Assembly (NCBI GenBank): GCA_023485545.1
Contig: JAMCZI010000028.1
Location: 1-64,000 of the forward strand
DNA length: 64,000 nucleotides
Direction: 5' to 3'
From: Candidatus Martarchaeota archaeon
GTDB lineage: Archaea > Micrarchaeota > Micrarchaeia > Micrarchaeales > Micrarchaeaceae
The number at the start of each line of letters is the position of its first letter. Position 1 is the stretch's first letter. Shown here one piece after another: positions 1-64,000 of the stretch. Both the position numbers and the translations under genes were made by a program. The notes beneath the pieces are model-generated. The model had not been told where the DNA came from. It ran no database searches and saw nothing but the letters and a program-made list of their open reading frames with translations.

Positions 1-1
1 T

Positions 2-616
2 TTGCGCGGTGAGGGAGGGAAGGCCTTCTGTGCAGGCGCGGACGTTGCATATCTCTCATCCTTGTCTGGAGAGGCGATAGGCAATTTCGTAGACGCACTG
101 CGTGAAATCCTTGTGGACATAGAGGCGGCTGCCAAGCCGTTTATAGCCGCAATAGACGGGTTCTGTCTCGGCGGAGGGCTGGAGCTTGCGATGGCGTGCG
201 ACATACGTATTGCAGCTGAAGATTCAAAGTTTGCGCTGCCCGAGATCAAGCTTGGCATAATGCCAGGAGGTGGCGGCACGTACAGGCTGCCACAGATAGT
301 CGGCACAGGCAACGCGAAATACATGATACTTACCGGTTCGCAGATAGATTCTGCAGAAGCTCTGCGCATCGGCTTGGTGTCCAAGGTAACGGCGAAAGGA
401 AACCTGATGTCTGAAGCGATGGCCATCGCAGAATCGATTGCACAGAGCAGTCAAAATTCTATGATGGAGGCGAAGAAGGCGATATACCTGGCATCGCGCC
501 CAGACTATTCTGCCGAACGCGAAAGCTTCATAGCTTCGCTTTCGCATCCTGACGGGAAGGAAGGCACAAAAGCGTTTCTTGAAAAGCGCAAGCCCAAATT
601 TGAAAACGTGGTTTGA
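2..616 (+). CDS. Enoyl-CoA hydratase/isomerase (crotonase family), 5' truncated by window edge
   Basis: CAGADVAYL and GFCLGGGLELAMACDIRIA oxyanion-hole motifs; PEIKLGIMPGGGGTYRLP. Confidence 0.93.
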   Translation: MRGEGGKAFCAGADVAYLSSLSGEAIGNFVDALREILVDIEAAAKPFIAAIDGFCLGGGLELAMACDIRIAAEDSKFALPEIKLGIMPGGGGTYRLPQIVGTGNAKYMILTGSQIDSAEALRIGLVSKVTAKGNLMSEAMAIAESIAQSSQNSMMEAKKAIYLASRPDYSAERESFIASLSHPDGKEGTKAFLEKRKPKFENVV

Positions 617-1839
617 TGGAGGATGTATACATAGTTGAAGCCGTCAGGAGCCCGATCGGCAAATTTCTCGGCTCGTTGTCTGTAATACCAGCACCTAAGC
701 TTGGGTCACAGGTCGTAAAGGGGCTTCTCTCCAAAACAGGCGTAGATGCGAAATCTATAGAAGAGGTCATAGTTGGAAATGTGCTATCCTCTGGTCTGGG
801 CCAGAATCCGGCCAAGCAGGTCGTGATGTATTCAGATATGCCTGCAACGATACCAGCTTATTCGGTCAACATGGTGTGCGCGTCAAGCCTTAAGGCAGTG
901 TCACTCGCCGCAGAGGCGATAGCTGCTGGTAACGCAGATACCGTGATGGCAGGAGGCATCGAGAGCATGAGCAATGCTCCATTCTCTGTGAACGGCACCA
1001 GGCACATACACAAAATGGGGAGCATAAGCCTAGAGTCGTTCTTTCAGGCGGCAAATGAGGCAAAAGCTGATCTCTCCTCGTTCGAATTCACCGATGAGAT
1101 GATAAACGCCGGGCTGTGGGACTGCTACAGCGACCTGCATATGGGCTCGCTTGCTGAATATCTGGCCAATGACTACAAGGTAACTAGGGAGGAGGAGGAT
1201 GCGTTTGCACTCGAAAGCCACAGAAGGGCTGCGCAAGCAGAGGACAACGGAAAGTTTGCCGACGAGACCATCCCAATAGAAACTCCAGGCGGCACAGTTA
1301 CGAAGAACGAGGGCATACGCCGCGATACATCAATGGAGAAACTCTCGGAGCTCAAGCCCGTATTCGAGAAGGATGGGATAGTCACCGCCGGAAACTCTTC
1401 GCAGCTCAGCGACGGAGCGTCGTTCGTGCTCCTCGCGTCAGGAAAGAAGCTCAAGGAGTTAGGGTTGAAGCCACTCGCAAAGGTGGAAGCGTACTCAACT
1501 TCGGGGATAGACCCCAAGATGTACGGAATGGCTCCGGTTTCTGCTGTGGAGAAAATAACAAGAAAAACCGGAATCAAGCTTTCAGATATTGACCTAATAG
1601 AACTGAATGAGGCTTTCTGCGTGCAGGCACTTAGCGTCGTGAAAGCAATGGGTATTGACCGCAACAAGCTCAATGTCAACGGCGGCGCAACCGCATTGGG
1701 CCATCCTATAGGTGCAACAGGGGCAAGGATACTGACAACGCTTGTCCACGCGCTGAAGGACAGAAAGAAGGAGCTAGGGCTGGCAACGTTATGCCATGGC
1801 GGTGGAGGTGCCGCAGCAATGCTTGTAAGGAGGGTTTGA
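616..1839 (+). CDS. Acetyl-CoA C-acetyltransferase (thiolase)
   Basis: VNMVCASSLKAV active-site Cys region, NVNGGATALGHPIGATGARI and LCHGGGGAAAML motifs. Confidence 0.94.
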   Translation: MEDVYIVEAVRSPIGKFLGSLSVIPAPKLGSQVVKGLLSKTGVDAKSIEEVIVGNVLSSGLGQNPAKQVVMYSDMPATIPAYSVNMVCASSLKAVSLAAEAIAAGNADTVMAGGIESMSNAPFSVNGTRHIHKMGSISLESFFQAANEAKADLSSFEFTDEMINAGLWDCYSDLHMGSLAEYLANDYKVTREEEDAFALESHRRAAQAEDNGKFADETIPIETPGGTVTKNEGIRRDTSMEKLSELKPVFEKDGIVTAGNSSQLSDGASFVLLASGKKLKELGLKPLAKVEAYSTSGIDPKMYGMAPVSAVEKITRKTGIKLSDIDLIELNEAFCVQALSVVKAMGIDRNKLNVNGGATALGHPIGATGARILTTLVHALKDRKKELGLATLCHGGGGAAAMLVRRV

Positions 1840-2690
1840 TGGCAAAGATAACTGTGATAGGCACCGGAACGATGGGCAGCGGTATAGCGCAGGCAGTGCT
1901 CTCTGCGGGCCATGAGGTAACCCTGATAGCGCACAGCCAGAAGAGCGTTCAGGATGCGGCTTCGCGTGTCGGTGCTGGTTTCGACAAGGCGGTGTCGGCC
2001 AAGGCAATAACGCAAGAGCAGAAATCTGCAATGCTGTCCAGGCTGTCTGTATCTGCGGATATTGCATCAGCATACGGATCAGATTTCATAATAGAAGCAG
2101 TATCAGAGAATTTCGATACGAAGGAAGGGGTCCTGAAATCGGCTGAGAAATACTTGGGCAGCGGGATACTTGCAACCAACACATCATCGATACCAATAAC
2201 GCAGCTTGCGGCCGGGCTGTCACGCAAAGATGTTTTCATAGGGATACACTTCTTCAATCCAGTTCCTGTGATGAAGGTAGTTGAGCTCATCAACGGAGAA
2301 GCCACCTCGCCAGGCACGATATCCAGATCCTTTGAATTCGTCAGCAAACTCGGCAAGACTCCTGTGGTGGTGAAAGACTCACCTGGATTCATAGCGAACA
2401 GGCTGCTGATGTTGTTCATAAATGAGGCTGCGCGCGCTCTGGATCATGGTGTTGCTACAAAGGAGGGCATAGATACGATAGCAAAACTAGGGCTGCATCA
2501 TCCGATGGGCCCGTTCGAGCTTGCCGACTTCATAGGAATAGATGTCTGCAACGACATAATGCTTGAGATATTCAGGCGCACAAATGACAAGGGCTTCGAG
2601 CCGGCGGAGTCGATCAAAAAGCTGGTCAAGGAAGGAAGCCTTGGCAGGAAGTCGGGAAAGGGATTTTACGATTACGCTGCAAGGGTGTGA
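1839..2690 (+). CDS. 3-hydroxyacyl/3-hydroxybutyryl-CoA dehydrogenase
   Basis: N-terminal Rossmann GTGTMGSGIAQ; HFFNPVPVMKVVELI; PGFIANRLL; start set at internal ATG abutting the thiolase stop. Confidence 0.94.
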   Translation: MAKITVIGTGTMGSGIAQAVLSAGHEVTLIAHSQKSVQDAASRVGAGFDKAVSAKAITQEQKSAMLSRLSVSADIASAYGSDFIIEAVSENFDTKEGVLKSAEKYLGSGILATNTSSIPITQLAAGLSRKDVFIGIHFFNPVPVMKVVELINGEATSPGTISRSFEFVSKLGKTPVVVKDSPGFIANRLLMLFINEAARALDHGVATKEGIDTIAKLGLHHPMGPFELADFIGIDVCNDIMLEIFRRTNDKGFEPAESIKKLVKEGSLGRKSGKGFYDYAARV

Positions 2691-2755
2691 GATACTGGCA
2701 GTGGATATGCCACACATATAAATTTATTTTCCCATCTATAATAAGCGCGTCCTTT

Positions 2756-2833
2756 GGGTCCATAACTCAGTTTGGCTAGAGTGGCTGGCTTTTAACCAGT
2801 AGGTCGGGGGTTCAAATCCCCCTGGGCCCGCCA
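2756..2833 (+). tRNA. tRNA-Lys (anticodon TTT), CCA encoded
   Basis: Acceptor GGGTCCA/TGGGCCC, anticodon loop CTTTTAA on a CTGG/CCAG stem, T-arm GGGGGTTCAAATCCCCC, discriminator G plus CCA. Confidence 0.95.
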
Positions 2834-2835
2834 GA

Positions 2836-3243
2836 TCATACCTGGGTTTCCGATGAGCTGCCCTTTAGCTGCATTACAACCGTTGGGTCATTCTGGCTGT
2901 TGCTCTCCCCTCCAACATATTTCACTGCAGTGCCTACCGCGGTGACTTCCATCCATTCGCCGTTGTGCATATAATCTATCTTGAGCTTTACGCCGATTAT
3001 GCCATCAGCCCCAAGCTTGTTTGCCTCGTCAGTCATCCTTCCGAGAGCCATCATCCTCGCGTTGTACAACAGCTCGGTTATCTGTCCAAGCTCTCCCTTG
3101 GTCATGCCCTTGAGCCCTGTAGCAAGGCCGCCTATCACTCCCATGCTGTAGACCGAGTTGCCCACAACCAGTGCAACGGGTTCATAGCCTCTGCTCTTGA
3201 GAAGCCAGAAGTCGCTTGTCGAAAGATCGCTTGTAAAAGCCAT
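2836..3243 (-). CDS. YbjQ/UPF0145 (heavy-metal-binding domain) family protein
   Basis: ANKLGADGIIGVKLKIDY and GTAVKY typical of the YbjQ family. Confidence 0.75.
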   Translation of the reverse strand: MAFTSDLSTSDFWLLKSRGYEPVALVVGNSVYSMGVIGGLATGLKGMTKGELGQITELLYNARMMALGRMTDEANKLGADGIIGVKLKIDYMHNGEWMEVTAVGTAVKYVGGESNSQNDPTVVMQLKGSSSETQV

Positions 3244-3255
3244 TACATCACCTAA

Positions 3256-3861
3256 TCATTTTTTCTGCATCTGGGATTTGCTTATGGAGGTCCTCCTAAG
3301 CTCTACGAGCCCCTGCAGAAGCAGCTCCATGTTGCTTGATTCGGAGGATTCCACAAACTGTATTATGTCCTTGCCTGTCTTGCCTACCGGACTCGCGTTC
3401 GCGTCTAGGAAGCCCGACTTCCAGTCCCTGTTTACCTTCATGTGGCAGAGGCCTGTCATTCTGTCTAGGAAGTTTGTCGCTGGCTCTATATATGACACGC
3501 TCTCCAGTGGTATGAAGTTCAGCTGGTTTGAAATGACGCCACCAGATTCAATTATGCGCTGAGTCGTTATCCAGTACAGTTTCCGCGGATAGGAAATCAT
3601 TGATATCGCCATGTAAGCGAGGAGTATTACCGAACTTATGTACAGCGCCGCCGCCCCTCCTTTGTTTACCTTGTACTCCAGTAAGAATACCGCGATAAGA
3701 ACAACGTATATTACAAGAAATAGCACAACCCCTTTAACTGCTTGTCTGAACAGGTATTTGCTCATGTTCGGCCTTATCTCCTTCTTGATGACCTCGCCAT
3801 CCCGAAGCTCCAGCGGTATGCTATGCTCCTTCTTTACGAATTTATCATCTAAATCAGCCAT
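3256..3861 (-). CDS. PH-domain (bPH2-like) membrane protein
   Basis: Two TM segments followed by WITTQRIIESGGVISNQLNFIPLESVSYIE; start reset to internal ATG (MADLDDKF). Confidence 0.65.
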   Translation of the reverse strand: MADLDDKFVKKEHSIPLELRDGEVIKKEIRPNMSKYLFRQAVKGVVLFLVIYVVLIAVFLLEYKVNKGGAAALYISSVILLAYMAISMISYPRKLYWITTQRIIESGGVISNQLNFIPLESVSYIEPATNFLDRMTGLCHMKVNRDWKSGFLDANASPVGKTGKDIIQFVESSESSNMELLLQGLVELRRTSISKSQMQKK

Positions 3862-3909
3862 GATACCAATTCTATTTTCTACGCAAAGCAATTTAAACAA
3901 GTGTTAATT

Positions 3910-4668
3910 TCAGTCCGACCATGCCTTGTAAGCGTCGAGCAGTCTCCTTGTATCTTTTGTGCGCAGCATGTTACGCGATATGCTATCCATGAACTCACCC
4001 TTTGTAATCCCCTTGAGGCATACCAATATTACATTGTCAGATGTCCTGCTGGTGTGCACAATTCCGACCGTGAATAGCGATCTAAGCTTTACAATGTAGT
4101 CTTCCATCTCCCTTGCCCTTCCTACGGATTGCGCAAAGTTCACTGCAAGCACGCCTCTAGCCCGCAAACTTCTGTACACGTCTGAGACAAAGCCGCTTCC
4201 CATGAAAACTGGAGGTATCTCAAGATTCCTATACGCGTCCAAAAGAACGATGTCGTACTCTTCCTTCTTGCGCTTTATAAACTCTGCGCCATCTGCATTG
4301 AATACGCCCGAATTGCTCTTCGGGAAAAACTTCCTCCAAAGGTCTATGACCTTCTGATCTATTTCAACCGTGCTAACCTCAGCATTTTTGCCAAGCAACC
4401 TATGGAGCTGGTACTGCACTGTGCCGCCTCCCAGACCTATCACAAGTATCCTAGGCCTTTCGAATGCGTAAGCTGCGGGGAGAAAATAATCCCAATACGA
4501 TCCGGTATAAACATTGTCCCTCCTGAACCTGGAGTATACTATGCCATTGTAGCGGAGTTCCTTGGTCCTGTAATCTCCGCTTTCGACAACCGTTATGTTG
4601 TCGCCTCCGGAATCCACTGATGAAAGCATCCTGCCCCGTGAAAAAAATCCAGCGAATTTCCTGAGCAT
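3910..4668 (-). CDS. Spermidine synthase-like methyltransferase-fold protein
   Basis: ILVIGLGGGTVQYQLHRLL, VSTVEIDQKVIDLWRKFF, YDIVLLDAY. Confidence 0.78.
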   Translation of the reverse strand: MLRKFAGFFSRGRMLSSVDSGGDNITVVESGDYRTKELRYNGIVYSRFRRDNVYTGSYWDYFLPAAYAFERPRILVIGLGGGTVQYQLHRLLGKNAEVSTVEIDQKVIDLWRKFFPKSNSGVFNADGAEFIKRKKEEYDIVLLDAYRNLEIPPVFMGSGFVSDVYRSLRARGVLAVNFAQSVGRAREMEDYIVKLRSLFTVGIVHTSRTSDNVILVCLKGITKGEFMDSISRNMLRTKDTRRLLDAYKAWSD

Positions 4669-4678
4669 GTGCGTCCCT

Positions 4679-5560
4679 TCAAGCTTTCAACGCTTTCCTG
4701 TATGCACTGTACAATTCCGCCTTTTTAGCTTTTGTGATGTCGCGTATAGGGAAATGTAGGTAAGTGGATTCCGACCCTAAAACCAGCTTAGATGCGAGGT
4801 ACGCAGGTCCCACCGGGAATGGCACCATAGAAGCCGCGTTCTTTAGCGCTGTAAGCTTTTTCTGCAGAGTCCTTGCCTGCCCAATTTTTCCTGCGGCAAA
4901 GGCTTCGTAAACTTTCACTGCAATATCCGAAAAATTTGTTGTCCCGCATATGCCTCCTGCAGCTCCGTACTCCAGCGACGAAAGCAGGAAGTTGTCCTGT
5001 CCCTGGAACACCGCAAATCCCTTAGGCATTCCATCAAGGAAGGCCATTATGTTGTTGAAAATTCCGCTGCTCTCCTTTATTCCTACCAAGTTAGAGTGCT
5101 GTGCTGCAAGCTTCTTCACAGTTTCAACGGATATCGCGTTGCCCGAGAACTGCGGTATATTGTAAAGCAGCACATCTGAATCGAGCTTTCCAATCAACCT
5201 GTCGAAATATGCATACAGCGAATCCTGCTCCATCGGTATGTAGTAAGGTGTGTTCAGGACCACTGCATCCGGCCCTATTCCTACAACCATCCTGCCCATC
5301 TCAAGCGTCTCTTCATAGTTGTTTCTGCTGATGTCAGCGAAAAATGTGTGTCTTGCGTCAACCACCTCTCTAGCTGATTCTAGGAACTTGAAGTGCTCTT
5401 CTGCAGAGAGGATGGGAAATGATCCGTTTGAGCCAGCTCCAAATATCCCTGCCGCACCTTTTGATATGATGTGCTTGATGAGTTTCCTTGAAGCCTCAAG
5501 GTCAACCTTCGTATCCCTGCATGGGGTTATCATTGGGCACAGTATCCCCTTTGCCTCCAT
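4679..5560 (-). CDS. DHDPS/NAL-family aldolase, probable 2-keto-3-deoxygluconate aldolase
   Basis: GAGSNGSFPILSAEEH, LLYNIPQFSGNAI, LVGIKESSG (Schiff-base Lys); next to glucose dehydrogenase. Confidence 0.8.
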   Translation of the reverse strand: MEAKGILCPMITPCRDTKVDLEASRKLIKHIISKGAAGIFGAGSNGSFPILSAEEHFKFLESAREVVDARHTFFADISRNNYEETLEMGRMVVGIGPDAVVLNTPYYIPMEQDSLYAYFDRLIGKLDSDVLLYNIPQFSGNAISVETVKKLAAQHSNLVGIKESSGIFNNIMAFLDGMPKGFAVFQGQDNFLLSSLEYGAAGGICGTTNFSDIAVKVYEAFAAGKIGQARTLQKKLTALKNAASMVPFPVGPAYLASKLVLGSESTYLHFPIRDITKAKKAELYSAYRKALKA

Positions 5561-5564
5561 AATC

Positions 5565-7391
5565 TCACATTTTCCTTTTTCTTAATACATATTTATTATA
5601 CTTGAGCAGCGCTGACACAAAGCTCAGATGGCTCAAGGCCTGTGGGTAATTTCCTAGATAACGGTGGCTCCCAAACTCAATCTCCTCCGGCAATATGCCC
5701 ACGCCATTGGTGTAATTCATTATCCTTTTCAGGCCCTCTTCCGCGCGCCTGTAATCGCCCATCAGTATCAGGTCCTCAATATACCAGAACGAAAGAAGGA
5801 GGAAGCCGTTGTCCTCTCCCATTCCGTCGTCTTCGTCGTACCTCTTGAAGAGGAAATCCTCCTTCATGAGCCTCTTCTCGACTTCCCTGAGCGTATTTAC
5901 GAATCTTCTAGATTTTGGGTTGGCATAGCCTATGAGCGGCAGCCTAAGTAGTGCCCCGTCGACACCTTTGCCGCCATAATACTGGACATAATAGTCGCCG
6001 TTTTCCGATACTCCTTTCTTTTCTATCTCTGCCCGCACCGCTGCAGCCTCGGTACGTATACTTTCACGGAATACTTTCTCTATGCCAAGGTTCTGCGCTA
6101 TCTGCGCGGCATCCAAGAGGGCCTTCCAGGTTAACGCCTTGGAATACACGTAGTCGCGCTGCTGCGCCCTTATCTCCCATATCGAGTTGTCAGGCATGTG
6201 CCACAGCTTGACTATCTTTTCAACCAGGTCCCTTATTATCGTCCACATATGCATGTTTACTATGCCGTCGTTGTCCATGAATATGCGAACTGCATCTATC
6301 AGCGCAGCATACTGGTCTAGTTGGAACTGAGACGCCGCAGCATTGCCTAGCCTTACTGGCGCGGAATGCATATATCCTTCCAGCGATTCCTGTATCTCAG
6401 TTCCCATCCTCTTTCTGCTAACAGGGTATATCGTATCAACCTTTCCCTCCCTCTCTATCCTGTCAATTACCGAATACAAAAATCTTGAAGCCTCATTCTT
6501 GAAGCCAAGCAACAGCATAGTGTCTATCACGTAGGCGGTGTCCCTTATCCAAGTATACCTATAATCCCAGTTTCTTGTCCCGCCTATGCTCTCAGGTAAT
6601 GATGTCGTCGGCGCGGCAACCATGAACCCTGTGGGAGAGAAGAACAGGCCTTTCAGAGCCAGAGCGGATCTTGTAATACTGTCCCTTCTGTAGCCATTGT
6701 ACCTCATGTTGCTGAGCCACCTGTGCCAATAATCCTTAGTCTGCTGCAGCCTTTTCATGGTTTGGAAACCGTCTGCTGCGAAAGGTTTGCTAACGCCGAA
6801 AGCAGCTACTATGTTCCTTCTCTCCCCCTTCTTCATTGCAAGAGCGCCAGAGAAGCCGCTGCCTTTCCGCACAAGCCTTGCATCTGTCGAAAGAAACTCG
6901 TGCCTTTCCCCGTCCGATACAACATACCCATATCTCTTATCTGCAGTGGCCGCGCTTGCGCTGTCACCGAACGGGAAAAAGTCCAAGGATACTGTAGCAT
7001 CAGAAAAAGCCTTTACTATCCTGTGTATCTCCGAAAAATATATGTTAGGCTCAGAGACGGTCGGAAGGAAATCTGTTATAGACAGCTCCTTCCTGCCATT
7101 CCTATAAAATGACGTTTCGAGGATGTTGGTCTCTCCAACGTATTTCTGTGAAGCTTCGACTCCCTTGCCCTTTAGCATTATCCTGAAGAAACCACCCTTC
7201 TTTTTGTCAAGGAGCGAGAAGAACACTGGATCAGAATCGACGTTTGGAAAGCATCCCCAATCGATGCTTCCGGTCTTTCCAACGAGCGCGGTCGTCCTAT
7301 TGCTGAATATCGGTGCGTAGTCCTCTATAGGGAGATAATCCTCTTTGAGAATTTCGTCAAGTGGCGCCCTCTGCTTCTTCGGAATTACCAC
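5565..7391 (-). CDS. Glycoside hydrolase family 15 (glucoamylase/trehalase-like)
   Basis: N-terminal YAPIFSNRTTALVGKTGSIDWGCFPNVDS; GGTRNWDYRYTWIRDTAY; C-terminal GILPEEI. Confidence 0.9.
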   Translation of the reverse strand: MVIPKKQRAPLDEILKEDYLPIEDYAPIFSNRTTALVGKTGSIDWGCFPNVDSDPVFFSLLDKKKGGFFRIMLKGKGVEASQKYVGETNILETSFYRNGRKELSITDFLPTVSEPNIYFSEIHRIVKAFSDATVSLDFFPFGDSASAATADKRYGYVVSDGERHEFLSTDARLVRKGSGFSGALAMKKGERRNIVAAFGVSKPFAADGFQTMKRLQQTKDYWHRWLSNMRYNGYRRDSITRSALALKGLFFSPTGFMVAAPTTSLPESIGGTRNWDYRYTWIRDTAYVIDTMLLLGFKNEASRFLYSVIDRIEREGKVDTIYPVSRKRMGTEIQESLEGYMHSAPVRLGNAAASQFQLDQYAALIDAVRIFMDNDGIVNMHMWTIIRDLVEKIVKLWHMPDNSIWEIRAQQRDYVYSKALTWKALLDAAQIAQNLGIEKVFRESIRTEAAAVRAEIEKKGVSENGDYYVQYYGGKGVDGALLRLPLIGYANPKSRRFVNTLREVEKRLMKEDFLFKRYDEDDGMGEDNGFLLLSFWYIEDLILMGDYRRAEEGLKRIMNYTNGVGILPEEIEFGSHRYLGNYPQALSHLSFVSALLKYNKYVLRKRKM

Positions 7392-8455
7392 TTTATCACG
7401 CTCTTGACTTCGCCTTGCTGCTTCGCTGATAGCACCTCTATGCTGCTCGGTGAAAAAATCCCAGTCACGAGCTTCCCGAGCCCGTACTTCGCCCCGTTCT
7501 CCGATATGAAGTCGACAGCCTGCTCGTAGTGCTCCCTTGCTCCATCCTCGCAGCCTATAACTGTGAGATTCTTGTCAACCAAGCTGAGAATCGTATCGCC
7601 AAGCAGTTTGCCTTCCATCCCGGCGCCACCAGTTCCAAAGAGCACTATAATCCCTGTATGCCCTATGTTTCCTACCGCGTCAAGCAGGATGCTCGGCGCT
7701 CCAGCAGCGTCAACCACCATATCCATTGGCACCCTTTTCTTCCCAGAAGCCCAATCTTTCGAAGAGCTGTTGAAGAACTCTGCGCCTATCCTCTCTGCCA
7801 ACCCCTGCTGTATCTCGGGAAGGCCATGCCTATTTACTAGCATTACCCTCATTCCAATGGAGCTCAGGACTGAACCTATCAGAAGCCCCTCAGTCCCAGT
7901 GCCGAATACCCATGCGCCCCTGCCTTTTACTGAGTCCCACAGCCCCCTGCCTATTACTCCGAAGATCGATTCTCTTATCTTCATAACATTCTTCATCGGC
8001 TCGGTGAGAACCTTTTCAATCCCCACCTCTTCAGATCCTGCCTTAACTAAAAACCTCTCCTCCTCATAGAATGATTCCCTCATGAAGCCGTCCTTGCCGC
8101 GTATTCCTGCCTCGGTAAAATCTCCATCTGTGCAATAGTCTTGCCTTCCTGCCAAGCAGTTGGCGCAGCTACCTGGCCGCCTTACCATCGGTACTACTAT
8201 GTCGCCTTCTGAGAACGATGAATTCCCGGGATCCACGACTTTTCCAAGCGCCTCGTGCCCAAGCACCAGCCTGCCGTCCCGCTCCGCCCTCGTTATGCCG
8301 AGTTTGCCAGCTACTATCTCCCTGTCTGTACCGCATACTCCAGTATAAAGGGTCTTTACAAGCACCCTTCCATTCCCACTTTCTTCCTCTATATCCTCAA
8401 ACGACGCTCCGGCAAGTCCCGGTTTCACCACTATGCCTTTCACGATACCACCCAA
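7385..8455 (-). CDS. gdh: Zinc-dependent glucose 1-dehydrogenase (MDR family)
   Basis: GVCGTDREIVAG, LVLGHEALGKV, PGSCANCLAGRQDYCTDGDFTEAGIRGKDGFM (Sulfolobus-type GDH signature). Confidence 0.88.
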   Translation of the reverse strand: MGGIVKGIVVKPGLAGASFEDIEEESGNGRVLVKTLYTGVCGTDREIVAGKLGITRAERDGRLVLGHEALGKVVDPGNSSFSEGDIVVPMVRRPGSCANCLAGRQDYCTDGDFTEAGIRGKDGFMRESFYEEERFLVKAGSEEVGIEKVLTEPMKNVMKIRESIFGVIGRGLWDSVKGRGAWVFGTGTEGLLIGSVLSSIGMRVMLVNRHGLPEIQQGLAERIGAEFFNSSSKDWASGKKRVPMDMVVDAAGAPSILLDAVGNIGHTGIIVLFGTGGAGMEGKLLGDTILSLVDKNLTVIGCEDGAREHYEQAVDFISENGAKYGLGKLVTGIFSPSSIEVLSAKQQGEVKSVIKW

Positions 8456-8540
8456 ACACTAATCAAATATGCAGATATACAATTCAAGTAGCTCCACAAA
8501 TAAATAATATCCGTATAAATAAGAGTATACAAGAATAAAA

Positions 8541-9542
8541 GTGCGGCGTGGTGGTGTTAGCTTGGATTTGAGGACCATAGAATACAGACAGCTTTCCGAG
8601 ATAATGATAATATTTGCAATAGTGCAATTCCTCGGGCTGCTCGTAGTTGTGCACGCGGCAAGCGGCAGCGTATACGTGTCAAGCTCCGCGCCAACGCTGT
8701 TTGAGACTCCAAGCAGCATAGTAATATACATCGCATACATAGTGTTTGCATCGCTCGCCATAGTGCTCATATCGAAGTATTACGGCGGCAGGAAGTTCTT
8801 CATTCTCCTAGAGGCGTTCGTGATATTCATCGCATCGCTCTACCTGTTCCTCATAGCGTTGACCTCACTCAATTCTGCCGTCGCGTTAGTTGTCAACGGG
8901 ATTCCAATCACCTACAGCGCCATTGCATCGATAATTCTTGCAGCTGCACTTGTAATCATGAAGAATAAATGGCAGCGTCTCCGCAATTCTGTGGCAATAA
9001 TAGCGAGCGCAGGCGTTGGGGTTGTCCTCGGCCTAAGCTTCGGATTCAAGCTGGCGCTGATATTTATGGGCATAATCGCCATATACGACTTCATAGCAGT
9101 ATTCATAACGAAGCACATGATAACGCTGGCGCGCGCAGCCTCATCCATGAACCTGGCTCTTCTTGTCGGGGTAAGCGAGGTAAAAGCAGTACCTGAACGC
9201 AGCGTGCCGAAGGACTACCTCAGGGCATACCGGAAGGAAAGCGCCAAAAATGGCCCTCATCCTTTAAGCAGGGAACTAGGCAAGCACATGATTCCGTTCG
9301 CAGCGAGAGTAGAGCTTGGGACTGGGGACCTTGCGATACCGCTTATGGTTGCGATATCTGCATACAACTATACGCTGAATTTCGTCCTCAGTTTCTTCAT
9401 AATATTCGGTGCGATATTCGGCCTTGGATTAACAATGTACATACTAAAGAGGTTCTCCAGGCCGCTGCCTGCGATACCCCCTCTGTTCCTCGGTGTGCTG
9501 ATAGGGGTGCTTGCGTTCTTCCTACTTCATGCGTACATCTGA
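8541..9542 (+). CDS. Presenilin-like A22-family intramembrane aspartyl protease
   Basis: Multi-TM; IYDFIAVF (YD), LGTGDLAIP (GxGD) and PLPAIPPLF (PAL-like) motifs. Confidence 0.8.
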   Translation: MRRGGVSLDLRTIEYRQLSEIMIIFAIVQFLGLLVVVHAASGSVYVSSSAPTLFETPSSIVIYIAYIVFASLAIVLISKYYGGRKFFILLEAFVIFIASLYLFLIALTSLNSAVALVVNGIPITYSAIASIILAAALVIMKNKWQRLRNSVAIIASAGVGVVLGLSFGFKLALIFMGIIAIYDFIAVFITKHMITLARAASSMNLALLVGVSEVKAVPERSVPKDYLRAYRKESAKNGPHPLSRELGKHMIPFAARVELGTGDLAIPLMVAISAYNYTLNFVLSFFIIFGAIFGLGLTMYILKRFSRPLPAIPPLFLGVLIGVLAFFLLHAYI

Positions 9543-11375
9543 CGCTCCTTTACCTGCAGAGCTAGTCTCATGACCCCAGAACTTGTCTATCTCGCCCATG
9601 TAATCCAGAGACTTGGATATGCCTATCGAGCCCTCTATAAGATTTGAATACCCTCTCCACGTGTACCTCTTGTCCAAGAAAAGTATAACTGCCCTGTCAG
9701 TCTCGTTCCTTACTGCCCTTCCGGCTGCCTGTATGGCACGTATTATCGCAGGGGTAATGTAAGCGTATTCAAAACCTTTGCTCCCAAACTGCTTCTCGAA
9801 AACGGCAATCCTCGCCCTTGTTTCGAGGTCAGGCATGGAGAGCGGTATCCCAACTATCACAATGCCCTTTATCAGGTTGTCCCTATAGTCCACACCCTCG
9901 CTCAAGCTGCCTCCCATCACGGCAAGCAGCACGGTATCACGCGAGGCTGCAAACCTCTCAAGCAGAGCACCTGTCGCTGCGCTGCTCATGTTTTCTCCCT
10001 GCACTATCATCCTTGCCATGGAGAGATGCCTTGCAGTCCCTTCCAGCACCTTGAAACTCGGGAAGAAGACCGCAATGTTGCCTGGTATGTGCCTCCTGAA
10101 TTCCTCTATCCTCTCCGCTATCTTCTTGTATTCTTCTACGGATCTGCTCTCGTACTTGGTTGTTATGCTCCCGTCTATGAAAGCTATCCTGTTTGCTTTC
10201 GGGAATGGGGATTCATAGTTCTTCGATACCGCCCCGTCAAGCATGAACATGTCCGAATACATGCTGATAGGGGCCATGGTTGCACTCATGAAGATATTTG
10301 CATACGGCTCCCTGAGTACCTCAAGGGACTTCTTTGGGAATAACGACTTAATAGATATCCTTATGCTTGGCCCGTGCCTCGATATTATCCTCGTTGCTGT
10401 CTCATCGTATCCGCTCCACGCTCTAAGAAATCTCGAGAGGTGCACGAGCGAGGACCTCTTCGCCGCGCTCTTTTCGAGGTACTCCATGCCGCGTTTTTCT
10501 AGGCTGTCCGCCAAGCTCTCGGCCTCATCCTCCAGCTCCTTCGGGAAATCCGCCCTCTCGATGAAAGCCTCGGTGACGTTGGTTAGCTTTCTTTGCGATA
10601 CAGACTTCATGACGAAGCCAATGTAACTCACGTCTATGCTGCTGCCTATCTCATCAAGTTCTTTCTGTGCTCTTTCGATCACCGAATATGTGATTGAGCT
10701 GCTCAGGTAATCGGAGGCTAGGCTCACTATGTTGTGCGCCTCGTCCCATATCACTATGCTGTTAGAAAGGCTGTGCGATATACTTTTAAGGAAGACGCTC
10801 CGCGTATATGGGTTGAGCATATGTGCATAGTCAGCCACTATGATTTGCGATTTCCTTGCCGCCCTTATCGCCGAATAGTAGCCGCACAAGCCCTCGGAGA
10901 AGGCCTCCCTGAAAAACTGGTGGTGCCCCATTCCGGCGCTCGCGACAAGGTTCTGCGGCAATTCGTCCAGCCCCTTGAACTTCGTATAGAACGCGCATTT
11001 CTTCCCGGCTATCAGCTTCTCGCATGTCGGGTAGAAAGATTCGGAGGGGAGCATATTGGCTGCCTCGTTGGTGCAGAGGTTCGCCTTCCCTACAAGGTCG
11101 ATGAAGCTGAAGCTGCCTCCGAACTTGCTGCTTATTCCTCTGAGCGCTTCTACAGCTATCGCGTGTTGCGAGATTTTAGGTGTCAGGAAGAACACGTCAA
11201 GGTCGTTGTCGAGTGCGTAAGTCATTGCTGCAGACAGTGCAGCATCGGTCTTTCCTATGCCTGTGGGAGCATTGACCAGTATGCTCTTTCTCTGCTGCAT
11301 TGCTGCGTAAATATCGCTGATCATCTGAGCCTGGTGCTCTCTTGGCTTATCAAAGCGAAATAAAAACTGCATCAT
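9522..11375 (-). CDS. XPD/DinG-type Fe-S superfamily 2 DNA helicase
   Basis: APTGIGKTDAAL Walker A, WDEAHN, four clustered Cys (LCTNE..PTCEKLIAGKKCAFY..GLCGYY), QAAGRAVR motif VI. Confidence 0.88.
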   Translation of the reverse strand: MMQFLFRFDKPREHQAQMISDIYAAMQQRKSILVNAPTGIGKTDAALSAAMTYALDNDLDVFFLTPKISQHAIAVEALRGISSKFGGSFSFIDLVGKANLCTNEAANMLPSESFYPTCEKLIAGKKCAFYTKFKGLDELPQNLVASAGMGHHQFFREAFSEGLCGYYSAIRAARKSQIIVADYAHMLNPYTRSVFLKSISHSLSNSIVIWDEAHNIVSLASDYLSSSITYSVIERAQKELDEIGSSIDVSYIGFVMKSVSQRKLTNVTEAFIERADFPKELEDEAESLADSLEKRGMEYLEKSAAKRSSLVHLSRFLRAWSGYDETATRIISRHGPSIRISIKSLFPKKSLEVLREPYANIFMSATMAPISMYSDMFMLDGAVSKNYESPFPKANRIAFIDGSITTKYESRSVEEYKKIAERIEEFRRHIPGNIAVFFPSFKVLEGTARHLSMARMIVQGENMSSAATGALLERFAASRDTVLLAVMGGSLSEGVDYRDNLIKGIVIVGIPLSMPDLETRARIAVFEKQFGSKGFEYAYITPAIIRAIQAAGRAVRNETDRAVILFLDKRYTWRGYSNLIEGSIGISKSLDYMGEIDKFWGHETSSAGKGASDVRMK

Positions 11376-11417
11376 TTTAATCTTTACCCGCTCAATATAT
11401 TATATATTCCTGGTGGT

Positions 11418-12392
11418 GTGGTGCAAGGCAAGATGTGGGAGGCGTATTCGGCACTGGCTTTCATTGGCAGCCTCGGCGCAATGCTTATAACCTTCTACTA
11501 CATGCAGAGCACCTCGCTGATAATAGGTGTAAGCTCAGGCATAGCGCTATCAGCCTCAAAATACAATCTTACGCTGAACAGCACCACGATGGCACTTGTC
11601 AACAATACTCCAGTATACAGGATAGGGGCGTACTTCACATATTTGATGCTGCCGATAGCGCTGGCGATGTTCGGCCTGGCTACCCTATGGTTCTTCGGAT
11701 CGAGACGGGGCAGGGTGTCTGGATTTTCGATGGCAATACTGTCAATCATATTCATAGCCATCCTTACTGTGATGAAGATAAATCTCAACCTCTCGGAGCC
11801 GCTCAGTGTAATTGCGACAGGCTACATTGGTGCATTGCTTGCCATGGCTGCTGGAGCGTATGCATTCCTTCAGAAGCCACAGAAGCGCCAGTCCATACGC
11901 CCACTGGAAATAGATCCATCGAAGCCATACTCCAACATGCTCAACATGTACGACAAGGTCATGAGCAATCTTTCTGGAACGCTCAAGGTTCTGGACAAGA
12001 ATTTTGACACAGCAAGCATGTCGAACATGTACCGCCTGGTATCCTCCAACATAGGGTCCATAAAAGGGGTCATGGTGCTGACCAGCTCAGACAGGGTAGG
12101 CAAAGCTTTCGAACGCGACTACTACGACATTAAGAAGGAATTCGAGACGTACGGGATGTACATTGACATAAGGGTGATGTCCGACGCCGATGCCGCTGAG
12201 CAGCACGAAAGGTTCATGGCCGATTCGAAGAACGCGTTCAAGATCCCACCGCTCAACATAATAAACAGGAAGAGCGAACACATAGTCAGGATCAACCCGC
12301 GGGAAGTGAACAGGCGTTTTGACGACATATTCCAGAGGTCGACTAAGATTGAGAACCTTTTCGGGAAAAGTGCGAAGCAGCAGTTAACGTAG
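11418..12392 (+). CDS. Hypothetical protein: four predicted N-terminal TM helices plus cytosolic domain
   Basis: Long open frame, hydrophobic N-terminal half; family not recognised. Confidence 0.6.
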   Translation: MVQGKMWEAYSALAFIGSLGAMLITFYYMQSTSLIIGVSSGIALSASKYNLTLNSTTMALVNNTPVYRIGAYFTYLMLPIALAMFGLATLWFFGSRRGRVSGFSMAILSIIFIAILTVMKINLNLSEPLSVIATGYIGALLAMAAGAYAFLQKPQKRQSIRPLEIDPSKPYSNMLNMYDKVMSNLSGTLKVLDKNFDTASMSNMYRLVSSNIGSIKGVMVLTSSDRVGKAFERDYYDIKKEFETYGMYIDIRVMSDADAAEQHERFMADSKNAFKIPPLNIINRKSEHIVRINPREVNRRFDDIFQRSTKIENLFGKSAKQQLT

Positions 12393-12418
12393 CGCTCAAA
12401 TCATTTTTATACATTGAT

Positions 12419-14368
12419 GTGCATAAGAAGCGTGTGGCCATGGGAAACAAGAATGTATCCGCATACGTAATCATTGCCGTAGCAGTAACATTGCTATTGG
12501 CTTCGGCAGTTGCAATCCACTCACACGGCAGCATAAGCCCTCAGGCGAAGATGCTGGAGTTTTCATCCGGCACTGTAGGCACTGCATCGATACACGCGCC
12601 AGCAGTAATACTGTCAAACAATAGCGGAGTTATTACAATAATAAACCTGACAATAACCAAGGGTGACGGCAATGTCAGTATAGTAGGCCCCCGTAGCGTG
12701 GGCTCATCCACCCTTCAGGCGGCGCAGAATGCAGCTGCTTTCGCGTCGTCATACACGGGCCGCATAGAATCCGACTATAATTTCACATATGCGATAAACG
12801 ATTACAATGCGAGCGTCTCTGGACCAAGTGCAGGCGCTGCAATGACGGTCCTGGCGCTTTCGGCTTTCTCAAACAAGCCACTCCTAAGCGGCTTTACCAT
12901 GACAGGCACCATAAACCCGAACGGATCGATAGGCCCGATAGGCGGCGTGTACGACAAGATGTCAGCCGCATCCGCAGAAGGCTTCAAGTTCGGCCTGGTG
13001 CCGTATGCGGCTCCAGGCTCGTTTGAGAATGAGCTGTATCTTCTGATTCAGACCAATTTCCACATACCTATAATAGAAGTGTCAAACGTTTCGCAGGCTT
13101 TTGCATACGCTACTGGAAGTGCACCAATAGCTGGGCACAATGTCACGTTCTCGTTCTACACCACATACAACGTCTCTGCCCTGCCCGATGCTCCGCTTAC
13201 CTGCAGCAATTCGTGCAATGAAAGCAACTTCCGTGGACTGATGAATTACACCGAGAACATAACTGGTTCTATGGTAAGCACTCTATCAAACGGCAGGTTC
13301 TCCGACATAGCAGCAAACCTGTCTAACGCATTGGTGCAGAGCGAACAGATAGGAGCCAAGGGGTATTATTATGCTGCGGCGGATTTCGCCTTCCTGGATT
13401 ACGCCAATGCATACCTAATGCATTCGGCAAGCACCACCAAGCAGCAAGGCATCCAGACACTAGTACAGACATCTTCGTCATGCGCTTCTATCCAGCCGCC
13501 GCAAATCACGTCAGCAAATTATGAATATGTTCTCGGTGGCGAATTGCGCCAGGCGTGGGGCAACTATACAGCTGAAAGCCTGATCGCCAACTACAACTCC
13601 ACGGCAACAGATAGCGATGGGGTTATGGAGAACATGTACGAGAACGGCATATCGCAGGCGTGGTGCAGCTCCGCGGCATACATGTACGGTGTAGCACAGG
13701 AGATAGGCGGCAACGCATCGGAGCCATCGGCTTCGCTAGCATCGCTTGCTGCGTCGCGTATTTCATCTGCCGGAAACTACGGCAACAGCTACTACTATCA
13801 GACCGCCCTTGCGGCGTATAAAAATCACAACTACCCTCTGGCAATACTCGACGCGGATTATGCCTTTGCAACAGGGTCTGCATCCAAGTCCTTTTCTATG
13901 AATACTAGCGCGCTTGACGCGATGGCTGAGTCAACAGCCAATTCGTCGACATACGGGATATGGGCAACGCAGTACGCCAACGAGGCGATGTTCTACGTGT
14001 ATGAATCAAGGATCACAACAAACAGCTCCGCGGCACATTCCTACGCTGCAAGCGCATACTCATCGGCAGTTTTGGCGAGCGCCATAAGCAACGACACTAA
14101 GGCAATAGCCTCAAGCCTCATTCCGGTAACGACATCACAGACACCGCAGGATCTTGGCGCACTCGGATCGCAGCTGTCAAGTATGTATGGTCTTCTGGAA
14201 ACAATAGCTATTTTAATACTTGCCATACTAATTATTGTTGCTATAATACTCGGCTTCGTCCTGATGCTGGTTTACCACGTCTCAAAGGCGGGCAGCGGCG
14301 CAATGCGCAGCGGAATTGCCCACAACGAAGTGGCGCGTAAGAGGGCAAGGCGTTCAGCCAGAAGGTGA
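12419..14368 (+). CDS. Membrane-anchored stand-alone S16 (Lon-like) Ser-Lys protease
   Basis: N-terminal TM; SGPSAGAAMTVLALSA (Ser) and TGTINPNGSIGPIGGVYDKMSAA (Lys); no AAA module; C-terminal TM and basic tail. Start may be 12440. Confidence 0.82.
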   Translation: MHKKRVAMGNKNVSAYVIIAVAVTLLLASAVAIHSHGSISPQAKMLEFSSGTVGTASIHAPAVILSNNSGVITIINLTITKGDGNVSIVGPRSVGSSTLQAAQNAAAFASSYTGRIESDYNFTYAINDYNASVSGPSAGAAMTVLALSAFSNKPLLSGFTMTGTINPNGSIGPIGGVYDKMSAASAEGFKFGLVPYAAPGSFENELYLLIQTNFHIPIIEVSNVSQAFAYATGSAPIAGHNVTFSFYTTYNVSALPDAPLTCSNSCNESNFRGLMNYTENITGSMVSTLSNGRFSDIAANLSNALVQSEQIGAKGYYYAAADFAFLDYANAYLMHSASTTKQQGIQTLVQTSSSCASIQPPQITSANYEYVLGGELRQAWGNYTAESLIANYNSTATDSDGVMENMYENGISQAWCSSAAYMYGVAQEIGGNASEPSASLASLAASRISSAGNYGNSYYYQTALAAYKNHNYPLAILDADYAFATGSASKSFSMNTSALDAMAESTANSSTYGIWATQYANEAMFYVYESRITTNSSAAHSYAASAYSSAVLASAISNDTKAIASSLIPVTTSQTPQDLGALGSQLSSMYGLLETIAILILAILIIVAIILGFVLMLVYHVSKAGSGAMRSGIAHNEVARKRARRSARR

Positions 14369-14543
14369 TTCTATAACAGAAGTTCTCCCAGGCAAAGTGT
14401 GCGTGTCATGCGGCCGCATGACCAGTGAATACACGGAATTCAAATGCCCGAGCTGCGGCAAGGGCAACATAATAAGGTGCTACCACTGCAGGGAAATATC
14501 CAACAAGTACAAATGTGCTGAATGCGATTTCGAGGGACCTTGA
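14316..14543 (+). CDS. Small zinc-ribbon protein
   Basis: CVSCGRMTSEYTEFKCPSCGKGNIIRCYHCREISNKYKCAECDF; true start uncertain. Confidence 0.75.
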   Translation: MPTTKWRVRGQGVQPEGDSITEVLPGKVCVSCGRMTSEYTEFKCPSCGKGNIIRCYHCREISNKYKCAECDFEGP

Positions 14544-14788
14544 TGTCTAAAGTTGCCGTTATATTCAAGATATACCCCAAGGAGAACTCTCTCGACGAAG
14601 CGAAGAAGGAGGTTTCAGCCATGGGCCCAAAGGGGCTCCAGGTCGAGGACGTCGCCTTCGGCATAATGGTAATAAAGGCGATGTTTGTTTTCGAAGATTC
14701 GGAAGACAGCTCTTCGGCGCTCGAGTCGAAGCTCAAGAAGCTCGGAAGCGTAAGCGAAGTCGAAGTGGATGAGGAGACCCTGATATAA
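14543..14788 (+). CDS. Translation elongation factor 1-beta
   Basis: MSKVAVIFKIYPKE...QVEDVAFGIMVIKAMFVFEDSE typical of aEF-1beta. Confidence 0.88.
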   Translation: MSKVAVIFKIYPKENSLDEAKKEVSAMGPKGLQVEDVAFGIMVIKAMFVFEDSEDSSSALESKLKKLGSVSEVEVDEETLI

Positions 14789-14872
14789 GGCCCAATTCTT
14801 TACGGCGCAATCAGGCGTTGCCTTTTTCATAAAGCCTTTTTAATTTTGATTGAGTTAACCAAAGGACTGTTT

Positions 14873-17173
14873 ATGCTGCGATACATAGAGCTCAAGAACT
14901 GGAAAAGCCACGGCGACACAAGGATAGAGTTCAGCAAGGGAGTAAACGTAATGATAGGGATAATGGGCGCAGGCAAGAGCTCGGTAATGGACGCCATATC
15001 CTTCGGGCTCTTCGGCACTTTTCCCTCGCTGCTTCACAGGCGGATGAAGCTAGCAGACGTTATAACCAGCAGGCCGGAAGCAGCGCAGTCAGCTACTGTT
15101 AAGCTGTCAATGGATGTCGATGGCCACACCTACACCATAACAAGAAACATAACGCAGAAAGGCGCCGATGCAAAGCTCGAGATAGACGGAAAGTACCTGC
15201 AGGCGCAGGCTGAGCGCGTAAATGAGGAAATATCCTCGATACTGAAGCTTGACTACCAAACGTTCTCGCGGGCAGTGTACTCAGAACAGAACAACCTGGA
15301 ATACTTTCTCGATCTTGGAAGGAGCGAAAGGAAGAAGCAGATAGACAACATGCTTGGGCTCGACTCATTTTCAGCCGCCGAGGAGAACACCATCTCCTCG
15401 ATAAATGCCATTAGGTCTTTGACCAAGGCTGCGGAGGAGATGCTTTCCAAGGCGGACATTGAAGGTCTGAGAAAGAGGCTTGATTCCACCACGTCGGAGA
15501 GGGACAAATACGTGAAGGAACAGTCAGACCTGTCTGCAGAGGTTGCAACTTTGGAGAAGGCGGAGTCGGCAGCCAGAAAGGAGCTCGAGGTTGCAAAGCA
15601 GGAGTCTGCCAAAAAGGTCAAACTTGCAAATGAAGTTTCAGCATCAAAGTCAAAGATATCTGTCCTGCAGGGCGAGATAGACAAGATAAATTTGATGGGA
15701 ATTTCGCGGGAAGAGGTTGTCAAGCTCCACTCAGAACTGTCGTCCAGGTTATCAGAATCAAAAAAGAATCTCGAAGACGCAAGGCTTACGGAGCGGAAGA
15801 TGGTGGCATCATTTGAGAAACTGAAGGCCGAGCAGAGCGTTGCCAGAAGAAGGCTTGATGAGCTGAAAGCGCTTGAGCGTACGCTATCTGGCCAGGAGTG
15901 GAAGGGGCTGGAATCAAGAGTGCAGGAGCTTGACGCTAACATCTCCAAAGCTAAGGAAGGGGCAGCTTCAGCGAAGGCGAGGCTGCAGGACGCCGAGAAA
16001 TCACTGGGTGAACTTTCATCTGCTTCGGGACGCTGTCCCGTCTGCGACCAGGAGCTGACTGAAGCGCACAAGCGCGAGATCATATCCTCAAAGAATGCCG
16101 AGATAGCAAAACTCAAAGAGACGATAAAGGAACTTTCATCTTCACTGGTTTCTATGCAGGCCGAATCAGAAAGCCTTTCCAAAAAGTACAAGGAATACGA
16201 GTTTGCTAAGAAGCGAATCTTGGAATACGCCGATTCGGAAAAGGCGGCCGAGTCGGCTTCTTCATCGCTCGAAGCAGCGGAGGCAAAGCTTAAGGAAGCC
16301 TCTTCCGCAAGCGATTCGATAACGAAAGAGATATCCTCGATTTCGGAAGAACTGGATGCTATAAAGCCGAAGCTTGATGCACTGAAGCGCCTAGAGGGAT
16401 ACATAACGCAGATTGCGTCAGCCAAATCCGAGCTCGAATCGAAGGCAAAGGAGCTCGCATCAATCAAGTCTGATGAAAAGACAGTCTACGCCCTGCAGGA
16501 GAAATTCTCGGCATACTCCTCGGAACTGAGCGGAAAAAGGTCCAAGATTTCTATGAATGAAAAGATGATATCAGAGCTGTCGCGTTCGATAAAGGAGGCT
16601 TCTGCGCAGATATCAGAGCTGGAAAAGATGGAGAGGAGGATAAAGTCCCAGCGCGCAGCATCTCGTGAGCTCACGATATTCAAGAAAGTTCTGGAATTGG
16701 TGTCAGAGACATTGAGGGACAGGATAGTGACCTCAATAAACGGCATAATGCAGGGTATGTGGCCCACATTATATCCGTATGGCGACTACCAGAGCATCAG
16801 GCTCGAGGCGCAGGCGGACGATTATTCACTTCAGGTAAAGTCGTCACTCGGCGATGGCGAATGGCTTGGCGTAGACTCCGTAGCAAGCGGCGGCGAGAAG
16901 AGCATAGCATGCCTTGCGATGCGCATAGCGCTCTCCATGGTGATAGTGCCCAATCTAAAGTGGCTTATACTTGATGAGCCCACGCACAATATAGATTCGG
17001 CAGGGATATCAAAATTCGTTGATGTGCTCGGAGACGTGCTGCCCTCTGTGGTGGAGCAGGTTTTCATAATAACACACGATGACAGCCTGAAGCAGATACA
17101 CGACGCTAGGATATACCTGCTCGACAGGAACAAGGCGCTTGGAGAGCATACCAAAGCCAGCGAGATACAGTAA
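14873..17173 (+). CDS. rad50: Rad50 DNA double-strand-break repair ATPase
   Basis: MLRYIELKNWKSHGDTRIEF, GIMGAGKSSVMDAI, zinc hook CPVC in coiled coil, SGGEKS, LILDEPTHNID. Confidence 0.92.
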   Translation: MLRYIELKNWKSHGDTRIEFSKGVNVMIGIMGAGKSSVMDAISFGLFGTFPSLLHRRMKLADVITSRPEAAQSATVKLSMDVDGHTYTITRNITQKGADAKLEIDGKYLQAQAERVNEEISSILKLDYQTFSRAVYSEQNNLEYFLDLGRSERKKQIDNMLGLDSFSAAEENTISSINAIRSLTKAAEEMLSKADIEGLRKRLDSTTSERDKYVKEQSDLSAEVATLEKAESAARKELEVAKQESAKKVKLANEVSASKSKISVLQGEIDKINLMGISREEVVKLHSELSSRLSESKKNLEDARLTERKMVASFEKLKAEQSVARRRLDELKALERTLSGQEWKGLESRVQELDANISKAKEGAASAKARLQDAEKSLGELSSASGRCPVCDQELTEAHKREIISSKNAEIAKLKETIKELSSSLVSMQAESESLSKKYKEYEFAKKRILEYADSEKAAESASSSLEAAEAKLKEASSASDSITKEISSISEELDAIKPKLDALKRLEGYITQIASAKSELESKAKELASIKSDEKTVYALQEKFSAYSSELSGKRSKISMNEKMISELSRSIKEASAQISELEKMERRIKSQRAASRELTIFKKVLELVSETLRDRIVTSINGIMQGMWPTLYPYGDYQSIRLEAQADDYSLQVKSSLGDGEWLGVDSVASGGEKSIACLAMRIALSMVIVPNLKWLILDEPTHNIDSAGISKFVDVLGDVLPSVVEQVFIITHDDSLKQIHDARIYLLDRNKALGEHTKASEIQ

Positions 17174-17176
17174 AAG

Positions 17177-18226
17177 CTAGAACAAGTCTGGTATGTCTAT
17201 GCCGCCGCTTGCATGCCCTGAAGAACCTCTCTGCTGGCCTGCTGCATCCCTCCCAAATATCTCGGGGCTCTTCACTCCTGTAAAAATCGCTATCACTTCT
17301 ATCCTTTCTCCGAAGCTGTCGTCGTTCCTTGCGCCTATCACGACGTTTGCGTCCTTAGCAACCGAATCTGTGAGCCTCTTGCTTATCTCGTTTAGCTCGC
17401 CGAGCGTGAAGCTCCTGCCGCACGTGACGTGCACCAAAGCGGATTTAGCGCCCTCGAAGTCCACGTCGAGAAGCTTGTTCTTCTGTATCTGCGATACTGC
17501 ATCCTCTATCCTGTTGTTTCCGTTGCCCTCTCCTATGCTTATGAAAGCAAGGCCTCCGGAATTCATCACGTTCTTAACATCTGCAAAATCAAGGTTGAGC
17601 ATGCTCGGCTGCGTTATCGTCTCGCTTATCCCCCTCACTGCCTTAGACGCTACTTCGTCAGCTATGTTGAACGCGCTGTCGAGTGGCAGGTTCTTGTAGA
17701 GCTGGACCAGCTTTTGGTTGTCTATCACTATGAGCGTGTCAGAATTCTTCCTAAGGTCTTCGACACCTTCCTTCGCCACGTTCAGCCTGACCTTCTCAAG
17801 AGCGAACGGGAACGTAACTATGCTTATAACTATTGCACCGTTCTCCTTCGCCACATTGGCCACCACTGGTGCCGCGCCAGTTCCTGTGCCTCCTCCCATC
17901 CCAGCACATACGAACACAAGATTGTATCCCGCAAGCGCAGCTGCTATATCGCTTCTCGAATAATCGGCGGCTTTCTTCCCTACTGCTGGGAATCCTCCGG
18001 CTCCAAGCCCCTTGGTGAGCGGCCCGCCTATGAGCATCTTCTTAATATCATTGTTGAGCCCGTTCAGGTGTTTTGCATCGGTGTTGACAGCGATGAGCGT
18101 TACTCCCTTTATTCCCATCCCGCTAAGCCTGTTTACCGTATTGCTTCCCCCGCCTCCGACTCCGCATACTGCTATCTTCGGCTTGAACAGGTCGTTGCTG
18201 TCATAGCTTTCCCGGCTATTTTCCAT
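17177..18226 (-). CDS. ftsZ: Cell division protein FtsZ
   Basis: GVGGGGSNTVNRL, GMGGGTGTGAAPVVA, VNTDAKHL. Confidence 0.97.
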   Translation of the reverse strand: MENSRESYDSNDLFKPKIAVCGVGGGGSNTVNRLSGMGIKGVTLIAVNTDAKHLNGLNNDIKKMLIGGPLTKGLGAGGFPAVGKKAADYSRSDIAAALAGYNLVFVCAGMGGGTGTGAAPVVANVAKENGAIVISIVTFPFALEKVRLNVAKEGVEDLRKNSDTLIVIDNQKLVQLYKNLPLDSAFNIADEVASKAVRGISETITQPSMLNLDFADVKNVMNSGGLAFISIGEGNGNNRIEDAVSQIQKNKLLDVDFEGAKSALVHVTCGRSFTLGELNEISKRLTDSVAKDANVVIGARNDDSFGERIEVIAIFTGVKSPEIFGRDAAGQQRGSSGHASGGIDIPDLF

Positions 18227-18282
18227 GTTCTAATATCATTCAATAAAGTATAAAAGCAGTTGCCCGCTGCTGTGAAAGCTAT

Positions 18283-19200
18283 ATGATTAATATATCTGGC
18301 ATGAGAAATAAGGCTATGCCATCCGTATTGCGCGACAGGCTCATATCTTCCATAGCAAGGGCGCTGGAAGCGCGCGGCTTTTCCCACATATCTGTCGGCA
18401 ACATGCATTCATGCTTTGACATCATAGCTGAGAAGCGCGGCTCAAAATTGCTGATAAAAGCTGTTGCTGACATAGACTCGATCAGCAAGTCCGACGTCGA
18501 AGATCTGCTAAAGCTGGCAGGCTTCTTCAATGCCTACGCTTATGTGGTCGGAAGCAGGAGGAAGGGGCTGCCATTTCCCAAAGGGATAGGCTTCATGCGC
18601 TATGGCGTCACATGCATAGGTGCACCAGATCTTGAGGCTGCATTGGATGGATCCATCATAAACATATCGAAAAAGTTTTCAGGCGTATCCATACAGGTAT
18701 CTGGCCCAGAGCTCAAGCACCTGCGCCGCCTAGTCGGGCTAAGCATCCGCGAACTGGCTTCGACGGTCGGCATATCGAAGGAGAGCATAGAGCGCTACGA
18801 GTCTGGTTCCGGAAAGGCGCATTCAGCAAACCTGAAGAAGCTCGAGGAGTTCTTCGGAGGCAAGCTCTCTGAGAATTCTGCAGCCCAGCAAGCGAACTTC
18901 AGGTATGCCGCAACTGGCAGCATACGCTTCTTAAGCATACGTAACGCGCCTTTTGATGCGATAGCGAAGAAACGCTTCAGGTACGAAGCCAAGGAAAAGA
19001 GCGCCAGCATGCACACATTGTACAAGGTAGCCTCATTTTACTCGAAGGTCACCGAAGCGTTTGATGATGACCATCCATTTTTCATAGTATCCAAGGGCAG
19101 CCCAACCGGAAGGCTGAAGGGGATCCCAGTACTGACGAAGGAGAGCCTGAAGAAAATGATAGACGAGGATGAACTCCTTAACGCCGTCACAAAGAATTGA
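18283..19200 (+). CDS. Archaeal HTH-type regulator (nuclease-like N-terminal domain plus Cro/C1 HTH)
   Basis: LRRLVGLSIRELASTVGISKESIERYESG HTH; N-terminal domain as in archaeal putative HTH regulators. Confidence 0.75.
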   Translation: MINISGMRNKAMPSVLRDRLISSIARALEARGFSHISVGNMHSCFDIIAEKRGSKLLIKAVADIDSISKSDVEDLLKLAGFFNAYAYVVGSRRKGLPFPKGIGFMRYGVTCIGAPDLEAALDGSIINISKKFSGVSIQVSGPELKHLRRLVGLSIRELASTVGISKESIERYESGSGKAHSANLKKLEEFFGGKLSENSAAQQANFRYAATGSIRFLSIRNAPFDAIAKKRFRYEAKEKSASMHTLYKVASFYSKVTEAFDDDHPFFIVSKGSPTGRLKGIPVLTKESLKKMIDEDELLNAVTKN

Positions 19201-19935
19201 TTACCTCCTGCGCCTTGCGCTTCTCCGACTTTTGCGCGAAGCGCCGCGGCGCGCATGCCGTGTTACGTGCTTGGACTTCGGTGCAAGCACGAACTTCTCA
19301 TAGCCGTCGCGTATGCTTTTGTGCGAGTTGAACATCATTGCCCCTCCGACTATACCAAAGACCAGTATTATTACCGCCATAGTGCTCAGCAGTATGAAGT
19401 TTGCAAGGTAAACGTTGGTGTAGGCGAAAGAGAATTCAAGGCCCCCTACCACAAAAGCAATCCACAGGGCCGAAGCTCCTATCGCAATCTCATGGTAATA
19501 ATTTCTGAAGATTGCTATCGTCGATATATATATAACCCACATTATCCCTCCAAACGTGAGCAAGAATATTATCGGCACGTAAAAAGCGCTGAAAAATATC
19601 ATGGGCAGGCTGAACACAACTATGCCGACTGTTATCGATGCAGTCCATATCCCCATGTTGATAGAATGCTTAGCGTGCTCGGCCAAGCTCATATATTTTA
19701 CTGTGGCCTTGTGCGCGTTGGCAAAGTTTATTATGAGCGCTATTATTGTTATCGCTATAAGCAGCCCCCAAAAAGCTATGTCTGCTGCGTAGTTATACGA
19801 AGCGACGCTGTTTATCAGCATGGTGAAAATGACGCCTACTGCAAGTATTATGGCAAAGGTCACCATAGTCAATCCAAGTGCCCTCTTGTACATGAACTGC
19901 CAAAAAAGCCCCGCATTGTTGCTTACGTGCCTCAT
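19201..19935 (-). CDS. Multi-TM membrane protein with polybasic C-terminal tail
   Basis: About six hydrophobic segments; tail SKHVTRHARRGASRKSRRSARRRR. Confidence 0.65.
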   Translation of the reverse strand: MRHVSNNAGLFWQFMYKRALGLTMVTFAIILAVGVIFTMLINSVASYNYAADIAFWGLLIAITIIALIINFANAHKATVKYMSLAEHAKHSINMGIWTASITVGIVVFSLPMIFFSAFYVPIIFLLTFGGIMWVIYISTIAIFRNYYHEIAIGASALWIAFVVGGLEFSFAYTNVYLANFILLSTMAVIILVFGIVGGAMMFNSHKSIRDGYEKFVLAPKSKHVTRHARRGASRKSRRSARRRR

Positions 19936-19981
19936 CCATACACCATATTATTAAATGCATAGAAGGTCTTTTAATTCATTC

Positions 19982-20896
19982 CTATTTTGCTTGCAGCAGA
20001 TAAGCAGCAGCGTGGGGCAGAAGCGATCCCGCAGGGGCTATGAGAAATATAAGATTTCCAAAGAGGAGCGCCAGCACAACCCCTGCAAAGATTGGGACGG
20101 CAAGCGGCACTGCCCTCTTGTAAACTGGATATTTTTTTCGTATGTCCTTCTTTTTCATCTCTGTTATGAGCTCCCGTGTAACGAGCCTCTCGAAGCTGTG
20201 GACCTTCCTTCGCGCCTGCTCTATCTCATTTTTGTCCATCAGGTTGAACGCTATTATGTCCCCCTCCTCAAATCCTCTGAAGTCTACCATGTCTACCATC
20301 ATGTAGGTTATCCTCTTTTCGAAGAGCATTATTGATATTGAGCCAGCTATCACCGCTATGAGCAGCGCTATTCCATATATGCTTGTCCTTATTACGAGCG
20401 CAAGGAAAAATATGAATATCAAGTACGCCGAGCCTATTGTGATTGTTTTTACGATGTCACTGCTGCTCATTCTTGCCTTAATCTTCATCTTTCTGGATTT
20501 GGGTATGTAATACAGAGGCACCAGTATTATCGCGGCGATTCCTGTGCACACCATAAGCGAGAATACAAAAGGAAGCCCGAGCGTAGGCAGGTTGCCAATC
20601 AATCCCTTGGGCTGCAGCGGCAGCACAAGCGACAGCGCCACCAGCTCGAACGCATCTCCCAAGCCAAGCTGGCCTATCTTGTACACGAAATAGCCGAAGC
20701 CCATTACAGCTATCGCTATCAACGAGCTGAGCAGTATGGTTCCGATGTTGAAATACAGAACGGTAAGCACCGCCCCATACGCCACAGTGGCGTATGCAAA
20801 GAAACTCGGCACGTTCCTCTTGTTGAAAACGTCGAAAAGCATGTAAATGAAAGCGATAACTACTACGCTGGCAATCCTGAAATAAAGCAAATCCAT
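19982..20896 (-). CDS. A24-family prepilin/preflagellin peptidase
   Basis: Multi-TM; IGQLGLGDAFELVALSL (GxGD); N-terminal D-F-N-K-R-N-VPS. Confidence 0.8.
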   Translation of the reverse strand: MDLLYFRIASVVVIAFIYMLFDVFNKRNVPSFFAYATVAYGAVLTVLYFNIGTILLSSLIAIAVMGFGYFVYKIGQLGLGDAFELVALSLVLPLQPKGLIGNLPTLGLPFVFSLMVCTGIAAIILVPLYYIPKSRKMKIKARMSSSDIVKTITIGSAYLIFIFFLALVIRTSIYGIALLIAVIAGSISIMLFEKRITYMMVDMVDFRGFEEGDIIAFNLMDKNEIEQARRKVHSFERLVTRELITEMKKKDIRKKYPVYKRAVPLAVPIFAGVVLALLFGNLIFLIAPAGSLLPHAAAYLLQAK

Positions 20897-21003
20897 GAGC
20901 CGAATTCGGTTTTAACATTAATAAATGTGGTGTTGAAAGAAAAAGCACAAAGCCTTTATAAATAGCCCGCAAATACTTACCAATAATCCTTGTGTGAGGT
21001 TCG

Positions 21004-23820
21004 ATGATTGACTACGGAGCGATAGAAAAGAAATGGCAGAAGCGCTGGGAGGAATCTAATGCGTACGAACCAGAGCCGAACGAAAAGAAGCCCTTATTGG
21101 TGACTGCAGCCTGGCCATACGTCAACATGCCGCTGCATATAGGCCACCTCAAGACATATGCTATAACCGACATGTACGCCAGGTACATGCGTCTGGCGGG
21201 CTACAACACGCTTTTCCCGATGGGCTTCCACTACACTGGCACTCCCATAATAGCGATAGCGAAGAGGATAGCCGAGCGCAACAAGGACGTGCTCGATGAA
21301 ATAAAAGTTTACAACATACCCGATTCAGAGCTCCCCAAGCTTTCTGATCCGCTGTACATGGCAGACTACTTTGCAAAGGATACAGTTCGCGGCCTCAGGG
21401 CCGCAGGCCTGGGCATAGACTGGAGGCGCAGCTTCAACTCGATAAATCCATTCTTCAGCAAGATGGTGGAATGGCAGTTCTCCAAGCTTGTGGCAATGAA
21501 CCTTCTCGAGCAGGGCGAGCACTACGTTGCATGGTGCACAAACGAGGGCAATCCAGTAGGCCAGCATGACACCAAGGGCGACGTGCATCCTGAGATCGAA
21601 AAGGTAGCGATGGTCGCGTTTAAGGTGAAGGATGAGAGCGCAAGCTTCCTCTGCACCACATACAGGCCTGAAACAATATACGGAGTATCAAACCTGTTCA
21701 TAGCGAAGGGCGCAGCATACTCACTAGTTTCAATATCCGGCAAGGATTACTACATTTCAAAAAGTGCAGCAAAGGAACTCGCCTATCAGCTAAAGATGGA
21801 GGAAAAGGGTGATGTCTCCTCTGACGAGCTACTTGCAAAGTCTGCATTGAACCCGCTTACTGGCGAAGAGATTCCAATACTGCCAGGATTCTTCGTTGAC
21901 GAGTCTTTCGGCACGGGCATCGTAATGTCTGTTCCAGCCCACGCCCCATTCGACTACGTCGCTCTCAAAAGACTGGAGAGGGAAGGCTACAAGGTCCCCT
22001 CTTCATACAAGAAGGTGATCTCTCTTGAAGGCGATGCCGAACAAAGCATTCCCTCGATGGTGTACCTGTCGATGTTTGGCGCAGGCGAATCAGCGTCCGA
22101 CGACCTCATAGAAGAAGCAACGAAGAAGCTTTACAGCGCAGAATCACATAACGGGAAGATGAGCGTAGGAAAGTATGCCGGCTCGACAGAGTCCGAGGCG
22201 CGCGAATACATCAAGAGAGACCTTCTTGCGGATGGCAATGCGCTTGAATCATACATAATATCCAATTCCCCCGTTTTCTGCAGGTGCGGCACACGCGCCA
22301 TAATCAAAATAGTAAATGACCAGTGGTTCATAAACTACGGCGACAAGGCATGGAAGGAAAAGGTGAAAGCCCTGTTCGCATCTACCGAAGTGTACCCCAA
22401 GAAGATGCGTGCGGCTTACGATTATACAATAGACTGGCTTGATCTCAGGGCGCTCGAAAGGGCCCAGGGCCTCGGAACCAGATTCCCCCTCAACCCGAAA
22501 CACATAATAGAATCCCTTTCAGACTCCACATTGTACATGGCGTTCTATACGATAAGCCACATAATCGCATCAAACAACATAAGCGCAGACAAGGCGAAGC
22601 CGGAATTCTTCGATTATGTCTTCCTTGGGATAGGCACTGTCGATTCTGCTAGCGCGGCTTCAGGGATAGACCCTCTTGTCGTGAAGCGCTGCCGCGAATC
22701 ATTTGCTTACTGGTATTCAAACACCTCTAGGCATTCTGCTTCAGAGCTGATATACAGCCACCTTACGATGTACCTCTTTGCGCACGCTGCGATAATGCCG
22801 AAGGAGCTGTTTCCCAAGAGAATAGTCACAAACGGCATGCAGCTCTATGAGGGGAAGAAGATGAGCAAGAGCCTTGGCAACATAGTCCCCATAGCAGATG
22901 CTATAAAGAAATACGGCGCAGACAATCTGAGGGCCATAGAGATCGCAGGCACAGAACTGGATACAGATACCGATTTCTCTGTCGCTGCGGTATCAGGGCT
23001 CATGCAGCGCAATGACTTCCTGTACAACACGATAAAGTCGATGGAAGAAATGGATAGCGGCGGACTGCGCCCTATAGACTACTGGCTGTATTCGAAGCTC
23101 AATGCAAAGATATCCTCCGTGACGAAGGACATGGGGTTGCTTTACGTGAAGTCCGCCTTCGGATCCATATACTACGATTCGATAAACGAGATAAAGCGGT
23201 ACCTGGAACGCGGCTCGCCAAACCAGATAGTCCTGTCCGAATTCCTTTCGAAGGTCACTATAATGCTCTCCCCATTCATGCCGCATATCGCAGAGGAATT
23301 CTGGGAGATGCTAGGCAACGATGGCTTTGCCATCGAACAGGCATGGCCCCAACCCGACATCGGTATGATAAACGGGCCGATAGAGAGCTGCGAGGATGTT
23401 ATAGACGCAACGCTGTCAGACATAAAGGGCATAATCACCGTCATGTCGCCGAAGAACGGAGGCTCCATGCCGTCAGAGGTTGCAATCATCATAGCAGATG
23501 AGTGGAAATTCAAGGCATATAACTACCTGGTTGATTCTAAAAAGCATTCCGAGGTAATAGCCAAATCGGAGAGCTTTGGCGCAACAAAAGAGGATGTGTC
23601 AAAATACATACTGCAGTACAAGAACCCTAACAGCGTGACGATGAAGGTTTCCTTCACTTCTGAGGAGTTGCGTTCTGCAATGGAGGACGCCTCAAAGTAT
23701 ATGTCGTCAAAGCTAGGGTGCGCCGTAAAGGTTTACTCCGAATCGTCATCAAGTTCCGCCCGCGCACAACGTGCACAGCCGGAGAAGCCTGGGATAGAGC
23801 TCAAATGGGGTCAATCTTGA
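21004..23820 (+). CDS. leuS: Leucyl-tRNA synthetase (archaeal type)
   Basis: AWPYVNMPLHIGHLKTY (HIGH), GKKMSKSLGN (KMSKS). Confidence 0.96.
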   Translation: MIDYGAIEKKWQKRWEESNAYEPEPNEKKPLLVTAAWPYVNMPLHIGHLKTYAITDMYARYMRLAGYNTLFPMGFHYTGTPIIAIAKRIAERNKDVLDEIKVYNIPDSELPKLSDPLYMADYFAKDTVRGLRAAGLGIDWRRSFNSINPFFSKMVEWQFSKLVAMNLLEQGEHYVAWCTNEGNPVGQHDTKGDVHPEIEKVAMVAFKVKDESASFLCTTYRPETIYGVSNLFIAKGAAYSLVSISGKDYYISKSAAKELAYQLKMEEKGDVSSDELLAKSALNPLTGEEIPILPGFFVDESFGTGIVMSVPAHAPFDYVALKRLEREGYKVPSSYKKVISLEGDAEQSIPSMVYLSMFGAGESASDDLIEEATKKLYSAESHNGKMSVGKYAGSTESEAREYIKRDLLADGNALESYIISNSPVFCRCGTRAIIKIVNDQWFINYGDKAWKEKVKALFASTEVYPKKMRAAYDYTIDWLDLRALERAQGLGTRFPLNPKHIIESLSDSTLYMAFYTISHIIASNNISADKAKPEFFDYVFLGIGTVDSASAASGIDPLVVKRCRESFAYWYSNTSRHSASELIYSHLTMYLFAHAAIMPKELFPKRIVTNGMQLYEGKKMSKSLGNIVPIADAIKKYGADNLRAIEIAGTELDTDTDFSVAAVSGLMQRNDFLYNTIKSMEEMDSGGLRPIDYWLYSKLNAKISSVTKDMGLLYVKSAFGSIYYDSINEIKRYLERGSPNQIVLSEFLSKVTIMLSPFMPHIAEEFWEMLGNDGFAIEQAWPQPDIGMINGPIESCEDVIDATLSDIKGIITVMSPKNGGSMPSEVAIIIADEWKFKAYNYLVDSKKHSEVIAKSESFGATKEDVSKYILQYKNPNSVTMKVSFTSEELRSAMEDASKYMSSKLGCAVKVYSESSSSSARAQRAQPEKPGIELKWGQS

Positions 23821-24479
23821 TGGACGGGCTGATGGAAAGGTTCGACGCGTTCATCTTCGATTGGGACGGAACCATACAGAGCCTGCGCACCATACTGATG
23901 ATAAACGAGGCGCTCAAAAGCATAGGCCGCGATACGAAGTACGCTCTAAAAGGGGGAGGGCGGCACAGGCGCAATTACTCAGACCTCAACCTGAAACGTC
24001 TGATAGAAATTGAGGAAGTGGACAACAGCGTGATGTCCTATGTCCTCGACGCAGTGCTATGGGTCAGCAGGCCAAAGCTCCGCAACGATGTCTCAGAAAC
24101 CCTGAAATACATCTCCTCAAAGCGCAAGAAAGTTGTCGTGTTCTCGAACGCCAACAGGCGGCGGCTGCTCAAGGAAGTCAAGCTGCTCGGGATATCAAAA
24201 TACATAGACGTAATAGTAAGCGCAAGGGATCTCAGGGCTCCAAAGCCCAATCCATCCGGGCTGAACACAGCAATACGAATATCCGGAGTACGAAAAAGCA
24301 GGTGCATTTACATAGGAGACATGGTTACAGACATAATGACCGCCAGGTCTGCCAAAATCGCTTCGTGTGCAATAGCCGGCGGATTTGACAGGTACGATAC
24401 CCTCAGGAAGGAACACCCCAATTATCTCTATCACAGCATGGAGGAATTCCTAAGGCGCGGGCTTGGGAAGCGCGGCTAG
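23820..24479 (+). CDS. HAD-superfamily hydrolase
   Basis: FDAFIFDWDGTIQSL, VVVFSNANRR, APKPNP, YIGDMVTDIMTA; ATG overlaps leuS stop. Confidence 0.88.
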   Translation: MDGLMERFDAFIFDWDGTIQSLRTILMINEALKSIGRDTKYALKGGGRHRRNYSDLNLKRLIEIEEVDNSVMSYVLDAVLWVSRPKLRNDVSETLKYISSKRKKVVVFSNANRRRLLKEVKLLGISKYIDVIVSARDLRAPKPNPSGLNTAIRISGVRKSRCIYIGDMVTDIMTARSAKIASCAIAGGFDRYDTLRKEHPNYLYHSMEEFLRRGLGKRG

Positions 24480-24548
24480 CAATATCTATTTAAATCTCTA
24501 ATCAAATCATTATACCGTGATGAATGAGGTAATCGCTGAGCTTTTGCT

Positions 24549-25442
24549 GTGACGATTGGTAGGCAGGCTGATTTTATGGGCGCTCTGGACCGGCTTAATA
24601 AATCTAGTATAAGGGTGACGGACATCGCATCCCAGTACTGGTGTGAGAAGCAGATGGAGCTGCGCTACCTGTATGGAAGGAAGATTACCAAGGAGTTGAC
24701 GAAAGGCAGCAAGATGCACGAAGACATGGCGGAGGAGACAAACGTGCAGCTTGACCTGCAGCCGAGAAGCTACGGCGACTTTATGTACAAGACGCTGTAC
24801 GAAAGCTACATGGCGCTAGACTCACTTGCCGAAAAGTCAAAGACGCGCGAGGTCAGCATATTCGGCTCGATAAGCGGATTCAAGACCGTAGGGAAGATAG
24901 ACCAGCTCTCAACGAGAGAAGGAAAGCTGCGTGTCTACGAGGACAAGACTACGCGCTCCAAGCTTCCCGGAAAGGGAGCAATGATGATTGCAAGGGTGCA
25001 GGTAATCCTCTACAGGAAGCTCATAGAGGACATAAAATCCGGAGCTTACACCATATCCGAGTTCAGGAAGGCGACAGGAACGCCGCGGCTAAAGCTGACT
25101 CCAGAGTTTGAACGCCAGATGTCTGCGCTTCACATAAGCGGATCAATTGGGACGATAAGCGAAGTTGAGCAGCGCTACTTTAACGCGCTCAAATCGCTTC
25201 CGGATTTCGACGACAAGCTCTACATACGCTACATAGACCAGTTTACCGGAAGCACTATCCAGCTGTACAGCTTCAAATATTCACAGCATGAGATGGAGAG
25301 CATACTCTCTTTTGCGATGGGCTATTGGAAGGGCGAGCGTTCGGCGCGCCCTGTGCCCTACGAAGAGAGGTCAAAGTGCAACATGTGTGAATTCTTCGGC
25401 AAGGAATGCAAGGTGTGGTGGAATGATACGGTGGGACAATGA
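24549..25442 (+). CDS. Cas4/EXO5-like PD-(D/E)XK nuclease with predicted Fe-S cluster
   Basis: N-terminal QYWCEKQMELRYLYG, GKIDQLS..YEDKTT, C-terminal CNMCEFFGKEC. Confidence 0.78.
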   Translation: MTIGRQADFMGALDRLNKSSIRVTDIASQYWCEKQMELRYLYGRKITKELTKGSKMHEDMAEETNVQLDLQPRSYGDFMYKTLYESYMALDSLAEKSKTREVSIFGSISGFKTVGKIDQLSTREGKLRVYEDKTTRSKLPGKGAMMIARVQVILYRKLIEDIKSGAYTISEFRKATGTPRLKLTPEFERQMSALHISGSIGTISEVEQRYFNALKSLPDFDDKLYIRYIDQFTGSTIQLYSFKYSQHEMESILSFAMGYWKGERSARPVPYEERSKCNMCEFFGKECKVWWNDTVGQ

Positions 25443-28120
25443 GAATGGACAAGGAATCGCTGAGAAAGGAGTTCTCCAAGGAACCTGAGAAATACTACAA
25501 TACAAAACTTTTCGAAGAGGAAGGTTTCGAGAGGCGCAGCTGCCGCATATGCGGCAAGAACTTCTGGAGCGCAGATCCTGAGCGCGACCTGTGCGGCGAT
25601 TCAGAGCACGAACCCTACTCCTTCATAAAAGAGAAGTCTAAGGAACTATCGTACGACGAGTTCTGGAAGTATTTCTCCGGGTATTTCAGCAAGCACGGTC
25701 ATTCAATAGTCAGCAAGTATCCTGTTGTAAGCCGCTGGAGGCCAGACCTGTACTTCACGATAGCAAGCATACAAGACTTCCAGAGGCTGGAGAATGGAAG
25801 GATAAGCTTCGAGTACCCTAAGAATCCGCTGCTTGTGCCACAGATGTGCATGCGCTTCAATGACGTCCCCAACGTCGGGATAACCGGAAGGCACCTGACA
25901 TCGTTCATGATGGCAGGCCAGCATGCATTCGACTATCCAAAGCACGGATACTGGAGGGACAGGACGATAGAGCTCAACTTCGGGTTCTTAAACAAGGAGC
26001 TTCGCATACCGAAGGAAAAGATAACGTACGTGGAGGACGTGTGGGCAATGGGCGATTTCTCCGAGTTCGGGCCGTGCATAGAGGGTTTCTCAGGCGGTCT
26101 CGAGCTGGTTAACAACGTCTTCACCCAGTACCAATACTCTGATGGAAAGGTCAGCGAGCTCGAAGGCAAGGTTGTGGATGTTGGGTGGGGATTTGAGAGG
26201 CTTATGTGGTTCCATTCCGGGTCCCAAACACTGTATGACGTGGTGTTCTCGAAGGAGCTGGAATACATGTACAGGAACTCAGGGATAAAACCGGATCATG
26301 CGATGTACTCTAAAATAGCATCGATAGCTGGCGAGATAGACATATCAGAAGAGAAATCGCCGCACGACTACGAGCTCAAGGTGTCGGGAAGGTCCGGCAT
26401 AGGGATGAAGGACTACTCGAGCGTGATAAAGCCAATGCAGGCTGCATACGCAGTTGCAGATCACGCAAGAAGCATAATGTTCGCCATAAGTGACGGCTCC
26501 CTCCCTAGCAATGTAGGGGGAGGATACAACATAAGGGTGATACTCAGGAGAGCGCTCGACATGATATCGTCCAATAATCTCAACGTTGATTTCATAAAGC
26601 TCATGGAGATATCTAGCAGGAACATGGCGCACGTGTACCCAGACCTGAAAGACTCTTTTGGCGAGATATCCGAGGTGCTAAAGGTCGAGACGGAAAGATA
26701 TTCGCGCAGCAAGGCTGAGGCATCAAAGATCGTGTCCCAGATGCTAGCGTCAGGAAAGGAGGTGACATCCGAACGCCTTGGCGTTCTCTACGAGAGCAAC
26801 GGCATAACCCCAGAATTCATAAAGTCAGTTGCCGAGTCGCAGGGCATGCATATAGAGGTGCCTGAGAACGTCTACTCCTCAGTGGTAAAGGGCGATTTCG
26901 CGCAGCGCAGGAAGCAGAAGAAGAAATCTCCTGTAGAAGTCTTGGGGCTGCCGCAGACCAAGAAGCTATACTACGACTACGCTACGGATTCCGATTCAAA
27001 AGTTCTACTATCAGAAGGCAAGTACGTTGTCCTCGATGCAACGCCATTCTATCCTGAAGGAGGCGGCCAGGAAGCAGACCATGGCGAGATTGATGGGCAT
27101 TCTGTTGCAGATGTGCAGTCGTACGGCGGAGTAATAGTCCACGTGCTTTCTGCGCCGCACAAGTTCGAGAAGGGCTCCAAGGTAAGGTGCTCCGTTGACA
27201 AAGAAAGGCGCATAAGGCTTATGGCTCACCATACCGCTACGCATATAATCAGCGCAGCAGCGAGAAAGCTCCTCGGTCCACATGCGTGGCAGGAAGGTGC
27301 GAGGAAGGGCGAGATGAAAGCCCATATAGACATAGCCCATTACGAAAAGCTCACTGAACAGCAGGTAGAAAAGCTGGAGCGCATTGCCAACGACTTCATA
27401 GTGCACGGAATAAAAGTATCCGTAAAAGAGATGGATCGCGGCACTGCAGAGCAGGAATACGGCTTCTCGATATACCAGGGCCATGGGGTCCCTTCGAGCA
27501 CGATGCGCATAGTAAGGATAAGCGACCTTGATGGCAAACTGATAGATGCAGAGGCCTGCGGAGGACTCCATCTGATGGGCAGGGAAACATACATAGGGCT
27601 GATAAAGATAACTGCATCGTACAGGATACACGACGGCATAAACCGGATCGAGTTTGTTGCCGGCCCAGCGGCTGCAGACTATATCTCTGCAGTATCCAAG
27701 GAGATCTCGAGCATAGGCACTGCGCTCAAGTACAGCGGTTCCAGCATATCACAGGGCGTCATGTCTCGCATAAGCGAGCTTGAGAGCTACAAAAAGCAAT
27801 ATGAATCGATGGAGGAGGACCTGTCCAAGCTGATGGGTGCCGAGCTTTCTGGCAAATCCACTTCCGGGCTGGTGTCGGACAAGACTCCGTACGGCAGGAA
27901 GCTAATGAGAAAAGCGGCAACTATTGCAACTGCGAAGAATCCAAGGATAACTGTCATACTGCACAACGATTCTGGGGAGATAATAGCGATATCGGGTCAG
28001 AAGTCCGGCATCTCCGCAATAGATGTGCTGCGCGAATACGTCTCGAAGAACATGAAGGGCGGCTCTTTCAGTGGCGGAGGATCTGACAAGTTTGCGGAAG
28101 GGGTTGTGAAGTTCAGCTAA
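25439..28120 (+). CDS. alaS: Alanyl-tRNA synthetase (archaeal type)
   Basis: N-terminal CRICGKNFWS Zn site, MCMRFNDVPNVG, editing HHTATHI, CGGLH. Confidence 0.96.
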   Translation: MRMDKESLRKEFSKEPEKYYNTKLFEEEGFERRSCRICGKNFWSADPERDLCGDSEHEPYSFIKEKSKELSYDEFWKYFSGYFSKHGHSIVSKYPVVSRWRPDLYFTIASIQDFQRLENGRISFEYPKNPLLVPQMCMRFNDVPNVGITGRHLTSFMMAGQHAFDYPKHGYWRDRTIELNFGFLNKELRIPKEKITYVEDVWAMGDFSEFGPCIEGFSGGLELVNNVFTQYQYSDGKVSELEGKVVDVGWGFERLMWFHSGSQTLYDVVFSKELEYMYRNSGIKPDHAMYSKIASIAGEIDISEEKSPHDYELKVSGRSGIGMKDYSSVIKPMQAAYAVADHARSIMFAISDGSLPSNVGGGYNIRVILRRALDMISSNNLNVDFIKLMEISSRNMAHVYPDLKDSFGEISEVLKVETERYSRSKAEASKIVSQMLASGKEVTSERLGVLYESNGITPEFIKSVAESQGMHIEVPENVYSSVVKGDFAQRRKQKKKSPVEVLGLPQTKKLYYDYATDSDSKVLLSEGKYVVLDATPFYPEGGGQEADHGEIDGHSVADVQSYGGVIVHVLSAPHKFEKGSKVRCSVDKERRIRLMAHHTATHIISAAARKLLGPHAWQEGARKGEMKAHIDIAHYEKLTEQQVEKLERIANDFIVHGIKVSVKEMDRGTAEQEYGFSIYQGHGVPSSTMRIVRISDLDGKLIDAEACGGLHLMGRETYIGLIKITASYRIHDGINRIEFVAGPAAADYISAVSKEISSIGTALKYSGSSISQGVMSRISELESYKKQYESMEEDLSKLMGAELSGKSTSGLVSDKTPYGRKLMRKAATIATAKNPRITVILHNDSGEIIAISGQKSGISAIDVLREYVSKNMKGGSFSGGGSDKFAEGVVKFS

Positions 28121-28445
28121 GCCCTATAAGCACAACTCCCACTGTTATCACAAGAACGCCCACCCACCTGAGCGGCGGAACGCTTTCGGACAGTGCAAAT
28201 CTCGCGAGAAGCACTGCAAATATGTAAGACAGGCCGCCAATGCTGTAGGCCCAGCTCAGATGAGTCCTGCTAAGCACATAGAAATAGAATACCGTCGAGA
28301 AGATGTAAGACACCAAGCCTATCGCCAGAAGCTCGGCGAACAGACCCGTGCTGTCAAAGGCGCCTTTGAAGAAAAACTGCCCAAGGGCTCCTAGGAATGT
28401 GGAGCAGAGCAGGAAAATTATGTACTTCAATTTGCTTGATTTCAT
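28113..28445 (-). CDS. Small DMT/EamA-like 4-TM transporter subunit
   Basis: Four hydrophobic segments, LSWAYSIGGLSYIFAVLLARFALSESVPPLRWVGVLVITVGVVLIG. Confidence 0.75.
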   Translation of the reverse strand: MKSSKLKYIIFLLCSTFLGALGQFFFKGAFDSTGLFAELLAIGLVSYIFSTVFYFYVLSRTHLSWAYSIGGLSYIFAVLLARFALSESVPPLRWVGVLVITVGVVLIGLS

Positions 28446-28452
28446 CCGACCA

Positions 28453-28809
28453 CTATGCCGATACAGCTATTATGACTATGCCAAGGAACACCAGCGCTAT
28501 GCCTGCTGCCCTCTTTAGGTCAGGCTTCTCTCTGAGGAACAGCGCCGATATTATGAATATGAATATGAAGGTGCTTGCAAATAGGGGATAGACAAGCGAT
28601 AGCGGCGCCTTGCCCAGCGCATACAGGTAGACTACAAGGCTAAGCAGGTAGCCTCCGAAACCCATTATGACCTTTGGCCTCTTAAGCAGTTTTATGAATC
28701 CGCGCATGCCGCGGATCGGCTCAAGCATCTCCTTTTTGAAGACAAGCTGCGCGAGCGCGGCGATAAACGCTGCGACAAGTGTTATAAATATAACTAAGTA
28801 TATTATCAT
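28453..28809 (-). CDS. Small DMT/EamA-like 4-TM transporter subunit
   Basis: APLSLVYPLFASTFIFIFIISALFLREKPDLKRAAGIALVFLGIVII; start reset to MIIYLVIF. Confidence 0.75.
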   Translation of the reverse strand: MIIYLVIFITLVAAFIAALAQLVFKKEMLEPIRGMRGFIKLLKRPKVIMGFGGYLLSLVVYLYALGKAPLSLVYPLFASTFIFIFIISALFLREKPDLKRAAGIALVFLGIVIIAVSA

Positions 28810-28831
28810 GCTACCACCCTCGGTGCATCCC

Positions 28832-29125
28832 ATGGCAAAAGTCCAAACTGAACTTCTTTCGTCATTGTTCACCGTTGTGTTCTCTATAACTGCAATAATC
28901 ATATTTATATATCATGGTGGCAGCATTATGTTCTATGTTGTCGCCGCATTCGCTCTTGCGGCCGGGCTGTTCAACGCGTGGATCCTGTCAAAAAGCGGCG
29001 AGGAGGGCACGGCTGCCAGAAACCAGGCATCCGTACCTGGCCCTTACGTAAATGTTGCGGCAAAGCGTGCGACAAAGCACAGGGCAAAAAGGCGCCCGCG
29101 CAAAAGCACTAAAAAGAGAAGGTAA
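28832..29125 (+). CDS. Small two-TM protein with polybasic C-terminal tail
   Basis: MAKVQTELLSSLFTVVFSITAIIIFIYHG..; tail AAKRATKHRAKRRPRKSTKKRR; abuts topA. Confidence 0.65.
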   Translation: MAKVQTELLSSLFTVVFSITAIIIFIYHGGSIMFYVVAAFALAAGLFNAWILSKSGEEGTAARNQASVPGPYVNVAAKRATKHRAKRRPRKSTKKRR

Positions 29126-29128
29126 TAC

Positions 29129-31315
29129 ATGTCAGTTCTCATAGTCTCGGAGAAGCCGAGCGTTGCGTTGAGGATATCACAAGCGCTTAGCGGCGGCACG
29201 GCTGAAAGGAAAAGCTCATCAGGAAAGGTCAGCTACTACATGTTCAAGAGGGACGGCGACGAAGTGTACGTCGCCGCTGCTGCCGGTCACCTCTTCACCC
29301 TGAAGCAGACCAGTAGGGAGCGCGACTATCCGGCGCTCGACATAGCGTGGGCGCCTTCATACGAGGTTGGGACCAAGTCTTCGCACACAAAGGCATACCT
29401 GGACCTTCTTTCGAGCATAGGCAAGAAGTGCGACTCATTCATAAACGCATGCGACTTCGACGTCGAGGGCACCGTGATAGGCACGAACATAATAAAGTAC
29501 ATAGCAGGGGAGAGATTCCAGAAAGTGTCGAAGAGGATGAAGTTTTCCACCACCACGACACCAGACCTCACCGATGCTTATGCTAATCTGATGCCGCCTG
29601 ACATGGGCAACTTCTATGCTGGCGAGGCGCGCCACATGCTCGACTGGCTCTGGGGAATAAACTTCAGCAGGGCGCTGACCAGGGCCGCCGTCGGAAGGAG
29701 CTTCAGCAAGTCCCTTAGCATAGGCAGGGTGCAGGGACCAGCGCTCGCCATGCTGGCGAAGCACGAGCTCGAAATATCAAGGTTTGTCTCCCGCCCGTTC
29801 TGGCGCGTCACCGCTGCCGCAGAGGGCATAGAGTTTGCCAGCCTGCGCGGCGACATGTACGACGAGAAAGTTGCTTCATCCACGCTGTCAAAAGCCAACT
29901 CCTCGAAAGATTCAGGCACGGTAGAGAAGATAGAAAAATCAGAACGCAATATCAAGCCTTATCCACCTTTCGATCTTACATCGCTCCAGCTCGAGGCGAG
30001 CCACGTGCTTCACTACGATCCCTCAAGGACTCTCGCGATAGCACAGTCGCTTTACGAGCGCTCCTACATCTCATATCCGAGGACATCTTCGCAGAAATTG
30101 CCCGCGACGCTTGGCCTGGGAAAGATAATAAGCGCGCTGTCCAAGAATCCAGAATATGCTGCATATGCGCAGAGCCTCGTGAAGCAGAATAGGTTCAGGC
30201 CATTAGAAGGCAAGAAATCCGACGAGGCGCACCCCGCAATATTTCCCACCGGCGAGGAGCCAAAGGCTCTCAGCAAGGAGGAGCAGCGCCTGTACGACCT
30301 TATAACTAGAAGGTTCCTGGCGTGTTTCGGCGAGGACGCGCAGATGTCCCTCGAGAAGGTCACAGTCTCATTCGGCGGCGAGCTGTTTGGTGCGAACGGC
30401 CACAAGACTGTAAAGAAGGGCTGGCGTGAAATCTATACATTCATACAGGACGAGGAGAAGGAACTCCCGCAATTCAGGCAGGGCGGAAAAATATCCGCTT
30501 CTGCAATAGAGAAAAAAGAGCTGCAAACCCAGCCTCCGAAGCGGTATACGAAAGCAGGGCTCATATCAGAGCTTGAGAAGCGTGACCTTGGGACCAAGGC
30601 GACACGCGCATCGATAATAGACACCCTTTTCAAAAGAGGCTACGTTGACGGTTCAAGCATAAAGGTGACGCCATTCGGCATGAAGGTGTACGAGACGCTT
30701 TCAAGCAACTGCAGCATGATAGTCGACGAGAACACAACTAGGGCGCTCGAGCGCGACATGGAGCAGATAAGTGCGGGCAGGAAGACAGAGTCCGAAGTGA
30801 TTGAGGAGGGCAAGCGCATGCTCATAGACGCGTTGAAGGTGTTCGACAGCAACATATCGAAGATATCAGAGGACCTGAGGGGCGCAATGCGCGAGAACGT
30901 CAAGGTGCTGGGCAAGTGCCCGCGGGACGGCGGAGACCTCATAATACGTTTTTCAAGGGCCGGCAAGGCATTCGTCGCCTGCTCCAACTATCCAAATTGC
31001 ACGAATACCTATTCGCTGCCGCAGAAGGCGAAGATTGAGCCAACCGGCAAGGTATGCGAACATTGCCACACCCCGTTCATAAGGGTGTTCAGGGTCGGAA
31101 GGCGTCCGTTCGAGATGGACCTGGACCCAAACTGCGTGACGAAAAAGGACTGGGGCAAGCCGCGTGAGCAAGCGCCCAAGCCGGTTCCAGCTCAAGACAA
31201 AGCCGCCCCGGCAAAGAAAAAATCTCGGCCGAAGCGCAGCACAAAGCAAAAATCCAAAAAGGCGCCCGCGAGGTCTAGCAAAAAAAGCGCGAAGCAGGTG
31301 AACAACGATGACTGA
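29129..31315 (+). CDS. topA: Type IA DNA topoisomerase I
   Basis: TOPRIM VSEKPSVALRI, DFDVEGTVIG, active-site YISYPRTSSQ, C-terminal CPRDGGDLIIR..CSNYPNC zinc ribbon and Lys/Arg tail. Confidence 0.95.
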   Translation: MSVLIVSEKPSVALRISQALSGGTAERKSSSGKVSYYMFKRDGDEVYVAAAAGHLFTLKQTSRERDYPALDIAWAPSYEVGTKSSHTKAYLDLLSSIGKKCDSFINACDFDVEGTVIGTNIIKYIAGERFQKVSKRMKFSTTTTPDLTDAYANLMPPDMGNFYAGEARHMLDWLWGINFSRALTRAAVGRSFSKSLSIGRVQGPALAMLAKHELEISRFVSRPFWRVTAAAEGIEFASLRGDMYDEKVASSTLSKANSSKDSGTVEKIEKSERNIKPYPPFDLTSLQLEASHVLHYDPSRTLAIAQSLYERSYISYPRTSSQKLPATLGLGKIISALSKNPEYAAYAQSLVKQNRFRPLEGKKSDEAHPAIFPTGEEPKALSKEEQRLYDLITRRFLACFGEDAQMSLEKVTVSFGGELFGANGHKTVKKGWREIYTFIQDEEKELPQFRQGGKISASAIEKKELQTQPPKRYTKAGLISELEKRDLGTKATRASIIDTLFKRGYVDGSSIKVTPFGMKVYETLSSNCSMIVDENTTRALERDMEQISAGRKTESEVIEEGKRMLIDALKVFDSNISKISEDLRGAMRENVKVLGKCPRDGGDLIIRFSRAGKAFVACSNYPNCTNTYSLPQKAKIEPTGKVCEHCHTPFIRVFRVGRRPFEMDLDPNCVTKKDWGKPREQAPKPVPAQDKAAPAKKKSRPKRSTKQKSKKAPARSSKKSAKQVNNDD

Positions 31316-31901
31316 CTGGCTTGTCACGGACGCATACAGGCATCTAAAGCGCGGCCCGCAGGTGATACTGCCTAAGGATATAGGCCTGATACTCGGCTAT
31401 TCGGGGGTAGGCAAGCACAGCAGGTGCATAGATGCCGGAACGGGCAGCGGCTGGCTGGCGGTAGCTCTGGCGCGTGTTGCGGGCGAGGTGGTGAGCTACG
31501 ACATCCGTGAAGATTTCCTCAGCATAGCGAAGAAGAACGCCGCAATGCTGCAGCTTGACAACCTTGAACTGAAAGTTGGCGACTTTTCGAAACGTGTGAG
31601 CGAGAAGAGCGCCAGCTTTGACTTGGTAACGCTTGACATGCCCAACTCTGACAAATGCCTCAGGAACGCAAGGCGTCTGCTTAAGCCTGGCGGCATGGTG
31701 GTAGGGTATCTGCCGCATTCTGAGCAGCTGAACAAGTTCGTCTCGGTGATGGAAAAGCTTGGCTTTGAAAAGATATTCTCGCTGGAGCCGATAATACGCG
31801 ATATGCTGGTCCGTTCAGACGGCACTAGGCCGTCTACGAAGGGGGTATGGCATACCGCGTACCTATCCTTTGGGTTCAAACCGCATGCGAACCAGGTATA
31901 A
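31308..31901 (+). CDS. TrmI-like tRNA (adenine-N1)-methyltransferase
   Basis: CIDAGTGSGWLAVALARV, VVSYDIREDFLSIAKKN, FDLVTLDMP. Confidence 0.82.
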   Translation: MTDWLVTDAYRHLKRGPQVILPKDIGLILGYSGVGKHSRCIDAGTGSGWLAVALARVAGEVVSYDIREDFLSIAKKNAAMLQLDNLELKVGDFSKRVSEKSASFDLVTLDMPNSDKCLRNARRLLKPGGMVVGYLPHSEQLNKFVSVMEKLGFEKIFSLEPIIRDMLVRSDGTRPSTKGVWHTAYLSFGFKPHANQV

Positions 31902-31941
31902 ACAGTATTTATTATTTATTGGTAATAACTGTTAGAGGCGT

Positions 31942-34719
31942 ATGCGATCGGGAGGGACAGTTGCTGGCAATAAAGCACAGATAGCGGTGGAGTTCGTAAT
32001 AGTGTACTCTCTTGTGCTTCTCATCTTCATACTCATATTCGCGCTCGTGGCAACGGAGCAGGCGTCCCTCATAACAGAGCAGCAGAGCGGCGCGATAGAA
32101 CTCCTTACCGAGAGCATAGCAGGGTACATAAACCAGGCAGTGACTGCAGGCAACGGCTATTCCACCAATGTATCAATTCCTGGCACAATCTCTTCCACTC
32201 CATATACGCTTGAGCTGTCGGATACCGGCGTAATCATAACTAAGATGTCCCTCGCGAAGCAGGTCATAACCGCCGAGGCATTCAGCTCTGCGAGGAACAT
32301 AGTGGTGAACAGCACCCTCGTGGACTCGGCTGACGGCATAAACGTATATTCCGTGCCAGTATACAAGGGTGTGATACAGATATCAAATTCGCACGGCATA
32401 ATATACATAGACGAGCCTCCTCCCTCTGTGATAGGCATGCCGGGAAGCGCCGTGCTCACAAAATTATTTTCGTCATACATAGGGAATTTTAGCAGCACAT
32501 CTGCATATGATCCAGGCTGCGGCCCTTATAGTGCAAGCAGCAGCTCTTGCATAGTTGCGAACGTTCCGATATCCGGCACCAGCCCAGAATTCACCGTGGC
32601 TGGATGGATGAACATACCGGGATTGACAGGGGGACAGTCGTGGACAGAGCCATTCGTAGGATTCAACAACTACCAGGCTTTGGGACTTCTGGCGAGTGGC
32701 GCGGGGATGGTGCTGCACAGGTGCTCTTCCGCAGACACCTCCGTAAACATAAACGGTGTTACAAACTTCGGCAAATGGAACTTCTTTGCAGTATCAGTGA
32801 ACTCGCCCAATTACTTCTTCCAGTATGGAAGCCTGAACGCATCTACCACAAACACCAATTCATGGAGCAATTCAAATCAGATAATGATAGGCGGGCAATT
32901 CATGGACTGTGACGGAAACCCATTCATAGGAAAGCTAGCCAACATACAGGTGTACTCCACCGCCCTTACGCCCAGCCAGCTGTATACTATGTACTCCGAA
33001 GGGATGGGCGCGGCACCAATCAACGTGACCCACCTTGCGGGCTGGTGGCCGCTCGCCAATAACACGGACGACTACAGCAGCTACGCAGACCAGGGCACGG
33101 CATATGGCCCTATATCCTATCCGTATACATCAGAGTTCAGGGCGAGAGTCCTGAATTTCAACGGCTCTGCGTCTGCAGGCACCCTGGTCGGCTTTGTGTC
33201 CAGCAATGGTATGATAAATGATGCGGGGCGCAGCCTGGCTGAATATACGCCAGCCGATGGCAATCTCACCGTATTCATAAATTCAAACTCCCCATCCAAA
33301 TCAAACCTTACGATGGTAGTGTTCAACGGCAACACAAGCACTGAAGCCAACCTCTCCGCATGGTACCCTCTTGACAGGGGATACGGTATCAGGGCGCTGG
33401 ACCTGAGCACGCACTACCTCAACGGCAGCTTCTCTGGCGGAAAATGGCTGCCGATGGAGAACAACGTCACAACTCTTTCAGGCGCGTACTTCAATGGCGC
33501 AAACAGCATTGTCAAATCATCAATAATCGAAAAAACTGTAAGCGGAGTCACTCTTTCGGCGTGGGTAAACAGCACAGGCACCGGGCAGTTCCCCCAGAAC
33601 ATATTCGAGATAAACGGCACCCCATATACCACACAGACGTTGAGCATAGAGTCCGATTCTGCGACATCAAATGCAGTAATAGCCTGGGGCAACATAGCAA
33701 ACACATTCTCGGATTCGTATTCCGGCAATCTTCCATCAAAAGGCAGGGAATACATGGTGACTGGCGTGTGGAACGGCACGAACGACACGCTGCAGATATA
33801 CATAAACGGGCTGATGGTTGCAAGCGGGCCAGAAAATGGGACGAGGTTTGCGGCATTGACCAACATTAACATTGGAGGCAGCTATACGGGCGTATACAGC
33901 TTCAATGGAATGATATCCAATGTGCAGCTGTACTCTCAGCCATTGGGTGCGGCGGAGATAGGCCAGCTTTTCCTGCAGGGCCCGGCCAGCGTGCCGATAG
34001 CAGGGGCTAATCTCGAAGGCTGGTGGCCATTTTCTGGAGGGTTCTCAGATTATAGCGCTTCGCCAAGCCCAGCACACCAGTCAAATGTTGTACTAAAGAC
34101 TTTCGGTTATTCCAACAACACACTGCCTTCCATCTCGGTGCCATCATTCAACGGGCTGGACGGTTCAATAAGCCTACCGTCATTCAATGCACTCGACGGC
34201 AAGGGGTCTTTCTCTGTAAGCACATGGCTTGAATACTCCGGGGGTTCAAAGTACTTTTCGCAGAACCCATACCCAGTTGGCTGGGGAGGCTGCACCACTG
34301 GGTTCATGTTCGCACCACCTAGCAACATCACATTCGTTTACTGGTACGGCTCCTCTGCCCCAACATCCGCCGGCTGCCCGCCGAGCCCCAATGGCGCGAT
34401 ATCCCCATCCTCAATAGGCCTGAAGCAGGGCCAGTGGTATCTGCTCACAGCTACGTACAACTCGATAGAAGGAAACCTCTCCCTTTATGTGAATGGGCAG
34501 CTGTATTCCAGCGCCTTCATGCCGTCGGGCGTCTATCCTGGCGATTTCTCCGAGACCGGCTATGTGGGCGACACTCTGGACGGCAACACTGGCACGCAGT
34601 ACTTCAATGGCTCCATCACCGACCTGCAGGTATACAACACATCGCTGACTAAGCTGCAGGTCGGGCAGCTATATGAGGAGGGCATCCCAATGCTTAAGAG
34701 GGTCAACATATCGGTGTAG
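31942..34719 (+). CDS. Giant pilin-like surface protein with class III-like N-terminus and multiple LamG modules
   Basis: N-terminal GNKAQIAVEFVIVYSLVLLIFILIF; repeated (N/D)xQVY..LYxEG..GWWPL modules. Confidence 0.8.
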   Translation: MRSGGTVAGNKAQIAVEFVIVYSLVLLIFILIFALVATEQASLITEQQSGAIELLTESIAGYINQAVTAGNGYSTNVSIPGTISSTPYTLELSDTGVIITKMSLAKQVITAEAFSSARNIVVNSTLVDSADGINVYSVPVYKGVIQISNSHGIIYIDEPPPSVIGMPGSAVLTKLFSSYIGNFSSTSAYDPGCGPYSASSSSCIVANVPISGTSPEFTVAGWMNIPGLTGGQSWTEPFVGFNNYQALGLLASGAGMVLHRCSSADTSVNINGVTNFGKWNFFAVSVNSPNYFFQYGSLNASTTNTNSWSNSNQIMIGGQFMDCDGNPFIGKLANIQVYSTALTPSQLYTMYSEGMGAAPINVTHLAGWWPLANNTDDYSSYADQGTAYGPISYPYTSEFRARVLNFNGSASAGTLVGFVSSNGMINDAGRSLAEYTPADGNLTVFINSNSPSKSNLTMVVFNGNTSTEANLSAWYPLDRGYGIRALDLSTHYLNGSFSGGKWLPMENNVTTLSGAYFNGANSIVKSSIIEKTVSGVTLSAWVNSTGTGQFPQNIFEINGTPYTTQTLSIESDSATSNAVIAWGNIANTFSDSYSGNLPSKGREYMVTGVWNGTNDTLQIYINGLMVASGPENGTRFAALTNINIGGSYTGVYSFNGMISNVQLYSQPLGAAEIGQLFLQGPASVPIAGANLEGWWPFSGGFSDYSASPSPAHQSNVVLKTFGYSNNTLPSISVPSFNGLDGSISLPSFNALDGKGSFSVSTWLEYSGGSKYFSQNPYPVGWGGCTTGFMFAPPSNITFVYWYGSSAPTSAGCPPSPNGAISPSSIGLKQGQWYLLTATYNSIEGNLSLYVNGQLYSSAFMPSGVYPGDFSETGYVGDTLDGNTGTQYFNGSITDLQVYNTSLTKLQVGQLYEEGIPMLKRVNISV

Positions 34720-34721
34720 CA

Positions 34722-35261
34722 ATGTCAAATATGAAAATGCAGTTCTGGAGCTTCGACGTCATATTCGCGATAGTCATATTCACTGTCGCCATGACCATAC
34801 TCGCGTTCACGTGGTATAACGTGAATTCGGAGCTTGCAATAAGCTCGAGCGGCTCCGGGACGATAATGCAGCTCCAGTCTCAGGTCCTGTCGCAAGCCCT
34901 ACTCTCTGAAGGCTATCCTGCCCATTGGTATTCTCAGGTAAACCTCAGCGATCCTTCGACATGGCAAAAGATAAGCGTCGGGATAGAGGCATCGAACGGT
35001 ACTGAGATATCTTCCAAAAAGCTGTATACATTCATGGCAATGGCAGCATCCGACTACGGGCTGACAAAGCAGCTGCTCGGGGTAAGCTACAATTATTACA
35101 TAATAATATACAATAGCGAGATAAACATAACCATCGGACTTAATCCTTCTACAAATGCGGCGCTTACCACGTACGTGATAAGCCGCTACAGCTACATAGA
35201 CGGCCAACCAGTCAGGATAAAGATAATGCTATGGACTAATACGCAGTCTGCGGTGGTATGA
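34722..35261 (+). CDS. Small pilin-like protein
   Basis: Short N-terminus then a single hydrophobic helix (FWSFDVIFAIVIFTVAMTILAFTW); between the LamG genes. Confidence 0.6.
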   Translation: MSNMKMQFWSFDVIFAIVIFTVAMTILAFTWYNVNSELAISSSGSGTIMQLQSQVLSQALLSEGYPAHWYSQVNLSDPSTWQKISVGIEASNGTEISSKKLYTFMAMAASDYGLTKQLLGVSYNYYIIIYNSEINITIGLNPSTNAALTTYVISRYSYIDGQPVRIKIMLWTNTQSAVV

Positions 35262-35262
35262 G

Positions 35263-36993
35263 ATGAACAAAAACATGAAGGGCTTCATATTCACTGTAGA
35301 CGCGATATTCTCGCTTATAATTGCGACAGCGGCGATAGCGATTCTGCTATACTCCCATTTCACTCCTGCAAGCTCTTACTCCGCACCTTCAATAGAATCG
35401 CAGTCGGTTGCGCAGGGCCTGATAAGCACCAGCGCCGGAAGCCTTCTATCCGAGAAGGCATTCAATCCCCCATTTCTCAGCCCGTATCTGGAGAACGGCT
35501 CTGGTGCCGAAGTTGCGGCGTTTGACGGCATAAACAGCGGCATAAGCTTTGGTTCTACAAGCCTGCTCAACCCTGCATCGAACGTCACTCTCTCGGCATG
35601 GGTGTACGTGAGCAATTATTCCTCCAACGCGCGCGACGGCGCAGGGATTATAAGCAAGGGCAGCCAGTACGAGATATCCGTAAATTCAATAGGTTACGCT
35701 GTCGTCGATGGCGTACTTGCAATAACTCCTGTGTATTCGAACATAAAAGTCCCGCTAGACAAATGGACCCACATTACAGGGGAATTGTCTGATAACGGAA
35801 CTGCGGAGATATGCGTCAACACATCATGCAATTCAGCAAGCGGCGCAGCTGAAACATCACTATCAACTTCTTCAGATCCGCTTCAGATAGGCAACGGCAC
35901 AATACCATCCTCATCGATAGGGTCGCTGTACTTCGATGGCTACATATCCAACGCGCAGGTTTACGACAGGCCGCTCAGCTACAACCAGATAAGCACGCTT
36001 GTTTCAGAGGGACTGTTTGGCAACCCAGTCAACGGCTCCTCGCTTGCGGGCTGGTGGCCATTGAGCGGCAACCCTAACCCGTACAACATGTCAGGGTCTT
36101 CGAGCGGCTACGTTGGCTATGTCAACACAGGCATATTGCCATTCGGCACTATTAACGCCTCACCATCATGGAGTCTGCTCAACACCATGACAAGCGCGTA
36201 TGTGGACGGCGATGGCCCGGAAGGCTCGCTTATATACTCCTCCAGCCAGAATATGAGCGGCTCAGGCTTATTCATAAACGGCACCTACGCTTCATCAATT
36301 TACAGCGCTTACTTCACAGGATCGTCCAACGTCAACATACCTGAATCAAGGCTCATATCATCGCCCACGTTCAGCGTCTCATTGTGGTTCGAGCAGCAGT
36401 CTCCCTCAACATACAACTACATGAACATACTATCCATAAGCGGCATGTATTCAGCGTTCCTTGACAGCACAAACTTGCTCTGGAGCGGCTTCCCGGGCAG
36501 GTCGATAGGCGTCGTAAATCCATCAATCGGAACATGGTACAACCTCGTCGCGGTGGACAACGGCACATACTGCTGGAGCTATATTAACGGCGCAGAGTCC
36601 GGGGGCGCATGGCCTTGCTCGCCGAGTTCAGCATCCGCATCTAGCCTCTGCATAGGCTGCAACAATTTCATAGGATACATAAGCAACGTGCAGCTCTACG
36701 GTTCTGTTCTTTCGTCTGCGCAGGCTGCAAGCTTGTACTCAGAGGGCATGGGTGCTCCGCCACTAATGGGTGCGCCATTGTCAGGCTGGTGGCCCCTCGC
36801 TGGAAATGCTTTCGACCTCTCCAAAAACTTTGACTCGGGGAACGAATCAGGCGTGGTATTCCGCGCTTCCGGATACTATCCATATTCATACTCACAGAGC
36901 AGCGAAGTCAGCGCCATAACCATACCGGTAAGCGCAACTTCCCCCGGCAAGCAGAGTGAAATATATAATTCCACAGTGGTAGAATGGAAATGA
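35263..36993 (+). CDS. Pilin-like/TM-anchored LamG-domain surface protein
   Basis: MNKNMKGFIFTVDAIFSLIIATAAIAILLYSHF; two LamG modules ending GWWPL. Confidence 0.75.
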   Translation: MNKNMKGFIFTVDAIFSLIIATAAIAILLYSHFTPASSYSAPSIESQSVAQGLISTSAGSLLSEKAFNPPFLSPYLENGSGAEVAAFDGINSGISFGSTSLLNPASNVTLSAWVYVSNYSSNARDGAGIISKGSQYEISVNSIGYAVVDGVLAITPVYSNIKVPLDKWTHITGELSDNGTAEICVNTSCNSASGAAETSLSTSSDPLQIGNGTIPSSSIGSLYFDGYISNAQVYDRPLSYNQISTLVSEGLFGNPVNGSSLAGWWPLSGNPNPYNMSGSSSGYVGYVNTGILPFGTINASPSWSLLNTMTSAYVDGDGPEGSLIYSSSQNMSGSGLFINGTYASSIYSAYFTGSSNVNIPESRLISSPTFSVSLWFEQQSPSTYNYMNILSISGMYSAFLDSTNLLWSGFPGRSIGVVNPSIGTWYNLVAVDNGTYCWSYINGAESGGAWPCSPSSASASSLCIGCNNFIGYISNVQLYGSVLSSAQAASLYSEGMGAPPLMGAPLSGWWPLAGNAFDLSKNFDSGNESGVVFRASGYYPYSYSQSSEVSAITIPVSATSPGKQSEIYNSTVVEWK

Positions 36994-38549
36994 AAAGGAC
37001 AAAGGCTAAGCAGAAGAAGGGCATACTGCTGACTCTACTGATGCTTATCATATTCATACTCATGATCTCTGAGCTTGTGTCCTACGTGCTTACAAACATA
37101 AGCTATAATGAAATAGCAACAAGGACATCGATAGCGATAAACACTGCTGCATTCAGCACATCCCTGACCTCCGGCATAGCCAGCGACATGCAGTACTCTA
37201 TGTATGCGGCCATGCAAAGGCTGTACTCGCAGGGCGTACCGATATCCAATTCCCCATACGGAAACAATGCGGCCGTCAAATACCTCTACTCAATGATATA
37301 CAACGGCACTGAGAACGGCGCAGTAGACAACTCACTGGTCAACTCCTCCATTGTAAATTATGTGCCAGCGATGGAAAAACATGCATCTGTGCTGGGCTTC
37401 AGCCTTAAGATACTCAACCCATCCATGCGCGTCTACGAAAACGGCACGTGGTCCATATCCTCAGAGTACACCGCCCTCGCCATAATAAATTCGTCATCCG
37501 GCACATTCACATACCCGATAAAAGCGGTAGCGACAGTGCCTTTGAGCGGCGTAAAAGCCGAATACATAATGCCAATAACATTTACCAACTATCAGGGCGT
37601 GGCAACGGCAACCCCATTCCAGCAGATCCTTCAGATAAACTCAAGCAGGTATTCCGGAATGGAAGCTTCAAACCTCGACAACATAGAATTCATCTACCCA
37701 AATGGCACAGTCATACCTTCATGGCTCGAGAGCGGCGCATCAAATTCAAGCGACAACAGCGTATACTGGCTCAAGCTCAACGGCATACCAGCTAACGGCT
37801 ACACGGAGGTGTACATGGTGTTCGCAAATCCAAGCAGGAATATGTTCAACCGCATCAATGTAGGCGAAGCCCCGCAGCTTTCTTGCGTCAATACTCCAAC
37901 ACGTTCGTGCTCCACGTACGCAGAATATGACGACGGAGCGAGCGTGTTCAACAATTACTGGAACTTCAACGGCACCGTGATGCCAAGCGGGTTCACGGAA
38001 TATACGGACGGGGGAGGTTCAGCATCAGTCGACAATGGGCTTTACTTAAGCCTGAGCGGCGGCTCATGCTCCCCTCCGAGCTATCTGTCATTCGTCTATG
38101 GCACGCCCATAAGTGCTTCCGGCACCATCGTCGAGACCTACAGCAACGGCACCAGAACGGCAGGCCCGACGGACCTTGGCATATACACTGGAAACAGCGA
38201 TTCTGCCGGGGGGTATGGCGGAGTCGCCAATACCTGGGGCTGGGGGTCCGGGACGATAGCAGGAGGATACGGCAACATAGGCAATCCATTTGACATAAGC
38301 TCAGGCAGCGGAGTCGCAAGCATGTACTGGATAAGCGAAGGGGACGAAGCTATAGGCTGGAATTACGATTTTGTTTCCAGCACAAACAACGCAGAGACGT
38401 ATTCAAACAGCCTTTACATGGCGATAGGAACTGGCCACTGCACTGGGGGCTCGGTAATGAACTACTACTGGCTTCGAACGCGCGCCTATCCGCCCAACGG
38501 CGTCATGCCCGTTGCGTCTATAGGCTCTCCTTCCCTATACATAAGCTGA
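36984..38549 (+). CDS. TM-anchored surface protein with DUF2341-like domain
   Basis: Basic N-terminus and TM helix; RYSGMEASNLDNIEFIYPNGTVIPSWLES..YWLKLNGIPANGYTEVYMVFAN. Confidence 0.72.
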   Translation: MEMKRTKAKQKKGILLTLLMLIIFILMISELVSYVLTNISYNEIATRTSIAINTAAFSTSLTSGIASDMQYSMYAAMQRLYSQGVPISNSPYGNNAAVKYLYSMIYNGTENGAVDNSLVNSSIVNYVPAMEKHASVLGFSLKILNPSMRVYENGTWSISSEYTALAIINSSSGTFTYPIKAVATVPLSGVKAEYIMPITFTNYQGVATATPFQQILQINSSRYSGMEASNLDNIEFIYPNGTVIPSWLESGASNSSDNSVYWLKLNGIPANGYTEVYMVFANPSRNMFNRINVGEAPQLSCVNTPTRSCSTYAEYDDGASVFNNYWNFNGTVMPSGFTEYTDGGGSASVDNGLYLSLSGGSCSPPSYLSFVYGTPISASGTIVETYSNGTRTAGPTDLGIYTGNSDSAGGYGGVANTWGWGSGTIAGGYGNIGNPFDISSGSGVASMYWISEGDEAIGWNYDFVSSTNNAETYSNSLYMAIGTGHCTGGSVMNYYWLRTRAYPPNGVMPVASIGSPSLYIS

Positions 38550-39542
38550 TCACAGGGAGCCAAGGCTTCCGAACATCGCCCCTATAACCGCGCTCACCAC
38601 ATAGAATATGCCAAGCCCCATCACCACGAATACCGGCAGAGTTCTTATCCCTTTTATCGCGCTGCCAGAGGCTATCGAAGACATTATTATGCTGGCGAAC
38701 CCAGTTATCACTATTATGGCCAGAATCGAGAAGGTATGATACGTCCCCGGAGTTATCTTTGGCGGCGACGGCTTCAGGAACGATATGCCTGCGGTTGGCA
38801 GGCCGTTCGGGTTTGCCGCAAGAATCCCTTTCCACACAGTATCAGTTATGAGTATCATCTGGCTGGTAAGCCCGTAAAGCACAGGCGCAGCGATGAGCCC
38901 TGCAAATGCTATGAATATGCTATACATCAGCATCTGCCCTGCTATCTCCTTCTGCGCAAGGTTCTGCGCCCTCAGGTCTTTCGATATCTGCTCCAGCAGG
39001 TCAGCCATTGCGCCTCCATACCTGAGTGCCTCTATCATCATCCTTATAGAGTGCGCCAGCTGGTATGACCTGTACTTCCTGCCAAGAGCAGTAAGCCCGT
39101 TCTCGAGCGTCTCCCCCGCGAACACGCTTCTCGCCATATCCTTTACGTCGTCGCTGAATATGCCGAAATCAGGCCTTGCTGCAAGAAGCAATGACCTGTC
39201 GAGCGCTATGCCGCTCCTGAGGTTTGCTGAAGCAATCTGGAAGTAATCTGGCAAGAATGCCTCTATCTTTGTCTTCCTTCCGTCTATCCTGTACTCTATG
39301 ACCATGTAGAAAGTCGCTATGACCGCGCCCCATCCGGCGATGCCTGCAGCGACAGATATTATTATATTGTACTTTTCTACGAGAAACATGATGGCGGCGA
39401 CCACTATCATCACGACCACGCCTCCCAGTATGAGCATCTGCAGTATGTTGTTCACTGAGCGCTTGCTTCCGGCTAGATCCATCTTCTTGGATAGCCATAT
39501 CGCCACATTCCTTGATACAAGCCTCTCGAAATTTATCGCCAT
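38550..39542 (-). CDS. Type II secretion F-domain (TadC/FlaJ-like) membrane protein
   Basis: FLPDYFQIASANLRSGIALDRSLLLAARPDFG..RYGGAMADLLEQISKDLR. Confidence 0.82.
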   Translation of the reverse strand: MAINFERLVSRNVAIWLSKKMDLAGSKRSVNNILQMLILGGVVVMIVVAAIMFLVEKYNIIISVAAGIAGWGAVIATFYMVIEYRIDGRKTKIEAFLPDYFQIASANLRSGIALDRSLLLAARPDFGIFSDDVKDMARSVFAGETLENGLTALGRKYRSYQLAHSIRMMIEALRYGGAMADLLEQISKDLRAQNLAQKEIAGQMLMYSIFIAFAGLIAAPVLYGLTSQMILITDTVWKGILAANPNGLPTAGISFLKPSPPKITPGTYHTFSILAIIVITGFASIIMSSIASGSAIKGIRTLPVFVVMGLGIFYVVSAVIGAMFGSLGSL

Positions 39543-39546
39543 TGCA

Positions 39547-40593
39547 TCACATCGCGAAAACAGGCCTTGACGACCTTATCATCTGCAGGAATATCACCTG
39601 CATCATCAGTATCCCGGCAAGTCCAGCGTAAAGCAGCTGCGGAGTCACGGTAATCAGGGCTATGAACGTCGTAAGTATCGTTATTACTGCTATGCCCATG
39701 CTGGGCATTATGACTCCAAAGAGCATATAGAACATCGCAAGGGCGTTAAGCCTCTGCCCATACGCCTTGAGCTCTATCTCTCTTTCCGATTCCAGCTCGT
39801 TTATTATGCTCTGAAGTGCATCAACTACGTCAGCACCTGCGCGTATGCTCACCGAAGCCTGCATCATTATCCTCCTGAAGGACTTGCTTCTGGTGTCCTC
39901 AACTACCTTGTCTATCGCGTCCTCGAGCGGCGTCTGGAGCTGCACCAATTCTGTTATCTTTGCGAATTCCTTGCTCGCCTCGCCGTAACCTGTGCTGACA
40001 GAAGTCACGGCGTTGTAGAGCGGCATTCCAGACCTGAGCGATATTATGAGGTCCCTGGTCGCGAAGAGTATGTCCCTGTCTATGGTCTTGCTCTTTGCCT
40101 TCTTGCCCTTGCCTCCTGCCACGCTGACGCTTGAATTGAAGCTCATCTGGTATACTATGAAACCTATGCCGAAGCCCATTACCCCGGCAAGCCCAATCGA
40201 CAGGCCTAGCTTTACCATAACCAATGCAATGACCACGCCAAGAACTGCGCCCATCATTATGGACATTATTGCAGCCCTTTTCACGTAGTCGTAGACCGAG
40301 TCCTTTACTCCCTTCTGGCGAAGTGCGGTCTCAAGGCCCTTGTGCTTCTCTATTACTTTCTGTATGTGCTTTTTCCAATACCCTGGGATCTCGACTACCT
40401 GATTCTCCTCCTTCTTGAATATCGGCAGGTCAGATATCCAGCTGCTTTCCTTCCTCTCCTGCCCTTCATTGCCCTTCTTCTCCTCTGGCTTTTGCAGGTT
40501 GAATTTGAATCTTGGCTTGGGCTCAAGCACGACCTCTTTGCCGTTTACGTGCACAACTCTTCGCTTGTCCTTGCCACCGAACATGTTAACCAT
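39547..40593 (-). CDS. Type II secretion F-domain (TadB/FlaJ-like) membrane protein
   Basis: LFATRDLIISLRSGMPLYNAVTSVSTGYGEASKEFAKITELVQLQTPLEDAIDKV. Confidence 0.82.
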   Translation of the reverse strand: MVNMFGGKDKRRVVHVNGKEVVLEPKPRFKFNLQKPEEKKGNEGQERKESSWISDLPIFKKEENQVVEIPGYWKKHIQKVIEKHKGLETALRQKGVKDSVYDYVKRAAIMSIMMGAVLGVVIALVMVKLGLSIGLAGVMGFGIGFIVYQMSFNSSVSVAGGKGKKAKSKTIDRDILFATRDLIISLRSGMPLYNAVTSVSTGYGEASKEFAKITELVQLQTPLEDAIDKVVEDTRSKSFRRIMMQASVSIRAGADVVDALQSIINELESEREIELKAYGQRLNALAMFYMLFGVIMPSMGIAVITILTTFIALITVTPQLLYAGLAGILMMQVIFLQMIRSSRPVFAM

Positions 40594-41290
40594 TCAAATT
40601 GCTTATCGCTCCTATCGCCTCTTCTAGGCGCCTATCCCTGAGAAGCCACAGCGACTGCTCGAGTGCGCTAACCTTGGCGCCGCTCTTCTTCATCCTCTTC
40701 TTCCTGTCATTCACCGTCTTGACTAATGCGTATACCTCTTCCATAACAATCTCGAAGTGATCAGCGTCGAATATGTTCTCCTTCATGCCTTCTATTATCC
40801 TCTCCAGCTCGGCTATCTGGTCTGACATTGACAGGCTGGGCAGGACCATCTGTTCTACGTCAACTTTCTTTGCGCTCATGTACTTGAATTTCGGCAGGGG
40901 TATCTGCTTCAGCATCTCATCAGAGCCGAGCGTTCCTTCTTCCTGCGCCTTGCCCTCTGCGGCTCCGGGTATGACATTGGAGAGCTGTCCCTGCTCCACG
41001 CCTGATGTGATTATGTGCTGGGACGCAGGTTGCTGATACACCTGCACCGACTCCTTCACAGCGCCTTTCTGCTTGTTGGCTATTATCGAGTCCACTTCCT
41101 CAAGCATATCCAAATAGGTAAAGTTGCCTTTCGGCATAGGTGCCTCTATGATCGGCTTTATTTCAAGCGGCGCCGTAACATTTGCTTTCGTTTCCTTCTC
41201 TGCATCCGCTATGAGGTCTGCCATGGCCCTGTACCCTATCCCGTAAGTTCCACCGCTCTTAGCATCCATCCAATCATCTGAAAAGGTCAT
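40586..41290 (-). CDS. Hypothetical soluble protein in secretion operon
   Basis: Intact frame overlapping both neighbours; mostly helical C-terminus. Confidence 0.6.
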   Translation of the reverse strand: MTFSDDWMDAKSGGTYGIGYRAMADLIADAEKETKANVTAPLEIKPIIEAPMPKGNFTYLDMLEEVDSIIANKQKGAVKESVQVYQQPASQHIITSGVEQGQLSNVIPGAAEGKAQEEGTLGSDEMLKQIPLPKFKYMSAKKVDVEQMVLPSLSMSDQIAELERIIEGMKENIFDADHFEIVMEEVYALVKTVNDRKKRMKKSGAKVSALEQSLWLLRDRRLEEAIGAISNLNG

Positions 41291-42779
41291 CCGAGTAGGC
41301 GAGGTTGCTGTTTACTATGTCCAGCACTTTGCTTTGGTTCTTGTAGTAATTCGCGACAACCAATCCCGCCCTGTCGACGTCGGTTACGTCATTCTTCACC
41401 ATCCAGTTCAGCACAGCCGATTTCTCAGTTATGTCTTGGTCTATCTCCTTCTTTGTAAGGCCAGCATAAAGCGACAGCGTCTCTGAGAGCCTCGTCATCT
41501 CGCTCACCTGCGTGAAGACGTCTTCTCTCACGTCCCACCTATACATGACGCTCGCATCTCCAGTCCTGAGTATCTCGGCGAATTCGAACGTCCTCCTTAT
41601 CCCCTTCGACCTGTGCCTGAACTGGACTATCACCGCGCCGAGAGCGTTTATGACTATCTTCGGCACGTTTATTGGGGGGTTTGTCATCCTGATTATTGTA
41701 TCCTGCGCGTTATCTGCGTGGACGGTGCCATACACAGAGTGACCTGTATGGATTGCCTCGAAAAGCGTCTCTGCGTCCTTTACGGTCCTGATTTCTCCTA
41801 TCATCACCACGTCGGGCCTCTGCCTGAGCGCGTTTATCATGAGATCATAAAGAGACACGGCTCCTTTTCCTTCAGGGTTGGGCGATCTGGTGAGCATTTG
41901 CAGCCACTGCAGGAAGCTCGGTAGCGAAAGTTCCCTTGTTTCTTCTACCGATATTATCCTCCTGCTCGGCGGCAGGAATATGCTCATAGCATTAAGGAAG
42001 CTGGTCTTTCCGCTTGCGGTTCCTCCTGCGACAAGAAGGCTTATTTCGTTTTGTATACAGAGCCAAACAGTTGCGGCTATCGGTGCACTTATCGTGCCGG
42101 ATTTCATCAGCCCGGTCATTGTCCAGGGGTTCTTGGAGAACTTTCTTATCGTGAGCGTGTTGCCGTTCTGCGATATCGGGAACAGCGTAGCGTTGACTCT
42201 AGATCCATCGCTCAATTCGGCGTCCATCAGCGGTGCCAGGTTGTTTATCTCCCTCCCGATGTTCCTGCCTATCTGTTCAGCCTGTTCGTAGATTCCTTCC
42301 TCGCTGTTCGGCTTTATGTTTGTCTTGCACCAGCCCAGTTTTCTGTGGAAAACCCATATGTAGTCGCGTGCACCGTTGACCGTTATCTCCTCGAGGTTCT
42401 CATCGGCAAGCGGTGCCTCAAGGTCGCCCAGCCCAAGCATCATGTTGAGTACGTACGCGTTCAGCAACGATTTTGTCTCAGCATCCGTACCTGGGAGGTA
42501 CCTGTCTATGAGCACGCTGCTTGCCTCGAGGTATTTCTGGTTGAGCTTCTCCCTATACTCCTTGTTGCCAAGCTTCTCCGAGTCTACGGGCACTATGGTT
42601 ATGAGTTCTCCTCTTAGCGACATGAGGAGCAGTTTCGTCGCGGATCCTACTCCCGGGAAGGAAACCTCATAGTCTGGTACGAATCCTCCCTTTTCTATTA
42701 TCCTTACCTCTACAGGAAGACCGTGTGCGTCAAGATTGTAATTTGCAAGAACCTTCTCCTCCTTCTCCTCACTTCCCAT
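41274..42779 (-). CDS. Type II/IV secretion ATPase (TadA/GspE/FlaI-like)
   Basis: LVAGGTASGKTSFLNAM Walker A, RIISVEETREL, VMIGEIRTVKDAETLFEAIHTGHSVYGTVHAD. Confidence 0.93.
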   Translation of the reverse strand: MGSEEKEEKVLANYNLDAHGLPVEVRIIEKGGFVPDYEVSFPGVGSATKLLLMSLRGELITIVPVDSEKLGNKEYREKLNQKYLEASSVLIDRYLPGTDAETKSLLNAYVLNMMLGLGDLEAPLADENLEEITVNGARDYIWVFHRKLGWCKTNIKPNSEEGIYEQAEQIGRNIGREINNLAPLMDAELSDGSRVNATLFPISQNGNTLTIRKFSKNPWTMTGLMKSGTISAPIAATVWLCIQNEISLLVAGGTASGKTSFLNAMSIFLPPSRRIISVEETRELSLPSFLQWLQMLTRSPNPEGKGAVSLYDLMINALRQRPDVVMIGEIRTVKDAETLFEAIHTGHSVYGTVHADNAQDTIIRMTNPPINVPKIVINALGAVIVQFRHRSKGIRRTFEFAEILRTGDASVMYRWDVREDVFTQVSEMTRLSETLSLYAGLTKKEIDQDITEKSAVLNWMVKNDVTDVDRAGLVVANYYKNQSKVLDIVNSNLAYSDDLFR

Positions 42780-42830
42780 CCCAATACCCGTTATAACATA
42801 AATCTAAAGATAAAATAAACTTTTGATGCG

Positions 42831-44267
42831 TCATGCCTTTTTATCGCCGGTCTTTTTCATTTCTGGGCCTTCCTTGTCATCAAACTGGAGCTTCTTCTTT
42901 GCATCGCTGACCTTTTCGAATATATCTATGAGTTTCTTCCTGCTGTTCTGCCTTTTCTCGCCTAGCGCGGCAACCGCCTCTGCCTTCTTCTCTATCGGCA
43001 TGTTCTTCATACGCTGCAGGACCGTAACCTGCTCGTGAAGCTTCATTATTTCGCTCTTGGATTTCTTTATCTCCTTTTCTATGTCGGATACTGACCCTTC
43101 AACAGACCTTATCCTAGAATCTATCTCGGCCGCCTTCCCGAAGCCCTCCCTGATTGAAGCCATTTTTGAGTTTATCTCCTCGTATTTTTTGTTGAATACG
43201 GCCCCCTCGACTTCGAATTCCTTGTTAAGCTTTTCATACTTGTCTTTAAAGTTGGACTTGGCGTCGTTGAGCTCCTTCAGCACCATGTCCTTGTGCTTCT
43301 TGAAGTTCTCCACCTCCTTGAGCGTCTCCTTTGCGGACTTCGCATCCTTCTCTATATCCTTGTAAGTCTTCTCCAATCCTGCGCGGTACGCCGACAGGTC
43401 CTTGCTCATGACCTCATTCGCTTCTTTTATCTGCCTTTTTATCTCGTTAGCCCTCTGCGTTATCTCCTTGTCAATTGCCTCCAGCTCGACGTCCTTCCCC
43501 TTGTGTATTTCGACAAGCGTCTTCTCTATATCCTGTGCTCCCTTTATCGTCTTTGCTATTGCATCGTTTATGCCTGCAGATCTAACATTGAATTCATCCG
43601 ATGAGAAATAGCTGATCTTCGCCAGAGTTTCATCAATTCTCGCAGAGATCTCAGTATACACCCTCTCGGAACTCTTGCGCGTGTTCTCCATCTCATTTTT
43701 CTCGTGCTCTATGCTCTTGTAAGCCTTGTCAATCTCATCAAAGATCTTGTGCACGTCCGGAAGAACCTTGGAATAAACTTCGGTAGCTTTCTTGGCGTCT
43801 TCCCTAATGGCTGTAAGGTCCTTGTTGAATTTGTCCAGCTCTATCGCCTGCGATGAAAGAAGCGAGTCCTCTGATTCCAGCTGCATCTCGACCTTCTTTT
43901 GCATCGTCTCCTCTTCCTCTGCAGAGCGCTTCTCGAGCTCCACATACATCTTACCGACTGCGTATGAGATCTTCACGAGCCTGCCGTTCTCCAGCACCTT
44001 AGCCCATCCCTCTATTATGTTCGGCGCCACGCCTATTGAGGATGCCACTGTCGTTATATCGCTCTTTCCGTGCTTCTTTATGTATTCGTAGAGTGCGTCT
44101 ATCTTCGTGGTTGCTTGGTCGTCTTCTCCGGGCACTGGCGTTTCCTTCTTCTCTTCCGCCGCAGCGCTATCCTGCCCAGGCTGCTGTGACTCTTGCGCCT
44201 TAGGCGGAGCATTGGCGTCTTTGCCTTGTTCCGCTGTATTAGCTTCTTCTGCTATTGTAACACCCAA
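42831..44267 (-). CDS. Winged-helix plus long coiled-coil protein
   Basis: DALYEYIKKHGKSDITTVASSIGVAPNIIEGWAKVLENGRLVKI then about 300 aa of charged coiled coil. Confidence 0.65.
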   Translation of the reverse strand: MGVTIAEEANTAEQGKDANAPPKAQESQQPGQDSAAAEEKKETPVPGEDDQATTKIDALYEYIKKHGKSDITTVASSIGVAPNIIEGWAKVLENGRLVKISYAVGKMYVELEKRSAEEEETMQKKVEMQLESEDSLLSSQAIELDKFNKDLTAIREDAKKATEVYSKVLPDVHKIFDEIDKAYKSIEHEKNEMENTRKSSERVYTEISARIDETLAKISYFSSDEFNVRSAGINDAIAKTIKGAQDIEKTLVEIHKGKDVELEAIDKEITQRANEIKRQIKEANEVMSKDLSAYRAGLEKTYKDIEKDAKSAKETLKEVENFKKHKDMVLKELNDAKSNFKDKYEKLNKEFEVEGAVFNKKYEEINSKMASIREGFGKAAEIDSRIRSVEGSVSDIEKEIKKSKSEIMKLHEQVTVLQRMKNMPIEKKAEAVAALGEKRQNSRKKLIDIFEKVSDAKKKLQFDDKEGPEMKKTGDKKA

Positions 44268-44384
44268 ACTGGTACGATATGGGATACGGAATAAATGCTT
44301 AAATACCTACTTTCAACAAAGCGGACAACGCGTGGTACAAGCGGCAGCCTGCGTGCGCATTTGCATAACAATCTTTTTATTGTT

Positions 44385-44436
44385 TTAGATTAAAAATAAA
44401 CTAGCTTAATTAAAATTTAGTTTATATTAAATCTAA
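44385..44436. promoter_or_regulatory. Operator-like inverted repeat upstream of PadR/ABC operon
   Basis: TTAGATTAAAAATAAACTA-N14-TAGTTTATATTAAATCTAA; arms complementary at 17/19 positions; 17 bp before ATG. Confidence 0.7.
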
Positions 44437-44453
44437 GAGCAGTGGTAATTTTT

Positions 44454-44834
44454 ATGCCAAAAGGCGATGCGAGCAATGTAGACGACGGAATGAAGTACTA
44501 CATGACCAAGGACATGTACCACCTCATAATGAAGCTTGTCATACTGGGCAAGATAAAGAAGGGAGGCAGCAGCATATACGCCTACGAACTGATAAACCAC
44601 GTGGCACAGCACGTCCCAAAATACAGGAAGGGAAAGATGGCGATAAAGAATGACATCTACAACACGCTCTCCAAGTTCGAACTGCTCGGCTACGTGAACC
44701 AGCAGAAAAAGCTCTCTGGGGGCAAGATAAAGAACTTCTACACCCTGACCAAGAAAGGGGAGAAATCTTTATCGGAATCAAAGAAGATACTGAAGGATGC
44801 GATGAAAAATGTCGCAAAGCAGCTCGAGGGATGA
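44454..44834 (+). CDS. PadR-like transcriptional regulator
   Basis: YAYELINHV..YNTLSKFELLGYVNQQ..KNFYTLTKKGEKSLSESKKIL; directly upstream of ABC genes. Confidence 0.8.
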   Translation: MPKGDASNVDDGMKYYMTKDMYHLIMKLVILGKIKKGGSSIYAYELINHVAQHVPKYRKGKMAIKNDIYNTLSKFELLGYVNQQKKLSGGKIKNFYTLTKKGEKSLSESKKILKDAMKNVAKQLEG

Positions 44835-44836
44835 TT

Positions 44837-45826
44837 ATGGCAAATTCGGTGGAGATATTCAATCTTACAAAGAAGTTCGGCGACTTTACCGCTGTCAACA
44901 AGATGAATCTCTCGATAAAGAAGGGCGAGATATTCGGGCTTCTCGGGCCGAACGGCGCGGGAAAGACAACAACAATAAGCATGCTTCTTGGCATAGTAAA
45001 GCCTACCTCTGGCCGCATAACAATAGAGGGGCTTGACGCAGAGAAGGCTTCCTCCGCTGTGAAGCAGGTCGTAGGATTTATGGCGCAAGAGACAATAGTC
45101 GACAGCGATCTTACTGCCTATGAGAATCTTGAGATTGCAGCCAGGCTTTACCACATGCCGCGACAAGAATGGGCTCCGCGCATACACGAATCCCTGGAAT
45201 GGGCGCAGCTCCTCGAGTTCAAGGACAAGAAGGCTGGCACCTTCTCTGGCGGGATGAAGAGGCGTCTGTATCTGGTGAAATCGATGCTGCACGCACCCAA
45301 ACTCATAGTGCTGGACGAGCCCACCACAGGATTGGACGTGCAGAACCGCGTAGAAATGTGGAAGCAGATAAAGGAGCTCAATAGCAGGGGCGTCACTGTG
45401 ATACTCACAACCCAGTATCTGGAGGAGGCAGACCAGCTGTGCAACCGCATAGCAATAATAGACCACGGCGAGCTGAAGGCTATGGGCACACCTTCTGAGC
45501 TGAAGCGCCTGGTATCAAAGGGCCAGGTGCTTGAGATAATAACTACGCAACAGGAGGCGCAGAAGGTAGCGCAGCTTCTCAAATCGAAATTCGGCATATC
45601 ATCCGATTTCAAGGACGACAAGGTAACTGGGCTGATAGAGGACAATCCGATAGAGAAGCTGCCGCACATACTTAACGAGCTAAAGAAATCGAAATTCACA
45701 GTTGCTGCAGTCAGCATGCACCTCCCCACAATGGATGATGTCTTCATAAAGCTGACGGGATCCAACATAAGGGACAAGGCAGGGGAATTCCAGTCAGACA
45801 GGAATGCGCTCCTTACTATGAGGTGA
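44837..45826 (+). CDS. ABC transporter ATP-binding protein
   Basis: GLLGPNGAGKTTTISML, FSGGMKRRLYLVKSML, LIVLDEPTTGLD. Confidence 0.95.
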   Translation: MANSVEIFNLTKKFGDFTAVNKMNLSIKKGEIFGLLGPNGAGKTTTISMLLGIVKPTSGRITIEGLDAEKASSAVKQVVGFMAQETIVDSDLTAYENLEIAARLYHMPRQEWAPRIHESLEWAQLLEFKDKKAGTFSGGMKRRLYLVKSMLHAPKLIVLDEPTTGLDVQNRVEMWKQIKELNSRGVTVILTTQYLEEADQLCNRIAIIDHGELKAMGTPSELKRLVSKGQVLEIITTQQEAQKVAQLLKSKFGISSDFKDDKVTGLIEDNPIEKLPHILNELKKSKFTVAAVSMHLPTMDDVFIKLTGSNIRDKAGEFQSDRNALLTMR

Positions 45827-45830
45827 TGTA

Positions 45831-46964
45831 ATGAGCTTCGTGGAAGATACTCTTACAATATTCAGGCGCGAGATGCTAGTATTCAAAAGCAACATCAAGA
45901 CCAACATAATCCGTTCAATAATCTTCCCTATAGTGATAATATTTTTCTTTGGCAATATAAATGCCTCATCGTTCAACACCAGCGTAGCAGTGGTGAACTA
46001 CGCCAACAATCCTGCATCATTTGCATTCATAAACGACCTGCAGCACGGCCAGTCGCTATCGGTGGTGAACGTTACGACGCAGCAGAGTGCACTAACACTG
46101 CTTCACAACAGCAAGGTGTCCGCAGTCATTGTCATATTGCCAACCTTCCCGTCAAAAGTTTCCGGCAGCACTTCCGACGTGGATGTATACTACAGCGAGA
46201 GCAATTTCGCAGCAGTCCCCGCGGCGCTTTCTACGATAAGCTCGGTCTCTGAGAGCTTTGCTGTCAATCCGTCCACATTTAGCCAGTCTTTCAACACGCC
46301 TTCAAAGCCTGTGGACTACGGTCTTTCAGAGGTGCTGCTCTACGGCGCAAACACAAACTACAAGACGTTCCTGACCGCTGGAATAATAGCGATGGTTGCG
46401 GCTTTCGGCTCCCTTTTCGGAGGGGGCATATCACTCATAACAGACAGGCAGCTGGGAAACCTAAAGTCATTCCTCCTCTCGCCGATAAGCAAGAATGCAG
46501 TCATACTGGGCAAGGTCCTCTCCGGCACTGTGCAGTCGGTGCTTTACGGTGTGCTTGCGCTGATTGTTGGGCTGATAGCTGGGGCAGGAGTCGCAATGGG
46601 GGCGCTCGGCGTTCTCTGGATAATACTCATAGTGGTAATGATATCGCTGGGCTTCAGCGGCGTTACTATAATACTCGCCTCAAGGATGTCGCAGATACAG
46701 ACATATTCCATACTGGGCAACGTCATAGTGCTTCCGATGTGGTTCCTCTCCGGGGCGTTTTTCCCATCCAGCTCACTTCCGTCGTTCATGCAGCCATTCA
46801 GCACATTCAACCCAATGACATACGCCGTAGCAGGCATGCGCGACGTTATGCTGGTGGGCTACTTCCCTGTCAGCTCCATAATCTTGGATATAGGGGTGCT
46901 TGTCGCATTCCTTGCATTCGGCGTGCTGGCAAGCTTCAAGCTGTTCAAGCCAAATATAAGCTGA
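45831..46964 (+). CDS. ABC-2 type transporter permease
   Basis: Multi-TM; GISLITDRQLGNLKSFLLSPISKNAVILGKVLSG; MWFLSGAFFP. Confidence 0.9.
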   Translation: MSFVEDTLTIFRREMLVFKSNIKTNIIRSIIFPIVIIFFFGNINASSFNTSVAVVNYANNPASFAFINDLQHGQSLSVVNVTTQQSALTLLHNSKVSAVIVILPTFPSKVSGSTSDVDVYYSESNFAAVPAALSTISSVSESFAVNPSTFSQSFNTPSKPVDYGLSEVLLYGANTNYKTFLTAGIIAMVAAFGSLFGGGISLITDRQLGNLKSFLLSPISKNAVILGKVLSGTVQSVLYGVLALIVGLIAGAGVAMGALGVLWIILIVVMISLGFSGVTIILASRMSQIQTYSILGNVIVLPMWFLSGAFFPSSSLPSFMQPFSTFNPMTYAVAGMRDVMLVGYFPVSSIILDIGVLVAFLAFGVLASFKLFKPNIS

Positions 46965-46971
46965 CGATAAA

Positions 46972-48720
46972 ATGTTAAAAGGTGTAAAAATGTGGAAAAC
47001 AAGCAAGGCATTTGCCATGGTGCTGCCGGTGATGGTAGCAATGCTCATGGTCCAGACTGCATACGCACAGTCCGTTAACTCAGGTTCTACAGGCGGTGCC
47101 CCAAGCGGGAGCGGCGCGCTGTCACTCCAGGCTTTAACGCTTTCGCCGCAGTACGTGGTCTCTGGAGAGAATGTGACTGTGTCATTCCAGCTATTCAATT
47201 CCTATTCCGGAACGTTGCAGAACGTGAACCTGCAGCTTGAAGCTTCGAATCCTCTGCTCAACGTATCTCCCTCATACACCAACCTGATAAGCGTCATAGG
47301 GAGCGGAATCTACGGAGGCAGCGGTTTTGACGTATATACATACAAGCTTCACATTCCCCCAACTCTTCCCTCCGGCATATACACGATAGATGTGGTGGCT
47401 ACTTACGAAACATCCGTAAGCAATGGTGTGACCAGCTACGACACCCCCGGGGAATCTGTAATGCCGATAAGCATATACGTCCACGGCAAGCCCGGCATAG
47501 GATTCAGCATAGCTCCCTCTTCGCAGCTGGTGCCCAATTCAGAAGTGCAGTTTGAAGTCAATGCGCACAACTCAGGCACTGGAACTGCATATAACGTCAC
47601 GGCAACAATAGACAACTCCACATATTTCAAGCCTTCCGGCGCTGAAGAGCTTATACTGGGCACCATGGCGGCTGGTGCGTCATACAGCTCCTCCTCATCA
47701 GTATTCGTCGCACGCAACATCACCAACGGCACCCATCGACTTAAGCTGTCGCTCAGCTATCAGGATGAGAACGGGACGTACGTGCATACTAACATCACCG
47801 TGCCCATTGCGGTGCTTCTAAACAGCCCGGACGTTATCGCGGCAGTGCAATCCACTCAGCCCTCACAGCTTTACGTGGGCTCTAATCAGTCTGTTGAGGT
47901 AGCCATCGAGAATGTCGGCAGCGGAACTGCAAGGAATGTCAGCGTCTCATTCAGCAGCGGCAGCGGCGCGATAGTGGGAAGCGCAGCCTCGAGCTTCTTC
48001 ATAAGCTCCCTACAGCCTGGCCAGTCTGTTCCGGAAACGATAACTGTCAGCTCAAACCAGTCAGAACCGAAATCAGTTGCGCATGTATACGCCTTGCTGT
48101 CGTACAACAGTGCAAACTACGCAGGCAACTATTCAAAGGTTGTTCCAATAAACCTGAGCGTATTCCCGTCCGCTGTGTTTAGCATAACCTCGGTGCAGGG
48201 AAGCCTGCAGCCAGGCTCTACCTACAAGCCAGTCACATACACAATAAAGAATGTGGGCAATGAGCCAGCATCGCAGGTATCACTCTCGCTGCAGTCGATA
48301 TACCCAATAACCCCGATATCGGGCAACGCATACATAGACAGCCTTGCGCCCAACCAGAGCACAACTGTAACGTTCTATGTCGATGTTGATTCCAACGGGG
48401 CGGACGGATCCTATCCGGCGACAATATACGAGCAGTGGCGCCAGCCAAATGGGGCCATATCCCAGCAGTTCTCCGGCTCCAACAGCTACTACATGGCAGT
48501 GGGCGGCAAGCAGTACGCCCCATCTGGAACTACTTCAGAAAGCACAGCCGCAAACTATTCCGGCTACATCTATGCCGCAATAGTGGTAGTCTTGGTTGTG
48601 CTTGTGCTCTTCGCAGTTAGCATGCGCTCTAAGCGCTCATCTGGCGCGAAGGTCCAGAAAGCTGCAGAGAGCGAAGGTGCCGAAAGTGAAAGGCACGGTG
48701 GCACAAAAAGGAGGAAGTAA
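46972..48720 (+). CDS. Secreted/anchored CARDB-like repeat protein
   Basis: Signal peptide ending TAYAQS; repeated Ig-like units (VEVAIENVGSGTARNVSVSF, YTIKNVGNEPASQVSLSL); C-terminal TM and basic tail. Confidence 0.75.
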   Translation: MLKGVKMWKTSKAFAMVLPVMVAMLMVQTAYAQSVNSGSTGGAPSGSGALSLQALTLSPQYVVSGENVTVSFQLFNSYSGTLQNVNLQLEASNPLLNVSPSYTNLISVIGSGIYGGSGFDVYTYKLHIPPTLPSGIYTIDVVATYETSVSNGVTSYDTPGESVMPISIYVHGKPGIGFSIAPSSQLVPNSEVQFEVNAHNSGTGTAYNVTATIDNSTYFKPSGAEELILGTMAAGASYSSSSSVFVARNITNGTHRLKLSLSYQDENGTYVHTNITVPIAVLLNSPDVIAAVQSTQPSQLYVGSNQSVEVAIENVGSGTARNVSVSFSSGSGAIVGSAASSFFISSLQPGQSVPETITVSSNQSEPKSVAHVYALLSYNSANYAGNYSKVVPINLSVFPSAVFSITSVQGSLQPGSTYKPVTYTIKNVGNEPASQVSLSLQSIYPITPISGNAYIDSLAPNQSTTVTFYVDVDSNGADGSYPATIYEQWRQPNGAISQQFSGSNSYYMAVGGKQYAPSGTTSESTAANYSGYIYAAIVVVLVVLVLFAVSMRSKRSSGAKVQKAAESEGAESERHGGTKRRK

Positions 48721-48757
48721 TAAAATAGGTGTTATAGCCAGTATTGGTGTGGTATAG

Positions 48758-49642
48758 ATGGCCATAAGCAGCCCGCGCAAGGCGGTTGACGAGCTCTTGG
48801 AGAAGTACGGCATACCCACATGGGTAAAGCCCTACATCTACCGGTACATACGCGGCAACCCCATACAGGCAATAAAGCACGCCGCTAGCTTCGTCGAGAT
48901 AAAGCGCAAGAAGGGTGAGGTGACAAACTCCCACGTGAAGCTGCCAAACGGCATGAAGTTCGACATCAAGTTCGTAATGCACCTGCTCGACATGTTCTAC
49001 TATGGAGAGGAGGAAATATCAAAGATATACGCGGAATGGTCGTCAGACAGGCTGGGCGCCGACGCAGTGAAGTACGCGCCGCACTTCGTCGAACTTTCCG
49101 ATGTGAGCCAGGGCCATGCAAGGGCGGTGCGCAACCTGATAGAGGGACTGGGAAACAGGCTCTCCGACCCTTCAAAGGAGACGAAAGAGGTCTTCGGCTA
49201 TATACGCGGCATAAAGGACTGGAGGCAGCGTGTCATCGTATCAGGGCTCATAATGCGCAAGACATACGGCATACCCTTCGGCTACGTCTTCTACAAGGTG
49301 TTCTATCCTGTGGCGCCTGAGTTCATGCGCTCCTTCGGCAAGGTGTTCGAGAAGACGAGCGAGATAGTCTCATGGGGAGAAGCCGAAGCAGCCAGCATAA
49401 TATCCTCAAAGGCGGTTGACGAGTCCGAGCTTACCTCCACTACCGAGCATGTGCTGGCGTACATATACAAGTCTATAAGAGCGGAGCTGCCGTACGCCAA
49501 GAAGCAGGGTATTGAGCCCGAAGGAAAGCTTCTTCTTGAACTGGCGATTGCATATCCGCTTCATGCGATGCAGGATCTCGGGATGAAGATTGACATCGAC
49601 GCTGAAATCGAGTCAATAAAGAAGCTCTCAAAGGAGCTTTGA
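48758..49642 (+). CDS. Hypothetical helical protein
   Basis: Intact 294-codon frame; no family recognised. Confidence 0.55.
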   Translation: MAISSPRKAVDELLEKYGIPTWVKPYIYRYIRGNPIQAIKHAASFVEIKRKKGEVTNSHVKLPNGMKFDIKFVMHLLDMFYYGEEEISKIYAEWSSDRLGADAVKYAPHFVELSDVSQGHARAVRNLIEGLGNRLSDPSKETKEVFGYIRGIKDWRQRVIVSGLIMRKTYGIPFGYVFYKVFYPVAPEFMRSFGKVFEKTSEIVSWGEAEAASIISSKAVDESELTSTTEHVLAYIYKSIRAELPYAKKQGIEPEGKLLLELAIAYPLHAMQDLGMKIDIDAEIESIKKLSKEL

Positions 49643-49788
49643 TGCCGTGCAACTTGCAAGAAACAAGCGCCCTCGCCACTACTTCTTCCGGTAAAGCAGA
49701 CAAAAAGCACAATCTATAAATAGCTGCTCCAATAAATACATCATCAGGCGATATTTGGGCAACCAAATCCTATACTGTTACTAATGGT

Positions 49789-50427
49789 GTGAGCATGGCT
49801 GAGGAAATACAAAACAACAAAACCAACGGAGCGGACGGGGAGAATACAATATACATAGGCAAGAAGCCGACGATGAACTACGTGCTCGCCGTGGTTACGC
49901 AGTTCAACAGCGGCCAGAGCAAGGTTACGATAAAGGCGCGCGGCAACGCAATCTCGCGCGCAGTAGACGTGGCCGAGATAGTGCGCAACAGGTTCATGCC
50001 TGGCATTAGCTCTCCAGGAAACGAGAGCATAAAGATAGGATCAGAGGAGCTGGCGAACGAGGACGGCACAAAGTCCAAGGTCAGCTTCATACAGATAAGC
50101 GCGAAGGTGGGGCAGCCAGGCTCCGCAGGAGAGAGCGCACAGATTGACGGCCAGGACAATGTGATATACATAGGCAAGAAGCCGACGATGAACTACGTGC
50201 TCGCCGTGGTTACGCAGTTCAACAGCGGCCAGAGCAAGGTTACGATAAAGGCGCGCGGCAACGCAATCTCCAAGGCGGTTGACGTAGTTGAGATAGCCAG
50301 GAACAGGTTCATAACAGCGATGCCCAATCCGAGCGGCGAGGGCATAGCCATAAAGTCGGAGGAGGTCCAGAACGAGGACGGCACAAAGTCCAAGGTCAGC
50401 TCCATGCAGATAGTGCTGTCAAAGTGA
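49789..50427 (+). CDS. Tandem (fused) double Alba protein
   Basis: Two copies of (T/V)[36 protein letters not shown](R/K)AVDV in one frame. Confidence 0.93.
49849..49955 (+). repeat. 107-bp perfect direct repeat, copy 1 (Alba domain 1)
   Basis: Identical to 50164..50270 (offset 315). Confidence 0.95.
50164..50270 (+). repeat. 107-bp perfect direct repeat, copy 2 (Alba domain 2)
   Basis: Identical to 49849..49955. Confidence 0.95.
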
Positions 50428-50492
50428 TGCGGCACTGCTGAAAAAGCTTTATAATAGCTCATGAGATAGAGGGGTAGTCGCTGCGTGGTTTG

Positions 50493-51782
50493 ATGATAAG
50501 GACCCATTACGTTTCGGAACTCAGTGCCGAGCTCAACAACAAGAGCGTTACCGTTGCCGGCTGGGTCCACGAGGTCAGGGAGCTCGGCAAGATAACCTTC
50601 CTGCTACTCAGGGACAGAAGCGGCATTGTGCAGGTGACAGCAAAGAAGGGCATCGTGCCTGATGACGTTATCGCTTCCATGTCGCTGCCCAAGGAGAGCG
50701 TCGTAAAGATAACAGGTGTTGTCAAGGAGAACAAGGAAGCGAGGAGCGGCTTTGAAATAGTGCCTTCTGAAGTCGTGGACCTTAATCCTATATCATGGCG
50801 CATACCTTTCGAGGTGACTGGCAAGGTTGATGCTGACCTCGACGTGAGGCTTAACTACAGGTACATAGACCTGCGGCGGCTCGAAACTACCGCCATATTC
50901 AAGATACAGTCAACCATACTCAACAGCTTTTCATCATACATGATGAGCCACGGGTTCATACAGATACGCCCGCCTGACATAGTCGCGGAGGCTACAGAAG
51001 GAGGCACTGAACTGTTCAGCATCGACTACTTCGAGACAAAAGCTTACCTGGCGCAGTCTCCGCAGCTGTACAAGCAGCTCGCCGTGATAGGCGGCCTTGA
51101 CAAGGTGTTCTCAATCGTTCCGGTGTTCAGGGCGGAGAAGTCGAACACCTCATACCACCTGAACGAGTCGACGCAGATGGACGTCGAGATGGGCTTCGCC
51201 AATTCCGACGATGCAGTGTCTTTGCTGTCAAATGTGCTCGTATCGATAATAAAGGACGTGAACGAGAAGAACGCGCCAGAGCTGAAGGTGCTGCAGAAGG
51301 AGCTCCAGGTGCCGAATGTAAAGATAGCTACGTATTCCGAAGTGGTCGACGCGATAGCCGCGAGCGGCAAGGAGATAAAGTTCGGAGACGACCTTTCGCG
51401 CGAATCAGAGGCTCTTGTCAAGGACCTTTTCGGCGAGGCGGTGATAGTCAGGGACTACCCAACATCGCTGCGCGCATTCTACTCGATGCCGGATGACAAC
51501 AATCCAGAAATAACAAAGAGCTTCGACATGATCTACCGCGGCGTCGAGATATCGAGCGGCGCCCAGCGTATACACCTTCCCGAGCTGCTTATAGAGTCGA
51601 TAAGGAAGAAGGGCATGAATCCCGACAGCTTCAAGTTCTACATAGACGCTATGAGATCCGGAGCCCCGCCGCATGCTGGATGGAGCATAGGCCTCGAGAG
51701 GCTTACGATGCAGATAACCGGAATGAGCAACATACGCGAATGCGCCATGTTCCCAAGGGACAGAAAAAGGCTTACGCCTTAG
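50493..51782 (+). CDS. aspS: Aspartyl-tRNA synthetase (archaeal type)
   Basis: GWVHEVRELGKITFLLLRDRSGIVQV; TEGGTELFSIDYFETKAYLAQSPQLYKQ; FPRDRKRLTP C-terminus. Confidence 0.95.
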   Translation: MIRTHYVSELSAELNNKSVTVAGWVHEVRELGKITFLLLRDRSGIVQVTAKKGIVPDDVIASMSLPKESVVKITGVVKENKEARSGFEIVPSEVVDLNPISWRIPFEVTGKVDADLDVRLNYRYIDLRRLETTAIFKIQSTILNSFSSYMMSHGFIQIRPPDIVAEATEGGTELFSIDYFETKAYLAQSPQLYKQLAVIGGLDKVFSIVPVFRAEKSNTSYHLNESTQMDVEMGFANSDDAVSLLSNVLVSIIKDVNEKNAPELKVLQKELQVPNVKIATYSEVVDAIAASGKEIKFGDDLSRESEALVKDLFGEAVIVRDYPTSLRAFYSMPDDNNPEITKSFDMIYRGVEISSGAQRIHLPELLIESIRKKGMNPDSFKFYIDAMRSGAPPHAGWSIGLERLTMQITGMSNIRECAMFPRDRKRLTP

Positions 51783-51807
51783 CTTTCTGCAAAATGGCCG
51801 GTTGCAG

Positions 51808-52281
51808 CTACTTGGAGATTACCTTTTCCTGCACTTCCCCTGTGAGCGTGTGCGGGAATCCTGACTGTATATCGGTATAGTTCATCTCCACATAGCCTGT
51901 GTAAAGGTCACCTATCGTGCCGCTGTAAGGCGTAGTGTTGTTCATGTAGCATTGGACGACGAATGTCTGGTTGCCGCCTATCGGTATCGTGTACGGGGTT
52001 GAGAACGCAACCATGTGCGATATAGAGGGCTCGGAGTTGCACCCTATCGAGGTAACATTTATGGGCCCTTCGGTCGACTGCTCAACATTTATCGTGAGGA
52101 TGCCGTTCTCCGTAAAGGTGCTGCCCAGGCATCCAAAATCAGCTTCGAAGACGCACGATGTGTGCACGTAGGTGCTCGGGCTGAAGAGGCCCAGCTCATA
52201 GAGCACTGCAAGCGCTATCGCTATCACCAGTATGGCCCAGCCATACGTTGTCAGGTACTCTATAGCGCTTTGCGACTTCAT
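51808..52281 (-). CDS. Archaeal pilin-like protein with class III signal peptide
   Basis: MKSQSAIEYLTTYGWAILVIAIALAVLYELG. Confidence 0.8.
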   Translation of the reverse strand: MKSQSAIEYLTTYGWAILVIAIALAVLYELGLFSPSTYVHTSCVFEADFGCLGSTFTENGILTINVEQSTEGPINVTSIGCNSEPSISHMVAFSTPYTIPIGGNQTFVVQCYMNNTTPYSGTIGDLYTGYVEMNYTDIQSGFPHTLTGEVQEKVISK

Positions 52282-52290
52282 AAATACCAC

Positions 52291-53205
52291 TCAGTGCAGC
52301 GTAGCCACCAATCCGTCAATCACTCCGTTTACCCCTATGCCTCCGGTAGACCTCACCAGGATTCTGTGGCTCAGGACCGGCTTGGCAAGGAACTTTATGT
52401 CGTCAATCGTGACCTCGCTCCTCCCCTCGACGAGCGCCTTCGCTTTTCCGCAGTTCATGAAGCTTATCTCCGCCCTGGGGCTGCCTCCCATGACTACGTG
52501 TATGTCCTTCCTTGTAGCGTCGACCAGGCGCGTGATGTAACCTATCACGTCGTCGCTTATGATTACCTTCTTCGCCTCCTCCTGGAGCTTGAGTATGTCC
52601 TCCTTGCCGAGCACGCCGTTCACGTCGCTCCTGCTCTCGCTCTCCTTTATCCTGAGCATCTGTGCCTCCTCCTCCATTGAAGGGTATTTTACCTCTATCC
52701 TTAGGAGGAACCTGTCCGCAAGCACTTTAGGCAATGCTGTCGTGCCCTCTATGTTAAGCGGGTTCTGCGTAGCAAATGCAATAAACGGGTCCGGAAGCTT
52801 CATGTCCTGCCCTCCTATAGTCACCTGGCGCTCCTCCAGAGCCTCAAGAAGGCTGGTGGTTGTCTTTGGCGGGGCCCTGTTGAGCTCGTCTATAAGTAGC
52901 ATGTTGTTGAATATTGGGCCCTTTTTGAGCTGCACCTCGCCCTTGTCATCCATGTATGTATAGCCTATCACGTCCCTTATGTCAAGGTCCGGCATGCCCT
53001 GTATTCTTCCGAAGCTCGCGCTTATGCTTTCAGCCAGGGTCTTTGACATAGTAGTCTTTGCGACTCCCGGCACTCCTTCAAGGAGGACGTGTCCGTTCGC
53101 GACTATAGATATGAACATCAATTCTATGACATCCTCCTTGCCTGATATGTGCTTCTTTACCTCGGCAAGAACCTTCTGGTACGCCTCTTTTCCATCCATC
53201 TGCAA
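52291..53205 (-). CDS. MoxR-family AAA+ ATPase
   Basis: LLEGVPGVAKTTMSKTLA, LLIDELNRAPPKTTTSLLEALEERQVTI, FATQNPLNIEGT. Confidence 0.93.
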   Translation of the reverse strand: MQMDGKEAYQKVLAEVKKHISGKEDVIELMFISIVANGHVLLEGVPGVAKTTMSKTLAESISASFGRIQGMPDLDIRDVIGYTYMDDKGEVQLKKGPIFNNMLLIDELNRAPPKTTTSLLEALEERQVTIGGQDMKLPDPFIAFATQNPLNIEGTTALPKVLADRFLLRIEVKYPSMEEEAQMLRIKESESRSDVNGVLGKEDILKLQEEAKKVIISDDVIGYITRLVDATRKDIHVVMGGSPRAEISFMNCGKAKALVEGRSEVTIDDIKFLAKPVLSHRILVRSTGGIGVNGVIDGLVATLH

Positions 53206-53219
53206 ATCTCCTCAAAAGC

Positions 53220-53245
53220 TTTATATACCCTTACGGGCATATAAA
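53220..53245. promoter_or_regulatory. Palindromic divergent TATA region between MoxR and rpoF
   Basis: TTTATAT-A-CCC-TTAC-GGG-C-ATATAAA, dyad with one mismatched pair. Confidence 0.55.
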
Positions 53246-53302
53246 TATGAAAGCATTCGAAGTAAAACTATTAATAGTTTCGGCTTTTGGACAGTGGTAT
53301 CT

Positions 53303-53635
53303 ATGATTGGAGAGAAAGCTGAATTCAAGGGGGTTGCGACCCTTACCGAAGTGTACGAGATACTCGAGGAGAGGCGCAAGATGAAGGAGCCCACATACGA
53401 GCAGGAGGTAGCTCTCGAGCACGCCAAGAAGTACGGCATGGAGAAGAAGAAGTTCGAGAAGCTCAAGTCAGAGCTTGGAAAGGATTCAAATTACACAGAC
53501 AGGATCATATCAAAAATAAGCGATATAAGGCCAAAGAATGCGATGCTGCTCAGGCAGATATTCGCAAGCGAGAACAGGCCAATCACAGACGAGGAAGTAT
53601 CACACATACTTTCGATATTAAAAGAGCGTGGCTGA
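53303..53635 (+). CDS. rpoF: RNA polymerase subunit Rpb4/RpoF-like
   Basis: ATLTEVYEILEERRKMKEPTYEQEVALEHAKKYG; followed by DUF655 as in other archaea; start trimmed to ATG. Confidence 0.8.
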   Translation: MIGEKAEFKGVATLTEVYEILEERRKMKEPTYEQEVALEHAKKYGMEKKKFEKLKSELGKDSNYTDRIISKISDIRPKNAMLLRQIFASENRPITDEEVSHILSILKERG

Positions 53636-53677
53636 AATCATGATTGAGGCTGCGAAATACATGAAGGTTGATATCAA

Positions 53678-54241
53678 ATGGCTGGCGAGGAGCGAAGGGA
53701 GGAGAACGCATACGTGCTTGACTTCATGCGCAGCGGCAAGTCTTTTTCTACAAAGCCCGAGCCTATAGCCCAGCTGATAGGCGAGAACTGGTTCACTCTT
53801 CTTGAAGCTACGGCAAAGCCTGACGTCAGCATGGCTCTTGGGGAGAAGGTGTACATAGGCAGTGCGGAGCGCGAGAAGATATCGCTCATAAAGTCCAGGA
53901 TAACCTACGACCAGCTGACCGAGACCGCGAAGGGTGAGCTGCCCGTCGTCCTGTCCAAGATAATATCCGAGAACGAGAAAAGGTTCGTTGACATATTCAA
54001 CAACGCGGGGCCGCTAAACATACGCCAGCACTCCCTTGAGCTGCTTCCCGGGATAGGCAAGAAGCACCTCACCTCTATATTGAAGCAGCGCGAGGCGAAG
54101 AAGTTTGAGAGCTTCTCCGACATATCCTCGAGGGTGACGCTCATGCAGGACCCGGCAAGGATAATAAGCGAGCGCATCATAGCCGAGCTGCGGGGCGATG
54201 AGCGCTTCTACATGTTTGTCAAGCCTTACGTAAGGCGCTGA
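53678..54241 (+). CDS. DUF655 family RNA-binding protein
   Basis: AYVLDFMRSGKS.., HSLELLPGIGKKHLTSILKQREAKKFESFSDI (HhH). Confidence 0.88.
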   Translation: MAGEERREENAYVLDFMRSGKSFSTKPEPIAQLIGENWFTLLEATAKPDVSMALGEKVYIGSAEREKISLIKSRITYDQLTETAKGELPVVLSKIISENEKRFVDIFNNAGPLNIRQHSLELLPGIGKKHLTSILKQREAKKFESFSDISSRVTLMQDPARIISERIIAELRGDERFYMFVKPYVRR

Positions 54242-54242
54242 T

Positions 54243-54806
54243 ATGCAGCCCATACCAGAAGCAAAGCGCGTGTCATTTCTTCCTCTTGAGGTCTCAATGG
54301 CCGACAGGCTTGCAGAGCTAGGCAATGACGCAGATGTCTCAAGGCATGCGGCATCCGAGTCTCAGTTTCCATTTCCATACGGGAGGGATGACGCGCTCTC
54401 TTTCATCCAGTCCTCAATTACAGAGTCAGCCGCAGAAGCAGGCTTGCATTTTGCCGTAATGATAGATGGAAATATCATAGGCGCGGCAGGTATAAGCAAC
54501 ATAAATCGGCATGACAGCCACGCAGAGATAGGCTACTGGCTTGGAAAGGATTACTGGGGCAAAGGCTATGGGACTGAAACGGCAATGCTGCTTCTGCGCA
54601 TAGGTTTCGAAGAGCTAGGCCTCAACAGGATAAGCTGCATAGTCCCGGAGGGAAACGTCCGCTCCGCAAGGCTCCTTGAAAAGCTTGGCTTCAGGAACTA
54701 CGGCGTGCTGAAGGAAGAGGCGCTCAGAGATGGAAAGTTCATGGACTGCAGCATATACGCAATTCTGGCAAGGGAGTTCGATCCAGGCAAACGCGGCGTA
54801 TCATAA
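54243..54806 (+). CDS. RimJ/RimL-type GNAT acetyltransferase
   Basis: AEIGYWLGKDYWGKGYGTETAMLLLRIGFEELGLNRISCIV..NVRSARLLEKLGF. Confidence 0.92.
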   Translation: MQPIPEAKRVSFLPLEVSMADRLAELGNDADVSRHAASESQFPFPYGRDDALSFIQSSITESAAEAGLHFAVMIDGNIIGAAGISNINRHDSHAEIGYWLGKDYWGKGYGTETAMLLLRIGFEELGLNRISCIVPEGNVRSARLLEKLGFRNYGVLKEEALRDGKFMDCSIYAILAREFDPGKRGVS

Positions 54807-54813
54807 AAATCCA

Positions 54814-55755
54814 TTATCTCCTGAGTTTTTCTGATTCTGCTCTCGCCTTTGCCTCATCAAGCAATTCAAAAGCCTCTATTACGCTGTCCATGAGATCCAG
54901 AGCATGCAGCGTTGAGCCTGCTGCAACGTCAGCATCAGTTTTGCCGCCATTCACCATGCCTAAAAATATGTCCGACAGTTTTTCCGCGCCTGCCTCTATG
55001 GAGCCTATCTTCTTCTTAAGCTTTTTCCCCAATTCTGATTCGGACGGCAGCAGTCCTGCTGCGCTATACGGCGACTCCCTATCAAGTTCAATGAGGTACT
55101 CGCACGCCATTTTCACAACACTGCTATGGAATGCCCCGAGCCCGTATCCGTTCTGGGCTATGTATGCCAGCCCGGCTGCAGCCCTCCGTATGCCATTTTC
55201 CTCGGAGCCCTCAGCCTTCTCTGTTTCTGCTTCGCCGGTTTTTCCTCCAAGAAGCCCGCTATACTCCCTTCCGAATATAAAAACCCTGTGGTACTCAAGG
55301 GGGTTCGCACGCCTTAGCGCCTCCAAGATGGCCGCATTCATTTCCGGCCTGCTGTGCACAAGCACACCTTTAAGCTTCTCCTCGCTGGTAAATTCGCTTT
55401 CCCACAGCAGGATGTTCTCCTTGGCCAGCCTGTATACGTCGTAATCCTCATACCTTTCCAGGATCGCATTGTATACGCTGCCCATTTCAATTATCCCTGA
55501 GTACGATGAGTAAAATTCATCCCCGGACAGTTTTCCATCCAAATTTTCTGAAGCGAGTTCGTATATCGCGCATACTGAAAAGAAATGGTTAAGCGATGAA
55601 GCGCTTATCCTCTTTTGGGATGTGTCACCGTTTTCTAAGCGGTCCACTATTGCATCGAGCACAATCCTGCTGTCCTCCCTTATGTCCAAGCGGGATATCA
55701 TTCTGGAGTAAGCATCATGCAGCTCCTTTTTCACGTCTACAGATTTCTCCGCCAT
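54814..55755 (-). CDS. Hypothetical helical protein
   Basis: Intact frame; start reset to MAEKSVDVKKEL, preceded by AT-rich promoter-like DNA. Confidence 0.55.
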   Translation of the reverse strand: MAEKSVDVKKELHDAYSRMISRLDIREDSRIVLDAIVDRLENGDTSQKRISASSLNHFFSVCAIYELASENLDGKLSGDEFYSSYSGIIEMGSVYNAILERYEDYDVYRLAKENILLWESEFTSEEKLKGVLVHSRPEMNAAILEALRRANPLEYHRVFIFGREYSGLLGGKTGEAETEKAEGSEENGIRRAAAGLAYIAQNGYGLGAFHSSVVKMACEYLIELDRESPYSAAGLLPSESELGKKLKKKIGSIEAGAEKLSDIFLGMVNGGKTDADVAAGSTLHALDLMDSVIEAFELLDEAKARAESEKLRR

Positions 55756-55872
55756 GCTTATTTCTCGGCCGCCCTGATATTTAAATATTGGCGTCTGCAT
55801 TCTCCCCTCAGCCAGGCTGCGCGTTTGCTTGGGCATGCCTCACCAAGGTTCTTGGCAATAAAAAATTAGAGT

Positions 55873-55925
55873 GCGCTGTTGAGCGGTAGAGGCCTAAGAT
55901 ATCAAGGGCCTCTCCGCCCAAGCGC
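55873..55925. other. Intergenic two-stem hairpin (3'UTR/terminator or small RNA element)
   Basis: GCGCT..GCGG(T)AGAGGCC-loop-GGCCTCTCCGC..AGCGC; on the minus strand followed by TAATTTTTTATT. Confidence 0.5.
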
Positions 55926-55945
55926 TTACTGGGCTTTTCTAGTCC

Positions 55946-56221
55946 TTATGCTTCCTCCGCCATGAATATTGCGGCACTACCGAAGCTCATATCGTTTTGT
56001 TTTGCGATTTTTTTGCTTTTTTGTATCCTCGCGGCGAGCTCCTCTGTCAGGACCATCTTTATCGCTGCTTCGACTGCCCCGTTCTCATCCGTTATTCCTG
56101 CAGCCTTGTACAGCTCCTCGAGCTCCTTGCGCTCTATGGTGTCCATTGCCTTTTCTGCCGCTTCGCGTATTTTCTCCGTCTTCCCCTTTTTCTGGATTTG
56201 TTCCATGACCCCACTAGTCAT
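55946..56221 (-). CDS. Small helical hypothetical protein
   Basis: Purine-rich SD-like GGGGGAGAG upstream of ATG; TATA-like AATATATTTAAA upstream. Confidence 0.55.
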   Translation of the reverse strand: MTSGVMEQIQKKGKTEKIREAAEKAMDTIERKELEELYKAAGITDENGAVEAAIKMVLTEELAARIQKSKKIAKQNDMSFGSAAIFMAEEA

Positions 56222-56363
56222 TTCTCTCCCCCTACTAACTAATTTGAATTTTAAGATTTAAATATATTTTGTGGAATTATCTAATATGATATTAGAAATA
56301 TTGAGGAATCGCCGCAATTTGGGAAAACTTACAGACGTCAAAACTCGCTTACCAAAAATAAGG

Positions 56364-56384
56364 CTGGGGGCAAAAGGCCCTCAG
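56364..56384 (-). terminator. Hairpin overlapping the hsp20 stop, followed by T-rich tract on minus strand
   Basis: CTGGGGGC-AAAAG-GCCCTCAG, 8 bp including one G-T; minus strand continues to TTATTTTTGG. Confidence 0.4.
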
Positions 56385-56848
56385 TCTATCTTTACTTCCT
56401 TGCCGCGCGCCTCCTTTACCTTTTTTACTTCTACGGAGAGCGTTCCGTTGTTCATCTTAGCCTTTGCGCTGTCAGCCTTTACCTGCTCAGGGAACCTTAT
56501 CATCCTGTAGTACCCTGATGAAGACCTCTCCTTGGCGTAGTAGTTGCCCTCTTTTCCTTCCTTCTCTTCGTTCTTTTCCGCGCTCAGCTCAAGCATCTCC
56601 TCGCTGACCTTGAGCTTTATGTCCTTCTTGTCAACGCCGGGCATGTCGACCAGCACAGTGAACGAATCGCCGTTGTCCACCATGTCGACGTTGGGCAGCA
56701 GTGTTCCCCTGTCGGAGAAGTTCTGCAGAAGTCTTGCGCTGCGCCTGGCCAGCCTGAACGGATCGAAGAAATCCGCCATAAAATCAAAGTCAATAGGGGC
56801 GACCAAGCCCTTTCCGGCCTTTCTCTCGTTTTCGTTCTTTTCTTCCAT
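56381..56848 (-). CDS. Hsp20/alpha-crystallin small heat-shock protein
   Basis: VDNGDSFTVLVDMPGVDKKDIKLKVSEEMLELSAEK..RFPEQVKADSAKAKMNNGTLSVEVKK. Confidence 0.93.
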   Translation of the reverse strand: MEEKNENERKAGKGLVAPIDFDFMADFFDPFRLARRSARLLQNFSDRGTLLPNVDMVDNGDSFTVLVDMPGVDKKDIKLKVSEEMLELSAEKNEEKEGKEGNYYAKERSSSGYYRMIRFPEQVKADSAKAKMNNGTLSVEVKKVKEARGKEVKID

Positions 56849-56862
56849 TGTCTCACCTATCT

Positions 56863-56881
56863 TGTCAAAATTTATTTGACA
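56863..56881. promoter_or_regulatory. Perfect inverted repeat upstream of hsp20
   Basis: TGTCAAA-ATTTA-TTTGACA, 14 bp 5' of the hsp20 ATG. Confidence 0.65.
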
Positions 56882-56966
56882 TATCAACTAATATTAATAT
56901 AAAACACAAAATATATAAATCTATTCAATCATAATAGGTATGCATCCTATGCAACGGTGAGTGGTC

Positions 56967-57434
56967 ATGAAGAAGATAGTAATAAAGAACATAGCGATGC
57001 CGGCGAGCAACGACCCCGACAGCATAATAAGGTGGATGTGCGAGGCGTTTGGATTTTCAGGCGATGCAGCCGGAGACAACATAGACCTCGACATACTGCG
57101 CATGTTCACCTCCGAATACGGGAGGCGCGGCTCGAAGGGCATCTCAAGCTCTGAAATAAGGGTCGACCAGAGCGTCGCCAGGAGCACTATAATATACCAC
57201 CTTAACAGGTTCATAGAAGCAGGCCTGGTGGTCAAGCGCGGCAGGAAGTACTATCTCAGGGCGCCAGAACTATCCAGGGCGATAGAGGAGATAGAATACG
57301 ACATAGAACGCGAGATGCACCGCATGCTAGATATAGCAAGGGAGTTCGACAGGATGATGAATATGCCGAACGCAAGGCCTAAACGGAACAGGGAGGCGAT
57401 AGACCTCAATTACAAGGACGTTAAGATAGAGTGA
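56967..57434 (+). CDS. Winged-helix regulator, candidate heat-shock regulator
   Basis: ISSSEIRVDQSVARSTIIYHLNRFIEAGLVVKRGRKYYLRAPEL; between hsp20 and grpE-dnaK-dnaJ. Confidence 0.7.
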   Translation: MKKIVIKNIAMPASNDPDSIIRWMCEAFGFSGDAAGDNIDLDILRMFTSEYGRRGSKGISSSEIRVDQSVARSTIIYHLNRFIEAGLVVKRGRKYYLRAPELSRAIEEIEYDIEREMHRMLDIAREFDRMMNMPNARPKRNREAIDLNYKDVKIE

Positions 57435-57446
57435 GGCGGTTTGTTC

Positions 57447-57998
57447 ATGGCTGAGAACAGCAACAATAATATTGAGGAGGAGAAGAATAAGGATCCGGCA
57501 AAGGCTGCCGGAGAGCAAGCCAAGCAGGAGAGCGCCAAGCCTGACGCAGAGGCACAGGAGCTCAAGGAGCGCCTGCTGCGCCTAGCAGCCGAGTTCGACA
57601 ACTACAAGAAGCGCACTTCTGCAGACATACAGCGCTCACGCCTTGAGGGAAAGGCTGAGGCGATTCGCCCGCTGCTCGGCATACTGGACGAGTTCGAACT
57701 CACTCTCATAGCCGCGTCAAAGTCGGAGGACAAGAAGCTTACTAAGGGCATAGAGATGCTCTATGCAAACCTTACTGAAATGCTCAGGAAAGAGGGGCTC
57801 TCGGAAATAAAGACAGACGGAAGCTACGACCCTTACGTTCACGAGATAATGCAGACAAAGGATTCAGACAAGACTGAGGGCAGCATACTTGAGGTCGTGA
57901 GGAAGGGCTACACATTCTGCGGCATAATGCTGCGCCCCGCGTCCGTGATAGTCGCGGCGCAAAAGCCCGCCGAAAATGCCAAAGAGGCAAAAAGCTAA
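57447..57998 (+). CDS. grpE: GrpE nucleotide exchange factor
   Basis: LLRLAAEFDNYKKRTSADIQRS; upstream of dnaK. Confidence 0.93.
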   Translation: MAENSNNNIEEEKNKDPAKAAGEQAKQESAKPDAEAQELKERLLRLAAEFDNYKKRTSADIQRSRLEGKAEAIRPLLGILDEFELTLIAASKSEDKKLTKGIEMLYANLTEMLRKEGLSEIKTDGSYDPYVHEIMQTKDSDKTEGSILEVVRKGYTFCGIMLRPASVIVAAQKPAENAKEAKS

Positions 57999-58035
57999 AC
58001 ATGATACGAAAAATTGCGTTAAAAAGGTGTTATGA

Positions 58036-59907
58036 ATGAAAATAATAGGAATAGATCTCGGAACTTCGAACTCTGCTGCAGCCGTGCTTGAGGGCGGCCG
58101 CCCTGTAATAATACCGAGCAGCGAAGGAACCTCAATGTACGGAAAGGCTTTTCCTAGCTTTGTCGCATTTACCAAGGACGGGCAGAGGCTGGTAGGAGAG
58201 CCTGCAAGAAGGCAGGCTGTCGCAAACCCTGACGGGACTGTGTACGCCTTCAAGAGGAAGATGGGCACAGACTACAAGTACAAGGTGCTCGGCAAGGAGT
58301 ACACTCCGCAGGACCTTTCTGCGATACTGCTCCAGAAGATAAAGGCGGATGCTGAAGCCTTCCTCGGTGAAGAGGTCAAGAAGGCGGTCATCACTGTGCC
58401 AGCGTATTTCGACGACAATCAGCGCCAGGCCACCAAGGACGCCGGAGCCATAGCCGGGCTTGAGGTAGTAAGGCTGGTCAACGAGCCCACGGCAGCTTGC
58501 CTCGCGTTCGGAATAGACAAGCAGTCCTCGAAGGACATGAAGATAATGGTGTACGACCTTGGAGGGGGAACGCTCGACGTCACCATAATGGAGTTCGGCA
58601 ACGGCGTCTTCGAGGTCAAATCTACAAGCGGAGACACCCAGCTCGGCGGAACTGACATGGACAACTCAATAATAGAATTCCTCACATCCGAGTTCCTCAA
58701 ATCCTCTGGGATAGACATAAAGGGCAGCTCCCAGGCTATGCAGCGCATGCGCGAAGCGGCCGAGAAGGCGAAGATCGAGCTTTCGACCGTAGTGTCAAGC
58801 GAGATAAACCTGCCTTTCCTTGCCCAGGACAAGTCTGGCAACCCCGTGCACTTCACGTACACGCTCACCAGGGCAAAGCTCGAGAGCCTCGTGCTGCCGA
58901 TAATAGAGAAGTCCACAAAGACCATAATGCAGGCGATAAAGGACGCCAAGATGGAGCCCGGAAACATCGACAAGGTGATAATGGTAGGAGGGCCAACCAG
59001 GATGCCAATAGTGCAGAGGTACGTCGAAAGCTTCATAGGCAAGAAGATAGAGCGCGGCGTCGACCCGATGGAAGCTGTAGCGCTCGGGGCAGCCATACAG
59101 GGCGGAGTCCTTACCGGCGAAGTGAAGGATCTTGTGCTGCTTGACGTCACGCCTCTTACCCTGGGGATAGAAACCTTGGGAGGAGTCGCAACGCCGCTCA
59201 TAGAAAGGAACACCACCATACCAGTCAAGAAATCGCAGATATTCACCACTGCTGAGAGCAATCAGACGCAGGTGGACATACACGTGGTCCAAGGTGAGCG
59301 CCCGCTGGCAAAGGACAACATAGACTTAGGCAGGTTCCAGCTCACAGGCATACCCCCAGCTCCAAGAGGCATGCCAAAGATAGAGGTCACCTTTGACATC
59401 GACTCGAACGGCATACTGCACGTAGGGGCAAAGGACACTGCAACTGGAAGGGAGCAGAAGATGGACATAGTGGCGCCGCACAAGATGAACAAGGACGACA
59501 TAGACAAGAAGATAGAGGAGGCGAAGCGTTTTGAGGAGGAGGACAAGAAGGTGCGCGCTCTCATAGAGGCGAGGAACAGTGCAGAGTCGCTCATATACAG
59601 CGCGGAACGCTCTGCCGAAGAATACGGCTCAAAGGTGCCGAAGGAGGTAATGGACAAGGTCAACTCGGCCAAGGATGCCCTTCAGGAAGCCATAAAGTCC
59701 GAAGACGTAGAGCAGATAAAGGCCAAGAGCGACGATCTTTCCAAGGCTCTCCAGGAGATAGGCTCTGCTATGTACAAGAGCCAGCCCGGACAGGAGGCGT
59801 CAGGCCCTGGCGGAAATGGGGAGCAGGGACCAGGAGCTTCTGACGGCGCAGGCACAAGCGATGGCGATGGAGGCGCGACAGACGCGGATTTCAAGGTAAA
59901 GAAGTGA
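58036..59907 (+). CDS. dnaK: Hsp70 chaperone DnaK
   Basis: [44 protein letters not shown]. Confidence 0.98.
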
Positions 59908-59911
59908 CCCG

Positions 59912-61015
59912 ATGGCGAAGGATTTCTACGAAGTTCTGGGGGTAAAGAAGGATGCGAGCGCCGACGATATCAAGAAGGCGTACAGGCAGCTCGCCCTAAA
60001 GTTCCACCCGGACGTGAACAAGTCCAAGGAGGCTGAGGAGAAATTCAAGGAGATAAACGAGGCGTACGCTGTCCTCAGCGATCCGGAGAAGAAAAAGCAG
60101 TACGACGCTTTCGGCCCGGAGGGATTCAACCAGAGGTACACCGAGCAGGACATATTCAGGGGCTTCGACTTCGAGAAGATATTCCGCGACATGGGCATAG
60201 ATTTCGGCGGCAGCCAGTTCGGGGGCAGCATATTCGACAACCTGTTCGGATTCGGCGGTGCGCAGCAGCGCGGCGCAGACGTAGGGAACGATATACTGGC
60301 AGAGGCGAGAATAAGCCTGAAGGATGCGGTTCTCGGCACCAAGAAGTCGATACGCGTCCGACACGTAGTCAAATGCCCAGTCTGCAATGGGACTGGATCT
60401 GAGGGCGGCCGCGTAGTCAAATGCCCGACATGCAACGGCTCAGGCCAGGTCTCGACGACACGAAGATCGATGTTCGGCATAATACAGACGGTATCCGCAT
60501 GTCCCACATGTGGCGGCAGGGGTACAGTTCCAGAAAAGCCCTGCAGAAGCTGCGGCGGCACTGGAAAGAAGGTCGCCGATAACTCGCTGGAAGTGTCTAT
60601 ACCAAAAGGTGTGGACAACGGAACAAGGCTAAGGCTGCGCGGCATGGGCGATTACGGTCGCGACAGGCCTGGCGACCTTTACATAGACATAGCTGTCGAG
60701 CAGGACAAGACCTTCAGGCGGAAGGGATACGACATAGTGACCGAAGTGCGCGTGCCCTTCTACGTATTCCTGCTTGGCGGCACGATAACTGTGCCGACTC
60801 TTACAGGCACTACTGAGGTGAAAATCAAGGAGCTGCAGCAGCCCGGTGAGAACATCGTGCTCAGGGGCCTTGGCGTGCCATACTCCAACACTGCAGGCGA
60901 CGAGATATTGAAGCTAAAGGTTGACATACCTAAGAGAATGACAAAGGAGCAAAAGGAAATGATACAGAAGTTCGCGGCTCTTGACGGAAAGAAAAAGCTG
61001 TTCGGGGTTTTCTAG
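59912..61015 (+). CDS. dnaJ: Chaperone DnaJ
   Basis: [21 protein letters not shown] domain; four CxxCxGxG-type zinc repeats. Confidence 0.97.
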
Positions 61016-61950
61016 TTGGTGCTGCCGAAGCCCTCCCTTACCCTCCTGTGGCTGAATATCTTGAGGTCGTTCTGGTTGAGCGTCTTGCTTCTGCTGCTGC
61101 CATCTATTGCAGCAATGCCGTTCAGGCTTCCATCTGAAAAGTTGTAGCTGAATGCACCTGTGCGCGCTGCTATCCTGTAGCCGCCCAAGTCTACCTCATC
61201 AGTCTTATCTTTTCTCCCGCGATATATCAAAACAAAGCCGTTCATTGAGCTCTTGCCCATATTCACGAGCGTGGGCATGCCCTTCTTTATTCCCTTCAGG
61301 ACGTAGGATATTGTGGCTCCCCCTGCGCCTTTCGCGAGCACTATTGCCTTTCCTTTTGCAAACGTGCCCCTCTTCCCTATGCTGCTGAAGTAAGCCTTTA
61401 CGACTTTGCCCCTGCCATTCTGCTCTTCAATGATTACCGGGGCGGCATCCTCGCGCCTTACCAGCGTTTTCATCTCCGCGAGGCCTATATATGCATTTTG
61501 TGTCTGCTTTACCGCATAAAGTTGGGCTTCCTTAGAGTAGTTGCCCACGCGATCCCAAGCCGGCATCGTGCATTGTGCGTCCGCCCTGCCTCTTGTCGCG
61601 CGTATGTGCATATTTATCTTTTCGCACACTTCTGCAGCGCTGTCCATGTCCCTGAGACCGAAGGAAACAGGCCCGTTGATCCCGCTGGCGCGGAGCATTA
61701 TCTCAAGCCTTCTGATCCTCTTCTCTGCAGACACGTCAGTTATCTCAGAATAGAATATCGAGGTGTAGTTGCTCTTGAACCCGTCCTCGACCATTATGAA
61801 CCTGCGGTTGGTAAGGGCTATGGCCCTGTTCTTTGCAACTCCTCCCAATACCTCGGTGCTGTAAACCAGCTGCTCTTCTGGAAGCAGCAAATGTTCAAAG
61901 CTAGCGAATTTATTTCCCATAAATATCTTACTTTGCTTACTATCCCCCAC
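61012..61950 (-). CDS. PH-like domain protein of unknown function
   Basis: [49 protein letters not shown]. Confidence 0.6.
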
Positions 61951-61999
61951 TGAAAGAAAACGGGATTAGTTTATTATTTGGTTAAGATATTTAAGCGTT

Positions 62000-62165
62000 A
62001 CTGAAAGTGCTGTCTCCCAAGCTTTCCTGTTCCTCACTCCAGCAGCTATGCTCCTGCCTTCTTCCTGATTGCATGAGGAAAAGATGGGTGGTTGGTGGGG
62101 CGTATGCACAAGGCATACGCCCCTGGGTGGATGAGAATAGGTTGTTACAAAATACGCATCCAAGC
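62000..62165 (-). ncRNA. Candidate structured noncoding RNA (approximate bounds)
   Basis: Intergenic, no credible ORF; 11-bp perfect hairpin at 62097-62123; TTTTTATAAG promoter-like element on minus strand near 62187-62198. Confidence 0.35.
62097..62123. repeat. Perfect 11-bp-stem hairpin
   Basis: GGGGCGTATGC-ACAAG-GCATACGCCCC. Confidence 0.9.
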
Positions 62166-62226
62166 GTTATATCATTCATACAACTACTTATAAAAAGGTC
62201 TCTGTAGCATCCTTTTATCTTGATAC

Positions 62227-62580
62227 TCACTTTTTCTTGCCTTTCGCCTGGCCGTCATTGTACTTCTTCACGAGCTCTATCGCCTGTTCTACAGCTCTCT
62301 TGACGTCTGACTCCGTTCTCGCGCCTGTGCATATTATCTTGCCGTTCTTGAAAAGCAGGAGAGCAGCCTTGGGCTCAAAAATCTTCAGTATGGCTCCGGG
62401 AAACTGTTCCGGCTCGTAGTCTATGTCCCTTGACAGCTTTGCAAGCCCGTAGAGATCCAGATCTACGTTAAGCGCGGCGCTAGCTACTATGTTCTGTACC
62501 TTGTATGTAGGGTGCAGCTTGACATTCAGGTAATGAGCCTTGGACCTTTGAGGTTTCTGGGGTTTTGGGGATTTAGCCAT
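62227..62580 (-). CDS. Single-repeat TATA-binding protein (half-TBP)
   Basis: YKVQNIVASAALNVDLDLYGLAKLSRDIDYEPEQFPGAILKIFEPKAALLLFKNGKIICTGARTESDVKRAVEQAIELV: one TBP repeat in about 117 aa. Confidence 0.9.
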   Translation of the reverse strand: MAKSPKPQKPQRSKAHYLNVKLHPTYKVQNIVASAALNVDLDLYGLAKLSRDIDYEPEQFPGAILKIFEPKAALLLFKNGKIICTGARTESDVKRAVEQAIELVKKYNDGQAKGKKK

Positions 62581-62669
62581 AATCAGCACCACAACATAAT
62601 GATAATATTAAGAAGGTATATATATATTATGCATCTCATACTCTATGCTGCATCTGCAGAGGGATTCTG

Positions 62670-62954
62670 ATGACAAAGAAATCTAGGGGTTTATTCTCAA
62701 AAAGGTCAAGAAATCTGGCAAGGCACCACAAGCCTTCAAAGCTTAGGGTAAGGGACCTGATAAAGAATTTTGAGGTCGGCGAACGCGTAGCCATAGTCCC
62801 GAAGGGGGGCTTCAACGACATACCACATCCAAGATACCGCGGCAGAGTCGGCGTAGTCGAGGAGAAGCGCGGTTCTGCGTACGTCGTAAAACTGAGGATG
62901 ATGGCCGCCACAAAGACTCTCATAGTGCCCGCCAGGCATCTTGAGAAGGCCTGA
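62670..62954 (+). CDS. rpl21e: Ribosomal protein L21e
   Basis: FEVGERVAIVPKGGFNDIPHPRYRGRVGVVEEKRGSAYVVKL. Confidence 0.93.
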   Translation: MTKKSRGLFSKRSRNLARHHKPSKLRVRDLIKNFEVGERVAIVPKGGFNDIPHPRYRGRVGVVEEKRGSAYVVKLRMMAATKTLIVPARHLEKA

Positions 62955-63075
62955 AAACCTGTTTCTGCTGCTATCGGCTGTCAAGCTGCAACACGTTCAG
63001 TATAGCAGCTGTAAGGCACACCGCTGGTGTTAAATATTTACTCATAAATATGAAATAGGACGGGTCAACTGCACT

Positions 63076-64000
63076 ATGAAATTCAAATACGCCGTATCAA
63101 GGGCTTTGGTCTCGGCAAGCGAACTGACGCCCAACGAAGCCACTGCACTCTCATATCTGTGCAGCACTGGCTCGAGCGACACCGTGCCCGGCATATCGAT
63201 GCGCACCAACGTAGTTGAGCAGAAGCTCAGGCTTGCACTTTTGTGCCTTGAGGATGCGGGCCTGGTGAGGCGCGAAGGGCAGTTTTACTTCTCGACGAGC
63301 AGCTCCCTCTCTGCGATATATTCATCGCGAAGGGCAATGCTGCAGAGGTCAGAATCGCAGCGCTCAGCAGTCCCGATTCTGCATTCCAGGCTGAACGCCC
63401 TGCTTAAACACTCCTCCGCTACTATAGAGAAGATAGGCAGCCTGGAGGACGCGATAAAGAGCAAGGCCGAACTCTCCAGGGCGGAGAAGGCAGCGGCTGC
63501 TGCGGTAAACAGGCTCGACTCTGAAAAGGCGCTTTCCGGAATGAGCCAGAAGAAGATCAGGAAGCTCTATTCAGGCGCAATGAGAGACGTGCGCGCAGGC
63601 TATACAGATGACGCGATACTGCTTAAGGATGTGCGCCAGGAGCTTATCTGCGCGGTAAACATGCTCAACAGCATGACACTGGAGTGCATAGTCGCAGACG
63701 ATTCCCAGATGTCGAAGCTAAGGCAATCCGACATAGAGCTCTTGTACGGGGGCATAAAGTCTTTCAAGAATGTCGTAGTGAAGAGCGGCCTCAAGAACGA
63801 CACCCGCATACTTGAAGCTCTGTACGGAAGCAATCTGCGCAACATATCCATACTTGATTCAGAGGCTCTAGTCGTGCTTGACAGCGAGGCTGGAAACGGG
63901 GTGATGGTATTCAACAAGGACGAGAGCGGAAAGTTCCTCATACCTGTAAAGCCGGACAGCATAGAAGCAGCAGTTATACGCAACAATTCCTCGAACATCA
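63076..64000 (+). CDS. Hypothetical protein with N-terminal wHTH-like region, truncated by window end (absent from supplied ORF track)
   Basis: ATG at 63076 stays open through 64000: MKFKYAVSRALVSASELTPNEATALSYLCSTGSSDTVPGISMRTNVVEQKLRLALLCLEDAGLVRREGQFYFS... Confidence 0.75.
   Translation, partial: MKFKYAVSRALVSASELTPNEATALSYLCSTGSSDTVPGISMRTNVVEQKLRLALLCLEDAGLVRREGQFYFSTSSSLSAIYSSRRAMLQRSESQRSAVPILHSRLNALLKHSSATIEKIGSLEDAIKSKAELSRAEKAAAAAVNRLDSEKALSGMSQKKIRKLYSGAMRDVRAGYTDDAILLKDVRQELICAVNMLNSMTLECIVADDSQMSKLRQSDIELLYGGIKSFKNVVVKSGLKNDTRILEALYGSNLRNISILDSEALVVLDSEAGNGVMVFNKDESGKFLIPVKPDSIEAAVIRNNSSNI

Follow-up and report, generated by a model that had tools for sequence, protein, structure and literature searches.

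The window, a 64,000-nt stretch at the start of contig JAMCZI010000028.1 of a Candidatus Martarchaeota archaeon, carries a gene for a TATA-binding protein (TBP) with a single repeat. This gene, which we call paralogue A, lies on the minus strand at 62227–62580 and encodes 117 aa from an ATG at 62580 (residues coded by 62230–62580); a GTG at 62592 is an alternative start within the open reading frame 62227–62592. The Pfam TBP profile PF00352 matches it in one stretch only, residues 26–107 (62260–62505, minus strand; E = 1.6e-27 / 3.6e-27, the latter for profile positions 2–85 of 85), with 94.5 bits against a curated cut-off of 22.9. Both DNA-kinking phenylalanines of a TBP repeat are present: Phe60 in the QFPG motif (62401–62403, minus strand), invariant across the single, N and C repeats that we compared, and Phe77 in LLLFKNG (62350–62352, minus strand), invariant across all compared repeats. 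The chain ends in a basic tail, NDGQAKGKKK (62227–62259 on the minus strand, with the stop codon), which has low confidence in the predicted model. On the other side of an AT-rich intergenic segment (62581–62669) that by its sequence holds the putative promoters of both genes, rpl21e is transcribed divergently (62670–62954, plus strand; PF01157, 5.4e-14), its start 89 bp from the tbp ATG; the gene is kept beside tbp in relatives. Downstream of tbp, at 61012–61950, is a bacterial PH domain protein (bPH_3, 1.8e-7), which is strong at this position only in close relatives. We found no second TBP repeat near the gene. The locus thus agrees with the original prediction, which had described one complete repeat in about 117 aa, retention of both repeat-type phenylalanines, and no room for another repeat beside the divergent rpl21e.

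Canonical archaeal and eukaryotic TBPs consist of two fused repeats in about 180 aa and sit on DNA as a pseudo-symmetric saddle. Paralogue A, with its one repeat in 117 aa, lacks the two tandem repeats of such a chain, and scores 61–85 bits against the NCBI two-repeat TBP models, whose cut-offs are 181–347. Across three congeneric genomes its repeat differs by 1 or 2 non-synonymous versus 21–30 synonymous changes, a dN/dS of 0.006–0.012, which implies a strongly constrained gene. Together with conservation across families, this rules out reading the gene as a pseudogene or a frameshifted remnant.

The source genome (761,826 bp in 32 contigs, 78% complete) contains two TBP matches and no more, both of them single repeats in separate frames. 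The second, paralogue B (contig C6, 21559–21804), sits away from the rpl21e locus, often near a glycosyltransferase gene, and has a dN/dS of 0, with zero non-synonymous changes in the repeat among the three congeners. A second half-TBP that might serve as a partner, as the original prediction had envisaged, is therefore present in the genome, although the pairing itself is our inference. No two-repeat TBP frame was found in this 78%-complete genome, nor was its transcription factor B (TFB). The incompleteness of the assembly gives some room to the view that paralogue A is a specialised or decaying copy and that a canonical TBP was missed elsewhere, as does one relative, G012, in which a canonical 185-aa TBP on contig C43 accompanies both single-repeat genes (L003). 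That protein, however, is like those of other archaea in sequence, and contig C43 is probably a contaminant, even with its close GC content (0.411 vs 0.43). Strong purifying selection on paralogue A also speaks against this view, and the complete or near-complete genomes of relatives refute it for the clade: G037, G039, G010, G011, G027 and G032/A_DKE lack a two-repeat TBP. We therefore reject the idea that the assembly missed a canonical TBP, and regard this whole explanation as extremely improbable. The search for a full-length TBP that had been proposed for the genome and its relatives turned up none in the source genome or the complete relatives, and the decay, frameshift and canonical-copy-elsewhere explanations that the original prediction had set against itself fail on the same selection and genome data.

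The single repeat is not a peculiarity of one genome. Among 60 relatives surveyed, nearly every genome of family f1 has a pair of single-repeat genes, and those of family f2 have one or two; in a wider draw from f2, 41 genomes had one TBP match and 34 had two (the second of G059 being a partial duplicate). G037 (3 contigs, 97% complete) and G039 (one contig, 771,545 bp) each have one TBP candidate with one repeat. The complete chromosome of ‘Ca. Micrarchaeum’ sp. A_DKE (NZ_CP060530.1) has two single-repeat genes and no other TBP; this organism, ‘Ca. Micrarchaeum harzensis’ A_DKE, is cultured together with a Thermoplasmatales host (PMC8975820, PMC8623467). Single-repeat frames occur in 15 sampled Micrarchaeota families (f1, f2, f8–f11, f13–f15, f17, f19, f21, f22, f24 and f25) and two-repeat frames in 11 (f3–f7, f12, f16, f18, f20, f23 and f26), and the Diapherotrites phylum (19 genomes) has mostly single-repeat TBPs. 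In about 80 other archaeal genomes, nearly all TBPs among the matches listed are two-repeat frames of 180–270 aa; a search of viral contigs turned up a two-repeat viral TBP but no relative with a single repeat. The canonical TBP that should accompany an accessory paralogue is absent from the source genome (G000) and from six relatives. The single-repeat TBP is the only TBP of its lineages.

The survey also brought up several unusual TBP-fold proteins. Genomes of family f11 carry three single-repeat TBP genes (L078, L079 and L035 in G083; L077 in G088), and in G088 two of these genes, whose repeats are identical, share a contig and are separated by about 1 kb. Within the two-repeat family f6, G137 has a single-repeat TBP (L042; G137:C11:137433-137675), where either a renewed loss of one repeat or an assembly collapse of near-identical repeats is possible. 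L204 comes from G296, a Diapherotrites-labelled genome that groups in another phylum and holds the only clear single-repeat TBP there; it may reflect misbinning, transfer or another retention. Many genomes of that phylum (G337, G402, G414 and others) have, beside their two-repeat TBPs, a divergent TBP-like protein of about 95 aa with a single repeat (20–31 bits). In the Diapherotrites phylum, G310 has a normal two-repeat TBP and also a 726-aa frame in which four divergent TBP repeats precede what looks like a membrane segment and one more domain (L305; G310:C8:8000-12000). A protein of G316 (L307; G316:C1:23300-25000) has two divergent TBP repeats behind a lipoprotein-like signal (LAGC); this TBP fold is possibly outside the cell, perhaps with a role in DNA capture.

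The core of the AlphaFold model of the paralogue A monomer has a pLDDT of about 87–90, and the predicted lobe superimposes on one lobe of archaeal TBPs with an rmsd of 0.9–1.1 Å (1.0–1.1 Å over 77 columns for 1mp9, 0.9–1.0 Å for 2z8u). On this model, paralogue A has the TBP lobe fold. The DNA-facing residues N30, V32, F60, a basic residue at 66, L75, F77, I83 and T85, together with the YEPEQ stirrup, are all present in A and nearly all in B; from general knowledge of TBP structures, we take the former set to contact DNA and the stirrup to be used by TFB. Compared with the canonical TBPs 1mp9, 2z8u and 1ais, the half-TBP thus shares the repeat fold, the DNA-kinking Phe pair, the N/V/L/T DNA-facing residues and the stirrup, and in relatives it likewise co-occurs with TFB and with promoters containing a TFB recognition element (BRE) and a TATA box. 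It differs in having one repeat rather than two, and in carrying A63 where canonical repeats have L, V or I, and K78-N79 where both canonical lobes have S79. For G311, a near-symmetric two-repeat relative whose N and C repeats are 81.5% identical, the predicted structure is a full saddle (pLDDT 91.7; TM about 0.9 to solved TBPs), suggesting that two such lobes are geometrically sufficient when tethered.

The TFB of relatives is ordinary, with a zinc ribbon and two cyclin repeats. In G039, a motif search over 248 upstream regions (400 kb) recovers AAgcTTTATATA, which is a BRE with a TATA box after it, from 47% of them, with an LLR of 173 against at most 38 in shuffled sequences. In G039 the TATA part is 8 bp long and nearly its own reverse complement, and the BRE is the asymmetric part; in A_DKE, the motif search returned a GC-centred BRE-like motif without a clear TATA matrix. 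Since G039, with its one TBP gene, keeps an ordinary TFB and BRE-plus-TATA promoters, a dimeric saddle is the most likely working form of the half-TBP, and we infer that it bends DNA and recruits TFB in this form. Two copies would join non-covalently on the TATA box into the usual saddle. The pair would be A/A in genomes with the A gene alone, and either A/A or A/B in Micrarchaeales that have both. TFB would dock on the stirrup of one partner and, by touching the BRE on one flank, would set the direction of transcription; where both genes are present, an A/B heterodimer could restore asymmetry. A single lobe by itself does carry the full half-site set of DNA contacts plus the TFB-facing stirrup, and might conceivably act as a monomer on half a TATA box with TFB supplying the remaining grip. 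We consider this very unlikely: the one-gene G039 keeps an 8-bp, nearly palindromic TATA box that fits two lobes, and lineages with two fused copies gain what is predicted to be a normal saddle.

The symmetry of the TATA box cannot be used as proof of a homodimer. Worked out by hand from the motif matrices, the self-similarity is about 0.89 in the single-repeat G039 and about 0.90 in the two-repeat G106, so we rejected that argument. This leaves the earlier suggestion that a symmetric TBP shifts promoter polarity onto TFB and the BRE only partly upheld: the asymmetric BRE beside a near-palindromic TATA box in G039 is as expected, but the TATA box of a two-repeat relative is equally palindromic.

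What the original prediction did not foresee is a re-made two-repeat form in sister lineages. In a neighbourhood survey, divergent rpl21e adjoins the main TBP gene in both single- and two-repeat Micrarchaeota and in most Diapherotrites; this common locus implies that the single-repeat gene is the TBP ortholog and that repeat number changed at one locus. In a species tree built from one marker, EF-2, two-repeat genomes are nested among single-repeat lineages: those of Micrarchaeota fall together within their phylum (99/99), as do G310 and G311 within Diapherotrites (99/92), and two changes explain the repeat-number state. (The EF-2 match of G167 on C39, L110, falls in two pieces, profile positions 5–35 and 32–716 in one 1250-aa frame, pointing to an intein-like insert of about 500 aa early in the frame.) The N and C repeats of two-repeat Micrarchaeota are 58–79% identical in most families and 37–58% in the divergent f12, f16 and f18; those of two-repeat Diapherotrites are 82–83% identical, and those of 29 other archaea, with canonical TBPs, 35–57.5% (mean 50%). 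Canonical TBPs space their two repeats 91 residues apart in 28 of 29 cases and 90 in the other. The two-repeat Micrarchaeota have spacings of 92–97, with 94 the value in 12 of 17, and the two-repeat Diapherotrites have 92 or 94. All repeats of the clade share a signature that is rare in canonical repeats (A63, K78, N79 and, mostly, an aromatic in the leader). In repeat trees, which have only 81 columns per repeat, the clade's single, N and C repeats form a group of their own (98/94 to 100/94) that no canonical N or C repeat joins, and forcing its N repeats onto canonical N is rejected by the AU test (p = 0.0013). From these sequence comparisons, the two-repeat TBPs of the sister families look to have been re-duplicated independently of the canonical duplication.

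The same similarity between repeats could instead have arisen if an ancestral, canonical-style two-repeat gene was homogenised by gene conversion, its now near-identical repeats recombined, and one repeat was lost many times independently, today's two-repeat genes being the leftovers. For f6 and f23, the repeat tree joins a gene's N repeat with its own C repeat, and such pairing within several two-repeat genes makes within-gene conversion possible; the single repeat of G137 within f6 suggests that loss can happen. But position-matched repeats of related families cluster (f4/f5, f20, f7/f12), indicating that conversion is not constant, in no case do the spacing and leader match the canonical 91, and by our own count this account takes about nine losses on the EF-2 tree versus one loss plus two gains. 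We regard it as unlikely, though it is the chief reason for caution about re-duplication. Independent re-duplication fits into the reading of the whole that we consider likely, in which the half-TBP is a general TBP that pairs into a saddle oriented by TFB and the BRE, with a single repeat as the ancestral form and re-duplications later. The single repeat would then be the ancestral state of Micrarchaeota and Diapherotrites, and the two-repeat TBPs of derived families would have arisen at the rpl21e-linked locus by fresh tandem duplication, distinct from the event behind canonical archaeal/eukaryotic TBPs.

The single-repeat stage may be older still. In the third phylum, to which G296 belongs, two-repeat TBPs carry the clade's signature residues in both lobes, with a spacing of 93 or 95 and N/C identities of 41–64%, and their repeats group with those of the clade (100/95); AU tests speak against their orthology to canonical repeats (p = 0.03–0.04). 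This grouping suggests that the single-repeat stage may predate Micrarchaeota and Diapherotrites. As to how it arose, the group lies, weakly, next to canonical N repeats, which suggests loss of a C repeat; AU tests tracing the single repeat to canonical N or C gave p = 0.14–0.29 and do not tell reduction from a relic. A bolder account holds that the single repeat descends unbroken from the original, pre-duplication TBP and that the canonical duplication followed the split from other Archaea, so that a dimeric one-repeat TBP would be the ancestral archaeal state, still in use, and two-repeat TBPs would have evolved at least three or four times. Its separate origins would be those of canonical Archaea and eukaryotes, derived Micrarchaeota, derived Diapherotrites and probably the third DPANN-like phylum. 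Several observations are in keeping with it: single repeats are equally near canonical N and C (65/69, 67/62 and 58/65 bits), repeats of the three DPANN-like phyla form one clade apart from both (100/95), and the AU test does not reject a three-way split with canonical N monophyletic (p = 0.14–0.24). The archaeal root is also open in published analyses, some of which place DPANN as sister to all other Archaea, although DPANN monophyly is debated (PMC12329446). In the best trees, however, the group adjoins the canonical N repeats, close to that of Sulfolobus (93/88), and we think this account quite unlikely.

Archaeal proteins with a single TBP domain (‘monopartite’ or ‘single lobe’) were reportedly noted by Brindefalk and colleagues in 2013 (NAR gkt045), as cited by Ravarani et al. 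2020. Ravarani et al. (2020) themselves devote one sentence to the existence of archaeal TBPs with a single lobe, giving neither lineage nor role (PMC7221094). The proteins described here likewise have one TBP domain in an archaeon, but they are the only TBP of whole families. The single-copy TBP-fold domains of RNase HIII and DNA glycosylases share the fold in one copy; the half-TBP has no significant structural match to them (E about 0.6, vs 4e-7 for TBP) and is not fused to an enzyme. The poxvirus factors VETF-l and VITF-3 also depart from the canonical two-lobe architecture, but they are expanded and asymmetric where the half-TBP is halved (PMC12917281). DPANN papers list TBP simply as present (PMC8407392, PMC8204110), and TBP goes unmentioned in the main texts of the papers on A_DKE and of recent ones on Micrarchaeota. 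In the part of the literature covered, we found no report of a single-repeat TBP as a lineage's only TBP, or of its re-duplication. Archaeal single-lobe TBPs as such had been mentioned before in passing.

TBP is the universal factor for starting gene transcription, and the duplication of its repeat is thought to have been a single event in the deep past. A single-repeat protein that serves as the sole TBP, with apparently independent rebuilds of the two-repeat form in sister lineages, opens that step to study in living cells. Half-TBP lineages offer a way to test whether a TBP can work when symmetric, what determines promoter direction, and what is gained by fusing two halves and letting them diverge. 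The apparent independent re-duplications would serve as natural replicates, and A_DKE is a carrier of the trait that grows in co-culture.
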